Origin: Thermoanaerobaculia bacterium
GTDB lineage: Bacteria; Acidobacteriota; Thermoanaerobaculia; UBA5066
Assembly: GCA_022071945.1 (NCBI GenBank)
Contig: JAJVIN010000022.1
Span: forward strand, 1 to 64,000
Direction of reading: 5' to 3'
Length of the DNA: 64,000 nucleotides
Position numbers and translations under genes: made by a program. Position 1 is the first letter of the stretch. Every line of letters starts with the position of its first letter. Below the pieces are notes generated by a model, which worked only from the letters and a program-made list of their open reading frames with translations, made no database searches and was not told where the DNA came from. Shown piece by piece: positions 1 through 64,000 of the stretch.

Positions 1-11
1 TTCTAAATCAA

Positions 12-87
<76 letters not shown>

Positions 88-165
88 ACTCTCACAAAGA
101 ACCGCTGGCCCGGTGGGCCAGGGGGAGGGAGTATAGCGCACGCCGCCCCGGAGTCAACCGGAGCC

Positions 166-2892
166 CTATTCGACGAGAAGGGAGACGTCGTCAATGACGA
201 AAGAGGTCTCCCGAGACGAGTCCTCGACACCTTCGAAGAAGATCCGGATCGTCTGACCCTTGTAGGCCGAAACGTCCAAGGTCTTCTGGACGTAGCCCAT
301 GTTCCCGTCGAGATTCGAGTAGGTCGCGAGCGTCGAAAGGACCGAGCCCATGGGACTCCGCACCTCGACGGCCATCGCGTCGTGCTCCGAACTCGCCGTC
401 TCCTCCGCCGTGTCGATGTGAAGCCAGAACGAGAGCGTTGCCGTTGCCGCGCACACCGGGATGGTGACCTCCTGATACATCGTGTCCGTGTGCGAGAAAC
501 CGTAGCCGTTCATCCAGGCGAACGAACTCCCGCCGTGAGCCGCCTGGCCAGGCATGTCGCCGATCACGCCGTTGGAAGCGACCCACCCGACTTCGCCCGA
601 TTCGAAGCCGCCGTTGACGACGAGCTGCCGCGGCTCGCAGGACGCGGACACGTCGACGGTGACCACTACCGCATCCGATACCTTGCTGTTGCCTGCCGAG
701 TCGTACGCCTTGGCGGTCAGAGAGCGCGTGCCGTTCTGGGCTGCCGTGGGAGACCAATTCCAGGTGTATGGAGCGCTCGTGTCGGCGGCATGAAGCACGC
801 CGTCGAGGTAGAACTCGACCTTGATCACCCCGACGTTGTCAGTCGCCGTGGTCGCGACAGTCGAGGCCGCCGCCACTGTGGCCCCGCCTTCGGGGGCCGT
901 GATCGACACCATGGGCGGGACCGTGTCCGCGTTCGAACCGCCCGTCACAGCGGTCACGGCGGTCACCTTGAACCCGTAATGCGTCACCGAACTGTCCGAG
1001 GTAAGGCGGATCTTGACCGTGTCCATTGGGACGGTCTTCGTGGCGCCAGCGAGCGCCTTGTGCGTGAACGGCGATCCCTTGATGTTCACACCATTCTTGT
1101 CCATGACATAGATCCGGTCGTAGTTCGCCTCGACCCTCGTCTCTGGGTCGAACGTCACGCTTATCGAGGAAGGAGCTCCTGGGAGCGTGTAGGTCCAGGT
1201 GTGGTCAAAGCCGTCGGCGTACGGGTGAACCGACTCCGGGAGCGCTCCGCCCGCGGAGTCATCCGCTCCCCCGCAGGACCATGTGCCCAAAACGCCGACG
1301 GCATCCCACGCCTTCTGCACCGACTGCCAGGTCTCCGAGCATCTTCCGCCGTAGAGGTCCGCCGCGGCGGCAGCCGTTGCGGCACGAGCTCCCTGGAAGT
1401 TGGTCGTGGACGTCATGTAGACAGTGAGCGCCCGATACCAGATCTGCTCGGCCGTCACCAGCCCCACTCCCGCCACGTTCACCGCCGTCGCGTCGCGCGG
1501 ATGCGTTCCACCCTGCGAGAGCAGATAGAAGAACAAGTTCGCGATGCCACTGTTGCCGTGGACCCCGCACTCGTCGTTGGCGCCGGACGGGTTGCACGCG
1601 CCCGGGTAGAGGCGGGATGAGTAGTGGTCCTTCGAGTAGCCGTCCTCTGCCGGGTCGTACATGTAACGAAGGGCATCTCCGGGCTTGCCCGGTGTGTAGA
1701 CGTCGGCCCCGAGCGTCCAGTCTGTTCGCGTCGCGGGATTTCCCTGTCCCGACCAGAATGCCGCCGCGCGGCCCAGGATGTCGGAGGTGGCCTCGTTCAG
1801 CGCGCCCGACTCCCTCTCGTAGTCGAGGTTCGCGGTGCGTGAGCAGACGCCGTGGGTGAGTTCGTGCGCCGTCACGTCGAGCCCGTTGGCCAGATTCCCG
1901 AATGTGATGCCATCGCCGTCCCCGTAGGCCATCTGGTCCAGCGGTGCATCGATCCAGGCGGCGTTGCTCTCGTCGCAGCCAAAGCCATCGGAGAACCGTG
2001 CGTGGACGGAGGACACGAGGCCGGCGCCCGCGTTGTCGTAGGAGTCTCGATTGAAGATGGTTTTGTAGTAGTCGTAGGTGATTCCCGTGCCGTCGTAGGC
2101 GCCTATCGCCGCCGCGTCCGAAGAGGAGCCGCCCTCCCGGAACATCAGCGTTCCCGGGAGCTCGTCCCCGGTGCTCACGCAGACCTGGTTGGCGTCGTAG
2201 ATCCTCCGGGATTTGGCGCGGTAAACGCGCGCGCGGCGCTCCAGCGGGAACCCGGATTGGCCGTCCACGTAGACGATGTCCATTTCGAAGCCCCGGCGCC
2301 CCGTGTAGGAAACCAGCACCGGGATGGCAAGGCTCGACCCACTTTCTCGGACGAGAACCACCGGACCGCCGATGCTCGAGACAGACGGAGACCGTCCACC
2401 CTGGCTCTCGACAAAGCTCACAGCCGCCGCGGCTGCCTCCCCTCCGGATATCGAAACCCGGGTATCGAGATCGATCCCGGCGAGGAACCGTCCGTTGACC
2501 CCGGCCACGTCTCCGGTCGTGAGGTGGACGATCAACTCGCCCCCGACGACCGGCAAACCCTTGTAGGTCTGGGTCATCCGGACGTGGGTCATCCCGAGCT
2601 GGTCCCGCTCCTCTTGACGGAACGTGAAGCCGTCGTCCCGTCCCCGGCGAAAGGCCGCTCCGTGCCTCTCCAGCGCCGCCTCGGCGGCTTCGCGGGCATC
2701 GGCCGGGACCCGAGCGGACAGCCTGCCCATCAGATACGAGGGAACGCCCTTCTCGTCGAGAGCGATCTGGACGTCCTCCGCGTAGCTCGCCAGAGCCCGC
2801 CTCTGAGCGTCTCGAGGCTCTCCAGCATCCACCGCGCTCACGCCAAGAGCCGACGATGCCAGCAGGAGGACGGTGAGAGTCGGGTTTCGCAT
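166..2892 (-). CDS. Secreted M4-family (thermolysin-like) metallopeptidase with C-terminal accessory domains
   Basis: A 908-residue zinc endopeptidase precursor. A signal peptide (about residues 1-23, hydrophobic LTVLLLASSALGVSA) is followed by an FTP/PepSY-type propeptide (about 30-215) and the M4 catalytic domain. The zinc site is textbook thermolysin: HELTH at 343-347 (zinc ligands H343 and H347, catalytic E344) and the third ligand E367 in NEATSD, 19 residues after H347. After the catalytic domain (to about residue 540) come a region resembling a beta-sandwich/CUB-like module, an Ig-like module starting near PPMVSITAPEGG, and a C-terminal jelly-roll-like domain beginning NGGFESGEVGW. Such additions usually mediate substrate or surface attachment. 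The protein should be exported and self-processed, and probably scavenges protein. Start ATG; the gene stands alone. Confidence 0.95.
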   Translation of the reverse strand: MRNPTLTVLLLASSALGVSAVDAGEPRDAQRRALASYAEDVQIALDEKGVPSYLMGRLSARVPADAREAAEAALERHGAAFRRGRDDGFTFRQEERDQLGMTHVRMTQTYKGLPVVGGELIVHLTTGDVAGVNGRFLAGIDLDTRVSISGGEAAAAAVSFVESQGGRSPSVSSIGGPVVLVRESGSSLAIPVLVSYTGRRGFEMDIVYVDGQSGFPLERRARVYRAKSRRIYDANQVCVSTGDELPGTLMFREGGSSSDAAAIGAYDGTGITYDYYKTIFNRDSYDNAGAGLVSSVHARFSDGFGCDESNAAWIDAPLDQMAYGDGDGITFGNLANGLDVTAHELTHGVCSRTANLDYERESGALNEATSDILGRAAAFWSGQGNPATRTDWTLGADVYTPGKPGDALRYMYDPAEDGYSKDHYSSRLYPGACNPSGANDECGVHGNSGIANLFFYLLSQGGTHPRDATAVNVAGVGLVTAEQIWYRALTVYMTSTTNFQGARAATAAAAADLYGGRCSETWQSVQKAWDAVGVLGTWSCGGADDSAGGALPESVHPYADGFDHTWTYTLPGAPSSISVTFDPETRVEANYDRIYVMDKNGVNIKGSPFTHKALAGATKTVPMDTVKIRLTSDSSVTHYGFKVTAVTAVTGGSNADTVPPMVSITAPEGGATVAAASTVATTATDNVGVIKVEFYLDGVLHAADTSAPYTWNWSPTAAQNGTRSLTAKAYDSAGNSKVSDAVVVTVDVSASCEPRQLVVNGGFESGEVGWVASNGVIGDMPGQAAHGGSSFAWMNGYGFSHTDTMYQEVTIPVCAATATLSFWLHIDTAEETASSEHDAMAVEVRSPMGSVLSTLATYSNLDGNMGYVQKTLDVSAYKGQTIRIFFEGVEDSSRETSFVIDDVSLLVE

Positions 2893-3008
2893 GTTCTGTG
2901 TCTCCCCAACTCCTTCAGGCGCAGCCGGAGGCCCGGAACCTTCACCGAGGTTCTACGAGGCTGCGCCCCCGGCCGGTCGCACGGCCAGGCTGTCCGCGGC
3001 TCTTCTGC

Positions 3009-4856
3009 CTACCTCAGGCGAAGCTCCAGCCCCACGAGGTACCGCCTCCCTGGCGACGGATAGCCCGCCACCTCCGAATACTGTCTGTCGAAGACGTTGT
3101 TCACTCGCGCGAAGGGCGAGAACGCGTTGAAGAGAACCGGCCCCGTGATGCCGGCGTCGAATCGCACATAGGAAGGGCTCGTCACCCTGGCGAACGTCAC
3201 CGCGTCCACGTCGTCGCGCTCGCCAACGTACATTCCCGTGACCTCCAGGCTCGAACCCTTCCCCAGACTCGCGCCGATCACTCCCGTCACCCGCGTCTTC
3301 GGCCGCCTCAGGAGGGGCAGCCCCGTGTCCCGGTCCTTTGCATCGAGATAGGTGTAGGAAACCCTCCCGGAGAAGGTCTGGCTGAACGACCCGCGCAGCA
3401 GGACTTCCAGGCCTTGCATGCGGGCGTGCCCCACGTTCATGTTCTTCTGCGAGGCAAAGTCGTACTGGATGAGGTCTTCCACATCGTTGAAAAAGGCCGT
3501 GGTCTCGAGAGTGGCGCCGGCTCCGAGCCGCCACTCGAACCCGCCCTCGACGCTCTCCGACCGCTCGGCCTGAAGCGCGGGATTCCCGGAGAACGGGTAA
3601 TAGAGCTCGCCCGTCGTGGGCGCCCTGAACGCCGTCCCGCCCGCCGCCCTCAGGCGAAGAGTCTCCGAGAGACGGTACGAGATCGTGGCTCGCGGGTTCC
3701 AGGAGTCGCCGAACGTCGAGTGGTCGTCGCGCCTGAGGCCGGCCGTCACCGTCAGCTTTCCACTGAAGAACTCCGCACGGTCCTCGATGAAGACCGACCA
3801 GTTCGAGACCCTCTGATCGTCGAGCGCCAGTCCGTACGAGTCCTCGTTCCGGACCACCGAGCGCTCGTAGTCCGCGCCGATCGCGAACCTGTTCCACTGT
3901 GACCGGCTCGTCAGGACGGCCCGCCCCCCCGTTCGCTCCGACCGCGTGTCGGACCACGTGTAGCCCCAGGGATCATCGGGGTCCCGATAGGTGGGCTTGT
4001 CGAGCCCGTACAAGAGCGCGCCCTCGAGAGTCGCGGACTTCCCGAGATTCACCGTGACGGGCAGAGAAACCGTCGTCATGTCGACAGTCGTCTTGCGGTT
4101 CGGCGTGACCGCCGGCCCGGAAAACGGAATGCCCGACTCCGACTTCTCCCGCCGGAACGTCGCACCGATTCGCAACCTCTCGCCCGCCTGGGCTTCGATC
4201 GTCGCGGAGCTGTTCGTCACGGAGTAGTCGTCGTTGTCGAGATCGCCGTCGGTCCGCATCCGCCTGTAGGCCCCCGAGATCGAGAGGGTCGGAGTCGAGT
4301 AGCCCGCGGACAGCGTTCCCTCACGCGTCGCCGCATTCCCCCCGGAGAGCGAGCCGTTCACCTCGTAGCCCGGGGAAGATGGGCCGCGCTTCGTGAAGAC
4401 CTGGATCACCCCTCCGACCGCGTCCGAACCGTACAGCGCCGAGAACGGACCGCGGACGACTTCGATCTTCTCGATGTTGGCAACCGGCAGGGACGAGAGG
4501 TCGACGCTCCCGAAGTACGGGCTGTTCCACTTCACCCCATCCACGAGGAGCAGGAGCTGGTTGGAGTTCGCGCCTCGGATGAAGGCCGATGTCACGGCGC
4601 CCGGGCCGCCCGACTGGACGATGTCGACGCCGGCAACCGTCCGCAGCAGCTCGAGCACGCCGGAGGCCTTCGATCTCTCGATCTCCTCCTGCCCGATCAC
4701 GGTGACCGCCACGCCGAGCGAGCTGGCCTCAGCGGGGGCGGCCTCGGCCGAGACGACGACGTCCGCCTTGAAAGGAACCGGAGAGGCGGACTGCGCATTC
4801 GCCGCGGCCGCGCCGAGGGTGAGAAGGGCAAGCAAGGAGAGACGAGATGGCTTCAA
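3009..4856 (-). CDS. btuB: TonB-dependent outer-membrane receptor, BtuB-like (cobalamin uptake)
   Basis: A TonB-dependent receptor of 615 residues from the TTG start chosen here. The plug domain includes GVAVTVIGQEEIERS, VLELLRTVAGVDIVQSGG and FIRGANSNQLLLLVDGVKW, which are typical of the BtuB/Cir subfamily. A 22-strand-type barrel follows and ends in an aromatic/Leu-rich C-terminus. The TTG at 4856 is preceded five bases upstream by AGGAGG, and it places a clean signal peptide (LSLLALLTLGAAAANA) at the N-terminus. An ATG 69 nt further upstream exists but would precede the signal peptide with a charged extension. A cobalamin riboswitch lies just upstream on the same strand, which makes vitamin B12 or a corrinoid the likely substrate. 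No btuF/C/D genes are adjacent. Confidence 0.9.
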   Translation of the reverse strand: MKPSRLSLLALLTLGAAAANAQSASPVPFKADVVVSAEAAPAEASSLGVAVTVIGQEEIERSKASGVLELLRTVAGVDIVQSGGPGAVTSAFIRGANSNQLLLLVDGVKWNSPYFGSVDLSSLPVANIEKIEVVRGPFSALYGSDAVGGVIQVFTKRGPSSPGYEVNGSLSGGNAATREGTLSAGYSTPTLSISGAYRRMRTDGDLDNDDYSVTNSSATIEAQAGERLRIGATFRREKSESGIPFSGPAVTPNRKTTVDMTTVSLPVTVNLGKSATLEGALLYGLDKPTYRDPDDPWGYTWSDTRSERTGGRAVLTSRSQWNRFAIGADYERSVVRNEDSYGLALDDQRVSNWSVFIEDRAEFFSGKLTVTAGLRRDDHSTFGDSWNPRATISYRLSETLRLRAAGGTAFRAPTTGELYYPFSGNPALQAERSESVEGGFEWRLGAGATLETTAFFNDVEDLIQYDFASQKNMNVGHARMQGLEVLLRGSFSQTFSGRVSYTYLDAKDRDTGLPLLRRPKTRVTGVIGASLGKGSSLEVTGMYVGERDDVDAVTFARVTSPSYVRFDAGITGPVLFNAFSPFARVNNVFDRQYSEVAGYPSPGRRYLVGLELRLR

Positions 4857-4971
4857 GAGAGCCTCCTGTTCGAAGACCCGCCATCCCACTGAAAACCGGC
4901 ATTCCGCCTTGTGAAAGGACGGCACCGGATTCCCGAGCCCCGGAGAGTGCGGGCCATTTCCATTGCCTTCT

Positions 4972-5172
4972 GAGCAGGTCTCCTGACTTCCGGATCGTCC
5001 GCGACCGGACCCCTTCCCAGCCGCGGCATCCTCTTCGTGATGACCGGCAGCCAGTGGGTATCTGTCCGTCGCGTCCCCGGTTACAGTGGCGGGGACCGCG
5101 CGGGAGTTGCACCCGCTTCCCTCTTGGCCGAGTGTTTACGGCTTCGCCCCCGGAGGATGGGGACCCAAAAGG
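4972..5172 (-). promoter_or_regulatory. Cobalamin (AdoCbl) riboswitch controlling btuB
   Basis: On the minus strand the segment carries the hallmarks of a B12 riboswitch in the right order. A GGGAA-type element is followed by a hairpin GCGGGTGCAACTCCCGC. Next comes the conserved core CCGCCACTGTAA (around 5081-5092), then ATACCCACTGG, and finally the B12 box AGTCAGGAGACCTGC (4974-4988). It ends about 115 nt before the TTG start of the receptor. The family represses B12 transport or synthesis genes when adenosylcobalamin is bound. The outer boundaries are approximate. Confidence 0.95.
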
Positions 5173-5250
5173 CGTGTGAAAGAACGAGAAACCGGGATCA
5201 TAGAGGTCGCCGCCTGGCCCGTCAAATCAAGCAGCCGACCCGTTTTGGCA

Positions 5251-6129
5251 TCAGCCCGCGGCCTGCCCCAGCCTCTGGCCGACCCGGACAGGGCCCAGTT
5301 CCCTCGCCAGGCGCCAGGTACCGGCCGTCTCTCCCCCGATGAGGAGGACGACCGTCGATCCGAGCTCGAAGACTCCAAGGTCATCGCCCGGCTGGCAGGG
5401 CAAACGTTCGACTTCTAACCGGCCCCGCACCGGCAGTCCGCGCCCCGAGAGCCACCTCTCGTCGATCACGACGCCGCCGACGTGCGTGGCCGCCACCAGG
5501 ACCGCTCCCACCCTCAGCCCCTCGCACGGTCCCGTTCCCTCCGCGATCCAGTAGGACCGGCGGTTCCTGACGTAGAGACCTGGCGTGAAGGCCGTCGAGG
5601 CCTCGTTCACCGGCCACAACTCACCCTCGATCCGGCCCACGGCCCTCACAACTCCCTCGACGGGGACATGAATCCGGTGGTAGTCCCTGGGAGACAGGTA
5701 GAGCGTCGCGTAATGCCCCCCCCGGAACCACGGGGCGAGAGGATCACCCCCCAGCAGCTCCTCGAGGCTGTAGGGCAGCCCCTTCGCCTGGATCAACGTC
5801 TCGTCCTCGATGCGGCCCGCCGCGATGAGGGCTCCGTCGACGGGCGAGTTCACCGCCCCGGGGACGAGCGGATCCTGCGGTCTGAGTCCCGGCCTCAGGC
5901 GCCGCGTGAAGAAGTCGAGAAAGCTCTCGTAGCTCTCGAGAGGCCGCCCGGCCTCCTCCAGGTTCACTCCGTACTGTGCCGCGAACCCGCCGAGCAGGCT
6001 CTTGCGGAGGCTCACGGGCAGCTTCATCCGGGCTCCGGCCCCCACAATCGAGGAGCCGATCTTCTTCGGGTACAGGGCGAGCAGGCGCAGAGAAAGGGGA
6101 GGAGCCGGATCCGACATCCGGCGTATCAT
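5251..6129 (-). CDS. psd: Phosphatidylserine decarboxylase proenzyme
   Basis: A 292-residue enzyme converting phosphatidylserine to phosphatidylethanolamine at the membrane. The sequence shows family blocks [40 protein letters not shown] and [13 protein letters not shown]. It also shows the self-cleavage motif LGST at 256-259, where S258 becomes the pyruvoyl group after cleavage between G257 and S258. Length and architecture match the large, membrane-type bacterial Psd. A second ATG four codons downstream is an equally possible start. The gene is divergent from pckG across only about 58 bp. No phosphatidylserine synthase gene is adjacent. Confidence 0.95.
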
Positions 6130-6187
6130 ATTTAACTGCCCCGGGGCCTCCGCCGAGGTGCAGGAGACCCCTCAAGGAGAGACGCCG

Positions 6188-7981
6188 ATGAGTACGATTG
6201 AAGTACGGCCTGTTCTCGAAAAACCCCTCAGCAAGAACCCTCACCTCCTCGCCTGGATCGAGGAATGCGCAACTCTCACCAAGCCCGACAAGGTGCTCTG
6301 GTGCGACGGCTCGCAGGAAGAGAAAGAGCGCCTGACCGCCCAGGCCGTGCAGGAGGGCATCCTCAAACCTCTCAACCAGGAAAAGCTGCCCGGCTGCTAC
6401 TACCACCGCTCCAACCCGAATGACGTCGCGCGCGTCGAGCACCTGACCTTCATCTGCACGCCGACGAAGGCCGAGGCCGGTCCGACCAACAACTGGATGG
6501 CCCCGGAAGACGCCTACAAGAAGCTCGGCCAGCTCTTTGACGGCTCGATGAAGGGCCGCACGATGTACGTCGTTCCCTACTCCATGGGTCCCGTTGGGTC
6601 CCCCATGTCCAAGATCGGCGTCGAGATCACCGACAGCATCTACGTCGTGCTCAACATGGGCATCATGACCCGGATGGGCAAGCCCGCTCTCGAGATGCTC
6701 GGCGACTCCAACGACTTCAATCGCGGGCTCCACTCCACGCTCGACGTCAACCCCGATCGCCGCTTCATCTGCCACTTCCCCCAGGACAACACGATCTGGT
6801 CGATCGGATCCGGCTACGGCGGCAACGTCCTGCTCGGAAAGAAGTGCCTGGCCCTCAGGATCGGCTCCTACCTCGGCCGCCAGGAAGGCTGGATGGCCGA
6901 GCACATGCTCATCCTGGGTGTCGAGGACCCGAAGGGTGAGACCACCTACGTAGCCGCGGCCTTCCCGAGCGCCTGCGGCAAGACCAACTTCGCGATGCTG
7001 ATCCCGCCCAAGCGGTTCGAGGGCTGGAAGGTCTGGACCGTCGGCGACGACATCGCCTGGATGAAACCCGGTCCGGATGGCCGCCTCTACGCCATCAACC
7101 CCGAGGCCGGCTATTTCGGCGTCGTGCCCGGTACGAACTACGTCTCCAACCCGAGCGCGATGAAGTCGATCGCCCGCGACACCATTTACACCAACGTCGC
7201 CATGACCCCGGACGGTGACGTCTGGTGGGAAGGCAAGGACGGCGAGGTTCCGGAAGAACTCATCGACTGGCAGGGCCGCCCCTGGAAGAAGGGCTCCACC
7301 GAGAAGGCCGCTCACCCCAACTCGCGCTTCACCGCTCCGATGTCCAACAACCCGGTGCTCTCCCCGATGGCCAACAGCCCGCAGGGAGTTCCGATCTCCG
7401 CCATGATCTTCGGCGGCCGGCGCAGCGACACGGTCCCTCTCGTCCTGCAGGCGTTCAACTGGGTCCACGGCGTCTACCTGGGTGCCACGATGGGGTCCGA
7501 GACCACGGCCGCCGCGACCGGCAAGGTCGGCGTCGTCCGCCGCGACCCGATGGCGATGCTCCCCTTCTGCGGCTACGACATGGGGACCTACTTCAAGCAC
7601 TGGCTCAACATGCAGAACCTGATCAAGTTCCCGCCGAAGATCTTCCAGGTGAACTGGTTCCGGAAGGGGAACGACGGGCGCTTCCTGTGGCCAGGCTTCG
7701 GCGAGAACATGCGGGTCCTCAAGTGGATCGTCGACCGCGCGCACGGCCGCGCCGGCGCCTGGGAAACCCCGCTCGGCTGGGTCCCGAAGCACCAGGACTT
7801 CGACCTCTCCGGCGTCTCCGTTCCCCTCGAGGACGTCGACGAAGCTCAGTCCATCGACTTCGAGGCGTGGAAGCGCGAGCTGGACGACGCTGGTAAGTAC
7901 TTCGAGCAGCTCGGCGAGACCGTTCCGAAGGAACTCGAGCTCCAGCGCCAGATGCTGCGGGAGCACCTCGCCCGCGTCTGA
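6188..7981 (+). CDS. pckG: Phosphoenolpyruvate carboxykinase (GTP)
   Basis: A 597-residue cytosolic enzyme interconverting oxaloacetate plus GTP and PEP plus GDP plus CO2, the entry step of gluconeogenesis. The GTP-type kinase-1a loop FPSACGKTN lies at 259-267, with the reactive cysteine C263, and the downstream [16 protein letters not shown] block is also present. The start is ATG 6188, preceded by AAGGAGA with a six-base spacer. In-frame codons upstream of it are spurious. A strong Rho-independent terminator follows directly. Codon usage is strongly C/G-ending, consistent with high expression. Confidence 0.97.
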
Positions 7982-8003
7982 ACCTTTCGTCTCTCCATGG
8001 GGC

Positions 8004-8042
8004 AACAGGGCGCCGGCATCCAGCCGGCGCCCTGTTCTTTTT
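8004..8042 (+). terminator. Rho-independent terminator of pckG
   Basis: A perfect 14-bp inverted repeat (arms 8004-8017 and 8023-8036, sequence AACAGGGCGCCGGC and its complement) closes a five-base loop and runs into CTTTTTT. It begins 23 bp after the pckG stop. Confidence 0.95.
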
Positions 8043-8088
8043 CCCGGCCCGCGTCCCTTCACTCCCTCCGTTCAGGCGAGACCCGCGC

Positions 8089-10473
8089 GTGCTACCCTCT
8101 CGGCCCGGGAGGGCTAGGCGCCTGGACTTCTCGTCTCGGCTGACACCGCGGGCCCGGAGTGTTCTCTCGGCGGCGGCCATCCACTTCGCGCTGGCCGCCC
8201 TCTTCCTGTCTCCCGCCCTCCTCTCCGGCGGAGTCATCCTGCCGGCCGAGCTCCTCCACTCGATCTATCCCTGGGGGTCGTATTTCCAGACCCACACGAA
8301 TCACAACAGCGAGATCACCGACGCGATCCTCGTCTTCTATCCCTTCTTCACCCGCTGGAAGGACGCTGTCCTGTCCGGAGAGTGGCCCCTGTGGAACCCC
8401 GACTCGGGACTCGGCCTGCCCTTCGCCGCCAACGCACAGTCGGCGTGCTACTTCCCGCTGACCTTCCTCTCGTTGCTGGGCACGGCGGGATGGAACCTGA
8501 TGCTCCTTCTTCGCCTTGTGCTCGCGGGGCTCGGGACACACATGCTCCTCCGCAAGGCCGGACGGTCGTCCCTCGCCTCGCTGCTGGGGTCGATCGCGTA
8601 CACCTATTCCCTGCCGTTCGCTCTTTGGCTTCCGGGGCCCCTGACCAGCGTCAACGCCCTCCTGCCGTTTCTCGTGCTGACCGCTCTTCACGTGTCCGAG
8701 CGGCCCGGACCCCGTTCCGCCGCTGGATTCGGCGCCGCCCTCCTCGCGATGCACCTGGCCGGGAATCCGGAGTACACGTTCTTCAACGCGGGCGCCGCCA
8801 CCACAGTCGTCCTGATTCGGTCGCTTCTGATGGCAAGGCCGGCGGTCCTCCCCGCCACCGGCTGGCTCCTCGCCGGCGGTACGGCCGGGACAATCGCGGC
8901 CGGCGTCCAGATCCTCCCGTTTCTCGAGTACCTGGCGCGGAGCCGGGGATGGCTCGAGCTCTCGACGAGATCTCAGGTCACCGTTGAGCCGCAGAAGGTC
9001 TTCACATGGATTGCCCCCCTCTTCTTCGGCCGGCCCATGGACCGGAACAACTGGGCGGGCGGTCTGGCCTTCATCGAGTTCGCGGCCTTCGCCGGGACCG
9101 CGGTCCTCGGTTTGGCCCTGACCGGGCTCCTCGTCCGCAGGGCGAGACGTCTCTGGATCTTCGTCATCCCTTTCGTCGCCGTGATGGCCTTCGCCTACGG
9201 CATCCCGCCGGTCTCGTGGCTCCGGCACGTTCCACCCTTCGACCGCACCATGGTTCCCCGGTCGCTTCACATCGCCGCTCTCTTCCTGTCCGTCCTGGCG
9301 GCGTTCGGCTGGGATGCCCTCCGCGCGATCCGGCGCGGGAGGGGACGATCGGCAGCCCTGCGGCTGGGTCTCCGGGCCCCGGCCGCCATCGCCGCCGTCA
9401 CGGTGCTCGTGGTCGTCTGGTGCTGGCGAACCGCGATGGCTCCCGGTCACTTCGACGGAACCATCCTCCCGGCGGCCGGCCGGGCCATTCTGTTCGCCTT
9501 TGCGGCGCCGCTCCTGGCCGCCACCACCGCACCCGGCCTCTTGCAGAAGGTTCTCGCCACGAGCCTCGTCGTGTTCGATCTCTGGCATGCGATCTTCAAC
9601 TACCACGGCGCCGTCCCACGCTCTCTCGTGTTCTTTCCCACTGGAGTGACGGAGTTCCTCGCGCGTCAGCCTGACCGCCCGAGAGTCCTGCCGCTGCGAT
9701 ACGCGCTCCCGCCGAACACGAATCTCGTCTACCGCTTCTCGACCCCTCTGTCGTTCGACGCCATGGATTCCCTTGACCAGGCTCTCTTTCTCAGACACCT
9801 CAAGGGATTCCCGGCGACGGGGATCTACTTCACCGTCTTTCCAGAGAAACTCGGGAACGCCGTCATCGCGGAACTGGCGAGCTTCGAGTTCTTTCTGGAC
9901 GACCCCCTCGCGCCACGGCTGGACACTCCCGAGTTCGCTGCCCGGTCCGGCCTCGTGCTCGAGCGTGTTTATGACCAGCCCGACGGGAGGGTTTACCGGC
10001 TCCAACGGGCCCGCCCGCGCGTCTGGTTCGCGGGGACCACTCGGCCAGACCCGGGGTTTGGGAAGTTCCAGGATCTGTTGCGTACAGGCAGCCCCGAGAT
10101 CGCCTCCATTCCCTACATCGACTCGGCTGCCGCCCCTTCGGGAGAGGGCCGGCCCGGCCGTGTGTCGAGCGTCCGGAGACGTCTGGGCACGATCGAGGTG
10201 ACCTGCGAGGCCGCTGGCGCGGGCTGGCTCTTCTTCTCGGAGGGCTACATGCCCGGGTGGACCGCCACCGTCAACGGCACGAAGACCGCCGTGGTCCGTG
10301 CGTCCGGGCCCTTCTTCGCGGTCCCGGTCCCGGCGGGCCAGAGCTCGGTCATCGTCTCGTACCGGCCCCGCTCTTTCCTCGTGGGCCTCCTGTCGAGCCT
10401 CGCGGGCGCCGTGGTTCTCGTCCTTCTCTTCCGCACGCGATCTCCCCGGCTGAGGCGTTCCCCCGCCGGTTGA
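8089..10473 (+). CDS. YfhO-family multi-pass membrane protein
   Basis: A 794-residue polytopic protein. About a dozen hydrophobic segments fill residues 25-480, followed by a soluble C-terminal domain. Early blocks (SIYPWGSYF, ILVFYPFFTRWKDAVLSG, PLWNPDSGLGLPF) and the late block (FFSEGYMPGWTATVNG, then VPVPAGQSSVIVSY) are typical of the bacterial YfhO/GT-C-like family. Members are linked to glycosylation of cell-envelope polymers, although the exact reaction here cannot be told. The start is taken as GTG 8089; no convincing ribosome-binding site was found, so the N-terminus is uncertain. It follows the pckG terminator and is probably transcribed separately. Confidence 0.8.
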   Translation: MLPSRPGRARRLDFSSRLTPRARSVLSAAAIHFALAALFLSPALLSGGVILPAELLHSIYPWGSYFQTHTNHNSEITDAILVFYPFFTRWKDAVLSGEWPLWNPDSGLGLPFAANAQSACYFPLTFLSLLGTAGWNLMLLLRLVLAGLGTHMLLRKAGRSSLASLLGSIAYTYSLPFALWLPGPLTSVNALLPFLVLTALHVSERPGPRSAAGFGAALLAMHLAGNPEYTFFNAGAATTVVLIRSLLMARPAVLPATGWLLAGGTAGTIAAGVQILPFLEYLARSRGWLELSTRSQVTVEPQKVFTWIAPLFFGRPMDRNNWAGGLAFIEFAAFAGTAVLGLALTGLLVRRARRLWIFVIPFVAVMAFAYGIPPVSWLRHVPPFDRTMVPRSLHIAALFLSVLAAFGWDALRAIRRGRGRSAALRLGLRAPAAIAAVTVLVVVWCWRTAMAPGHFDGTILPAAGRAILFAFAAPLLAATTAPGLLQKVLATSLVVFDLWHAIFNYHGAVPRSLVFFPTGVTEFLARQPDRPRVLPLRYALPPNTNLVYRFSTPLSFDAMDSLDQALFLRHLKGFPATGIYFTVFPEKLGNAVIAELASFEFFLDDPLAPRLDTPEFAARSGLVLERVYDQPDGRVYRLQRARPRVWFAGTTRPDPGFGKFQDLLRTGSPEIASIPYIDSAAAPSGEGRPGRVSSVRRRLGTIEVTCEAAGAGWLFFSEGYMPGWTATVNGTKTAVVRASGPFFAVPVPAGQSSVIVSYRPRSFLVGLLSSLAGAVVLVLLFRTRSPRLRRSPAG

Positions 10474-10538
10474 CCTCTTCTCGAAACCGGGCCGGCCCCC
10501 GCGCGTATCAAGGACACCGTCACCACATGGAGGCTCTC

Positions 10539-11444
10539 GTGAGAGCTCGGTTCCTCGCTTCCCTCTGTCTTCTCCTGTCCGCGACCGCCCCGGCAGAGCC
10601 GCAGAAGGCGGCGTCTCACTCCCGCGAGTTCTGGCGCGAGATCGCGAAGAACGACGCGAAGCTCCCCGAGGGCGAGTCCGCCGCCGTCCTCATCCAGGAA
10701 CTCTCGTCTTACCTCGGTTCGCCGGACCCGGAACTTCGGGACTCCTTCGGCTACGAGATCTCCGCGGCCTGGATCTACCGCGACAGGAGCCTGGGCCCCG
10801 AGGTGCTCCGCGGCCTTCTCGCCTCGTGGCAGAAGAACCTGGAAGCTGGCGTGGGGCAGACGGGCACGGACGCCGTGTTCCTGCGGTCGTTCTCTGCCCT
10901 GAACCTGTCTGTCCTGGCGGCGCTCGACAACGCGGCCCCCTTCCTTTCTCAGGAGGAGTTCGACTCCCTGCATTCCGCGGCCCTCGCCTACCTCGCCGCG
11001 GAAAAGGACACGCGCGGCTACGACCCCGTCAAGGGCTGGATTCACCCGACCGCCCACACCGCAGATCTCCTCAAGTTCCTGGCCCGAAGCCCCAGGCTGA
11101 AGCCCGGAGACCAGGAAGCGATTGCCCGGGGGCTTCTCTCGAAGGTCGAGTCGTCGACCACGGTCTTCGCCTTCGGAGAGGACGAGCGGATCGCCCGCGT
11201 CTTCGTCTCGCTCCTGCGAAGGAAGGACGCCACCCCGGGACTCCTGGACCGGTGGCTCGAAGGCCTTCCGAAGGCCCAGCGCGCGCTCTTCGCCACCCCA
11301 CGGCTCGATCTCCCTCGCTACGCCTCTGTTCAGAATCAGAAGAGCGTCGCCCGGTGCCTCTTCGCCTTCATCGCCAAGGACCCGGCGAGCGAGGCCATCG
11401 ACTCGGCCAGGAAAGCACTTCTGGGGGCTCTGTCAGCCCTGTGA
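10539..11444 (+). CDS. Exported DUF2785-family protein
   Basis: A protein of about 300 residues with a short signal peptide (FLASLCLLLSATAPA) and a DUF2785-like helical repeat body. Family-like blocks are LIQELSSYLGSPDPELRDSFGYEI, seen here at about residues 45-70, and the signature GWIHPTAHTADLLKF. The start is taken as GTG 10539 because GGAGG lies five bases upstream; ATG 10527 in the same frame is the alternative. DUF2785 has no established biochemical function. It lies 65 bp after the YfhO-like gene and 60 bp before the channel gene on the same strand. Confidence 0.75.
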   Translation: MRARFLASLCLLLSATAPAEPQKAASHSREFWREIAKNDAKLPEGESAAVLIQELSSYLGSPDPELRDSFGYEISAAWIYRDRSLGPEVLRGLLASWQKNLEAGVGQTGTDAVFLRSFSALNLSVLAALDNAAPFLSQEEFDSLHSAALAYLAAEKDTRGYDPVKGWIHPTAHTADLLKFLARSPRLKPGDQEAIARGLLSKVESSTTVFAFGEDERIARVFVSLLRRKDATPGLLDRWLEGLPKAQRALFATPRLDLPRYASVQNQKSVARCLFAFIAKDPASEAIDSARKALLGALSAL

Positions 11445-11504
11445 CGAGGGCCGGGGGGCTCTTCTTGCTACGCACGGACGCCCGAGAAGGCGAGAATCCC
11501 TCCC

Positions 11505-13001
11505 ATGCCGCCGATCGTGCTCCAGCTTCTCCAGGGAGCCGGCCTCACCGTCTTCATCCTCGCCGTCCTCTACTTCTCGAAGAAACTGGGCGTCCTCAAA
11601 CGGGTTCGCGGGGCCCTCGTCATCGCCACCGTCCTGCTCGCCATCCTCCTCGTCTCGCGCCTCGTCCACTTCCCCGGGCAGGAGCGCGTCTTCACCTTCG
11701 ACCTCGGCATCCTGGTCCTGATCGGCGTCTACATCGTCCTCCAGGTTCTCGACGAGCTGATCTGGGAACACGTTTTGAAGCCCAAGCACATCTCCGTGCC
11801 GAGGCTCCTCTTCGACGTCTTCAACTTCGTCGTCCTGGTGGGCGTCGGGCTCGCGCTTCTCAAGACGCTCTTCGACGTCAATCTCACGGGCTTTCTCGTC
11901 ACCTCGACGGTCCTCTCGGCGATTCTGGGCCTGTCGCTGCAGGATCTCCTGACGAGCCTCATGGCCGGGATCGCGCTCCAGATCGAGAGTCCCTTCCAGG
12001 TCCGGGACTGGATTCGCGTCGGCGACAAGGAGGGCGAGGTGACCCAGATGAACTGGCGCTCGATCACCCTCCGATCGCGTGACAACAACAACGTCATCAT
12101 CCCGAACTCGATCATCGCCAAGCAGGACATCTCCAACTTCTCCCGCCCGCAGAAGCTGCAGCTCGTTCACGTGACGGTCGGGGTGAGTTACGCGACCCCC
12201 CCCGGACTCGTGAAGGGCGTCATCTCCCGGGCCATTGCCGACGCGGACGGGGTCGCGCCCACCCCCGCCGTGCAGGTCTTCGTCAAGCGATTCGCCGAAT
12301 CCGCCGTGGAGTACGACCTGCGGTTCTGGATCGAGGATTTCGAGCGGCTCAACGCCATTTCCGACTCGGTCCAGACGCGCGTCTGGTATGCCCTCGACAG
12401 GGCCGGGATGGCCATTCCGTTCCCCCAGCGAGACGTCCACCTGCGGACGATCTCGGAAGAGCGGGAGGAGCGGGAGAAGGCGAGGGGGCGGGAAGACGTC
12501 TTCCGGGTGCTGCGCCAGGTCACGACCTTCCAGTCGCTGAGCGATTCACAGATCCAGATACTCACCGGGACGGCACGCTTCGAGCGTTATGCCACCGGGG
12601 AGATCCTGGTCCGGCAGGGTGAGGAAGGGCGTTCGCTCTTCGTCATCCGCAGTGGCACCGTCTCGGTCGAGCGGGCCGGCGAGGCCGGTTCCTCGCAGCG
12701 CATGGCGACGCTTCGGGCGGGCGACTTCTTCGGGGAGATGAGCCTATTGACCGGCGAACCGCGGTCGGCAACCGTCGTGTCGATGAGCGAGGTCGAGGTC
12801 GTCGTCGTCGACAAGAGCGGGGTCGCGGCCGTCCTCTCGCAGGATCAGAAGCTCGTCAAGTCGCTCTCCGACACCCTCGAGCGGCGGTCCCGCCAGCTCG
12901 CCCGGACCGCCCTGGAGCAACAGCGTCTCGCCGATGTCGCCGCCGCCGAGCAGGTTCCCCTCTTCTTACGCATTCAGAGGTTCTTCGGCATCGAGAACTG
13001 A
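11505..13001 (+). CDS. MscS-family mechanosensitive channel with C-terminal cyclic-nucleotide-binding domain
   Basis: A 498-residue inner-membrane channel. Four or five transmembrane helices (residues about 5-145) lead into the MscS pore-lining helix and beta domain (LSAILGLSLQDLLTSLMAGI, then ESPFQVRDWIRVGDKEGEV and NNNVIIPNSIIAKQDISNFS). A cytoplasmic cNMP-binding domain follows at about 330-450, with GEILVRQGEEGRSLFVIRSG and the phosphate-binding cassette FFGEMSLLTGEPRSATV. This architecture matches bacterial cyclic-nucleotide-gated (bCNG) members of the MscS superfamily, where ligand gating may replace tension gating. An ATG start fits. The Arg in the PRSATV segment is retained, so nucleotide binding is plausible. 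Confidence 0.92.
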   Translation: MPPIVLQLLQGAGLTVFILAVLYFSKKLGVLKRVRGALVIATVLLAILLVSRLVHFPGQERVFTFDLGILVLIGVYIVLQVLDELIWEHVLKPKHISVPRLLFDVFNFVVLVGVGLALLKTLFDVNLTGFLVTSTVLSAILGLSLQDLLTSLMAGIALQIESPFQVRDWIRVGDKEGEVTQMNWRSITLRSRDNNNVIIPNSIIAKQDISNFSRPQKLQLVHVTVGVSYATPPGLVKGVISRAIADADGVAPTPAVQVFVKRFAESAVEYDLRFWIEDFERLNAISDSVQTRVWYALDRAGMAIPFPQRDVHLRTISEEREEREKARGREDVFRVLRQVTTFQSLSDSQIQILTGTARFERYATGEILVRQGEEGRSLFVIRSGTVSVERAGEAGSSQRMATLRAGDFFGEMSLLTGEPRSATVVSMSEVEVVVVDKSGVAAVLSQDQKLVKSLSDTLERRSRQLARTALEQQRLADVAAAEQVPLFLRIQRFFGIEN

Positions 13002-13206
13002 GGCCCGCGCGGGGCTGACGCCATCTTCCTGTTGACCGGGCCCCCCGCGGTGCCGATCATCAGCGTCAAGGTTCCATCGTGTCGGCTGCCGGGACTTCAC
13101 TTGCGAGGCCTTGCCGGGTGCTCTCATCAACCGGAAGCGTTGAAAGACGCCGCGCTCCCTGTGGATTCTCCCCGCCTTGTTGCGCCAGGACCCCGGGAGG
13201 ACTCCC

Positions 13207-16056
13207 GTGATCTCCTGGTTTCGGGACCTTCCGATCCGCTGGAAGCTGATCCTCATCATCACTTCCGGCTGCTTCATCGCCCTGCTCTTGGCCGGGACGG
13301 TATTCGTCTCTTACCAGGTCGTCGTGACCCGGCAGATGCTGGCGGACCAGCTTCACATGTCCGCCCACATCGCGGGCTCGGCCTGCGCCGCGGCCATTGC
13401 CTTCGAGCGTCCGGCCGATGCTTCGGAGACCCTCCAGTCTCTCGAGCTGCAAAGGGACCTGATCGCGGCTGCCGTCTTCACACAGGACGACCGCCCCTTC
13501 GCGAGTTACGTAAGGCCGGGGCAGTCCTTCGAGCTGCCTCCCCGCTCTTCGGCATCGACCGTGTTCGCTCCGGACTGGATCGAGGTTTCGAATCCCGTGA
13601 CCGAGGACGGGCAGCAGCTCGGCGTCATCGTCCTGTGGGCCGACTACTCCCGCGTCAACGAGCAGCTCGTGACGTTTCTCGGCCATTCCGCCGCGGTTTT
13701 GCTCGTGGTCCTGCTCGTCGCATTCGCCTTCTCGACCCGGCTCCAGCGCTCCATCTCGGAGCCCGTCGCGGATCTCGTCCGGACGGCGGACGCCATCACC
13801 GCCGGACAGGATTTCTCTCTTCGCGTCGAACCCGGAAACCGCGACGAGATCGGCCGCCTCGTCGCGAGCTTCAACAGGATGCTGGCGGAGATCGAGCGCC
13901 GCGACTCAGCCCTCAGGCTCGAGATCGAGGAGCGCGTGAGGACTTCGGAGGCGCTGCGGCAGTCCGAGCGCGACTACCGCGGACTCTTCGAGAACGCCCA
14001 CGACGCCATCGTCATTCTCGACGTGGAAAACCGGGTCGTTCTCGAGGCCAACGACCGGGCGTGCGAGCTTTACGGCATGACCCGCTCGGAGTTCATCGGT
14101 TCCTCCATCCTCGCGAGATCGAAAGGACCGGCCAGGGGACGGTCCCTGGCGACGGAGGTCTTCACATCCGGAAGTGCTGTCCGGTTCCAGAGCACTCAGT
14201 TCAAGAAGGACGGAGAGGAGCTCATCCTGGATGTCATCGCCTCGGCAATCCACTACCGGGGAGAGCCCGCCATCCTCAGCCTCAATCGCGACATCACGGA
14301 GGAGCACCGCGCGATCTTGGCCCTCAGGCGGAGCGAGGAGCGCTATGCGCTCGCCGCCCGCGCGTCGAATGACGGCCTGTGGGACTGGGATCTCGTGACG
14401 GGAACCCTCCAGCTTTCCCCTCGCTGGAAGGAGATCGTCGGGCTGTCGGACGACGAGGTCTCCGAGGTTCCGGCCTCCTGGCTCGACCGCGTGCATCCCT
14501 CCGACGCCCCGGATTTCGCGTCCACGATCCAGGCCCACGTCAACGGGCTGACGAGCTGCCTGGAAAGCGAGCACAGGATCTTGCACAGGAACGGGGAGTA
14601 CCGGTGGGTACTCTGCCGCGGGATGGCCGTTTACGAGGAGGGCAAGGCGATCCGGCTCGCCGGCTCGATGTCGGACATCACGGACCGGAAGCGAGCCGAG
14701 GCCCGGCTCGTTCACGACGCCCTGCACGACTCGCTCACCGGCCTCCCGAACCGCCTTCTCTTCATGGACAGGCTGGGTCACGTCTTGCGCCGGCGGCACG
14801 AGAGCCAGCCGCCGAACTTCGCCGTCCTCTACCTCGACCTCGACCGGTTCAAGGTCATCAACGACAGCATGGGGCACGACGTCGGCGACCGGCTCCTGCG
14901 AGAGATCGGAAAGAGGCTCTCGGAGGTCGTGCGCGCCTCCGACACGGCCGCGCGGCTGGGCGGAGACGAGTTCGCCATCCTGCTGGAGGATCTCGATTCG
15001 CTCTCGCGCCTCATCTCGGTCGCCCAGAGGATCGAGGCGGAGCTGAGCCGGCCGTTCCTGATCGGCGGCACCGAGATCCACACCCGTCCGAGCATCGGCA
15101 TCGCTCCCGGCGACTCACAGTCCGACAGGCCGGAAGAGCTCATCAGACGGGCCGACGTCGCGATGTACGCCGCCAAGAGGCGCGGCTCCGGCTACTCGAT
15201 CTACGACGAAGCGATGCACGAGGAGGTCGTGGGCCGGATGCGCCTGGAAACCGAGCTTCACTCGGCCATCGAGCAGGGGCAGTTCTTCCTCCAGTACCAG
15301 CCCATCTTCGCCCTCTACGGCGCGCGCCTGACGGGTTTCGAGGCCCTCCTGCGCTGGCGGCATCCCGAACGGGGCGTGATCTCCCCCGCTCAGTTCATCC
15401 CGATGCTCGAGGAGACGAGGCTCATCGTTCCGTTGACGCGGTGGGTCCTGAAGGCGGCCTCGAGCGCCCTCGACTCCTGGACAGCGGACCTTCCCGCATC
15501 CGCCCCGCTCGTGATGTCGGTGAACATCTCGGCTGTTCACTTCGCTCTCTCCAACATCGTGGACGAGATCAAGCAGGCGGTTGGCGAGCCGGTCCGGGCG
15601 GGCCGCCGCCTCGGGATCGAGGTCACCGAGAGCGCGCTGATGGAGAACCCCGATGTCGCGGAACGGCAGCTCGAGGCCCTCAGGGCCATGGGCGTCGAGA
15701 CGAGCGTCGATGACTTCGGGACGGGCTACTCCTCGCTCGCCTACCTGAGCCGCCTCCCGTTCGACAAGATCAAGATCGACCGGACGTTCGTCTCCAGGAT
15801 CGGCTCCGACACCTCCGGCCTCGGCATCGTCCGGGCGATCGTCGCCCTCGCGCATGACCTGAGGAAGGAACTCGTGGCCGAGGGTGTCGAGACTCCCGAA
15901 CAGCTCGTCGCCCTCGAGGCCCTCGGCTGCGAGCACGCGCAAGGCTTCCTCTTTGCCCGGCCCCTGCCCGAAGCGGAGGCCCGAGCGCTCGTCCTGCGCC
16001 AGCTCACGGAAGCCCGGTCGGATCTCCCCGCCGGACGGCCCCCGGAACTGGCGTAG
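13207..16056 (+). CDS. Membrane GGDEF-EAL protein with HAMP and PAS domains (c-di-GMP turnover)
   Basis: A 949-residue signalling protein. An N-terminal helix (about 10-32) and a second one (about 155-178) bracket a periplasmic CHASE8-like sensor. HAMP follows (180-232), then two PAS/PAC units (about 255-375 and 380-500), the diguanylate cyclase domain with intact GGDEF (585-589), and the phosphodiesterase domain with intact EAL (712-714) and DDFGTGYSS. An RxxD inhibitory site (RASD) sits five residues before GGDEF. Both catalytic motifs are intact, so the protein may be bifunctional. The start is GTG 13207, preceded by GGGAGG with six-base spacing. It converges with the DUF4870 gene, with only six bases between stops. 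Confidence 0.95.
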   Translation: MISWFRDLPIRWKLILIITSGCFIALLLAGTVFVSYQVVVTRQMLADQLHMSAHIAGSACAAAIAFERPADASETLQSLELQRDLIAAAVFTQDDRPFASYVRPGQSFELPPRSSASTVFAPDWIEVSNPVTEDGQQLGVIVLWADYSRVNEQLVTFLGHSAAVLLVVLLVAFAFSTRLQRSISEPVADLVRTADAITAGQDFSLRVEPGNRDEIGRLVASFNRMLAEIERRDSALRLEIEERVRTSEALRQSERDYRGLFENAHDAIVILDVENRVVLEANDRACELYGMTRSEFIGSSILARSKGPARGRSLATEVFTSGSAVRFQSTQFKKDGEELILDVIASAIHYRGEPAILSLNRDITEEHRAILALRRSEERYALAARASNDGLWDWDLVTGTLQLSPRWKEIVGLSDDEVSEVPASWLDRVHPSDAPDFASTIQAHVNGLTSCLESEHRILHRNGEYRWVLCRGMAVYEEGKAIRLAGSMSDITDRKRAEARLVHDALHDSLTGLPNRLLFMDRLGHVLRRRHESQPPNFAVLYLDLDRFKVINDSMGHDVGDRLLREIGKRLSEVVRASDTAARLGGDEFAILLEDLDSLSRLISVAQRIEAELSRPFLIGGTEIHTRPSIGIAPGDSQSDRPEELIRRADVAMYAAKRRGSGYSIYDEAMHEEVVGRMRLETELHSAIEQGQFFLQYQPIFALYGARLTGFEALLRWRHPERGVISPAQFIPMLEETRLIVPLTRWVLKAASSALDSWTADLPASAPLVMSVNISAVHFALSNIVDEIKQAVGEPVRAGRRLGIEVTESALMENPDVAERQLEALRAMGVETSVDDFGTGYSSLAYLSRLPFDKIKIDRTFVSRIGSDTSGLGIVRAIVALAHDLRKELVAEGVETPEQLVALEALGCEHAQGFLFARPLPEAEARALVLRQLTEARSDLPAGRPPELA

Positions 16057-16062
16057 ACCCGT

Positions 16063-16464
16063 TCAGAACTTGTCGATGAAGCCCGCCAGACCGGGGAGCG
16101 TGAACCGCTGCCCGTTGAGCGCCTTGACGATCCCGAGAATCGAGACGACCAACCAGGCGAGCCACACGAAGAAGAGGACGAGCATGAAGAGCAGGCCCAG
16201 CAGGGGAATCATGCTCAGGATGGACAGTCCGATCAGGGCAATGATGAAGGCCGCGCTGATGACGAGGCCGTTCTTGGCATGCCACTGGACTTCCGTGTCG
16301 TTCTTCTCGACCAGGAACGGGATGAGGGCCAAGAGGCCCAGGTAGGAAAGGACCAGCATGATGGTCCGGTTCGACTGGGGATTGCCGGATGGAGGCGCCT
16401 GCGGCGCGGAAGGCTCCGATGGGGGCGCCGGCGGGGCTCCCGGGGGCGGATAGGGGCTCGACAT
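16063..16464 (-). CDS. DUF4870 (Tic20-like) membrane protein
   Basis: A 133-residue protein with a Pro/Ala/Ser-rich N-terminal tail (residues 1-32). Three hydrophobic helices follow around the family signature NRTIMLVLSYLG, EKNDTEVQWHAKNGLV and ILGIVKALNGQRF. Members are small integral membrane proteins of unknown function. An AGGAGG lies nine bases before the ATG. It follows the membrane kinase gene by 74 bp on the same strand and may be the last gene of that cluster. Confidence 0.88.
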   Translation of the reverse strand: MSSPYPPPGAPPAPPSEPSAPQAPPSGNPQSNRTIMLVLSYLGLLALIPFLVEKNDTEVQWHAKNGLVISAAFIIALIGLSILSMIPLLGLLFMLVLFFVWLAWLVVSILGIVKALNGQRFTLPGLAGFIDKF

Positions 16465-16538
16465 GGCCTGAATCCTCCTTTTGACCGAGTGAGACTCCGT
16501 ACTCTACGGCAGGATTGGCGATATTTCCTCCGGGGGCT

Positions 16539-18152
16539 TCACGTGCGGAGCAGTTGCGAGCTGGCCAGCCCCTCGTCGGCCCAGGCGAGGAGCCCGCTGC
16601 GGTCATCCTGCCTCCTTCGCGCCAGGAAGGAGGCCCCGCGAGCGTGCCACCAGTCCTCGGCGTCGTCCTCGTCGAAGGTCCCGAAGGACGAGAGGGCCCG
16701 CAGCCGGGCCCGCAGGATCGCCGCCGACTGGGGCCTCTTCAGCGGGTTCTTCTCGAGGGTGTCCGCGATCAACTTCTCGAAGTCGGCCGGAAAGGGCCTT
16801 TCGAGACGGCCGGAAGCGGTGTCGGGCGCCTGGTGAACGTGCCGCTCGCAGACCTCGAAGCTCGTGTCCCCGGTGAAAAGGTGCGTCCCCGTCGCCAGGT
16901 AGAACGCCACCGCCCCGAGCGAGTAGATGTCGCTGCGGCCATCGACCAGGGCCGGCGTCCGGATCGCCTCGGGCGACATGTAGTACGGCGTCCCGAGCAT
17001 GACGTCGTCCTCGGTCTTCAGCGAATCCGGAGAGGCCTTCTTGACCGACTTGACGAGCCCGAAATCGACGAGCTTCGGGACATCGGTCTCTCCGCCGCTC
17101 CTGCAGAGCAGGATGTTCGCGGGCTTGATGTCCCGGTGGATCAGGCCGAGACCGTGAGCTTCCTGCAGGGCCCCGGCCACGCCGTACAGGATGCGGGCCA
17201 CCCGGCCCGGGTGGACCGGCCCCTCGAACTCCACGAGGTGCTCGAGCGAGGCCCCTTCCAGCAGCTCCATCGCGTAGTAAAAGACCCCCGCCCGCGTCCG
17301 GCCGTAGTCGTAGATCGTGATCGTGTTCGGGTGGCAGAGCCGCGCCGACAGCTGGACCTCCCGCTCGAAGCGCCGGATGTCCTCCTCGCTCGCCTTGCTC
17401 GGCAAGAGGAGCTTGATGGCCGTCGGCCGGCGGAGCATCGCGTGCCTGGCCTCATAGACCTCTCCCATCCCGCCCTCGCCGATCTTCCGGACCAGGGTGT
17501 ACGGCCCGAGCCTCCTCGCCCCCTCGATCTCACGCCTGAGGCCGTAGATCACCCGCGACGCCGCCGTCGCGAGAAAGACCACGAACGACCAGGCCATCGC
17601 GGGCGTCAGGAGCGAAACGGCGGCCTGGGCCTCGGGACTCAGCCGCTCGCCGCTCCCCGACCAGTGGAGATCCCGCTGGGGGTAGAAGAAGTACGTGAAG
17701 GTCAGGTGGATCGTCTCGATGATCAGGACGAGAGTGAACGTCCGGCGTCCCCTGCTCGGGACGTAGATCGATCGCGCGATGACGGTGAAGAAGAGGACGT
17801 ACCGGACGAGCTCCTCGGGCCGGGAATCGGCGGGGAGGTAGATGCCCGACAGGACGAACGTCCCGCAGGCACCCAGGAGCCCGGTTGTCTCCAGACGGTG
17901 GATGTAGGAGAGACCCCGCGACGGACGCCTCGCGAGGACCGCCATGCCGAGAAACACCAGGCTTCCGGCCACGTGGAGCGAGAACGCCGGCCACGCCAGG
18001 TTCTCCAGGGTCCGGTCGAACGCGAAGGCGATGCCGAACCAGAAGAGAGCCAGGGAGAGGCCGGCGATTCCGGAAACCCTCGAGAACCGCGCCAGGCGCG
18101 ACTGGAGGAGGTGTACGGCCTCGCTTTCTCGTTTCTGGGAGTCGTCGTCCAT
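16539..18152 (-). CDS. Membrane-anchored eukaryotic-like serine/threonine protein kinase
   Basis: A 537-residue kinase with an unusual order. About six transmembrane helices come first (residues about 24-200) and the catalytic domain follows (about 215-500). Kinase motifs are complete: glycine loop GEGGMGEVYEA, catalytic K247 in AIKLLLP, HRDIKPANIL with D341, DFGLV and GTPYYMSPEA. Most bacterial kinases of this class have the kinase first and a C-terminal sensor, so here the membrane domain is probably the sensor. The ATG start is well placed. It follows a DUF4097 gene on the same strand by 71 bp and precedes DUF4870. Confidence 0.93.
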   Translation of the reverse strand: MDDDSQKRESEAVHLLQSRLARFSRVSGIAGLSLALFWFGIAFAFDRTLENLAWPAFSLHVAGSLVFLGMAVLARRPSRGLSYIHRLETTGLLGACGTFVLSGIYLPADSRPEELVRYVLFFTVIARSIYVPSRGRRTFTLVLIIETIHLTFTYFFYPQRDLHWSGSGERLSPEAQAAVSLLTPAMAWSFVVFLATAASRVIYGLRREIEGARRLGPYTLVRKIGEGGMGEVYEARHAMLRRPTAIKLLLPSKASEEDIRRFEREVQLSARLCHPNTITIYDYGRTRAGVFYYAMELLEGASLEHLVEFEGPVHPGRVARILYGVAGALQEAHGLGLIHRDIKPANILLCRSGGETDVPKLVDFGLVKSVKKASPDSLKTEDDVMLGTPYYMSPEAIRTPALVDGRSDIYSLGAVAFYLATGTHLFTGDTSFEVCERHVHQAPDTASGRLERPFPADFEKLIADTLEKNPLKRPQSAAILRARLRALSSFGTFDEDDAEDWWHARGASFLARRRQDDRSGLLAWADEGLASSQLLRT

Positions 18153-18223
18153 CGGCTCACGACGCCGCCTTCATTTCTGCGGCGCGTAGTGATTCTAGCC
18201 GAGAGCGCGGCCGGGTCCCGGAT

Positions 18224-19063
18224 TCAGGGCCGGGGAGGGGCCTTCGGGATGGCGGCGTCGGCGAACAGGAGGCGGACCTCCCCGTTCACCGTTTCCACGG
18301 CGAGCCGGTCGCGGCCCCCGTTGAACACTCCCTTCGCCTCTTTCGGTCCCCACTTTCCCTCGACCGTCATGCCCGCGAAATCCGACCGGATCTTGCCGTT
18401 GACGGTCTGCAGGTCGTACCGGATCGAGGACTCACGGCCGCAGCTGACGGTCACGGAGCCATTCACCGTCTCGATCTCGGCCGGCTTGAGCGTCCCGACG
18501 AAGGAAACCTCGACCGACCCGTTCACCGTGTTCACCGACAGGGGAGCGTCGTGGGACACGACCAGGATCGAGCCATTGACGGTGTTCAGGGAGAGGGTTC
18601 CCGTCCGGCGCGCCGTCTCGATCCGGCCGTTCACGGTCTCGACATCGATCGGGACATCCGCCGGCACGTGAAGGTCATAGGCGACCTCGGCCCCCGAGTC
18701 CCCCATCCCGACCGGGAAGATGCCGAACAGGCGCGTCTGCTTGGGGAGAACCGTCTCGATCTCGATGGTCTCACCAGACTTCGTCACCCGGATCTCCGTC
18801 TCCTTCAGCACTTGCTCGGCACGGCTCCCGCGAGCGCGCTTGAGGGCCTCGACCTTGAGGTAGTCACGCTCCCAGGAGACGAGTTGAACCGAACCGTTGA
18901 TGTTCTGAAGACGGATCTTCTTGATGCCCGTCAGCTCGTACGCCTTTTCGAACCTCTCGCTTTGCTGCTCTGCCGAAAGAGCGCCTCCGGAAACGAGCGC
19001 GAGGGACAGGATGACGGCGGAGGCCGCCCGGACTGCAATCTTGTTGTTCTGGACTCGGACCAT
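18224..19063 (-). CDS. Exported DUF4097-type beta-repeat protein
   Basis: A protein of 279 residues with a signal peptide (AASAVILSLALVSGGALSA). The body is built from repeating beta-strand turns carrying the word VNG: NINGSVQL, ETVNGRIE, NTVNGSIL, NTVNGSVE, ETVNGSVT, QTVNGKIR and ETVNGEVR. This makes a predicted beta-solenoid of the DUF4097/putative-adhesin type. The start is ATG 19063 because GGGAG stands six bases upstream. An in-frame ATG at 19114 would add 17 residues before the signal peptide. It lies between the RDD gene and the Ser/Thr kinase gene, consistent with an envelope-linked operon. No enzymatic function is indicated. Confidence 0.85.
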   Translation of the reverse strand: MVRVQNNKIAVRAASAVILSLALVSGGALSAEQQSERFEKAYELTGIKKIRLQNINGSVQLVSWERDYLKVEALKRARGSRAEQVLKETEIRVTKSGETIEIETVLPKQTRLFGIFPVGMGDSGAEVAYDLHVPADVPIDVETVNGRIETARRTGTLSLNTVNGSILVVSHDAPLSVNTVNGSVEVSFVGTLKPAEIETVNGSVTVSCGRESSIRYDLQTVNGKIRSDFAGMTVEGKWGPKEAKGVFNGGRDRLAVETVNGEVRLLFADAAIPKAPPRP

Positions 19064-19110
19064 AACCAACTCCCGCCTAAGGGAACGGAAATGGGCGGGA
19101 AAAAGTTTCG

Positions 19111-19578
19111 TCACTCCTCCAGGACGAATGTGCGGGCCAGCCGGTCGCCGAGCCGCCTCCCCCGTGCGTCCCTTCCCGCCACGATCGCTTCCACGAAATT
19201 CAACCCTGGCAGGAGGAGGGGGAGATTCCTCAGGATCGACACCACGGGACCCACCGGCCTTCCCCCCTCACGGACGGCCCGCAACCCCAGAAACCGCTTT
19301 CCGGGACTCAGACCACTCGAGTCCCGAAGCAAAAAGGCGACCGCGAAGCTAATCTGGGCGAGATGAAAGATCCCTTCGATCCCGCGAGGGGGATCCCCGG
19401 AAAAGAGCAGGACGACAAAGACCAGAAGGGTCGCCGCCAGAAACGGAACTCCGGCCAGGACAATGAGATCGATCCCCAGGGCCGCTCCGCGGAGCCAGTA
19501 GCGCTCGAACGCACGGGCCTGGAGGAGGGCCGCGGAGATCTCCTGGCTGCCCGTCCGGGAGACCGACGTCGCGATCAC
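19111..19578 (-). CDS. RDD-family membrane protein
   Basis: A small polytopic protein of about 155 residues. The RDD signature is RAFERYWLRGAALGIDLIVL at the start of the domain (the Arg of the first R, then D in IDLIVL), followed by two further helices and a closing GRRLGDRLARTFVLEE. The family is a three-helix membrane domain of unknown or transport-related role. The start is uncertain: GTG 19578 is used here and ATG 19635 is possible, but either overlaps the 5' end of the divergent adenosine deaminase gene. Gene order on this strand is RDD, DUF4097, kinase, DUF4870. Confidence 0.75.
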   Translation of the reverse strand: MIATSVSRTGSQEISAALLQARAFERYWLRGAALGIDLIVLAGVPFLAATLLVFVVLLFSGDPPRGIEGIFHLAQISFAVAFLLRDSSGLSPGKRFLGLRAVREGGRPVGPVVSILRNLPLLLPGLNFVEAIVAGRDARGRRLGDRLARTFVLEE

Positions 19579-20601
19579 CGGGGGACGGACCGCTTCTTTC
19601 AGAACTTCAGGCTTCTGCCCAAGGCCGAGCTTCATCTCCACCTGGAGGGGTCGATCTCCGAGGCGACTCTCCGAAGGCTCGCCGTCCGCAACGGGAGTAC
19701 TGTTTTCCCTCACGCGGGAGCGATCCGCGAGAGGCTCCTCTTTTCCGGCGCCCGCGGTTTCTTGGAGCTCTACCGCGACGTCTGCCGCGAGATCCGGTTT
19801 CCCTCCGACTACGGCCTGATCGCCCGGGACATCACCCGCCGCTTGAGCCGCGAGGGGATCGGGTACGCGGAGATCTACGTCTCCCCCGCCGTCATCGAGA
19901 AGATCGGGCTCGGCTGGGAGCCGGTCCGGGATCAGCTGGAGGCCGTCTTCTCTTCTTTCGAGAGACGGACCGGGAGCCGGATCAGGGTCCTTCTCGACTC
20001 GGTGCGGCAGTGGGGCCCCGCGGCCGCGGAGCGCGTTCTCGATCTCCAGGAGAAGGCGCCCTGGACTCGGGTGCTTGGGTTCGGGCTTGGGGGCGACGAG
20101 GCCTCGCTGCCCGCCCGCGACTTCTCGGCCGTCTATGACAGGGTTCGCGCTCTCGGCCTTCTTCCCCTCGTCCACGCCGGGGAGTGGGCGGGTCCCGATT
20201 CCGTCGTCGACGCGGTCGAGATTCTGGGCGTCGTGAGGATCGCCCACGGCGTGAGGATCGCCGAGGATCCGTCGCTCGTGAGGTGGCTGGAGCGAAAACA
20301 GGTCCCCCTGGACATCTGCATCACCTCGAACTGGAAGACCGGCGCCGTCCCCCGGGGGGGGCACCCCGCCCTTGATCTTCTTCGCTCGGGGCTTCGCCTC
20401 AACCTTTCGACGGACGACCCCGGCCTTTTTCGGACCAGTCTGAGGCGGGAGTACCTCACCCTGGCCCGGCTCGGCGCCACCGCCCTCGACCTTCGGCGCC
20501 TGCTTCTTCTTTCGCGCGCCTGTGCCCTTGGCCGCCTTACGGGGAGGCGAGGACTCGCTCATAGATCGCGAGGTACTTCCCGATCAAGGCGTCCACGTTG
20601 A
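19543..20601 (+). CDS. add: Adenosine deaminase
   Basis: A metal-dependent purine deaminase of the add family (adenosine to inosine). The N-terminal zinc motif is LPKAELHLHLEGS. Later come PLVHAGEW (zinc His and catalytic region), RIAHGVRI and CITSNWKTGAV. The last zinc/catalytic Asp pair is in LNLSTDDPGLF. The body is complete to the C-terminus, which overlaps bshA by 65 bp tail to tail. No ATG, GTG or TTG exists in frame at the expected N-terminus. A CTG at 19543 with GGAG five bases upstream is the best candidate, so the start is tentative and could conceal an unusual initiation codon or a sequence error. Confidence 0.82.
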   Translation: MAARPGDRRRDHRGTDRFFQNFRLLPKAELHLHLEGSISEATLRRLAVRNGSTVFPHAGAIRERLLFSGARGFLELYRDVCREIRFPSDYGLIARDITRRLSREGIGYAEIYVSPAVIEKIGLGWEPVRDQLEAVFSSFERRTGSRIRVLLDSVRQWGPAAAERVLDLQEKAPWTRVLGFGLGGDEASLPARDFSAVYDRVRALGLLPLVHAGEWAGPDSVVDAVEILGVVRIAHGVRIAEDPSLVRWLERKQVPLDICITSNWKTGAVPRGGHPALDLLRSGLRLNLSTDDPGLFRTSLRREYLTLARLGATALDLRRLLLLSRACALGRLTGRRGLAHRSRGTSRSRRPR

Positions 20602-21664
20602 AGAGCGCAATCGCCCTCTCACGCGATTTTCTCGACATCTCGCGGTAACAGCCGCCGTCGGTGAGGATCGCCAGAGCGTCCCCCGCCAGCCCGTCCACGT
20701 CCCCGACGGGGCGCAAGAAGCCCGTCTCCCCGTTCTCGATCACTTCCGGCAGGCCCCCGGCCTGGTAGCCCAGGACCGGGACACCGCAGGACTGCGCCTC
20801 CAGCGCGGAGAGGCCGAAGGACTCGGAGTTGGACGGCAGGACATAGAGGTCCGCCAGGGGCATGATTTTCTCGATCGCCGGAGTGTTCCCCAGGAAATGG
20901 ACGCTTCCGGCGATCCCCTTCTCGCGGCACAGCTCCTCGGCAGCCGGCCGCTCGGGACCGTCTCCCACCATCAGGAGCACGCTCGACGGCAGTTCCTTGC
21001 GGACTCGATCGAAGATCTCGACCACGTCCAGGACCCTCTTCACCGGCCGGAAGTTCGAGACGTGAAGAAACGTCTTGGCGCCCGCCGGGGCGAAGCAGTT
21101 CGGGAGGGTCTTCTCCGCCGCGGGAGCCCAGCGCTCCGGGTCGATGAAGTTGGGGATCACATCGATTTCGCGCTTCGGCTGAAAGACGTCGAGGGTGACG
21201 TTGCGGAGGTGTTCCGAAACGGCCGTGACCGCGTCCGAACGGTCGATTCCGAACCTCGTGATCGGCAGGTAAGAGCGGTCTTGCCCGACGATCGTCACGT
21301 CCGTTCCGTGGAGAGTCGTGACGACCCTCAGGGGGTGGGGCGCCAGCATCTCCCGCGCCAGGTGCGCCGAGATCGCGTGGGGGATGGCGTAGTGGACGTG
21401 CATGACGTCCAGCCCTTCGTGAAGGGCAACGTCCGTCATCCGCGTCGCGAGAGCCAGGTCGTAAGGCGCGTACGGGAAGAGCGGATACGTCGGGATCGAA
21501 ACCTCGTGGTAGGCAACCCGGGGCGCGAAGACGTCCAGCCGCGACGGGAGGGCGTACGCAATGAAGTGGACCTCGTGCCCGAGCTTGGCGAGCTCGTGGC
21601 CGAGCTCCGTCGCCACCACCCCCGAACCGCCGAAGGTCGGGTAGCAGGTGATTCCGATCTTCAC
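20537..21664 (-). CDS. bshA: N-acetyl-alpha-D-glucosaminyl L-malate synthase (bacillithiol step 1)
   Basis: A 375-residue GT4 (GT-B) glycosyltransferase joining UDP-GlcNAc and L-malate. The BshA signature is clear: IGITCYPTFGGSGVVATELGHELAKLGHEVHF near the N-terminus (positions 3-34), VMHVHYAIPHAISAHLAREM, LHGTDVTIVG, and the donor-site block SNSESFGLSALEAQSCGVPVL. Length matches characterised BshA (about 377). It starts at a GTG that overlaps the bshB stop by four bases (GTGA), so the two are translationally coupled. It ends against the adenosine deaminase gene. Confidence 0.95.
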   Translation of the reverse strand: MKIGITCYPTFGGSGVVATELGHELAKLGHEVHFIAYALPSRLDVFAPRVAYHEVSIPTYPLFPYAPYDLALATRMTDVALHEGLDVMHVHYAIPHAISAHLAREMLAPHPLRVVTTLHGTDVTIVGQDRSYLPITRFGIDRSDAVTAVSEHLRNVTLDVFQPKREIDVIPNFIDPERWAPAAEKTLPNCFAPAGAKTFLHVSNFRPVKRVLDVVEIFDRVRKELPSSVLLMVGDGPERPAAEELCREKGIAGSVHFLGNTPAIEKIMPLADLYVLPSNSESFGLSALEAQSCGVPVLGYQAGGLPEVIENGETGFLRPVGDVDGLAGDALAILTDGGCYREMSRKSRERAIALFNVDALIGKYLAIYERVLASP

Positions 21665-22416
21665 GCTCTTTCCGTCCTGAAGCCGGGCTCGAAGCCGTCG
21701 AAGGCCCGGACAGGATCGTCGAGCACGGGCGGACGGGCCGAGATGAAGCCTTCCGCAAAGTCGACGTTGACCATCCGGCCGAAGAACCTCGCCCGGGCGG
21801 AGATCCCCTCGAAGAAGGCTGGCGAGGAGATGAAGGTCTCCGGGGCGGAGGAATCCGGGTTGTAGAACTGGCTCTTGAAGGCCCGGATCGCGGAGAGCTT
21901 CGTCTCGAAGGTCTTGGTCACGTCGACCACGAATGTCACCTCGGGAACGAAGGTCGCCGGAAAGAAGACCACGTTCTGCGGGCGGTGGGCCTCGTGCGCC
22001 GTCTTCAGGGCCCGCAGGCCCGCGTAGAAGGCCGCGTCCGGGACGAGCCGTCCGGCCCTCACGTGATCGGCATGCCGGTCCTCGGGCAGCGGCGCCAGGA
22101 TGAGCATCGGGCGGGTCGCCCGGACGATCTCGATGACCTGGAGCTCGGCGTCCCGGTCGGTCCTCAGGCCGCCATCCCCCAGATCGAGCGAGTGCCGGAA
22201 TGAGGCTCCGAGGAGAGCGGCCGCGTCTTGCGCCTCCTCGGCCCGGATTTCTGGAGTCCCGCGGGTGGCCATCTCGCCCCGGGTCAGGTCGAGGATGCCG
22301 AAGGTCCGGCCGCGCTTTTTCAAGGCGGCAAGCGTTCCGCCGCACCCGAGATCGACGTCATCGGGATGGGCTCCGACCGCCAGGATATCGACCTGTGGAA
22401 GCGAGCCCGGGGTCAC
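21661..22416 (-). CDS. bshB: N-acetylglucosaminyl-malate deacetylase (bacillithiol step 2), PIG-L family
   Basis: A 251-residue zinc-dependent LmbE/PIG-L deacetylase that removes acetyl from GlcNAc-malate. The zinc motif AHPDD is at 16-20 (H17, D20), and the second zinc histidine lies in the EDRHADHVRAG block. BshB1-type features include LDLTRGEMATRGTPEIRAEEA and SQFYNP near the C-terminus. The start is a GTG at 22416 without a strong ribosome-binding site. It is followed immediately by bshA (4-nt overlap) and preceded by a 160-bp spacer containing a short palindromic repeat, then bshC. Confidence 0.95.
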   Translation of the reverse strand: MTPGSLPQVDILAVGAHPDDVDLGCGGTLAALKKRGRTFGILDLTRGEMATRGTPEIRAEEAQDAAALLGASFRHSLDLGDGGLRTDRDAELQVIEIVRATRPMLILAPLPEDRHADHVRAGRLVPDAAFYAGLRALKTAHEAHRPQNVVFFPATFVPEVTFVVDVTKTFETKLSAIRAFKSQFYNPDSSAPETFISSPAFFEGISARARFFGRMVNVDFAEGFISARPPVLDDPVRAFDGFEPGFRTERA

Positions 22417-22533
22417 GACGCGGCCCCCGCGCGGGTCCCAGAACCCGTCTCGCGGAAGGACCTGGCATTCCGCCCATCAAGCGCCCAGACGCGATGCACC
22501 TTCTCATATGCAGAACCGGCGCGAAGCCCCGGT

Positions 22534-22564
22534 AGCCCCCCCTTTACAAGAGAGGGGGAGAAAG
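22534..22564. repeat. Short GC-rich palindromic repeat between bshC and bshB
   Basis: The spacer holds CCCCCCCTTT-ACAAGA-GAGGGGG, an imperfect hairpin of the same general form (C-rich arm, TTAC/TTGTAA centre, G-rich arm) as the palindromes at 37.1-37.3 kb. It resembles a REP-like element. As RNA it could form a stem-loop between the two cistrons. Confidence 0.5.
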
Positions 22565-22576
22565 AAAGGTCCCTCG

Positions 22577-24169
22577 TCACAGATCCACCACGTAGAGTCC
22601 TGCCTCGTCCCACCGTATCGCCTCCTCGATGGCCGTCACCAGGCGTTCCCGGCCGAACCTTTCTACGTAGGAAAGCGGCGTCAGGATACGCTCGGCGAGC
22701 TTTCCCTCGGGCAGGATGGAGGCGAGGAGGCGAGAAGCGGCCCGGTGAGCCTGTTCATCGGCCCGACCAGCCGACTCCGCGAGCTTCTCCGAGAGCTTCC
22801 CGAGCGCGAACTCGAGGTTCTGCCTCGTGGCGTCGAGCGGCTTTCTCAGGTTCGGGTCGACGGCCAGGATCTCCGCCCGCAGGGCGTCCAGATCCGCAAG
22901 GAGCCGGCTCTTGAGCTCCGCGAGCTTTCCGAGCGGGGCGGCTGAGCTCGATCTGCCCTGCTCGATGAGGAGCGTCCTGGCTCCGCGGAGCGCGGTTGCA
23001 AGGGACAGCCCGGATTTCGCGAGAGCCCTTCGGGCGGACGGCTCGAGAGGGAGGATCATCGGGCGCGGCAGGATCACCGGCGGGACCAGACCCGCCCAAT
23101 CAAAGAGCGGGAACATCTGGGCCCAGTAGGCGACTTCGGCGGGCCCCAGCACCGTGGCCGCGATCGGGTAGAGCGTCGAGGCCGCCAGAGGCCGGGCGAG
23201 GGCCGCAAAGGAAGGCAGCCAGTCTCCGGCGGCGAAACGGGAGAGCACTTCATCTTCCGTCCATGTGCGCTCGGAAGGATCCCCCTTCAGCCAGAACCGG
23301 CCGTCTTCCTCGTGAAGGAGAAGCCGTTCCGACGCCGTGATCGCAAAGAGCGGCAGGGCTCGCCGGTCGGACTTGACCTGCAGGTCGAAACCGGCCGCGG
23401 TGAGAGCCTCCGCCCTTCTCGCCAGGAGTCCTCTTACGGTCTCCCGTTCCTTCACGATCCGGCACGCGAGGGGAACGAGATCGGGTTTGTCCTCGATCCG
23501 GGCGGCGTCCGCGAAGGCCAGGGGACGCGGGGCCAGGAGCCACCCCAGCGAGTTGCGGAAGGCCTCCAGGAAGGTTCCCTCAGAAGCCCGGCGAACGAGC
23601 TCTCTTGCGTCCTCCGCACCCGGCGCGGCCGGACTCGTCAGGAGCGCCTCGAAGTCGATCCGGGGGACAGGCAGTTCTCCAACGGGATGTCTGTTGGCGG
23701 CGAACGATTCCGGAGATGGTCCCCTGTCCTCGGCCCCAGCGGAGGCCGGGACCCAGAGCCTCGTGACCTCGACGAGATCGTGATCCTCCGAGGCGCACCA
23801 GAAAAGGGGAGCGGCGGGGACCGCTCTTTCCCCGAGCTCGCGTGCCGCGGCAACGACAGCCAGGGCCTTCGTGAGGGTGAGGAGGGGTCCGGTCAGAAGT
23901 CCGCACTGCTGGCCCGTCGAGATCGCAGCCTGCCGTCCCGAGGTGAAGGGCTCGAGCAGGGGGCCGGCGGACGGAGCTCGCCTCGGCCGGTACGCCGCCA
24001 GGACGGACGAGACCCTCTCCACCACGGCCGGGGCGCCGGGAAGGTCGGGCAGAAACGGCCGGACAGAGGGATCCCCTTCCGCGTAGAGACGGGCGAGGGG
24101 AGACAGAGCCGGAATCTCTTCTGGGGAGAGCCTCTTCTGTGCCGGGTGCTGGGGCGAAACGGGATTCAC
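22577..24169 (-). CDS. bshC: Bacillithiol synthase, putative cysteine-adding enzyme (step 3)
   Basis: A 530-residue protein matching BshC (539 in Bacillus), which adds cysteine to GlcN-malate to give bacillithiol. Recognisable blocks are STGQQCGLLTGPLLTLTKAL (positions about 87-106), FWCASEDHDLVEV, VLGPAEVAYWAQM, PRPMILPLEP and the C-terminal PQHPAQKRLS-to-PLSYVERFGRERL layout. A nucleotide-binding-like core followed by a long coiled-coil segment is expected and visible (LKSRLLADLDALRAEI). The start is GTG 24169, which overlaps the upstream methyltransferase stop by four bases. The longer upstream reading frame is not coding. Confidence 0.95.
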   Translation of the reverse strand: MNPVSPQHPAQKRLSPEEIPALSPLARLYAEGDPSVRPFLPDLPGAPAVVERVSSVLAAYRPRRAPSAGPLLEPFTSGRQAAISTGQQCGLLTGPLLTLTKALAVVAAARELGERAVPAAPLFWCASEDHDLVEVTRLWVPASAGAEDRGPSPESFAANRHPVGELPVPRIDFEALLTSPAAPGAEDARELVRRASEGTFLEAFRNSLGWLLAPRPLAFADAARIEDKPDLVPLACRIVKERETVRGLLARRAEALTAAGFDLQVKSDRRALPLFAITASERLLLHEEDGRFWLKGDPSERTWTEDEVLSRFAAGDWLPSFAALARPLAASTLYPIAATVLGPAEVAYWAQMFPLFDWAGLVPPVILPRPMILPLEPSARRALAKSGLSLATALRGARTLLIEQGRSSSAAPLGKLAELKSRLLADLDALRAEILAVDPNLRKPLDATRQNLEFALGKLSEKLAESAGRADEQAHRAASRLLASILPEGKLAERILTPLSYVERFGRERLVTAIEEAIRWDEAGLYVVDL

Positions 24170-24945
24170 GCCCCGTGATCGTCCTTGAGCGCCTCGGCCA
24201 TCAGGATCAACCGCGGAGACCGCTTCGGGTTGAACGGGGTTCCGTCGAAATCCCCGAAGGACTCCAGAACAAGGAATCCAGCCTCCTGGTGGAGGATCCG
24301 GAGTTCCTCCTCGCGATAGACGCGGACGGATTCCCGGTAGGTCTTGGCGGCGCCATCGGGCTCCATCGTGATCTCTTTCTCCAGGCGCTTTCGGGACGGG
24401 TCGTACCAGCGGCGAATCGAGACCCTCTCCCCCGCGATCGTCTTCTCCTCGTACTGGACGAGAGCCGACAGGACCCGCTCCGCGTTGAAGAGGTCCGAGA
24501 GAAAGACGCCTCCCGGGACGAGGACACGGCGGATCTCCTCGAGGACCGCAAGGTCGTCCATCGGGTCGTCGAAGTAGCCGAAGGACGTGAAGAAGTTGAC
24601 GACCGAGCCGAAGACGCCCGACTGGTAGGGCAGCCTTCGCATGTCTCCGCGCGTGTAGCCCGGGCGCGGCTTCGTGACGCGCCGTCTCGCGGCCCTCAGG
24701 AGGGGGAGCGACAGGTCGAGTCCGGCGACTCCGTAGAAGGAGTCGTTCAGGGCGATGGCGTGGCGTCCGGTGCCGCAGGCGAGGTCCAGGAACCCGACCT
24801 TCCCGAGCCGCGCGTAGGCGGCCAGCCGCTCCACCGCGAAGGCAGCCTGGATCTCGGCTTCCTGCTCGTCGCGATTCGGGTAAAGGGCAAGGTACTCCTC
24901 GCCAAACCAGCTGGCCCACCAGGGGTCGCGGAGTTCTTCCGGCAT
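24166..24945 (-). CDS. Class I SAM-dependent methyltransferase coupled to bshC (candidate N-methyl-bacillithiol synthase)
   Basis: A 259-residue methyltransferase with motif I LDLACGTGRHAIAL (about 53-66), motif II GLDLS, a PYQSGVFGSVVNFFTSFGYF block and the post-motif FLSDLFNAERVL. It opens with PWWASWFGEEYLALYPNRD. Its stop is fused to the GTG start of bshC (4-nt overlap), implying coordinated translation. In Chlorobium a SAM methyltransferase (NmbA) makes N-methyl-bacillithiol. By position and family this gene is a good candidate for the same role, but that is inference. It lies 42 bp downstream of atpC and may be read from the atp promoter. Confidence 0.85.
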   Translation of the reverse strand: MPEELRDPWWASWFGEEYLALYPNRDEQEAEIQAAFAVERLAAYARLGKVGFLDLACGTGRHAIALNDSFYGVAGLDLSLPLLRAARRRVTKPRPGYTRGDMRRLPYQSGVFGSVVNFFTSFGYFDDPMDDLAVLEEIRRVLVPGGVFLSDLFNAERVLSALVQYEEKTIAGERVSIRRWYDPSRKRLEKEITMEPDGAAKTYRESVRVYREEELRILHQEAGFLVLESFGDFDGTPFNPKRSPRLILMAEALKDDHGA

Positions 24946-24987
24946 GGGCCGGGACGAAGATAAGAGAGTCTTTCCCAGAGCCCTATC

Positions 24988-25392
24988 CTATTTCGAGGCG
25001 GCGATCGAGAGACACGCCTCCACGAAGGCCGCGTCCTCGTTCACCTCGGTCAGCTGTTCGACCCCGACGACATCCATCCGCTTTCTCTCGAAAGTGGCGA
25101 GCTCGCGCCGAGCGGCCGTGGTGTCGACTTGATCCGGACTGACGGCCCGGTCCGCCAGGACCCGGACCGTGTCCGCCGCGATCTCGGCAAACCCCTTGCG
25201 GACAGCGACGGAGCGCTTTGCCTGGCCGTCCCGGTAAGTGACGAGCCCGACTCCGAGCAGCGTGATGAGGGGGGTGTGCTTCGGGAGGATTCCGATCTCC
25301 CCTCCCTCGGCCGGGAGCGTCACGGAGTCACACGTGATCTTGTCCAGCACCGACTGCTCGGGCGTCACGACGGTCAGTGTCAGTTTCTCCAT
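24988..25392 (-). CDS. atpC: F1 ATP synthase epsilon subunit
   Basis: A 134-residue subunit of the F1 central stalk. The N-terminal beta-barrel is clear (LTLTVVTPEQSVLDKI, VTLPAEGGEIGILPKHTPLIT), with the C-terminal helical hairpin TTAARRELATFERKR. AGGAGG stands four bases before the ATG. It is last in the atp cluster, separated from atpD by 188 bp containing several perfect palindromes. A methyltransferase gene follows. Confidence 0.97.
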   Translation of the reverse strand: MEKLTLTVVTPEQSVLDKITCDSVTLPAEGGEIGILPKHTPLITLLGVGLVTYRDGQAKRSVAVRKGFAEIAADTVRVLADRAVSPDQVDTTAARRELATFERKRMDVVGVEQLTEVNEDAAFVEACLSIAASK

Positions 25393-25513
25393 GAATCCTC
25401 CTGTCTCCTCGCTCCCGCTATCCCCTCGCGAGCCGTCCTTGCGGGTGCGTTCCGCGCTCGGCCCGGTCTCCCTGAAATCGTACCCGGATTTCCTCCCGGG
25501 CCCGCTGGAGGAT

Positions 25514-25573
25514 GGCCCGGGGGATCTCTCCCCGGGCCTTTCTCACACGGCATGGGGATCCCCGAGGGATCCC
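25514..25573. other. Cluster of palindromes in the atpD-atpC spacer
   Basis: Within the 188-bp spacer the strongest hairpin has arms GGCCCGGGG (25514-25522) and CCCCGGGCC (25530-25538). On the plus strand it runs into TTTCT; on the minus (coding) strand no T-run follows. Next to it are GGGGATCCCC (25554-25563) and GGGATCCC (25566-25573), immediately after the atpD stop. On the atp mRNA these would fold as stem-loops that could slow exonucleases or reduce read-through to atpC. Confidence 0.6.
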
Positions 25574-25580
25574 GGTGGGA

Positions 25581-27026
<1,446 letters not shown>

Positions 27027-27043
27027 CTACCTCGATGTGGCGG

Positions 27044-27919
27044 TCACGAGAGGGCCGCAGCCCCGGAGACGACCTCGATCAATTCCTTCGTGATGCGCGC
27101 CTGGCGGGCGCGGTTGTAGGTCAGCGTGAGCGAGTCGATCATCTCGGCGGCGTTCTTCGTCGCCGAGTCCATCGCCGTCATGCGGGCCGCGTTCTCGGCT
27201 GCGTTGGACTCGAGAAGGACCCGGTAGATCTGAAAGTCCAGGTGCGCCGGGACGAGACGCTCGAGGATGGCCTCGGGCGACGGCTCGTAGAGGTAGTCCG
27301 AACCCTCCGACCGACCCCCGGGCAGGTCCACGGGCAGGATCCGCTTCGTCACGACGACCTGCGAGATGGCGCTCTTGAACTCGTTGAAGACCGCGTAAAC
27401 GGCGTCGATCTCGCCCGCGACGAAGGCGCTGGCGAGCTTCGCGGCGATGCCCGCGGCCGTCGCGTGGTCGAAGCGCGAGAAGATCCCGGGATACTGGTCG
27501 CGCCACGTCACCCCGCGCCTCTTCAGGAAGTCGATTCCCTTGCGCCCGAGACCGATCACATCGACCGACTCGATCCCGCGGTCTGGTGCTTCTTGCAGAA
27601 AGCTCAAGACCGCCCGGTTCGCGCTGGAGTTGAACGCTCCGCACAGGCCGCGGTCCCCCGTGACGGCCAGAAGGGTCACCTTCTTTTCCGGCCGCAGAGC
27701 GAGAAGAGGGTGCACGGGCGAGCCATCCGGGCGGGGCGGAACCCGCCCGGCGACGGACGCCAGCGTCTGCTCGAGCGTCTGGGCGTAAGGCCGGGCCGCG
27801 ATGACGCGGTCCTGCGCCCGGCGCAGACGCGAGGCCGCCACCATCTTCATGGCCTTCGTGATCTGCTGGGTGTTCTTGACGCTCCGGATCCGTCTCCGGA
27901 TGTCCAACATGCTCGGCAT
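27044..27919 (-). CDS. atpG: F1 ATP synthase gamma subunit
   Basis: A 291-residue central-stalk subunit. The N-terminal helix MPSMLDIRRRIRSVKNTQQITKAMKMVAASRLRR (1-34) and the C-terminal helix with ARMTAMDSATKNAAEMI and YNRARQARITKELIEVVSGA are diagnostic. The GDRGLCGAFN block is present. It lies between atpA and atpD. Confidence 0.98.
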   Translation of the reverse strand: MPSMLDIRRRIRSVKNTQQITKAMKMVAASRLRRAQDRVIAARPYAQTLEQTLASVAGRVPPRPDGSPVHPLLALRPEKKVTLLAVTGDRGLCGAFNSSANRAVLSFLQEAPDRGIESVDVIGLGRKGIDFLKRRGVTWRDQYPGIFSRFDHATAAGIAAKLASAFVAGEIDAVYAVFNEFKSAISQVVVTKRILPVDLPGGRSEGSDYLYEPSPEAILERLVPAHLDFQIYRVLLESNAAENAARMTAMDSATKNAAEMIDSLTLTYNRARQARITKELIEVVSGAAALS

Positions 27920-27952
27920 CTGTTGTCCTCGCCTCTCCCCGGCGTTTACGCG

Positions 27953-29485
<1,533 letters not shown>

Positions 29486-29523
29486 GTTCTCTGACTCTTC
29501 GGTTGAAGCTTGGCGTTGGTTTA

Positions 29524-30066
29524 TCAGGAGACGGAAAGGAGGGACTGGCGGACCTTTTCGAGGCGCAGGGCGACCGAGGTGTCGTAGACCTCGCTCCCGA
29601 TCTTCACGACGAGCCCCCCGAGAACTTCTGGCTTGACCGTGGCCTCGAGGCGGACATCGGCTCCCGTCTTGTTCGACAGGATCGCCGTGAGCTTCTGCCT
29701 GACCTCATCAGAGAGCGGGACGGCGCTCTCCACGCGGGCCTTGATGATGTTCCGGTCGGTGTCGAGCCTCTCCCGGATCGCGTCCACGACGGCGCCGATC
29801 GCGAGGATCCGCTTGTTGGCATGGAGGACCATGAGGAGCCGGCATCCGATATCCGGGAGCCCCGCCCTCCGTCCGAGCTCCGTGAGGATGGCGTTCTTGG
29901 CGTTTCGGGACACCTTCGGATCGCCGAGGAGCTGCCGGAAATCCTCCCCCGTCTTCACGGCCGATGTGAACGTGTCGAGTCCCGGCAGGAGCGCCTCGAC
30001 GGCGGCAGCCGATCCGGCGATCTCGAAGAGAGCGTCGACGTAGGGCTTTGCGAATTTCTCTGCCAT
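29524..30066 (-). CDS. atpH: F1 ATP synthase delta subunit (OSCP)
   Basis: A 180-residue stator subunit. The N-terminal helical bundle starts [17 protein letters not shown], and the C-terminal family signature is [22 protein letters not shown]. It is 13 bp after atpF and 38 bp before atpA. Confidence 0.97.
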
Positions 30067-30079
30067 GGTGCTCCGATCT

Positions 30080-30676
30080 TCAGTTCGGCTGACCGGCCTT
30101 GCCCGGAATGGACGTTTCCAAGGCGGCGAGTCCCTCTTCGACGAGCCGCAGCTGGTCGTCCGGAGTCAAACCCCTGCGAACCGCTTCTCGCGCGAGGTCG
30201 AGCGCCAGCCCGCCCGCATAGAGCGTGAGCTCTTTCCTGGCCGTACGAATCCGGTTCTCGATGTCGAGCGTGGCGCGGTCCGCGATCCGCCTCGCTTCTT
30301 CCTCCGCGGCCTTCAGGATCTCGGCCTCCTCGTCCTGGGCATGCCGCTCGGCGGCCTGCCGGAGCGTGGAAAGCTCCGCCTCGAGCTCCGTCAAGCGCGC
30401 CCTCAGCGTGTCTGCCATCTCCCGGGCCTTGCGGGCGTCCTCCTCGGATTTTGCGAGCCGCGCCTCCACCTCGCCGCGACGAGTCCGGAAGAACTCGGCG
30501 ACCGGTTTCTTCAGCAAGAAGACGAGAAGGCCAAGGAAGAGAACGAGGTTCGCGGTCTGCCAGACCACATAGGGAAGCCCCAGGAAGAGCTTCTGGGCTC
30601 CGTGCTCCCCACCCCCGCTCGCCAGGGCGGAGAGGGCCGGAAGCGACAAGATGAGGGCAGGCAGGACGCGTCTCAT
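30080..30676 (-). CDS. atpF: Fo ATP synthase b subunit
   Basis: A 198-residue peripheral-stalk subunit. A signal-peptide-like N-terminal segment (RVLPALILSLPALSALASGG) precedes the expected b-subunit membrane helix (VVWQTANLVLFLGLLVFLL). The long charged coiled coil starts KKPVAEFFRTRRGEVEARLAK. The additional leading hydrophobic stretch is seen in b subunits of several Acidobacteriota- and delta-proteobacteria-like genomes. It overlaps the preceding b' gene by four bases (ATGA). Confidence 0.95.
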   Translation of the reverse strand: MRRVLPALILSLPALSALASGGGEHGAQKLFLGLPYVVWQTANLVLFLGLLVFLLKKPVAEFFRTRRGEVEARLAKSEEDARKAREMADTLRARLTELEAELSTLRQAAERHAQDEEAEILKAAEEEARRIADRATLDIENRIRTARKELTLYAGGLALDLAREAVRRGLTPDDQLRLVEEGLAALETSIPGKAGQPN

Positions 30677-31101
30677 GCCGCCCGCCTTCTGGTGACCGTG
30701 GCGGTGATCTCCGCGGCGAGGGCCGCGGCGTTGTCGCCGAGGTCCTTGCGGGCGGCCGCGATCTCGGCCGAGAGCTTCTTGTCGAGCTCCTCCAGCCGCC
30801 GGCGAGCCGCCTCGCGCGCCTCGTCGGTCATGGCCTGCCTTCGGTTGGAAATCACCTGCCGGCGCGCCTCCCGCAGAGCCATCGCTTCCCGCCGCGCTTC
30901 CGTCAGACGGGCTTCCGCGTTTGACTGGGCCGCCCGCTCGTCCTCGAGCGCGCGATCGAGCGCCGCGGCCGAGAGCGCGACATCACGGTCTCGCTCCTCG
31001 AGAATGCGGCCGAGCGGCGTGAAGACGAACTTCTGAAATATGAAGTAGGTGGCCCAGAAGATGGCCATTACCAGGAGGAGGGACAGGTCTGGTAGTTGCA
31101 T
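30673..31101 (-). CDS. atpF': Fo ATP synthase b' subunit (second b-type subunit)
   Basis: A 142-residue second stalk subunit. One N-terminal helix (LLLVMAIFWATYFIFQKFVF) with the FTPLGRILEERD junction is followed by a continuous Ala/Arg/Glu-rich coiled coil. It is first in the atp cluster. Two different b-type subunits imply a b/b' heterodimeric stator. The genes for subunits a and c (atpB, atpE) are absent upstream, where an unrelated divergent gene begins. Confidence 0.93.
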   Translation of the reverse strand: MQLPDLSLLLVMAIFWATYFIFQKFVFTPLGRILEERDRDVALSAAALDRALEDERAAQSNAEARLTEARREAMALREARRQVISNRRQAMTDEAREAARRRLEELDKKLSAEIAAARKDLGDNAAALAAEITATVTRRRAA

Positions 31102-31269
31102 CTCTTGATCCCGTGGGGTCCGCTGCTGGGTGAACAGAGCCTCGAGCCGGAGGAAGCCCGCACAAAGCGGAGTGAAACCGCTGTAGGCTGCGCCGTTATG
31201 CCATAGATGGGGGGGCCGGTCAATCTAGGGGAGCCTCCGTTCCCGCTGACCCCGGCGTATTCTCGGATC

Positions 31270-31935
31270 ATGTCCGCCCCGAGCGGTCCGGGCCTCCCCG
31301 CGGCCGTCACGAATTCGCTTCTTTCAGCGTTCCAGACAGCCTCCGACCTCTTCTCGGAAGGACTCGACAAGAGCCTCCCCGGGGAGATCGTGTGCCGGGC
31401 GGGGTGTTTCGGCTGTTGCATTGGCCTCTTCGAGATCTCCCTTCCCGAGGCTCTCCTCGTCCGGGAGGGTTTCGACTCCCTCCCCGCCCAGGAGCGCGCG
31501 GAGATCCGCTCGCGCGCGGAGCACATCGTCCGAAAGACCGCCGCCTCGTTCCCGGGCAACGTCCGAACCGGCCTCCTCGATCCCGGCCGGACCGAGGAGG
31601 CCGACGACGCCTACTTCGACGCCGCAGCGGACCACGCCTGCCCGATGCTCGAACTCCCTTCCGGCCGCTGCAGGGTCTACGCATTCCGGCCCATCACCTG
31701 CCGGACCTACGGCCTGGCCTGGAAGCGGGAAGGCAAGGTGATCCACCCGTCCTGCCAGCTGAATCTCGCCGGCCTGCCCCCAGAGCGCCAGACGGAGACG
31801 GGCGTCGATCTCGAGCGCATCGACGAAGGGCTCGCCCCCTGCCTCCCGTTGGCCCAGGAGCGGGATCTCCCCCTCGATTGCGAGACCACCCTCGCCCACG
31901 TGGTGACCGGCGAGGCGTTCGGTCCTTCGGACTGA
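31270..31935 (+). CDS. YkgJ-type cysteine-cluster (zinc/iron-chelating) protein
   Basis: A protein of 221 residues from the ATG at 31270. It carries the cysteine cluster CRAGCFGCC near residue 45 and the second group CPMLE...GRCRVYAFRPITCRTYG, the pattern of the CxxCxxCC/YkgJ family of presumed metal-binding proteins. No catalytic role is established for the family. It is divergent from the atp cluster and converges with the large histidine kinase. Confidence 0.85.
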   Translation: MSAPSGPGLPAAVTNSLLSAFQTASDLFSEGLDKSLPGEIVCRAGCFGCCIGLFEISLPEALLVREGFDSLPAQERAEIRSRAEHIVRKTAASFPGNVRTGLLDPGRTEEADDAYFDAAADHACPMLELPSGRCRVYAFRPITCRTYGLAWKREGKVIHPSCQLNLAGLPPERQTETGVDLERIDEGLAPCLPLAQERDLPLDCETTLAHVVTGEAFGPSD

Positions 31936-32026
31936 CGGCCCGCGGCCCCGCCCGCCGTTCGCAGCCGCCCCTTCCCGGGGGGGGAACCTCCCCTTGTGGC
32001 CAGGGTGGACGGGTCTGATCTCGCCC

Positions 32027-35000
32027 TCAGGCCGCCGGTTCGCGGCCCCGGCCCCCCTTCGACCGGGGCAGATAGATCTTGAAAGTGGTCCCCCGGCCAA
32101 CCCCGCTCTCGACCTCGATGTGACCCCCGGACTGCTGCACGAAGCCGTACACCATCGCGAGGCCCAGTCCCGTCCCCTTCCCCGCCGTCTTCGTCGTGAA
32201 GAACGGTTCGAACACCCTGTCCCGGGTCGCGTCGTCCATTCCCTGTCCCGTGTCCGTCACCGAGATGAGCACATGTCCGGCCGCGGCTGGCGACGGCCTG
32301 CGCTCGGCGACCGGGGGCTCGGCCGTGCTCGTCTCGATCACGAGCCGCCCCCCATCCGGCATGGCGTCGCGCGCGTTGGCGGCGAGATTGGTGATCGCCT
32401 GCTCGAGCGCCGCGGGATCGACCCTCGCCAGGACCTCAGAGTCCCCCCGGCGAAGGACGAGCTCCACTTTCTCGCCCACGAGACGGACCAGGAACTTCTC
32501 GAGGCTGGCCAGGATCCCGTTCACATCCACGTCCCGTGGGCGCAGGATCTGCTTGCGGCTGAAGGCGAGGAGCTGGCCGGTCAGGTCCGCGGCCCGCTCT
32601 CCCGCTTTCTGGATCTCCGAGATCGCCTCACGATTTGGATCGGTGAGCCCCATCTGCCCCAGCACCAGCTCGCTGTACCCATTGATCACGGTCAACAGGT
32701 TCTTGAAGTCATGGGCCACCCCGCCGGCCAGCCGGCCCACGGCCTCGAGTTTCTGGGCCTGGCGGAAGTCCTCCTCCATCCGCTTGATCTCCGTGACGTC
32801 CCGGGAGATCGCAATGATCCGGGAGATCCGAAAGAACTCGTCGCGAGCCGGAATCAGGATGGTGTGAAGAGTCCTTCGCCCCGCGGGGAGGACGAGCTCG
32901 AGCTCTTCCTCCAGGGTGCGCTCCTCGGACGCGCACTGGCGGTACTTCTGCTCCAGGACTTGGGCGGCCTCCGGCGGGTAGATCTCCGTGGCGCTCCGGC
33001 CCAGGAAGGCCTCACGGGGAATCCCGGTCTGACTCTCGAGCACCGGATTGACGGCCACTGTCCGGAAGGAGCCGGCCGGGGTGATCTCCAGGAGATAGAG
33101 CCCGTCCAGGACGTTGTCGAAGATGTCGCGGTACCGTTCCTCGCTGATGCGCAGAGCCTCTTCGGCGCGGCGCCGCTCCGTGATGTCCTGGACGGTTCCT
33201 CGCTTCTTCAGGAGTCTTCCGTCCGCATCGAGGACCGTCTCGGCGACCTGGTGAAGGATCCGGGTCGTCCCGTCTGGCCGGATGATCCTGTAGTCGATCT
33301 GGAGCCCCTCGGGCCCGGTCCTGGGGATCGCGGAGATGGCGGCGGCCACGCGGGCCCGGTCGTCCGGATGGACCCGCGACAGGAGAGTCTCGAGCGAGGG
33401 CTTACGCTCTCCTCCTTCCAGGTCGAAGATCCGGTGGGTTTCCGCGGAAAAGAAGAGCTCCTTGTGATCGAAGACCCACTCCCAGCTCCCGATCCGGGCG
33501 ATTCGCTGCGCCTGGGCGAGGCGGACTTCGCTTTCCCTGAGATTCCGGTAGGAGAGAAGGCTCGTCAGGCCGTCGGTCAATCTCCGGCCGATCTCCCTGA
33601 AGAGCCGCTTCTCCTCGTCCGAAAAGACTCGCGGATGCGAGCACTGGTGAAGGCCGAACATGTACGGGCTGTCCCCCTTGGGGTAGACCGCCATGCAGAG
33701 CTGGGACTTCATGCCGTAGCGGGCCGAGACCTCCTCCGGCATCGAGTTTGGAGAGCCCGGGCCGAAGGCGACGGGCTCGGAGGAGTTCAGGACCGCCGTG
33801 AAGACCCGCACGGCCTCCGGGGTCATGGGGAACCTCGCCTTCTCCTCGAAGGCCCCGGGGTACTCGGGCCGGGTCCGTTCCATCGGCGTCCACCACCAGG
33901 GGGCCGCCGGATCGCACGGGTAGATCAGGAAGGCCCGGTCGCACCCTAGGATCGAGAGGACGAGATCGAGGACGTCGCTCATCATCCGCTCGATGTCGTT
34001 CGTCCCCTGGATCGCCATGTTGACGCGGTCCAGGTGCTCGAAGAACTGGAGGTGGGCCAGGCGCTCCTCCCCCGCGCGTTTCTCCTCGGTGATGTCGAGC
34101 GAGAGAACGAAGATCCCCTCTGGCGCCGGCTCGACGCTGAGGGAGTACCAGGCCGTCTCTCCGTCCGCGAACGTGAAGGACTCCCTGAATCGCTGCGGGA
34201 TCCTCTCTTCCATGCACCGGCGGTACCGGGTGAAGACGGGCGACGTCTCGATCCCGGGATAGGCGTCGGTCAGCTTCCGTCCGATCAGGTCCGTTCGGGC
34301 CTTCCGGCCGTGCCGGGCCGCCGCTTCGTTCAGGTAGAGGAACGTCCAGTCGGGCGCGATGATCATGCACCCCTCGAGCATCTCGTCCAGCGTCTGTCTG
34401 AAGCGGCTCTCGGAGGCCTTCAGGGCTTCCACGGCCTTTCGGCGTTCCGCCCTCAGACGCAGAGTCGTGATGCCGAAGGCGAGGTCACCCGAGAGTTCCT
34501 CCAGAAGGGCGATCTCCCTGTCGGAGAACGAGTTCGGCTCGCCCGAGTAGATGTTGACGACGCCGAACGTCCTTCCGTCTCCGTCCTTCAGCGGTAGGCC
34601 GATGCTGGCCCGGTAGCCCCGTTTCAGCCCCGCCTCGCGCCAGGGTTTGGTCCTGGGGTCGGTCGCGAAGTCCTGGACGCAGGCCGTCCGGCCCGTGCGC
34701 GCAGCCGTTCCTCCCGGTCCGCGTCCCAGCTCGTCGTCCGCCCAGGTGAGTCTCGCCCCCTCGACATATCCGTCGTCGTGACCGGCCCAGGCGACGAGCC
34801 GGATCGACTTTCTCTCGTCGTCCTCGAGGAAACCCACCCACGCCAGCCGGTAGCCCGCCTCCTCGCAGATGATGCGGGTGACCTCCGCAAGAAGGGTCTC
34901 CTCGTCCTCGGCCCGCATGAGGGTCTGGTTGCAGGTGCTGATGGCGGAGAGCTCCCGGTTGAGCCGGAAGAGAGCGTCCTCGGCGCGCTTGCGGGCCGTG

Positions 35001-36091
35001 ATGTCGACAAACGACACGATGACGCCCAGAAGCTCGCCCTTTTGTCCGGTCTCGGGGACCGCGTTGATCAGGAGCCAGGAGGCCTCGCGCTCGGCCGGAA
35101 CGTGAACGCCGGCCACGAGGTCCCGCGCGGGCTGGCCGGAGGCGAGCACCCTGCTCACCGGGTACTCCTCTACGGGCATCGGGGTGCCGTCTTCCCTGAG
35201 GAAGCGCCAGCCGGGATCGAGGAGGGCCTTGCCGGACATCTGCTCCCCGGAGAGCCCGAGGAGCTTCTGGGCCAGGGGGTTGCTGTGGAGCACGAGGCCC
35301 CTGGCATCATGGACGACGATGGCGGCCTGAACGTCCCGGAGGAGCGTCCGATAGCGCTCTTCGGCCGACCGCAATTCGGCGTCCCGGCCGGCCAGCGCTT
35401 CGAGCATCGCGTTGAACTCCTGCGCGATGCCGGCCGCCTCGTCGTTCCCCGAAACCGCCGCGCGTGCCGCCGAGTCTCCCCTGCGGACCCTGTCCATCGT
35501 CCGCTGGACCGCGTGCAACCGGCGGGTGATCTGGTGACCGAGAAGCCACGCCAGGAGCGACCCGGCGGCTATGGCCACCAGCGCGTAGAGGATCCCGTCT
35601 CGGGTGATCGCCGAAAGGCGCTCCGAGGCTTTTTCTTGTCCCAGGCCCACTCGCGCCCAGCCGATGTGCCGCCCCCCGAGGGTGGCGGGCGTCGCGACAT
35701 CGACGAGCGCGGCAGTCCTGGAAATCACGGCTTGACTGGCCCGGGCCGGCATTCCGGGCATCACGCGGCCCCGAAGTGAGGAATCTGTCCCGGCGAGGAC
35801 CCGTCCCGTCTCGTCCGTCAAGGCTACGAACAGGATCTCCGGATAGCGGCGCTGAACGTCCACGAGCTCCTGAAGCCCGGCCACGTCCGAGGCGGCGATC
35901 CACCCGGCGCTCGAGGTCGCGAGCGCCCGGGAGAGGGCCTCGGCCTGCTCGACCTGGCGTTCCAGCAGCATGGCGCGCTGCCGGATGGTCAGGTCGGCGA
36001 CGAAGAGAGCCATCATGACCGCATGGACGAGCGCCACCGAAAGGATGAGGCGCCCGCGGAGGGATCCGGGGAAGAGGCGGATCGCCCGCAT
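32027..36091 (-). CDS. Large membrane sensor histidine kinase (HAMP, 4 PAS, 2 GAF)
   Basis: A 1354-residue sensor kinase. TM1 (about 12-32) and TM2 (about 165-187) enclose a small periplasmic domain. In order follow HAMP (190-240), PAS (about 245-365), GAF (about 390-545), PAS (565-680), GAF-like (700-870), PAS (885-1000), PAS (1005-1120), a HisKA dimerisation helix with the phospho-acceptor H1127 in VAHDFKN, and an HATPase_c domain. The ATPase motifs are [18 protein letters not shown] and [15 protein letters not shown]. No receiver domain and no adjacent response regulator are present. The start is ATG 36091 (GGAGG seven bases upstream); it overlaps the stop of the PhnD-like gene by one base (TGATG), so the two should be co-translated. 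Confidence 0.93.
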
Positions 36092-37005
36092 CAACGCTCC
36101 TCCACCGGCCGGACCTCCCGCTCGAACCGGGCGACGTAGTCACGCACGGCGTCGTAGTCCCCGTCGGCGGCCGGAAGAAAGCGCGCCGTCTCCATGCCGG
36201 CGAGGATCGCGCGTCCCTCGTCGTTGCCGTTCAGCGCGAGAAGAAGCGCCTGGATTTCCTCCACGCGGGCTCCGGGCACGTCCCGGCGAACCATGACGGA
36301 GTTGTTGAGGAGAGGCTCCGTCTCCCACAGGACGACGAGGTCCCTGGCCTCTTCGGGGTGCTCCCGCTGGAAGGCCCGCCACGGAGGGGGCCAGGTCGCG
36401 CCCGCGTCAGTCAAACGGAGGTAGACATTCATGATGGCGGACTCCTGGGAGCCCACGTACTTGTTCTCGAGGTCCTTCGTGACGTTGATCCCGTGGCTGT
36501 GAAGGAACGACTGCGGCATGATGCAGGCTGCCAGGGCCGTGCGGGCCGGATAGCTGACCCGCTTCCCCTTGAGGTCGGCCGGGTGCTTCAGTCCGCTGTC
36601 GCGGCGCGCGACCAGGAGCCCCTTGAAGTCGGCGGCCTCTCCCGCCATGGCAATGACCCGGTATCCGGCCTCGATCGCCCGGAGCGTCTGCCACGGGTTC
36701 GGCAGGAGGAACTCGGGTTTCCCCTTCTTGTACTTGTCCTCGAAGCTCGCGTAATCGCGTGACGCCTCGAGCGTGAGCTGGACATCCCGCTGGTGCCGGT
36801 TGAGGTAGTCGAGAAGCGGCTGGTAGGCCTGGCTCAGCTTGGAGGGGTTGTGAAGGGGGTGGACCGCGAACCGGTAGACCGGCATACGGGCGCCGGGCGG
36901 TCTCTTCCGAGGGCCCGGATCAACCGGCCCCTCCTGTTGGACGCACCCCAGAACGAGCCCCACCGCAAGGGCCACGAGTCCCCAACTCGCGCAACGGCTG
37001 GCCAT
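36091..37005 (-). CDS. PhnD-like periplasmic substrate-binding lipoprotein
   Basis: A protein of 304 residues, a lipoprotein (signal GLVALAVGLVLGC with the lipobox Cys) of the phosphate/phosphite/phosphonate-binding (PhnD/SsuA/transferrin) fold. Blocks include YRFAVHPLHNPSKLSQAYQPLLDYL, YASFEDKYKKGKPEFLLPNPWQTLRA, LKGKRVSYPARTAL and a C-terminal NGNDEGRAILAGM. The start is ATG 37005 with AGGAGG just upstream. No ABC permease or ATPase gene is nearby. Instead it is coupled to a giant histidine kinase whose periplasmic part is small, so it probably works as the ligand sensor rather than in transport. The ligand is unknown. Confidence 0.85.
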   Translation of the reverse strand: MASRCASWGLVALAVGLVLGCVQQEGPVDPGPRKRPPGARMPVYRFAVHPLHNPSKLSQAYQPLLDYLNRHQRDVQLTLEASRDYASFEDKYKKGKPEFLLPNPWQTLRAIEAGYRVIAMAGEAADFKGLLVARRDSGLKHPADLKGKRVSYPARTALAACIMPQSFLHSHGINVTKDLENKYVGSQESAIMNVYLRLTDAGATWPPPWRAFQREHPEEARDLVVLWETEPLLNNSVMVRRDVPGARVEEIQALLLALNGNDEGRAILAGMETARFLPAADGDYDAVRDYVARFEREVRPVEER

Positions 37006-37084
37006 GACCCTCCTCTCACCGCCGTGCCCCGCGTTCACCCTGTCGGGTCAACGATACCGCCATTCGGGGCACTTTGAATCCTGA

Positions 37085-37287
37085 GCCTCCCCTTACGAAG
37101 GGGAGGCTGGAGTTTCTACACTTGGGTGTCGGTAGTTCCGTGCGTCCCCTTACGAAGGGAAGGCAGGCGCGTGAGCGCCGGAGGGGTCCACGGGGAGACC
37201 TCGGATGGCGCGGGCCAGCCAACAAGGTCCGGCGCACGAACCCCTCCCGGGCGCCACGGCCCGGCCTCCTCTTCGTAAGGGGAGGCG
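37085..37287. repeat. Cluster of three REP-like palindromes in the spacer upstream of the PhnD-like gene
   Basis: The spacer of about 375 bp between the PhnD-like and MscS genes holds three related units. The first (37085-37107) has perfect 10-base arms GCCTCCCCTT and AAGGGGAGGC around ACG. The second (from 37145) and third (ending 37287, inverted) share CCCCTTACGAAG and a second conserved part (GCGCC...GGGAGGGGT-like) over roughly 50 bp. Units two and three thus form a long imperfect inverted repeat. No coding potential is seen here. A related hairpin occurs at 22.5 kb. Confidence 0.8.
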
Positions 37288-37380
37288 CCGGGCACCCACA
37301 ACCAGAAACCCGTCTCATTCAGTAACTTATCCACGGGCAGGCTCCGTCGCCCGCCTGCTCGGGGTCGAGGCGGGATGGGG

Positions 37381-38196
37381 CTAAACGTTCCGGACGGCCA
37401 TGCGTGTCTCGGGCACGGCGAAGCCCCCGGCGGCACCGACGTCGGTAATCGCCTTGTTCGTGTCGAAGTAGACCTGCCAGTAGTTGTTGTTGTGGCAGAA
37501 GGGACGAACGGCGAGGACGGTTCCCATTGGATTGAATTCCAGGATCTCCACGCTCGGCTCGGGGTCGGCGATGACGTTGGGGATGGCCTTGAGCCGTTCC
37601 CGGAGCTTCTTGATCGCGTCCTGGGGATCGACCGAGTGGGCGAGCTGGGCCTTGAGGTCGACGCGCCGGTACGGGTTGGCCGTGTAGTTGCTGATGGAGT
37701 CCGAGAAGATCTTGTTGTTCCCGACATAGATCCGGACGTTGTCCGGGGTGTCGACGGCGGTGACGAAGAGGCCGATCTCCTTGACGTCGCCGGTCACGCC
37801 CCCGACCGTGATCATGTCTCCGACCTTGAAGGGCCGCAGGACCATGAGGAAGAGCCCCGCCGCGAAGTTCGCGAGGAGGCCGGACCAGGCCGCGCCGATC
37901 GCGATGCCGGCGGCGGCCAGGAGGGCGGCGAACGAGGTCGTCTCGATCCCCATGACGCTGAGGATGGCGATGAGGATCAGGACTTTCAGGAGGACGTTCG
38001 TGCTCGCATCGAGGTAGTTCGCCAGTGTCTTGTCGACGTGGCGGGCGGCGAGGGTGCGGCCGAGGAGAGCGCGGAGCCCCTTGACAATCCATCCTCCGAC
38101 GATCCACACGGCCAGGGCTCCGAGAAGGCGCCAGCCAAACGGAAGGACGTAGGCGTTGAAGAGCGCATTGAGTTGACCAACGAAGTCGGTGGGCAT
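37381..38196 (-). CDS. Small-conductance mechanosensitive channel (MscS type)
   Basis: A 271-residue channel close in size to E. coli MscS (286). Three N-terminal helices end in the pore helix (LLAAAGIAIGAAWSGLLANFAAGLFLMVLRPFKVGD), followed by the beta domain (IYVGNNKIFSDSISNYTANPYRRVD) and the C-terminal alpha/beta domain. AAGGAG is six bases before the ATG. It opens under membrane tension during osmotic down-shock. It is unlike the cNMP-fused channel at 11.5 kb in having no accessory domain. Confidence 0.94.
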   Translation of the reverse strand: MPTDFVGQLNALFNAYVLPFGWRLLGALAVWIVGGWIVKGLRALLGRTLAARHVDKTLANYLDASTNVLLKVLILIAILSVMGIETTSFAALLAAAGIAIGAAWSGLLANFAAGLFLMVLRPFKVGDMITVGGVTGDVKEIGLFVTAVDTPDNVRIYVGNNKIFSDSISNYTANPYRRVDLKAQLAHSVDPQDAIKKLRERLKAIPNVIADPEPSVEILEFNPMGTVLAVRPFCHNNNYWQVYFDTNKAITDVGAAGGFAVPETRMAVRNV

Positions 38197-38339
38197 GTGC
38201 AGCTCCTTCTGGCCACTCCGGGCCGGCCGCGGCGGGTTTGTCCGCGCGGTGGTTTTCGAGATCGAGTGTCGCCAGTATAGGGACTCCGTCTTCGCCGCGC
38301 CTTGTCGGAGGGGGCGGGGACCGGACCGGGGGGGCGGAC

Positions 38340-38753
38340 CTAGGCTTTGGGGGGCGGTCCCTTCTTCACGGCGCTCGAGGAGCCAGCGCCCGAGGAGCCA
38401 GCGCCCGCGGCGCCCGAGGCGGCGGGTCCCGTCTCGACGGGCCCCTGGATCGTCGCGCCTTCCTCCACGACGAGGGCGGGGGTATGGAGCTCGGCATAGA
38501 TCCGGGCGCCGGTGTGGATCTCCATCCTCTCCCGGGCGTAAGCGACGCCCCGGAAGCAGCCGGAGATGGAGAGGCGTCCCACGCGGATCTCCCCCTCGAT
38601 CTCCGCGGACTCTCCGACGATGAGCTCGTTCTCGGAGATGATGGTCCCCTTGACCTGGCCGTCGATCCGGAAGACGTCGTCGAACGAGAGGGTTCCCTCG
38701 ACCCGGCTGCCGCGGTCGAGGAAGCCGTTGAGGGCCGGATTCCCCTTCTTCAC
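38340..38753 (-). CDS. Bactofilin
   Basis: A 137-residue polymer-forming cytoskeletal protein. The beta-helical bactofilin core spans about residues 10-105 (VEGTLSFDDVFRIDGQVKGTI, GESAEIEGEIRVGRLSISG, RMEIHTGARIYAEL, LVVEEGATIQG), followed by a low-complexity Ala/Gly/Ser tail ending KKGPPPKA. It starts at a GTG overlapping the parB stop by four bases (GTGA). Coupling to parAB suggests a role in anchoring the origin-segregation machinery, as described for bactofilins with ParABS in Myxococcus. That function is inference here. Confidence 0.93.
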   Translation of the reverse strand: MKKGNPALNGFLDRGSRVEGTLSFDDVFRIDGQVKGTIISENELIVGESAEIEGEIRVGRLSISGCFRGVAYARERMEIHTGARIYAELHTPALVVEEGATIQGPVETGPAASGAAGAGSSGAGSSSAVKKGPPPKA

Positions 38754-39612
38754 AGCTCGTCCTTCACGAGGCGGTCGAAGAGACCGATCAGCTGCTGCTC
38801 GGAGAAGTAGGAGATGCGGATCTGCCCGCCCTTTCCCTTGCGGCGGATCTCGACCTTGGTGGAGAGGGCCCGTTCGAGGCGTCGTTCGGCGTCGCGGGTG
38901 TCGGCGTCTTTCTGTGGCGCCTGCGGCTCGGGCTTGGGCTCGGAGGAGAACTTCGCGGCCCGGGCCTCGGCCGCCCGGACGGAGAGCCCCCTGGCGACGA
39001 TCTCCTTGGCGAGGGTCTCCTGATCGGCAAGGGAGGTGAGGCTGAGGATCGCGCGGGCGTGGCCGGCCGTGATCTGTCCCTCGGCGAGGAGGAGCCGGAT
39101 GTCGGAGGGGAGCTTGAGGAGCCGGAGGGTGTTGGCGACGGTGGCCCGGTCCTTCCCCACTCGCTGGGCAATGTCGTCCTGGGTCATGCCGAGCTCGTCC
39201 CGCAGCTGGTGGTAGGCCTCGGCTTCCTCGAGGGGGGTGAGGTCTTCTCTCTGGACGTTCTCGACCAAGGCTAGGAGGAGATGGTCCCGGTTCTCGAGCC
39301 CCTCCCTGACGAGAACGGGAACCTCGGAGAGGCCGGCGAGGGAGGCGGCGCGGTAGCGGCGCTCCCCCGCGAGGATGCGAAAGCGGTCGCCGTCCCGGGT
39401 GACGAGGATGGGCTGGAGGATCCCCGAGACCTTGATCGACTCGGCGAGCTCGGAGAGGGCGGCGTCCGAGAAGTGCTTGCGCGGCTGGAGCCGGTTCGCC
39501 TCGAGCTTCGCGAGCGGGACGAGTCGGACGTGCTGACCCGCGGACGGGGACTCGGCGGGACGTGCGGCGGGGATCAGGGCGGAGAGTCCGCGCCCCAGAC
39601 CGGGTTTCTTGA

Positions 39613-39616
<4 letters not shown>
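38750..39616 (-). CDS. parB: Chromosome-partitioning protein ParB
   Basis: A 288-residue centromere-binding CTPase. The CTP-binding motif is GERRYRAA, preceded by the conserved RLQPRKHFSD. The HTH is MTQDDIAQRVGKDRATVANTLRLL, with the GHARAIL segment after it. The short C-terminal dimerisation domain closes with RISYFSEQQLIGLFDRL. The start GTG (39616) overlaps the parA stop by four bases. It should bind the two parS sites upstream of parA and spread from there. Confidence 0.96.
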
Positions 39617-40436
<820 letters not shown>

Positions 40437-40440
<4 letters not shown>

Positions 40441-40778
40441 GTGAAACACTCCAACACGCCAATTCCCCGGCGCCCGGCCACGCGGCGCTCGGCTCCCGGG
40501 ACTCCACCGAACGCCCCGGCCCGCACCCCACTCTCGGAGCGGGCGACCCCGAGGAGCTCGCCCGTGGCCCAGAGCAGCGCCCCTGAGTCTCGCGTTCTCC
40601 GTGGCCTCGCGGCACGGACAATCCGTCCGGCAACGCGCCAGCCGTGGTTGGCGCGCCAGCCGGGGCTCTCGAGGGCGGGCGCGAGGCTGATGGCAGTGGC
40701 CGTCTTGCCCACGCCCCCCGTTTGGCTCACGACGGCCAGGACCCGGGGTCCAGAGGGAACGATTTCTTGCTGTTTCAC
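40437..40778 (-). CDS. Chimeric parA N-terminus / rsmG C-terminus reading frame (duplication product)
   Basis: A 113-residue in-frame fusion created by the tandem duplication. Residues 1-39 copy the ParA start (VKQQEIVPSGPRVLAVV, then QTGGVGKTATA), with the signature lysine K20 changed to T. The remainder copies the RsmG C-terminus (GRIVRAARP, ATGELLGVARSESG, GIGVLECFT). It begins at a GTG inside parS site 2 overlapping the rsmG stop, and ends inside parS site 1 overlapping the parA start. Neither half carries a complete active site, so it is probably a relic. The open frame with 4-nt overlaps at both ends suggests it is still translated. Confidence 0.65.
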
Positions 40779-40786
40779 GTGAAACA
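40771..40786. promoter_or_regulatory. parS site 2
   Basis: A second perfect TGTTTCACGTGAAACA, 338 bp from site 1. It encodes the last residues and stop of rsmG (CFT-stop) and the GTG start of the chimeric frame. About 13 kb from dnaA, it is well placed for origin segregation. Confidence 0.95.
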
Positions 40787-41446
40787 CTCCAGCACGCCAA
40801 TTCCCCGGCGCTCGGCGCCCGGAACCCCGTGGAACGCCCCGGCCCGCGCCCCGCTCTCGGAGCGGGCGGCCGCGAAGAGCTCGCCCGTCGTCCAGAGGAC
40901 CGCCCGCGCGTCTCGCGCCATCCACGGCCTCGCGGCGCGGACAATCCGTCCGGCGTGGGCCACGGCTCGTGTCGTCAGGAGGTCGAAAGGCGGGTTCACG
41001 GGAGACTCTGGGGAGTCCGGGAATCTAACGTTCCACACCCGCCCCGTCAATCCGAGATCCCGGATCACCCGTTCGAGAAACCCTGCCTTCTTCCCCGTCG
41101 ACTCCACGAGGACGCCATCCACGTCCGGCCGGCAGATCAGGAGCGGGATCGCGGGGAATCCCCCGCCGGACCCGACATCGAGCATCCGGAACCGTCTTCC
41201 GTCTTCGGGTCCCGGGAGAAACGAGAGTCCATGGAGCGAGTCGACGAGCTGCTCGCCAACCAGCACATCCACGCTGGCCATCCGAGCCGAGACCAGGTTC
41301 ATCGTCCGGTTTGCCGCGAGAAGAAGCTCCAAATAGCGGACGAGCTCGCCCCGCCGTGCACCGGCCACCCCGGACACGGGGCCGGAAAGCCGCGCAAGAC
41401 CGGCCGCCACCGCCGCGCCGACATCGCCCCCATCCCTTTCCCCCAC
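40775..41446 (-). CDS. rsmG: 16S rRNA (guanine-N7)-methyltransferase RsmG (GidB)
   Basis: A 223-residue methyltransferase acting on G527 of 16S rRNA. The SAM site is LDVGSGGGFPAIPL (about 92-105), with conserved LVSARMASVDVLVGEQLVDSL before it and VRFPDSPESPVNPPFDLLTTRAVA after it. The C-terminus beyond about residue 170 is Arg/Ala-rich and ends ECFT within parS site 2. The start is GTG 41446, one base after the mnmG stop. Confidence 0.94.
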   Translation of the reverse strand: MGERDGGDVGAAVAAGLARLSGPVSGVAGARRGELVRYLELLLAANRTMNLVSARMASVDVLVGEQLVDSLHGLSFLPGPEDGRRFRMLDVGSGGGFPAIPLLICRPDVDGVLVESTGKKAGFLERVIRDLGLTGRVWNVRFPDSPESPVNPPFDLLTTRAVAHAGRIVRAARPWMARDARAVLWTTGELFAAARSESGARAGAFHGVPGAERRGIGVLECFT

Positions 41447-41447
41447 G

Positions 41448-43391
41448 TCACTCCCCTCCTGCCGGGGATGAAGCCGGACCCGAAGCGGCCGCGTTCCCGA
41501 GCGTCAGCCGAGCGAGCAGCAGCGTGATCGCCGCCGGCGGGACACCCGGGATCCGCGACGCCTGCCCCAGCGTCCGGGGCCGGTGGCGCTCCAGCTTGTC
41601 CTGAGCCTCCAGGGAGAGGCCCGGCATCCCGCGGTACGCAAAACCCGGCGGGATCACCCTTTCTTGGGCCTTCAGAATCCGCGACAGCCCGGACCGTTCC
41701 TTCTCGACGAAGCCCTCGTACCGGAGCTCGTCCAGGATCCGCCCGAACCCCTCGACCCCCAGACTGTCGATGCCCGCGGCCTCTTCTCCCCTTCCCGCAA
41801 GGTAAGAGAGGACCCACTCCCTCGCCCTTCTCGCATCGAGCCCGGGACGCTTCAGGAGCCGGGCGACCGTCGACTCCTCGCTGATCTCCATCTCGTACCG
41901 GGCGAGATCCGCCTGCGTCAGGCGGTCCGGGTAGACCTTGATCCGCCCGAACGCCTCCCGCGCCTCGCGAATCCTCTCCTCTCGCCTCAGGAGCCCCTCG
42001 GCATCTCTCTCGGAAACCAGCCCGGCCGCCACGGCCAGGGGTGTCAACCGGGCATAGGCCGTGTCCGCCCCGAGAAGGAGCCGATGCTCCGCTCGCGAGG
42101 ACAGGAGCCGGTAGGGCTCGTCCGTTCCGAGCGTGACGAGGTCGTCGATCATCACCCCGATGTAGGCCTCGTGCCGCCCCAGAACAAAGGGCTCGTCCTG
42201 CCCGGCGGCCCGGCGCGCGGCATTCGTTCCCGCGACGAGCCCCTGCCCCGCCGCCTCCTCGTACCCCGAGGTCCCGTTGATCTGGCCCGCCAGGAAGAGC
42301 CCCGGAATCCCCCGGACCTCCAGCGTGTCGCCGAGCTGCTCTGGCCAGACCATGTCGTACTCGACCGCGTATGCCGGCCGGAGCATCACCGAATCTTCCA
42401 GCCCCGGGATCGCCCTCACGATCCGCTCCTGCAGAAACGCCGGCAAGGACATCGAGAGGCCGTTGAGGTACATCCAGTCGGTGTCGAGGCCCTCCGGCTC
42501 CACGAAGATCTGGTGCCGCTCCTTCTCCGGAAACCTGACCACCTTGTCCTCGATCGACGGGCAGTAGCGCGGTCCCCGCCCCGTGATCCTCCCGGAGTAG
42601 AGGGGCGAGTGGTGGAGGTTCTCGCGAATCAGATCGTGAACCTCCGCGCTGGTATGGGTCAGCCAGCAGTCCATCTGGGGGAGCCCCGGAAAACTCTCCT
42701 GCCGGCTCCGGAAGGAGAAGGGCACGGGCGCGGGATCACCGGATGCGACCTCCATCCTCCCCGTCGAAAGAGACGCCCTCAAGAGCCGGGGCGGCGTCCC
42801 CGTTTTCATCCTCCCGAGCCTCAACCCCAAGGACCCCAGCGACTCCGAAAGGGTCGTGGCGGGAGGTTCCCCCCAGCGGCCGGCCTGGTGCCGCTCCTCC
42901 CCGACGTGAATCAGGCCCCGCAAGAATGTCCCGCTCGTCACCACGGCCGCGCGACACGGGATCAGCGACCCGTCGTCCAGGAGGAGGCCCGAGAGCCCCC
43001 CCGGCTCGATCCGGAACCCGCTGACCGTACCCCTCATCAGCGTCAGTCCCACAGTCGCATCCAGCAACTTCCTCATCTCGGCCGAGTACCGCGCCTTGTC
43101 CGACTGGCACCGCGGTCCCCTCACCGCTGGTCCCCTCGATGCGTTGAGGACCTTGAACTGGATTCCCGTCCGGTCCGCGACGAGACCCATGGCCCCTCCC
43201 AGCGCGTCGATCTCCCGGACCACCTGGCCCTTCGCGAGCCCTCCGATCGCCGGGTTGCAGCTCATCCGGGCGACGGTCCCGAGGTCTCCCGAGACGAGAA
43301 GCGTCCGGCGCCCCAGCCTCGCCGAGGCCAGAGCCGCCTCTGAGCCCGCGTGCCCCGCCCCCACGACGATCACCTCGAAATCGACCGGCAT
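41448..43391 (-). CDS. mnmG: tRNA uridine-5-carboxymethylaminomethyl modification enzyme MnmG (GidA)
   Basis: A 647-residue FAD enzyme that, with MnmE, modifies the wobble uridine of some tRNAs. The FAD site is VIVVGAGHAGSEAA at the N-terminus. Family blocks are SCNPAIGGLAKGQVVREIDALGG, TGTFLRGLIHVGEE, MKTGTPPRL, RGPRYCPSIEDK and the C-terminal IPGVPPAAITLLL. Its partner mnmE is at 49.9-51.2 kb. It heads the rsmG-parA-parB cluster. Confidence 0.97.
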   Translation of the reverse strand: MPVDFEVIVVGAGHAGSEAALASARLGRRTLLVSGDLGTVARMSCNPAIGGLAKGQVVREIDALGGAMGLVADRTGIQFKVLNASRGPAVRGPRCQSDKARYSAEMRKLLDATVGLTLMRGTVSGFRIEPGGLSGLLLDDGSLIPCRAAVVTSGTFLRGLIHVGEERHQAGRWGEPPATTLSESLGSLGLRLGRMKTGTPPRLLRASLSTGRMEVASGDPAPVPFSFRSRQESFPGLPQMDCWLTHTSAEVHDLIRENLHHSPLYSGRITGRGPRYCPSIEDKVVRFPEKERHQIFVEPEGLDTDWMYLNGLSMSLPAFLQERIVRAIPGLEDSVMLRPAYAVEYDMVWPEQLGDTLEVRGIPGLFLAGQINGTSGYEEAAGQGLVAGTNAARRAAGQDEPFVLGRHEAYIGVMIDDLVTLGTDEPYRLLSSRAEHRLLLGADTAYARLTPLAVAAGLVSERDAEGLLRREERIREAREAFGRIKVYPDRLTQADLARYEMEISEESTVARLLKRPGLDARRAREWVLSYLAGRGEEAAGIDSLGVEGFGRILDELRYEGFVEKERSGLSRILKAQERVIPPGFAYRGMPGLSLEAQDKLERHRPRTLGQASRIPGVPPAAITLLLARLTLGNAAASGPASSPAGGE

Positions 43392-43566
43392 CTCCCCCGC
43401 TCCGCCACCATCCCGCCCCCTATTCTCGCGGAAGCGGCCCGGGAACGCGCCCCCGGGTCCCGACCCCCACCCGATCGACAGCTATGATCGAGGCACCTAT
43501 GGCGCCCCTCGCCCCGAAGCCGCTCGCCCAAAAGGCCCTTCCCCGGGATTCCGGCGGAGACGCGGC

Positions 43567-44211
43567 GTGAGCGAGAGGAGCCAGACCCTCGGGGAGGAGA
43601 TCGCCAACAGCGTCAGCCACGGTGCCGGCTTGGCTGCCGCCCTCGTGGCGACACCGTTCCTCGTCTCGGCCGCCGCACGGACGGGCGGAACCGCCGAGAT
43701 CGTCGGCGGCAGCGTGTTCATGGCGACGGCCATCCTCCTCTACCTGACATCCACCCTCTACCACGCCCTCCCGAGAAACCGGGCGAAGGGGATCTTTCAG
43801 GTCCTCGATCACGGGGCCATCTTCCTGCTCATCGCCGGCACCTACACCCCCTTCACGCTCGGCGTGCTCCGCGGCGCCTGGGGCTGGACTCTCTTCGGAC
43901 TCGTGTGGGGCCTTGCCGCCGCCGGAGTGACCCTGAAGGCCGTGGCCGGAGTCCGCTATCCGCGCCTCTCGACGGCCTTCTATCTCGCGATGGGCTGGCT
44001 CGTCGTCATCGCCCTGCGCCCCCTGTGGCTCGCGGTGCCCCTGCCAGGTCTCGCCTGGCTCCTGGCCGGAGGCCTGGCCTACACCGCGGGCGTCGTCTTC
44101 TACGCCTCCGATCGCGTGCGGTTCGCCCACTTCATCTGGCACCTCTTCGTGCTGGGCGGCACGGCCTGCCACTTCGTCGCCGTGATGGGATACGCGATCA
44201 AGAAGCCGTGA
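43567..44211 (+). CDS. Hemolysin III family (PAQR-like) membrane protein
   Basis: A 214-residue seven-helix membrane protein. Family blocks are EEIANSVSHGAGLAAALVATP, YLTSTLYHALP, LDHGAIFLLIAGTYTPFTL and the C-terminal HFIWHLFVLGGTACHFVAV, whose conserved histidines suggest a metal site as in adiponectin-receptor relatives. The start is GTG 43567 with GGAG seven bases upstream. Its stop overlaps the EamA gene start (GTGA). Confidence 0.92.
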   Translation: MSERSQTLGEEIANSVSHGAGLAAALVATPFLVSAAARTGGTAEIVGGSVFMATAILLYLTSTLYHALPRNRAKGIFQVLDHGAIFLLIAGTYTPFTLGVLRGAWGWTLFGLVWGLAAAGVTLKAVAGVRYPRLSTAFYLAMGWLVVIALRPLWLAVPLPGLAWLLAGGLAYTAGVVFYASDRVRFAHFIWHLFVLGGTACHFVAVMGYAIKKP

Positions 44212-45089
44212 CACCCGCAACCCGGGCCCAGCTCCAGATCCATGCGTGCGTCCTCCTGTGGGGCGCGACCGCGATCCTCGGGAAGGCCATCAGCTTGCCC
44301 GCCCTGCCCCTCGTCTTCTGGCGGATGGTCATCGTTGCGGGAACGCTCGCACTCCTGCCCGCCGTGAGGCGCGAGTGGCGCGGGATGAAGCCATCTCTTC
44401 GCTTCACCTACGCGGGGATCGGATTCGTCCTCGCCCTGCACTGGCTGACGTTCTACGGCTCGATCAAGCTGTCGAATGCCTCCGTCGGCGCGACCTGCAT
44501 CGCTCTCGGCCCGGTCTTTCTCGCCTTCGTCGAACCCGCTCTCGTCGGGCGGCGCTTCAATCCGAGAGAGCTCCTCCTGGCCGCGGCCGTCGTTCCCGGC
44601 GTGGGACTCGTGGCCGGCGGAGTACCACCCGGAATGCTCGCGGGGGTCGCCACCGGGACCGTCTCCGCCTTCCTCGTCGCCGTCTTCAGCGCGCTCAACA
44701 AGCGCTTCGTCGAGAGGGGCCGGGCGATCGCCATCACCGGCCTCGAGATCGGCGCCGGAGCCCTCCTCGTCACCCTCCTGGCACCCCTCCTGCCTCACGA
44801 GGGACCCGCGTTCCCCCTCCCGGGCGCCCGCGATGCCTTGCTCCTCGTCTTCCTCGCCTATGCGTGCACCCTCGTTCCCTTCACGCTCTCCCTCGTCGCC
44901 CTCCGCCAGCTCTCGGCCTTCGCGACGTCCCTGGCCGTGAATCTCGAGGCCGTCTACGCCACCGTGTTCGCCGCCATCCTCCTCGGCGAACACCGGCAGC
45001 TTTCGCCGCGCTTCTACCTGGGGGCGGGCGTCATCGTGCTGGGGGTTCTCCTTCACCCCCTGATCGTCAGACGGCAAAGCCAGCCCTGA
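44208..45089 (+). CDS. EamA/DMT-family transporter
   Basis: A 293-residue drug/metabolite-type exporter with ten predicted helices in two EamA halves. The repeat ends are LHWLTFYGSIKLSNASVGATCIALGPVF (first half) and AVYATVFAAILLGEHRQLSPRFYLGAGVIVLGVLL (second half). The substrate cannot be deduced. It starts at a GTG overlapping the preceding stop, so it is coupled to the hemolysin-III gene. Confidence 0.9.
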   Translation: MTPATRAQLQIHACVLLWGATAILGKAISLPALPLVFWRMVIVAGTLALLPAVRREWRGMKPSLRFTYAGIGFVLALHWLTFYGSIKLSNASVGATCIALGPVFLAFVEPALVGRRFNPRELLLAAAVVPGVGLVAGGVPPGMLAGVATGTVSAFLVAVFSALNKRFVERGRAIAITGLEIGAGALLVTLLAPLLPHEGPAFPLPGARDALLLVFLAYACTLVPFTLSLVALRQLSAFATSLAVNLEAVYATVFAAILLGEHRQLSPRFYLGAGVIVLGVLLHPLIVRRQSQP

Positions 45090-45264
45090 GGCCACCCCTC
45101 GCCCGGCCGCATTCGGCCCGGCCGAAGAGACGCGTTACGGGCGTTCCCCTTCGACGGCGAGGATAGAGGCCCGCTCGGGTCCCGCTCGCCGTCGAGAGCC
45201 CCGGGGCGGACCCGGACGCTCCACCCCCTGCATCCGCCCTATGATCTCGACAGGAGGTCCCGCG

Positions 45265-45783
45265 TTGCGTACCCGCTTGGTCGTCCCCGCCCTCGTCCTC
45301 CTTCTGTCGACCGCCTGCCGGCGTGAGGCTGCCGCCCCGCCACAGGCCGCCCCCGCACCCGCTCCGGCCCCGGCCCCAGCGGAGGCTCCGCCAGCCGCGC
45401 CCGAACCAGCCCCAGCCGCCGAAGGCGGCGAGTTCAACCGCTTCTTCCCGGCCGCCAAGACAGGGCCCCTCGAGAGGGTCTTCACCCAGGAGAAAACGGG
45501 CTTCGCCCTCGCCGAGATCACCCGGGACGGCAAGAAGGTGGCGCTCCTCTCCATCGTCGACCTCGTGGCTTCCGGCGAAGGAGCCCCCGCCCAGTCCTCC
45601 CGGGCCCTCGCCGGGTTCCCCGTCGTCGACACGGGCTCGATGCAGACGTCCGCCATCGTCGCCTCGCGATTCAAGGTCGTCGCCCGATCCACCGATCCCG
45701 GCTTCACCCGCGAGGACCGGGACAACCTCATCAAGAGCGTGGATCTCTCCGGGCTCGCCGCCCTGGCAGGGGGAAAGAAATGA
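45265..45783 (+). CDS. Putative lipoprotein of unknown function
   Basis: A 172-residue protein. A lipoprotein signal (LVVPALVLLLSTAC, Cys at about residue 18) is followed by an Ala/Pro-rich linker and a compact domain containing GGEFNRFFP, LERVFTQEKTGFALAEI and AGFPVVDTGSMQTSAIVASRFKV. No family was recognised. The start is TTG 45265, with AGGAGG seven bases upstream. Its stop overlaps the start of the next gene by four bases (ATGA), pointing to a functional pair. Confidence 0.75.
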   Translation: MRTRLVVPALVLLLSTACRREAAAPPQAAPAPAPAPAPAEAPPAAPEPAPAAEGGEFNRFFPAAKTGPLERVFTQEKTGFALAEITRDGKKVALLSIVDLVASGEGAPAQSSRALAGFPVVDTGSMQTSAIVASRFKVVARSTDPGFTREDRDNLIKSVDLSGLAALAGGKK

Positions 45784-46673
45784 CCGAAACCAGAACCATC
45801 GAAGAGCTGGTCAACGAGCTCCCGTCCGACGGCGTCACCGTCCGGATGCTCCAGGCCCTGGATTTCGTCGCTCCGGGACAGTGGAAGAACACCGTCAACT
45901 TCGACCAGCTCGTGCGAGAGACGACGGGCGACCCCGACGAGGGTTTCAACTTCAAGGTCCGCGTCCGCGCCCTCAGACACTGGGAAAAGTCCCCGGAGGG
46001 ATACCAGCGCGCGGCCTTCGTCTTCCGGACCATCGACACTTCCGACAAGGCGCTCGGCGCGGCCGCCCTCGCCAACCTGGCCGCCGGGAAGTTCTCATTC
46101 CTCTCGTTTCTCGACAAGATCACGCCCAAGGCGGACAAGGCCCAGGCGATCGATCTCGGCCTGAAGCTCGCCGCCGAGATCGTCACCTTCTGCCTCATCA
46201 ACGGCCTGCCGGGCGACAGCATCGGCGACTTCGTCAAGGCGCTGAAGACCTACGAGAAGGATTCCGCCATCCGGATGGCGGCCCTCGTGTCGGCGGACGG
46301 CCTCATCCCGCTCGGCCCCGACTTCGTCGAGGTTTCGCTCAAGACGCTCGAGAAGCTCTCCTCCAAGGACCTCGAGTCCAACTCGACCTACCAGCGGATC
46401 AAGGATTTCATTCCGGGTTCGGGCGTCATCGGCCAGCTCGGGTTCCTCAACAACGGCCTCGGTTCGGTCAAGGACTGGATCGGCGGATTCGTGAAAGAAC
46501 ACAACCTGACCCCCGAGCTCCTCTCCGGCAAGTTCGCGTCCTTCCTGTCCGGCGCCGACCGCAAGCTCGACTACGTCGCCGGGTTCCTCGACGTGACGAC
46601 GAACTACTTCGAGCACACCGGAACGCAATCGATCGCCCGGTCGCTCGTGACCCGGGCCATGATGGAGATGTAG
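45780..46673 (+). CDS. Hypothetical protein paired with the upstream lipoprotein
   Basis: A 297-residue soluble protein with no signal peptide. Secondary structure looks mostly alpha-helical, with recurring helical segments such as ALNVL-like ALANLAAGKFSFLSFLD, AIDLGLKLAAEIVTFC and SVKDWIGGFVKEHNL. No catalytic motif or known family was recognised. The ATG start overlaps the lipoprotein stop, so the two are probably co-translated. Confidence 0.75.
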   Translation: MTETRTIEELVNELPSDGVTVRMLQALDFVAPGQWKNTVNFDQLVRETTGDPDEGFNFKVRVRALRHWEKSPEGYQRAAFVFRTIDTSDKALGAAALANLAAGKFSFLSFLDKITPKADKAQAIDLGLKLAAEIVTFCLINGLPGDSIGDFVKALKTYEKDSAIRMAALVSADGLIPLGPDFVEVSLKTLEKLSSKDLESNSTYQRIKDFIPGSGVIGQLGFLNNGLGSVKDWIGGFVKEHNLTPELLSGKFASFLSGADRKLDYVAGFLDVTTNYFEHTGTQSIARSLVTRAMMEM

Positions 46674-46746
46674 GCACCTCGACCCGGGCGGGTCGATGAC
46701 ATGGGCCCCTGGACAGCCGTCTGGCCCCGCGAGCCAGCGTGGTGGA

Positions 46747-46762
46747 GTTTTCACGTCAAACC
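46747..46762. other. Degenerate parS-like sequence in the spacer before the acyltransferase
   Basis: The 286-bp spacer contains GTTTTCACGTCAAACC, which matches parS at 12 of 16 positions and keeps the TTTCACGT core. ParB binding is uncertain. Confidence 0.25.
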
Positions 46763-46852
46763 ACTGATAACAGTGCACTTATCGCAATGTCCAGCCCGGG
46801 TTTGCCGTCAGAAGGGGGCCTCAAGCGGGTCAGGCTCGCCGGCCAGGCAGCC

Positions 46853-46896
46853 GGGGGGAGATCCCCCCGAAAAGGTGCTCCGCTCGGGGGTCTTTT
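46853..46896 (+). terminator. Terminator-like structure with an alternative hairpin
   Basis: CCCCCGA (46864-46870) pairs with TCGGGGG (46884-46890) and is followed by TCTTTT, a plausible terminator of the 43.6-46.7 kb genes. The C-run can instead pair with GGGGGG at 46853-46858, giving a competing stem. About 64 bp remain before the next start codon. Confidence 0.45.
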
Positions 46897-46959
46897 GGGG
46901 GCAGTTCCTCCAAGCGACCGCCAGAGGAGGCGTTCCCGGCCTCGTGCCATCATCAGGAC

Positions 46960-48366
46960 ATGAAGGAAAAAGACGGGCCGGAGGCGCCGGCCCCGGACAC
47001 TCCGGCGGGGCGGCCAGCGAGAATCTCGGCCGGATACCGCGCCGTGCGGGCGCTCGCCCGCTTCCTCCTGCACCTTTTCTACAAGAGGATCGACACGGTC
47101 GGTCTCGAGAACCTGCCGGCGGCGGGTGGCGTCGTCGTCGCGGCGAATCACCACAACTCCGTGATCGACGCGCTCCTTCTCATCGCAGTCTTGCCAAGGC
47201 AACTTCGTACCCTGGCGAACGCTCCCCTCTTCCGCCACCCATTGATCGGTCCCTTCCTGCGATTGCTCGGAGCCCTTCCCGTGCACCGGAAGATCGAGGC
47301 CGGAAACGACCCCTCGCGCAACGCCTCGCTCTTTGCCGCCACGACCGGGACCCTCCAGGGCGGCGGCGCCATCATGATCTTCCCCGAGGGCCGGACCCAG
47401 CCTGAGCCGGTGCTCCAGGAGCTCCGCACCGGCGCGGCGCGGATGGTCCTCGCCGCCTCCGCGGGAGGGACAACCCCGGTGACCCTCCTGCCGGTGGGAC
47501 TCCTCTATCACGCGCCGGGGACCTTCCGGGAAGGGAGGGCCCTCGTCCGCATCGGCCCCCCGGTCGTCGCTTCCGACTGTCTCAATCTGTCTCGAACGGA
47601 GCCGGAACACGCGGCAAGGCTTCTGACCGCCAAGCTCACGACGGCCCTGAAGGGTCTGATCGTGGAGGCCGAGGACCGGCAGACCTTGAGGCTCCTTGTG
47701 CTCGTGGAGGAGCTCTGGCGCGCGGAAGGCGGGAACGTGCCCGTCGCGGATGCCGAGCGCGTCATCTGGCTCCAGCGGGCGATGCGGACCTACCGCCTTC
47801 TGGCCGAGAGATTCCCGGACCGCGTGGCGGCGTTCAGGCAAGAGCTCGACTCGCTGGCCGCGGATGTGGAGCGGGCCCAGCTCGATCCGGCCCGGCTGGC
47901 CCGAAGCGCCTCGCCCTCTCGCCTGGCCGGGCGCGCTGCCTGGGAGGCCTTCCTTCTCCTGCTCGGGGCCCCGGCGGCCCTCGTCGGGATCGCCGTGCAC
48001 GCGCTCCCCTACCATCTCACCGGCTTCGTGGATGCCCGGCTCGAGAGGACGGACGAGGAGGTCGCCACGGACAAGCTGGCGATCGGGATCGTCTTCTTCC
48101 CGCTCTTCTGGGCCGTGGAGCTCTGGGCCGCGTACGCCCTCGGTGGCGTCTGGGCCGCCCTCGCCTTTCTCCTCGCCCTTCTTCCTTCCGGATTCTTCGC
48201 CCTGGCGTGGCAGGAGCGGCTGAGGCTCTTTCTCGCGGAGACCCGCGCTCTCGTCCTCTGCCTCGGGGACAGAGAGCTCCCGCAGCGCATCGCCACAAGG
48301 CGGCGTGAGCTTGCCGCCCAGCTCGCCGCGATGGCGCGGGAAGTTCCCGAGGAGTGGCCCGGATGA
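46960..48366 (+). CDS. PlsC-type 1-acyl-glycerol-3-phosphate acyltransferase-like protein with C-terminal membrane domain
   Basis: A 468-residue membrane protein. The N-terminal half is a glycerolipid acyltransferase with the H(x)4D motif HHNSVID (H65, D70), the GAMIF-equivalent GGAIMIFPEGRT, and TLLPVGLLYH. The C-terminal half adds a helical region and three to four transmembrane segments (AFLLLLGAPAALVGIAVHAL, IGIVFFPLFWAVELWAAYAL). It probably acylates a lysophospholipid or related acceptor at the membrane. Its stop precedes the PAP2_C gene by 19 bp, and the two look like a lipid-head-group unit. Confidence 0.87.
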   Translation: MKEKDGPEAPAPDTPAGRPARISAGYRAVRALARFLLHLFYKRIDTVGLENLPAAGGVVVAANHHNSVIDALLLIAVLPRQLRTLANAPLFRHPLIGPFLRLLGALPVHRKIEAGNDPSRNASLFAATTGTLQGGGAIMIFPEGRTQPEPVLQELRTGAARMVLAASAGGTTPVTLLPVGLLYHAPGTFREGRALVRIGPPVVASDCLNLSRTEPEHAARLLTAKLTTALKGLIVEAEDRQTLRLLVLVEELWRAEGGNVPVADAERVIWLQRAMRTYRLLAERFPDRVAAFRQELDSLAADVERAQLDPARLARSASPSRLAGRAAWEAFLLLLGAPAALVGIAVHALPYHLTGFVDARLERTDEEVATDKLAIGIVFFPLFWAVELWAAYALGGVWAALAFLLALLPSGFFALAWQERLRLFLAETRALVLCLGDRELPQRIATRRRELAAQLAAMAREVPEEWPG

Positions 48367-48385
48367 TCCCGTCAAGGAGGCCCCG

Positions 48386-49033
48386 ATGAGCGTTCCCCTC
48401 TGGATCTTTCGGCTCGGACTCGTCGCCACGGGTCTCTTTCTCTGGTTCTTCACGCAGAGGCTGATCGGGAAGCGAGCGGCGCCGGAAGGCCGGATCGGGG
48501 ATCTTCTCCTCGATCTGACGGCGCCCGTCAATCGCCATCTCCACGAGAACCCGCGGGCCTCGACGCTCCTTTTGATCGGGACCTCGGCCCTGATCGACCT
48601 TCTCGGGCTCTTTCTTCTGGGCCAGGCCACCTTCGGCCCGAGCGCGCGTCCATTCGTGGGGCTCCTGATCCTGTTTGGTCTCCGCCAGGTCTGCCAAGGC
48701 CTCTGCGCCCTGCCGGCGCCGGAAGGGATGATCTGGAGAAACCCGGGCTTTCCCTCCATCTTCGTGACGTACGGAACCAGCACGGACCTGTTCTTTTCCG
48801 GGCACACGGCTCTCGCGGTCTACGGGTGCCTCGAGCTCGCCTTCTGGGGCGGGCCGGTGGCGGCCGTGGCCGGTGCCGTGATCGTGGCGGTCGAGATCGC
48901 GGCGGTGATCGTGCTCCGGGCTCACTACACGATGGATGTCTTCACCGGGATCATGGCGGCGCTCTGGGTCTGGAGCATCGCGTTTCCGGCTGGAGCCGGG
49001 GTCGACTCCCTGCTGGAGAGCCTCGCCGGCTGA
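48386..49033 (+). CDS. PAP2_C (sphingomyelin-synthase-like) membrane phosphotransferase
   Basis: A 215-residue polytopic protein. The C-terminal PAP2_C motifs are DLFFSGHT (H140) and AHYTMDV (H180, D184), the catalytic His-His-Asp arrangement of sphingomyelin-synthase and related lipid phosphotransferases. About six helices surround them. The family moves phospho-head-groups between lipids or hydrolyses lipid phosphates; which reaction occurs here is unknown. ATG 48386 with AAGGAGG five bases upstream is the start. Confidence 0.82.
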   Translation: MSVPLWIFRLGLVATGLFLWFFTQRLIGKRAAPEGRIGDLLLDLTAPVNRHLHENPRASTLLLIGTSALIDLLGLFLLGQATFGPSARPFVGLLILFGLRQVCQGLCALPAPEGMIWRNPGFPSIFVTYGTSTDLFFSGHTALAVYGCLELAFWGGPVAAVAGAVIVAVEIAAVIVLRAHYTMDVFTGIMAALWVWSIAFPAGAGVDSLLESLAG

Positions 49034-49040
49034 AAGCGAA

Positions 49041-49068
49041 GAGCCCCCCTCGATCGCGAAGGGGGCTC
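49041..49068. terminator. Bidirectional terminator between the PAP2_C and hcp genes
   Basis: Arms GAGCCCCC (49041-49048) and GGGGGCTC (49061-49068) form a stem in the space where the two convergent genes end. The flanking T-richness is modest on both sides. Confidence 0.7.
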
Positions 49069-49139
49069 CGTTGTTGTTCCGCTGGCTCTTGCCGACGGTC
49101 CGCCCGGTTCGGGGCAGCGTCCCGCCGGGAAGGTGAGGA

Positions 49140-49625
49140 TCAGCCCTCGCCCTTGTTGAGCTTCAGGTCGTACTTGACCGCGCCCGTCGACTTCGTGTTG
49201 CCCTTGTTGTCCTGCAGGAAGTACTCGTACTCGATCTTCGAGTAGTTCAGCGAGATCTGGTCGAGCGGGAGTTCGTCGCCGCCCGAGCCGCCCGTCTGGA
49301 ACGAAGAGACCAGAAGGTCGGTGAACTTGATCTGCAGGTACTTCTGCTGTCCGCCGCCGGCCTTGCGGGCCTCGAGGGTTGCGCTCGCGATGTGGTCGCC
49401 CTTCGCGCAGGCCAGGAGCAGCTTCGGCGAGGCCTTGTTCACCTTCATCACGAAGTGGAAGTCCTGCATCGTGACCTTGCCCGCGCCGCCGCCGCCGCCG
49501 AACGACATCGTGCCCGACTGGGACTCACCCCACGACCACGACATCATGTCGATCCAGTCCTTGTGCTGCTCGTCCTGGGATTCGCCCGGAACGCCTTCGA
49601 TCTTCAGGAAGTAGTCAACAGCCAT
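49140..49625 (-). CDS. hcp: Hcp-family type VI secretion tube protein
   Basis: A 161-residue Hcp. Diagnostic blocks are MAVDYFLKIEGVPGESQDEQHKDWIDMMSWSWG (positions 1-33), KVTMQDFHFVMKVNKASPKLLLACAKG and SLNYSKIEYEY near the C-terminus. Hcp hexamers stack to form the inner tube of the type VI injector and carry small effectors. No other T6SS component gene is in the window. It lies 229 bp after mnmE on the same strand and has a ribosome-binding site (AGGAG). Confidence 0.95.
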   Translation of the reverse strand: MAVDYFLKIEGVPGESQDEQHKDWIDMMSWSWGESQSGTMSFGGGGGAGKVTMQDFHFVMKVNKASPKLLLACAKGDHIASATLEARKAGGGQQKYLQIKFTDLLVSSFQTGGSGGDELPLDQISLNYSKIEYEYFLQDNKGNTKSTGAVKYDLKLNKGEG

Positions 49626-49854
49626 TTTCGTAGCTCCTTCTGCTTTCTATTGCCATCCGCAATGTCATCGGATGCCATGAATTTGGATTCCCGCCGCGAA
49701 CATTGCCGTGATTTCGCGCACGGCCGTGACGTGTTCTCCGCCGGACCGCCCGGATCAGGTTTTCGATGCTCTGAATGAAGCAAGAGTAGCACGGGAGAGG
49801 CCTCGACCTGTCTAAACCTCCCGGGTCAGCGAGAAGCGAGGCGGGCTCCCCGCG

Positions 49855-51234
49855 TCACTTGCCGACGCAGAACTTCGAGAAGATCCGGTCGAGAAGATCC
49901 TCCGTGGCCGTTTCGCCGGTGATCTCCCCCAGAGCTGCGAGGGCGCGCCGCAACGCGGACGCCCGGACCTCGGGCGCCCAGAGCTCGGGCGCCAAGGGCT
50001 CGCGACCCGAGAGAGCCAGGGAGAGTTCCTGGGCGGCCCTCTCCAGCGCGTCCCTCTGACGTTTCAGAAGGGCGGCGCCCGGCTCCCTCTCGAGAATCCC
50101 GAGCCGCGAGATCGCCCGTCTCCGGAGGTCCTCCATGCCCGCACCCGTGAGGGCGGAAACCGGAATCCCCTCCCACCCCTCCACGACGCCAAGGGGCTGC
50201 CTCGCCTGGTCGGACTTCGAGAAGACAACGAGCGTACGCTCGGGCCCGAGGCGCGCCAGGACTTCTCTATCCCCGGTCTCGAGCCCTGTCTCGGAATCGA
50301 CCAGGTAGAGGACCAAGTCAGCCGACTCCGCCGCCTGCCGGGCGACTTCCACGCCGATCCTCTCGATTTCCTCCGAGGTCTCCCGCAGGCCCGCGGTGTC
50401 GTGAAGCGTGACCCTCTGGCCCGACCAGAAGACGGACTCGCGAAGAGCGTCCCGGGTCGTGCCCGGCTGAGGGGTCACGATCGCCCGGTCGATCCCGAGC
50501 AGGGCATTGAAGAGGGTCGACTTCCCCGCGTTGGGACGGCCGAGCAAGACGACGCGGGGAAGATCGTCGCCGTCGCGAATGACGTCCGTCAGCCGCAGAA
50601 ACGCGTTCAGGTCTGCCTCTATCTTTAGGAGCTCGGGCACGATCGTGCCGGGAGCGACCTCTGGAAGGTCCTCGGCGAAATCGAGGGAGGCCTCGAGGAC
50701 GGCCAGAAGGTCGAGGATCCGGTCCCTGAAGCCGTGGATCCTCTCCGAAAGGTGGCCCCGCAAGAGGCCATAGGCGTGGGAGGCGCGCCTTCGGGACTCG
50801 GCCGTCAGGAGCGCGAGGAGCCCTTCCGCCCGGGCCAGGTCCAGCTTGCCGTTGCGCAGGGCCCTGCGAGAGAACTCCCCTGCCCGCGCGGGCCGTGCCC
50901 CCGAGCGCACGAGAGACTCCACGAGCGCGGCGACGACGGCCGGGGAGCCGTGGCAGGAGATCTCGACGACCTCCTCGCCCGTGGGCGACGCTTCTTTGGC
51001 GAAGAAGAGAACGACGGCCTCATCGAGCGGCTCGCCCTCGTGGTCGGAGAGTCTGACGAAGCGGGCCTCCCGCGCGCGGATCGAGGCGGCTTGCGGCGCC
51101 AGGGCCGAGAGAATCCGGCGCGGCTCGCCCTCGGGACCAGACATCCTTACGACCGCCAGCGCCGAGACGCCTGGCGGCGTCGCCCGGGCGACGATCACAT
51201 CGAGGTCACCGGCCGGATCGCTGACGAGGGGCAT
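49855..51234 (-). CDS. mnmE: tRNA modification GTPase MnmE (TrmE)
   Basis: A 459-residue GTPase working with MnmG on wobble uridine. The N-terminal tetrahydrofolate-binding domain includes FSRRALRNGKLDLARAEGL. The G domain holds LLGRPNAGKSTLFNALLG, PGTTRD, DTAGLRET and SKSD. The C-terminal catalytic cysteine motif is CVGK at the very end. Start ATG. It lies 32 bp after yidC in the conserved rpmH-rnpA-yidD-yidC-mnmE order. Confidence 0.97.
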   Translation of the reverse strand: MPLVSDPAGDLDVIVARATPPGVSALAVVRMSGPEGEPRRILSALAPQAASIRAREARFVRLSDHEGEPLDEAVVLFFAKEASPTGEEVVEISCHGSPAVVAALVESLVRSGARPARAGEFSRRALRNGKLDLARAEGLLALLTAESRRRASHAYGLLRGHLSERIHGFRDRILDLLAVLEASLDFAEDLPEVAPGTIVPELLKIEADLNAFLRLTDVIRDGDDLPRVVLLGRPNAGKSTLFNALLGIDRAIVTPQPGTTRDALRESVFWSGQRVTLHDTAGLRETSEEIERIGVEVARQAAESADLVLYLVDSETGLETGDREVLARLGPERTLVVFSKSDQARQPLGVVEGWEGIPVSALTGAGMEDLRRRAISRLGILEREPGAALLKRQRDALERAAQELSLALSGREPLAPELWAPEVRASALRRALAALGEITGETATEDLLDRIFSKFCVGK

Positions 51235-51266
51235 CGTGGAGCCTGGGGGTCAGGCCAGGCCGCCCC

Positions 51267-52955
51267 TCACTTCTGCTTCCGCTTGGCGCCCTTGTTCGGC
51301 CCGAGGTCCGTGTACCGGTCGAGCAGGAGTTGCTGGGCGATCGTCAGGACGTTCTGGACGAGCCAGTAGAGGACCAAGCCCGACGGCATGTCCTTGAACA
51401 TGAAGCCAAAGACCCAGGGCATGATGGCCAGGATCTTCTTCTGGGTCGGATCCCCCACCTGTGGCGTCAGCTGCTGCTGCATCCACATGGTGATCGTCAT
51501 CAGGATCGGCGTGACGTAGTAGGGGTCCTTCGTCGAGAGGTCCTGCACCCACAACCAGAACGGTGCGTGCCTCAGCTCGATGGAGTGAGCGAGCACCATG
51601 TAGAAGGCGAACAGGATGGGCATCTGCAGGACCAGGGGAATGCACCCGCTCGCCGGGTTGACATTCTCGGTCTTGTAGAGCGCCATCATCTCCTCGTTCA
51701 TCTTCAGGCGCGCCTGGGGGTCCGTCTTGACCTTCGTTGCGTACTTCGTCCGGATCGTCTCGATCTTGGGCTGAAGGACGCTCATCTTCTTCATCGAGAC
51801 GAGCTGCTTGTACGTCAGCGGGAAGAGCAGGATCTTGATGATGATCGTGATGATGATGATCGACAGGCCCCAGTTTCCCGCCCACCCGTGGATCCAGCGG
51901 AGCGAGAACAGGAGGGGCTTGGCGAGGATGGAAAACCATCCAAAGTCGATCATCCGGTCCATCCCGGGCCGGATCGACGCCAGGATGTCGAGGTCCTTGG
52001 GACCGAGGTAGATCTCCGTCTCGATGGAACCCGGCGCCGAGAGGACGACCTCGCTCTCGTGGAGGGTTTCCTTCTTGTCGGAGCCCTCGACCGTCTTCTC
52101 GAGCATCACCGGCCGCAGAGTCACCGACGCGTTGGCTGGCGGCAGGAACGCCGTCAGGAAGTAGTTGTCCTCCACGCCGGCCGCCACGAGCCCCGTGCCG
52201 AGCTCGAGGGGCTCCTTCAGGCCATCCTTGGCCTCACGGTCGATCTTTCCGCCCGTTCGCATGAAGACCGTTCCGCCCGGCTTGGTGTAGTAGCTCTGAA
52301 CCTCTTCCTTCGAAGGGTTCCCGATCCCCGGTCCGATCACGAGACTCGCCGGCTTCGATTCCTGGCCCGTGCGCTGCACGGAGGTCCTGAAGGGATACGA
52401 GGGGCCGAAGACATAGGTCCTGACGACGCCGTGACCGCTCTCGTCACGAAAGGTGAACGTCACGGCCACCTGCTTCTTTTCCGGGATCTCCTTCACCTCA
52501 TGCCGGAAGAGCTCCTTGGAGGCCCGGGCGAGGGAGGCGTCAGCCGGGTCGAGGCGGAGAGATCCACCCGGGAAGGGCTCCTCGTGCCGGACGAGATCCA
52601 GGCCAGCCTTCTTGCTGTCCTGATAGCGCTTCAGACGAAAGGAGAGGAGCTCCCCGCCCCTGTTTGAGAGCTTCGCCTCGTAGATCGAGTTGGCGATCAC
52701 GAGGTTCGCGGCCTCCTCGGCCCGGATGGGGGCGAGAGCGGCCGGCGGAGGGGAAGCGGGTTTTTCGGGGGCCGTTGCAAGAGCGGCCGCCGCCGCCACC
52801 GCGGTCGCGGCGGGCGAGGGAGCGGCCGTCGCCGCGGGAGCCTTCACGGCTCCGGCCGGAGCCGGGACCGTTTTTGGCGGAGGAAAGATCTTCGGCCAGA
52901 GGATCAGGATGGCGGCGGAAATGGCGGTCGCGATCAGGAGACGTTTGATGTCCAA
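51267..52955 (-). CDS. yidC: Membrane protein insertase YidC
   Basis: A 562-residue Gram-negative-type insertase. The N-terminal helix (LLIATAISAAILILWP) is followed by an Ala/Pro-rich linker, the periplasmic beta-sandwich (about 85-330) and the five-helix core, with WGLSIIIITIIIKILLFPL containing the hydrophilic-groove Lys equivalent. The conserved PKIETIRTKY and PSGLVLYWLVQNVLTI are present. It ends in a basic tail (NKGAKRKQK). The large periplasmic domain supports a diderm cell. Confidence 0.97.
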   Translation of the reverse strand: MDIKRLLIATAISAAILILWPKIFPPPKTVPAPAGAVKAPAATAAPSPAATAVAAAAALATAPEKPASPPPAALAPIRAEEAANLVIANSIYEAKLSNRGGELLSFRLKRYQDSKKAGLDLVRHEEPFPGGSLRLDPADASLARASKELFRHEVKEIPEKKQVAVTFTFRDESGHGVVRTYVFGPSYPFRTSVQRTGQESKPASLVIGPGIGNPSKEEVQSYYTKPGGTVFMRTGGKIDREAKDGLKEPLELGTGLVAAGVEDNYFLTAFLPPANASVTLRPVMLEKTVEGSDKKETLHESEVVLSAPGSIETEIYLGPKDLDILASIRPGMDRMIDFGWFSILAKPLLFSLRWIHGWAGNWGLSIIIITIIIKILLFPLTYKQLVSMKKMSVLQPKIETIRTKYATKVKTDPQARLKMNEEMMALYKTENVNPASGCIPLVLQMPILFAFYMVLAHSIELRHAPFWLWVQDLSTKDPYYVTPILMTITMWMQQQLTPQVGDPTQKKILAIMPWVFGFMFKDMPSGLVLYWLVQNVLTIAQQLLLDRYTDLGPNKGAKRKQK

Positions 52956-52976
52956 GGGACTTCCTCGAAGGCAGCT

Positions 52977-53234
52977 TCAGGGGACCGGATCGATCCCTCC
53001 GGGGTGAAAGGGATGGCAGCGGAGAAGTCTGAGGACGGCAAGCTTGATCCCTTTCAGGGCCCCGTATTTCATCACGGCTTGCCGAGCATACTCGGAGCAG
53101 GTCGGGTAGAACCTGCAGGCGGGCGGCAGGAGCGGCGAAACGAACCTCTTGTAGACGAGGAGGAGAAAGGCCAGAGCTCGCGCCACAAGGGAGGTTGCGC
53201 CGGCGCTCTCACTCACTTCGCCGGCTTTTTCCAA
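52977..53234 (-). CDS. yidD: Membrane protein insertion efficiency factor YidD
   Basis: An 85-residue small protein with the invariant [15 protein letters not shown] and GGIDPVP end. YidD is membrane-associated and assists YidC. The start may be TTG 53234 or GTG 53216. Either overlaps the 3' end of rnpA, as is usual for this cluster. Confidence 0.93.
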
Positions 53235-53604
53235 GGCGTGCTCCCAGCCGCAGGAGGTCGTCGCGCAGAACTTGAAAGTCCTGCTCCGCGGCCCCCGGTC
53301 TGACGTTGACGACGATGTCGAGGCCCGGCACCCCCGAGGAGGCGAGGAGACTCCGGAACTCGGTCCGGAAGATCTCGCGCAAGAGGCGGCGGAGTCTGTT
53401 CCGCGTGACGGCCGAGCCGCTCTTTCTCGTTATGGTGATGCCGAGGCGCGGGCGCGGGAGACCGTTCTGGAGGGCAAATAACACGAGAAACCGGCCAAAA
53501 AACTTCTGGCCGGTTCCATAAACCTTCTGGAAGACGGGCCGGGAACGAATCCGGTCTTCCGGGCGAAATGTGAGACCTTCCCCGGATCGAACAGACGGGG
53601 ACAT
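53209..53604 (-). CDS. rnpA: Ribonuclease P protein component
   Basis: A protein of about 131 residues. It shows the [22 protein letters not shown] block, the [31 protein letters not shown]-binding signature (positions about 56-83), and [11 protein letters not shown] near the end. ATG 53604 is taken as the start; TTG 53637 in the same frame would add 11 residues. It overlaps yidD and follows rpmH. Confidence 0.94.
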
Positions 53605-53672
53605 CGGATCACGGGGGTCCCGGAGAATCTTCTCCAATGGTTCACCCCGTGAGTCCGGATTCCCGTCCGCGA

Positions 53673-53807
53673 TCAGACGGTCAGGCGCTTGCGGCCCTTG
53701 GCACGGCGGCGGGCGAGAACGGCGCGGCCGTTCTTCGTACGCATCCGCACGAGGAAACCGTGAGTCTTCTTCCGGCGGCGGTTGTTGGGCTGGAACGTTC
53801 TTTTCAT
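53673..53807 (-). CDS. rpmH: 50S ribosomal protein L34
   Basis: A 44-residue highly basic protein ([18 protein letters not shown], later [18 protein letters not shown]). Start ATG 53807. It is first in the rpmH-rnpA-yidD-yidC-mnmE cluster and divergent from dnaA. Confidence 0.98.
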
Positions 53808-53932
53808 GGTCGTGACACTCCCCCCTGGGAAGGGGACCGGATTGTCCCGGACAGGGGCGGATCTGTCAACCGGGCCCCGGCCGGAAGGCGGAAGGGGCAT
53901 GGTACCATCGAGACCGCCTCTCTTCGGGCCTT

Positions 53933-55264
53933 GTGGGACAAGACGTGGAACGCCAGACCGCCTGGGACAAGATTCTCCAGCACCTCAAGAACCGGGTCCA
54001 CGAAACCGACTTCGAGACCTGGTTTCGCGATTCCCGCCAGAGTTCCGAGAGCCACGACCTGATCTTGGTCCGCGTGAAGAGCCCTCTCTTCGTCACCTAC
54101 ATCTCGGACAACTTTGCCCAGCAGATCGCCGAAGCCGCCTCGCTGGCGGGTTTTGGAGAGCGCGAGATCCGGTTCGGATCCGACGACTCCTTCCCTGGCT
54201 CGGTCGCCCCCCACAAGAGCACCCCCGAGACACGCCGCCGGACCTCCGCCCTCAACCCCGAGTACACGTTCGAGAACTTCGTCACGGGCGAATCGAACCG
54301 GCTGGCCCACGCGGCGGCTCTCCGAGTCGCCGACCAGCCCACCCGGCAGTACAACCCCCTGTTCGTCTGCGGCGGTTCCGGCCTCGGAAAGACCCATCTC
54401 ATGCAGGCGATCGGGCACCGCAGGCTCTCCCGGCACCCCGGGGACCGGATCCTTTACATGACGTCCGAGAGCTTCGTGAACGAGGTCGCCCAGGGGATCC
54501 GCTTCAACCGGATGGAGGACGTCCGCCACAAGCTGCGGGCCGCCGACCTCTTCCTCGTGGACGACGTCCAGTTCTTCGTCGGCAAGGAAGCGTCCCTCAC
54601 CGAGCTCTTCCACACCTTCAACGCCCTCTACGACGACGGCAAGCAGATCGTCTTCTCGTCGGATGCTCCGCCTCGCGAGATCAACGGCCTCACCGACCGC
54701 CTCAAGAGCCGGTTCGAGTGGGGCCTGATCGTCGACATCCAGCCCCCCGAGTTCGAAACCCGCGTCGCCATCCTCAGAAAGAAGGCCGAGACCCACAACA
54801 TCGATCTGCCCGACGACGTGGCCTACCTTCTCGCCGCGCGCTGCAAGAAACACGTCCGAGAGCTCGAATCGTCCCTCAGCAAGGTCAAGCTCATCGCCGA
54901 TCTCAGGGGAGAGGCTCTCACCGCCGAGCTGACGCGTGACGTCCTGCCCGACCTGATCGGGGGCCGCGATGACGCGTCCTCCACCCCCACCGAGATCTTG
55001 AAGGCGGTGGCGGCTCACTTCGGCCTCAAGCCCTCCGAGCTCCGCCAGCGGACGAAAAAGGGGGCGATCGTCTTCCCCCGGCAGGTCGCCATGTACGTCA
55101 TGAAGGAAGCGACCTCGATGTCGTTCCCCGAGATCGGGCGCCTCTTCGGCGACCGTCACCACACGACGGCCCTGCACGCCGTCCGGAAGATCTCCGCCCT
55201 CAGGGAAGAAGACCCCGAGCTCAATCGACAGATCACCAATCTGATCGCCCAGTTCCGTCCATGA
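53933..55264 (+). CDS. dnaA: Chromosomal replication initiator DnaA
   Basis: A 443-residue AAA+ initiator. Domain I begins [21 protein letters not shown]. Domain III has the Walker [16 protein letters not shown], Walker [11 protein letters not shown], and [16 protein letters not shown] (sensor/box). Domain IV carries the box-binding [16 protein letters not shown]. The linker domain II is short. GTG 53933 is used as start; GTG 53945 is possible. It binds the boxes in the spacer to dnaN. Confidence 0.97.
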
Positions 55265-55500
55265 GAAATGCACAGGGATCTCCACAGCGGCCTGTGGATG
55301 GCCGTGCATCCCGGGACCCAAAGAGGGGATCCACAGGGTTCTCCACAGGAGCGAACCCGGGATATACACACCGAACCCAGCTTCCTAAGTTACTGTAAAA
55401 ATGTCACTTGATCCTGTTTTCCAGAGGTTGGCCCGGTTCCTGCTCCTAACTCTGGAAACTTCTTTAAGATGATAGAATTCCCGAAGGAGAAGGAGTCGAA
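55265..55500. promoter_or_regulatory. Candidate replication origin (oriC) in the dnaA-dnaN spacer
   Basis: The 236-bp spacer has several DnaA-box-like 9-mers close together: ATCTCCACA (55278-55286), TGTGGATGG (55293-55301, inverted), GGATCCACA (55327-55335) and TTCTCCACA (55339-55347), the last with one mismatch to TTATCCACA. They are followed by a relatively AT-rich tract (TAAGTTACTGTAAAAATG, about 55386-55403), a plausible unwinding element. Placement beside dnaA and near parS supports this. Confidence 0.7.
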
Positions 55501-56625
55501 GTGGAGCTGACCGTTCCCGCTGCGCTTCTCGGGCGCGAACTAGGACTGATGCAAGGGGTCGTCGAGAAGAGGAGCGCTCACCCGATCTTGAGCAACGTCT
55601 TGATCGAGGCCCGGGGCGGAATGTTGACCTTGACGGCCACCGACCTGGAGACGACGTTCATTTCCGAGATCTCTCCGAGCCAGATCGGGGCCGAGGGATC
55701 CGTGACGGTTCCCATTCGCCGGCTTTTTGATCTCGTGAAGGACATGCCGCCGGCGGCGGAGATCCGGTTGAAGGTCTTGGAGAACCACCATGTTCAGCTC
55801 GAGTGCAAGGATCCGAGGCTGAAGATCCGGCTGAACGGCCTTCCGGCCTCGGACTTCCCGGTCCGTCCCGAGCCGTCGGGGGGTCCGACCCTCACGTTGC
55901 CGTTCGGTGTCCTGCAGAAGATGGTCGAGAAGGTCCGGTTCGCGGTCTCGCTCGAGGAGATGCGGCTGCAGCTGCAAGGGGCCCTGCTCCGGATTCGTCC
56001 GGGCGGTCTGGAGATGGCGGCGACCGACGGGCACCGTCTCGCCCTGGTCGAGGTGGAGCAAGCCGAGACCGATCCGAGCTTCGAGCCGGTCCTGATCTCC
56101 AAGAAAGTCCTGGACGAGCTGAGCCGTCTGACCGCCGACGAAGAGGCCAGGGTGACGATCACGCGGGCGTCCAATCACATCGGGTTCTTCCTGAGAAGCC
56201 GGCGGATCTTCGCGAAGCTCGAGGACCGGCGCTTCCCGGACTACGAGAAGGTCATCAGCCGCGAGAACCACCTCCGGGTGGGTGTCGAGCGGGAGCTGCT
56301 CCTCGGCGCGGTCCGCCGGATCTCTCTTCTGGCCGGGGACCGGACGAAGGCCATCACGGTCAAGTTCGAGCCGGGGGCGATCACCGTGGCCTCCGAGAGC
56401 CAGGAAGTGGGAGACGGAACGCAGGAGGTTGACGCGGCGTATGAAGGTCCCGTCATCAATCTGCGGCTCAATGCCAAGTACGTCGAGCAGTTTCTCGAGG
56501 CGGTCGAGACGAAGAACGTCTTCCTGTTCCTGAAGGACGAGCAGTCCCAGTGTCAGGGCCGGCCCGGGGATTCCCTTCCCGGGCTGAAGGACTATCTTTA
56601 CGTCGTCATGCCTCTCAGAACGTGA
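55501..56625 (+). CDS. dnaN: DNA polymerase III beta sliding clamp
   Basis: A 374-residue clamp of three similar domains. It shows VVEKRSAHPILSNVLIEA early, GLEMAATDGHRLALVEV in domain two and the C-terminal KDYLYVVMPLR. The start is GTG 55501 with a GAAGGAGAAGGAG purine-rich ribosome-binding region. It tethers polymerase III to DNA and lies in the dnaA-dnaN-recF-gyrB-gyrA order. Confidence 0.97.
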   Translation: MELTVPAALLGRELGLMQGVVEKRSAHPILSNVLIEARGGMLTLTATDLETTFISEISPSQIGAEGSVTVPIRRLFDLVKDMPPAAEIRLKVLENHHVQLECKDPRLKIRLNGLPASDFPVRPEPSGGPTLTLPFGVLQKMVEKVRFAVSLEEMRLQLQGALLRIRPGGLEMAATDGHRLALVEVEQAETDPSFEPVLISKKVLDELSRLTADEEARVTITRASNHIGFFLRSRRIFAKLEDRRFPDYEKVISRENHLRVGVERELLLGAVRRISLLAGDRTKAITVKFEPGAITVASESQEVGDGTQEVDAAYEGPVINLRLNAKYVEQFLEAVETKNVFLFLKDEQSQCQGRPGDSLPGLKDYLYVVMPLRT

Positions 56626-56640
56626 TGGGCTTCTTCGGGC

Positions 56641-60310
<3,670 letters not shown>

Positions 60311-60362
60311 AACACCGGCATGACGGCAGCCTCTTTCGAGGCGGCGCCGCCGCGGACAGGAA

Positions 60363-62984
60363 ATGAGCGAAAACGGAAACACAAAGACTCCCCCGGAAAC
60401 TCCAGGAGAACAGAAGATCCCGGTCTCGATCGAGGAGGAGATCCGGCGGAGCTATCTCGATTACGCGATGTCGGTCATCGTCGGCCGGGCACTCCCCGAC
60501 GTCCGCGACGGACTGAAACCCGTCCACCGGCGGGTCCTGTACGGCATGTGGGAGCAGGGCAACCGCCACAACCGGCCGTACAAGAAGAGCGCCCGCATCG
60601 TCGGCGACGTGATGGGCAAGTACCACCCGCACGGAGATGCCGCGATCTACGACACGACTGTCCGGATGGCCCAAGACTTCTCGATGAGAGAGCCCCTCAT
60701 CGACGGTCAGGGGAACTTCGGCTCCGTCGACGGCGACAACCCCGCCGCGATGAGGTACACCGAGATCCGGCTCACGAAGCTCGCGGAGGAGCTCCTCGGT
60801 GAGGACATCGACAAGGAAACCGTCGACTGGACCCTCAACTACGACGGGTCGCTCCCCGAGCCGCTCGTCCTGCCCGCGAAGTTCCCGAACCTCCTCGTCA
60901 ACGGGGCAGAAGGGATCGCCGTCGGCATGTCGACGAAGATCCCGCCCCACAACCTCGCGGAAGTCTGTGACGCCTCGATCCTCCTCCTGGAGGAACCGGG
61001 AGCCGGTCTCGACCGCCTTCTGGAAGTCCTTCCGGGACCCGACTTCCCGACCGGTGCCCAGATCCTGGGGCGCGCCGGCATCTTCGAGGCCTACAAGACG
61101 GGCAGGGGAATCATCCAGATCCGCGGCCGGGCCGCGATCGAGACGAACAAGAAGACCGACCGGGAGTCGATCGTCATCACCGAGATCCCGTTCCAGGTCA
61201 ACAAGGCCAAGCTCATCGAGAGGATGGCCGAGCTCGTCAACGAAAAGAGGATCGAGGGGATCTCTGCCATCCGTGACGAGTCGGACCGCGAGGGAATGCG
61301 GATCGTCATCGACACGAAGAGAGGCGAGAACGCCCAGGTCATCCTGAACCAGCTCTACCAGCTGACCGATCTGCAGGCATCCTTCGGGATCATCAGCCTG
61401 GCGATCGTCGACGGACAGCCGCGCATCCTGTCTCTGAGGGACTGCATCCGGCACTTTCTCGAACACCGCCGCGCGGTCGTCGTCCGCCGGACGCGATTCG
61501 ACCTGAAGAAGGCCGAGGAGCGCGCCCACCTGCTCCTCGGGCTCGCCCTCGCCCTGGGCAACCTCGACCTCGTCATCCAGATCATCAGGTCCTCCAAGGA
61601 TCCGGCCGAGGCGCGCGAGCGCCTCACGACCGAGGTGATGTTCGAGAAGTCCGCGCTCGAGAGGTTCCTCGGGATCGGGGAGCTCGAGCTCTCGGCCGCA
61701 ACCCGCCGCGAAGGCGAGATCCTCAAGCTCGACTCCGTGCAGGCGCAGGCCATCCTCGACATGAGGCTCCAGAGGCTGACGGGCCTCGAGCGGGAAAAGA
61801 TCGTGGCCGAGTACGCCGAGATCCTGGAGAAGATCCGCGACCTGAAGGACATCCTCGCCCACCCGTCCCGCGTGACGGCGATCCTCAAGGAAGAGCTGAC
61901 CGAGATCAAGGAGACCTACGGAAACCCGCGCCGGACCGAGATCGTCACCGACGCCGGCGACATGGGGATCGAGGACCTCATCGCCGAGGAAGAGGTGGTT
62001 CTCACCATCACTCGCGGCGGCTACGTGAAGAGGTCTCCGCTCTCCATCTACCGCGCGCAGAAACGCGGCGGAAAGGGGCGAACGGGCGCCACGGCCAAGG
62101 AAGAGGACGTCCTCGAGCACCTCTTCGTGGCCTCCACCCACGACTACCTCCTCGTCTTCACGAACAAGGGGCGCGTCCACTGGGTGAAGGTCTATGACAT
62201 CCCCAACCTCGCGCCGAGCGCGCGAGGACGCGCCCTCGTGAACCTGATCGCCGTCGAGACGGGCGAGACCGTCGCGGCCATGACGACCACCCGGGAGTTT
62301 CCCGACGACAAGTTCCTCGTCTTTGCCACGAAGAACGGGCTCGTCAAGAAGACGGTGCTCTCCGCCTACGGCAATCCCCGAACGGCTGGCATCATCGCGA
62401 TCAACCTCGAAGACCAAGACGAGCTCCTCAGCGTCCACATCACGGATGGCGAACGGCAGATCTTCCTCGGGACGCGCGACGGCATGGCGATCAAGTTCTC
62501 CGAGAGCGACGTTCGGCCCATGGGCCGCGACACGACCGGTGTGAAGGGAATCGAACTCCGGGAAGGGGACCTCGTCGTCGAGATGGATCCCGTCGAGGAG
62601 ACGGGGACGCTCTTGACCGTCACCGAAAAGGGGTTCGGCAAGAGGACCGACGTGGCCGAGTACCGGCATCAGAGCCGGGGTGGAACGGGCGTCATCAACA
62701 TCAAGGTCACGGAGAAGAACGGACCGGTCGTCGCCATCCGGACGGTGAAGGAGACAGACGAGCTCCTGCTCATCACCGAGCAGGGGATGGTCATCCGGAT
62801 CCGCGTGAACGACATTCGCGAAACGGGACGCGCGGCCATGGGCGTGAAGCTCATGGACCTCGACGAGGGAGACCGCGTCGTGGCGATCGCCAAGCTCGAG
62901 GAACGGGATGAAGACGTGGTCGAGGGCGCGGCCGAGGGGACGGATGGTGCCGTCTCCGAGCCCGAGCCTCCGGGCGAGGAGTAG
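60363..62984 (+). CDS. gyrA: DNA gyrase subunit A
   Basis: An 873-residue gyrase subunit. The breakage-reunion domain shows [61 protein letters not shown] with the catalytic Tyr132, and [16 protein letters not shown]. The C-terminal beta-pinwheel contains the GyrA box QKRGGKG at 566-572, which supports gyrase over topoisomerase IV. The tail is acidic. It follows gyrB by 52 bp. Confidence 0.98.
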
Positions 62985-62993
62985 GGAAGAGGC

Positions 62994-63650
62994 ATGCGGT
63001 TCTTTCTGGATACGATCGATGTGGACGAGGCGAAGAAGGTCCGCGAGCTCGGCCTCCTGGATGGGATCCTGCTCCGGCCAGAGCGAGCCGAGGCGGCGGG
63101 CCTCGATTTGAGGAAGTTGATCTCGGATCTGGCCCCGCTGCCCGACGGCCCCGTCGTCGCGCCGGTTTCGCCCGGCGACGCCAAGACGATGTACAAGGAA
63201 GCGCGGGAGCTTCACAAGTTCGGCAAGAACGTCGTGATCCGCCTCCCGCTGACGGCCTCCGCGATCAAGGTCGTGAGGCTTCTGGGAGACGACCAGATCG
63301 CCACGGACATCCACCAGGCTTCGAACCCGGTCCAGGCCCTCCTGGCCGCGCGAGCCGGCTCCGCCTATGTCTCGGTTCCCGTCGGCACCCTCGACGACGG
63401 CGGACAGATCGGCATGGACGTCGTGGAGCAGGTGATCCGGATCTACGACACCTACGGCCTGCAAACCCTGGTCGGAGTCGAGGGTGTGCAGAGTCCGGTC
63501 CAGGTCCTCGATGCGGCAATGATGGGAACGGACGTGTGCACGGTGCCGTTCGGTGTGCTCGAGAAGGTCCTCAAGCAGATCCCCGAGCCCGAGATCGAGT
63601 GGGCACCGCCCAGGAACCGGCCGCACCACGGACCGCGGCGTCTGCACTGA
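62994..63650 (+). CDS. Transaldolase/FSA-family protein lacking the Schiff-base lysine
   Basis: A 218-residue TIM-barrel-type protein clearly related to the small transaldolases: MRFFLDTIDVDEAKKVRELGLLDGI at the start, then ALLAARAGSAYVSVPVGTLDDGG and later VQVLDAAMMGTDVCTVPFGVLEKVL. The catalytic lysine strand (VVKIPVT in active members) reads VVIRLPLT here, so R83 replaces Lys. The TTNPS active-site loop is also changed to LLRPE, and TLVFS-type residues to DIHQA. Canonical Schiff-base chemistry is therefore not expected. It starts 10 bp after gyrA and precedes the DUF507 gene. Confidence 0.82.
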   Translation: MRFFLDTIDVDEAKKVRELGLLDGILLRPERAEAAGLDLRKLISDLAPLPDGPVVAPVSPGDAKTMYKEARELHKFGKNVVIRLPLTASAIKVVRLLGDDQIATDIHQASNPVQALLAARAGSAYVSVPVGTLDDGGQIGMDVVEQVIRIYDTYGLQTLVGVEGVQSPVQVLDAAMMGTDVCTVPFGVLEKVLKQIPEPEIEWAPPRNRPHHGPRRLH

Positions 63651-63658
63651 GGGCGGCG

Positions 63659-63943
63659 ATGGCGATCTCACACGATCGAGCGGCGGACCTCTCCAGGCGC
63701 ATCGTCGAGCGCCTCGCCAAGACACGCGGGATCACGTTGAAGGCCGAGAAAGAGCTCGTGCGGAATCGCATCCAGAAGCTCCTCCTCGCGTGGGACCGGG
63801 AATACGAGACGCTCGAGGCCGAAGCGAAGCAGAGGCTTGCGAAAAGTGGAAAGCGGATCCCCGAGGGCTCCCGGGAGTGGGAGTTGAGGTTCACGGAGTA
63901 TCTCGAGAGGGTCCTCGAGGAGTACGCCAGCCGGGGCGAGTGA
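63659..63943 (+). CDS. DUF507-family protein
   Basis: A 94-residue basic, helical protein matching the DUF507 pattern: SHDRAADLSRRIVERLAK at the N-terminus, then AEKELVRNRIQKLLLAWDREYETLEAEA. DUF507 proteins are uncharacterised. ATG 63659 begins eight bases after the transaldolase-like stop. The final 57 bases of the window after it show no further gene. Confidence 0.78.
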   Translation: MAISHDRAADLSRRIVERLAKTRGITLKAEKELVRNRIQKLLLAWDREYETLEAEAKQRLAKSGKRIPEGSREWELRFTEYLERVLEEYASRGE

Positions 63944-64000
63944 GGCGGCGGCGAGACGCGTCTTCCCCGATCACGACCGTCCGGCTCACCCTGCACCCCG

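Follow-up and report, generated by a model that had tools for sequence, protein, structure and literature searches.

A predicted NmbA-type bacillithiol N-methyltransferase gene linked to bshC in Thermoanaerobaculia

Gene order and overlaps at the bacillithiol locus

The stretch of DNA analysed here (64,000 nucleotides, referred to as the window) is part of a 6.17-Mb genome which, among named organisms, comes closest to Thermoanaerobaculia MAGs of the phylum Acidobacteriota (64% protein identity); the class membership of the genomes surveyed below was likewise inferred from named Thermoanaerobaculia relatives. The minus strand carries, in this order, atpC, a methyltransferase gene designated here nmbA, bshC, bshB1 and bshA (Table 1), the three bacillithiol biosynthesis genes of this genome being thus located on the same strand directly downstream of nmbA. 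An earlier note on this DNA had delimited the methyltransferase ORF exactly, its strand being added here, and had recognized bshB and bshA in the same stretch, both of which score well above their family cut-offs. The gene lying between nmbA and the bshB-bshA pair was assigned to bshC because of this position and of its PF10079 match over the curated Pfam cut-off, and not on the basis of TIGR03998, for which the match (E 1e-67) did not reach the NCBIfam equivalog cut-off. In most BshC proteins of the class, the alignment to PF10079 does not begin until about profile position 50-86, their N-terminal part being divergent.

Table 1. Features of the nmbA-bsh locus in the window.
Feature	Product or description	Coordinates	Strand	Evidence or remark
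nmbA	NmbA ortholog, predicted bacillithiol N-methyltransferase, 259 aa	24166..24945	-	ORF, Pfam, PDB sequence match, signature, tree, AlphaFold model
GTGA overlap	nmbA stop TGA (24168-24166) and bshC start GTG (24169-24167)	24166..24169	-	
bshC	cysteine-adding enzyme, 530 aa	22577..24169	-	PF10079 E 4e-40, over cut-off; TIGR03998 229 bits, below cut-off 265.8
bshB1	bacillithiol biosynthesis deacetylase, 251 aa	21661..22416	-	TIGR04001 267 bits, cut-off 182.5
bshA	N-acetylglucosaminyl L-malate synthase, 375 aa	20537..21664	-	TIGR03999 501 bits, cut-off 273.7
TATCTT	-10-like box, candidate promoter, 11 nt upstream of nmbA start	24957..24962	-	TATCAT similarly placed in relatives
atpC	ATP synthase epsilon; upstream neighbour conserved within the family	24988..25392	-	outside bacillithiol pathway

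The earlier note had described the methyltransferase as fused to bshC by a GTGA overlap. The overlap is real, whereas a gene fusion is ruled out by the two separate ORFs that share these 4 nt. ATGA or GTGA overlaps also form the nmbA/bshC junction in most relatives, and within the window the GTG start of bshA overlaps the bshB stop in the same manner (GTGA, 21664-21661). The 4-nt nmbA/bshC overlap suggests translational coupling of the two genes. A consensus scan of the operon, the TATCTT box included, called no sigma-70 promoter. In the window and in several relatives (L003-L010), a TATCAT-like box stands a short way ahead of nmbA, possibly marking a promoter whose transcript has little or no leader.

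Relationship of the methyltransferase to characterized NmbA enzymes

Pfam searches with the 259-aa protein retrieved Methyltransf_25 (E 4e-16) and Methyltransf_11, in agreement with the class I SAM methyltransferase proposed earlier, and the motifs expected for SAM binding in this class are present, i.e. motif I (VLDIAxGxG-like), the acidic end of beta2 and the YF of motif V; specifically, FLDLACGTG (52-60), D77 and Y124-F125 align with motif I, D86 and Y134-F135 of the Chlorobaculum tepidum enzyme (CtNmbA). The best match among all PDB sequences was 9RI2, the crystallised CtNmbA (E 1.3e-31, residues 8-253), followed by 1wzn with an E-value of 2e-15. Alignment with the Chlorobium NmbA, the check that had been proposed for this gene, extends over the full length with 33% identity in 251 columns (single-comparison E 2e-36), values which exceed the published ortholog criteria for NmbA, namely E 1e-20, coverage >80% and identity >25% (PMC12719100). 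The candidate N-methyl-bacillithiol synthase of the earlier note is thus recovered as an NmbA ortholog by sequence, with 9RI2 ahead of other PDB entries by a wide margin. On the other hand, the Pfam domains are only generic, no NmbA family appeared in the NCBIfam search and the best matches there were far below cut-off, which leaves some room for an unrelated housekeeping or secondary-metabolite methyltransferase that merely happens to adjoin bshC. The identity of the best sequence match and the genomic distribution described below both speak against such a chance neighbour, which we regard as very improbable.

A more detailed comparison relied on signature positions, defined as those conserved in at least 90% of CtNmbA and its Bacteroidota, Ignavibacteriota and Bacillota homologs and in at most 35% of paralogous methyltransferases. 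The window protein carries all 16 of these residues, including R25, R179, K190, E205 and S243, and CtNmbA itself carries 11 of them; as the reference set was itself gathered through its similarity to the clade of the window protein, this result is supportive and not fully independent. A maximum-likelihood tree of 69 proteins left the paralogs on one side of a branch with 99/97 support and the window protein, CtNmbA and a Bacillota (Paenibacillus) clade on the other, the last being represented by Paenibacillaceae homologs with the P. polymyxa sequence itself left out. Placement in an unrelated methyltransferase clade had been named beforehand as grounds for abandoning the proposal; the tree groups the protein instead with NmbA, but an AU test did not reject the alternative in which the class of the window joins the paralogs (p 0.235), so that the tree by itself is not decisive. 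Earlier trees rooted with DesVI, CypM and 1wzn, the PDB outliers, had been dropped because of long-branch distortion, nearer paralogs being used in their place.

The AlphaFold model of the window protein (pLDDT 91.9) retrieved 9RI2 as top match in both Foldseek and VIA-align. However, Z reached 26.0 for both 9RI2 and YunM and 25.7 for CcbJ; with N- and C-methyltransferases of other kinds scoring less than one Z unit away from 9RI2, the fold does not discriminate among them, and structure was set aside for this purpose. For the NmbA-specific cap-domain topology of the crystal structure, this first-ranked but tied match is likewise indecisive, AlphaFold being reported to mispredict that topology for CtNmbA itself (PMC12719100). 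CypM, CcbJ, YunM, DesVI, TylM1 and the glycine N-methyltransferases resemble the window protein in their class I fold and beta-strand cap, the closest of them being near-equal in Z, but they match it with E-values far weaker than that of NmbA and act on other substrates.

These structural ties among N-, C- and O-methyltransferase folds, the specificity drift for which 33% identity leaves room and the indecisive AU test are also the arguments for a methyltransferase that belongs to the bacillithiol locus but modifies an acceptor other than the cysteine amine, for instance the sulfur of the thiol, an S-conjugate of bacillithiol or a precursor from earlier in the pathway. Such an enzyme is clearly unlikely in view of the retention of all the cross-phylum signature residues and of the identical product formed by two NmbA enzymes from different phyla (PMC12719100); the strict dependence of nmbA on bshC adds to this, but counts only against unrelated substrates. 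Taken as a whole, the comparisons make it very likely that the gene encodes an NmbA ortholog, that is, a predicted SAM-dependent bacillithiol N-methyltransferase.

Linkage to bshC and presence/absence of nmbA

A single-sequence scan of the genome contigs gave zero matches, whereas an alignment-based scan did find homologs. In the 120 genomes of the class that were surveyed, with nmbA counted at E < 1e-78, the gene was present in 48, every one of which also has bshC, whereas all 20 genomes that lack bshC lack it too (Fisher p 2e-5, with no correction for the relatedness of genomes); it thus occurs in 48 of the 100 bshC-positive genomes sampled. The clustering with bsh genes pointed out in the earlier note exceeds what chance would give, since nmbA immediately precedes bshC, in the same orientation, in 45 of its 48 carriers. 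The remaining three are cases at contig ends: a bshC fragment follows nmbA right at the end of the contig in G368, the nmbA match stops 66 bases short of it in G059 and the bshC match starts 33 bases from it in G365. Among named loci elsewhere, the adjacency recurs in Gemmatimonadota (17/17), Planctomycetota (three) and Hydrogenedentota (two), and is absent from 29 Bacillota and eight Bacteroidota-Ignavibacteriota loci, although the bshC profile, derived in the main from loci with this adjacency, may overlook remote BshC homologs. Linkage across several phyla independently supports nmbA as part of bacillithiol metabolism and, together with the absence of the gene from genomes lacking bshC, argues against a chance neighbour. 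The constant company of bshC fits an acceptor derived from bacillithiol and speaks against unrelated substrates, not against bacillithiol derivatives.

Two groups of genomes show other arrangements. Holophagaceae-like genomes (f34; L150-L165, L126) encode a protein of the NmbA clade, but their bshC match is no more than weak and split (E ~1e-9), and no bshC was found adjoining the NmbA-clade gene. Three genomes of genus g100 (G149, G173 and G210; L193) encode an NmbA-like protein on a long branch, and no bshC match was obtained in G210, which is ~100% complete; the long-branched g100 proteins may consequently use another acceptor.

In the family of the window, atpD and atpC are located just upstream in most loci examined, and three members (G001, G003 and G008) keep the atpD-atpC-bshC order with nmbA gone. 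A leader with a TATCATCG box and an upstream terminator-like hairpin directly precedes bshC in G008, and precedes nmbA in its congener L010. Comparison of the G008 locus (L061, 2540-2760) with the region upstream of 1501 in L010 places the missing nmbA between an intact leader and terminator-like hairpin and bshC. In congeners, GCGATGAC or a near copy of it starts both nmbA and bshC, a short repeat possibly behind the nmbA deletion. That the gene is dispensable in these relatives would be compatible with a decayed or inactive NmbA in the window, retained only through its co-translation with bshC. This we find scarcely credible, given an intact ORF with the SAM motif LDLACGTGRH and every signature residue, and given that the examined relatives without the gene show no degenerate copy of it, the absence being outright.

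Predicted N-methyl-bacillithiol synthesis and its implications

To our knowledge, N-methyl-bacillithiol has been measured in few organisms only. In vitro, CtNmbA and its counterpart from Paenibacillus polymyxa (PpNmbA) methylate bacillithiol in its reduced but not in its disulfide form, and neither glutathione nor glycine yielded a visible product (PMC12719100); deletion of CT1040, the C. tepidum gene, abolishes N-methyl-bacillithiol, bacillithiol appearing in its place (PMC6282198). The window protein resembles CtNmbA (CT1040, 9RI2) in its full-length homology, class I fold and conserved cap-domain and SAM-site residues, and in being encoded in a genome with bshABC. The two differ in gene arrangement, the C. 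tepidum genes carrying scattered locus tags (CT0548, CT1419, CT1558 and CT1040) whereas nmbA of the window overlaps bshC and appears to form one operon with it and with bshB and bshA. As to Paenibacillus NmbA, of which the P. polymyxa enzyme (PPSC2_19805) has been assayed, Paenibacillaceae homologs are 34-41% identical to the window protein and share its side of the tree versus the paralogs, but the Bacillota loci examined have no bshC within ~6 kb.

If the operon is expressed as its layout suggests, BshA, BshB and BshC would build bacillithiol, the final step joining cysteine to glucosaminyl-malate, and the NmbA ortholog would then move a methyl group from S-adenosylmethionine onto the cysteine alpha-amine of bacillithiol, yielding N-methyl-bacillithiol and S-adenosylhomocysteine. 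The 4-base overlap probably couples the translation of NmbA to that of BshC, the enzyme which completes the predicted NmbA substrate. The lineage of the window is therefore predicted, on these sequence grounds, to make N-methyl-bacillithiol. A search of the genome of the window for a bacillithiol disulfide reductase (YpdA/Bdr, TIGR04018), which would reduce the oxidised thiol, gave no match at cut-off. This result, the moderate identity to the assayed CtNmbA and a BshC that scores below the NCBIfam cut-off and diverges at its N-terminus count against the proposed role. It is tempting to speculate further on a physical BshC-NmbA unit which methylates bacillithiol as it is made, in lineages that would hold almost only N-methyl-bacillithiol and whose BshC, with its divergent N-terminus, would be adapted to this task, the nmbA-less sisters making plain bacillithiol; on balance, we consider this extended scenario unlikely.

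The chemistry of NmbA and its occurrence in part of the Acidobacteriota are already known, and what is new is the operon arrangement and the on/off pattern. The main texts of the two NmbA papers leave gene clustering unmentioned, with no reference to operon or synteny in PMC6282198 (2018) and none to operon, gene cluster or synteny in PMC12719100 (2025), which makes the clustering and the presence/absence pattern additions of the present work. NmbA was reported in about a third of bacillithiol-positive Acidobacteria (PMC6282198), and most Acidobacteriota with a bacillithiol pathway were said in 2025 to lack it (PMC12719100); the proportion of bshC-positive genomes with nmbA found here refines the latter statement for this class. 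Finally, species of one family that either have nmbA between atpC and bshC or lack it there cleanly provide natural pairs for probing the role of the methyl group, N-methyl-bacillithiol being predicted in one species and bacillithiol in its neighbour.
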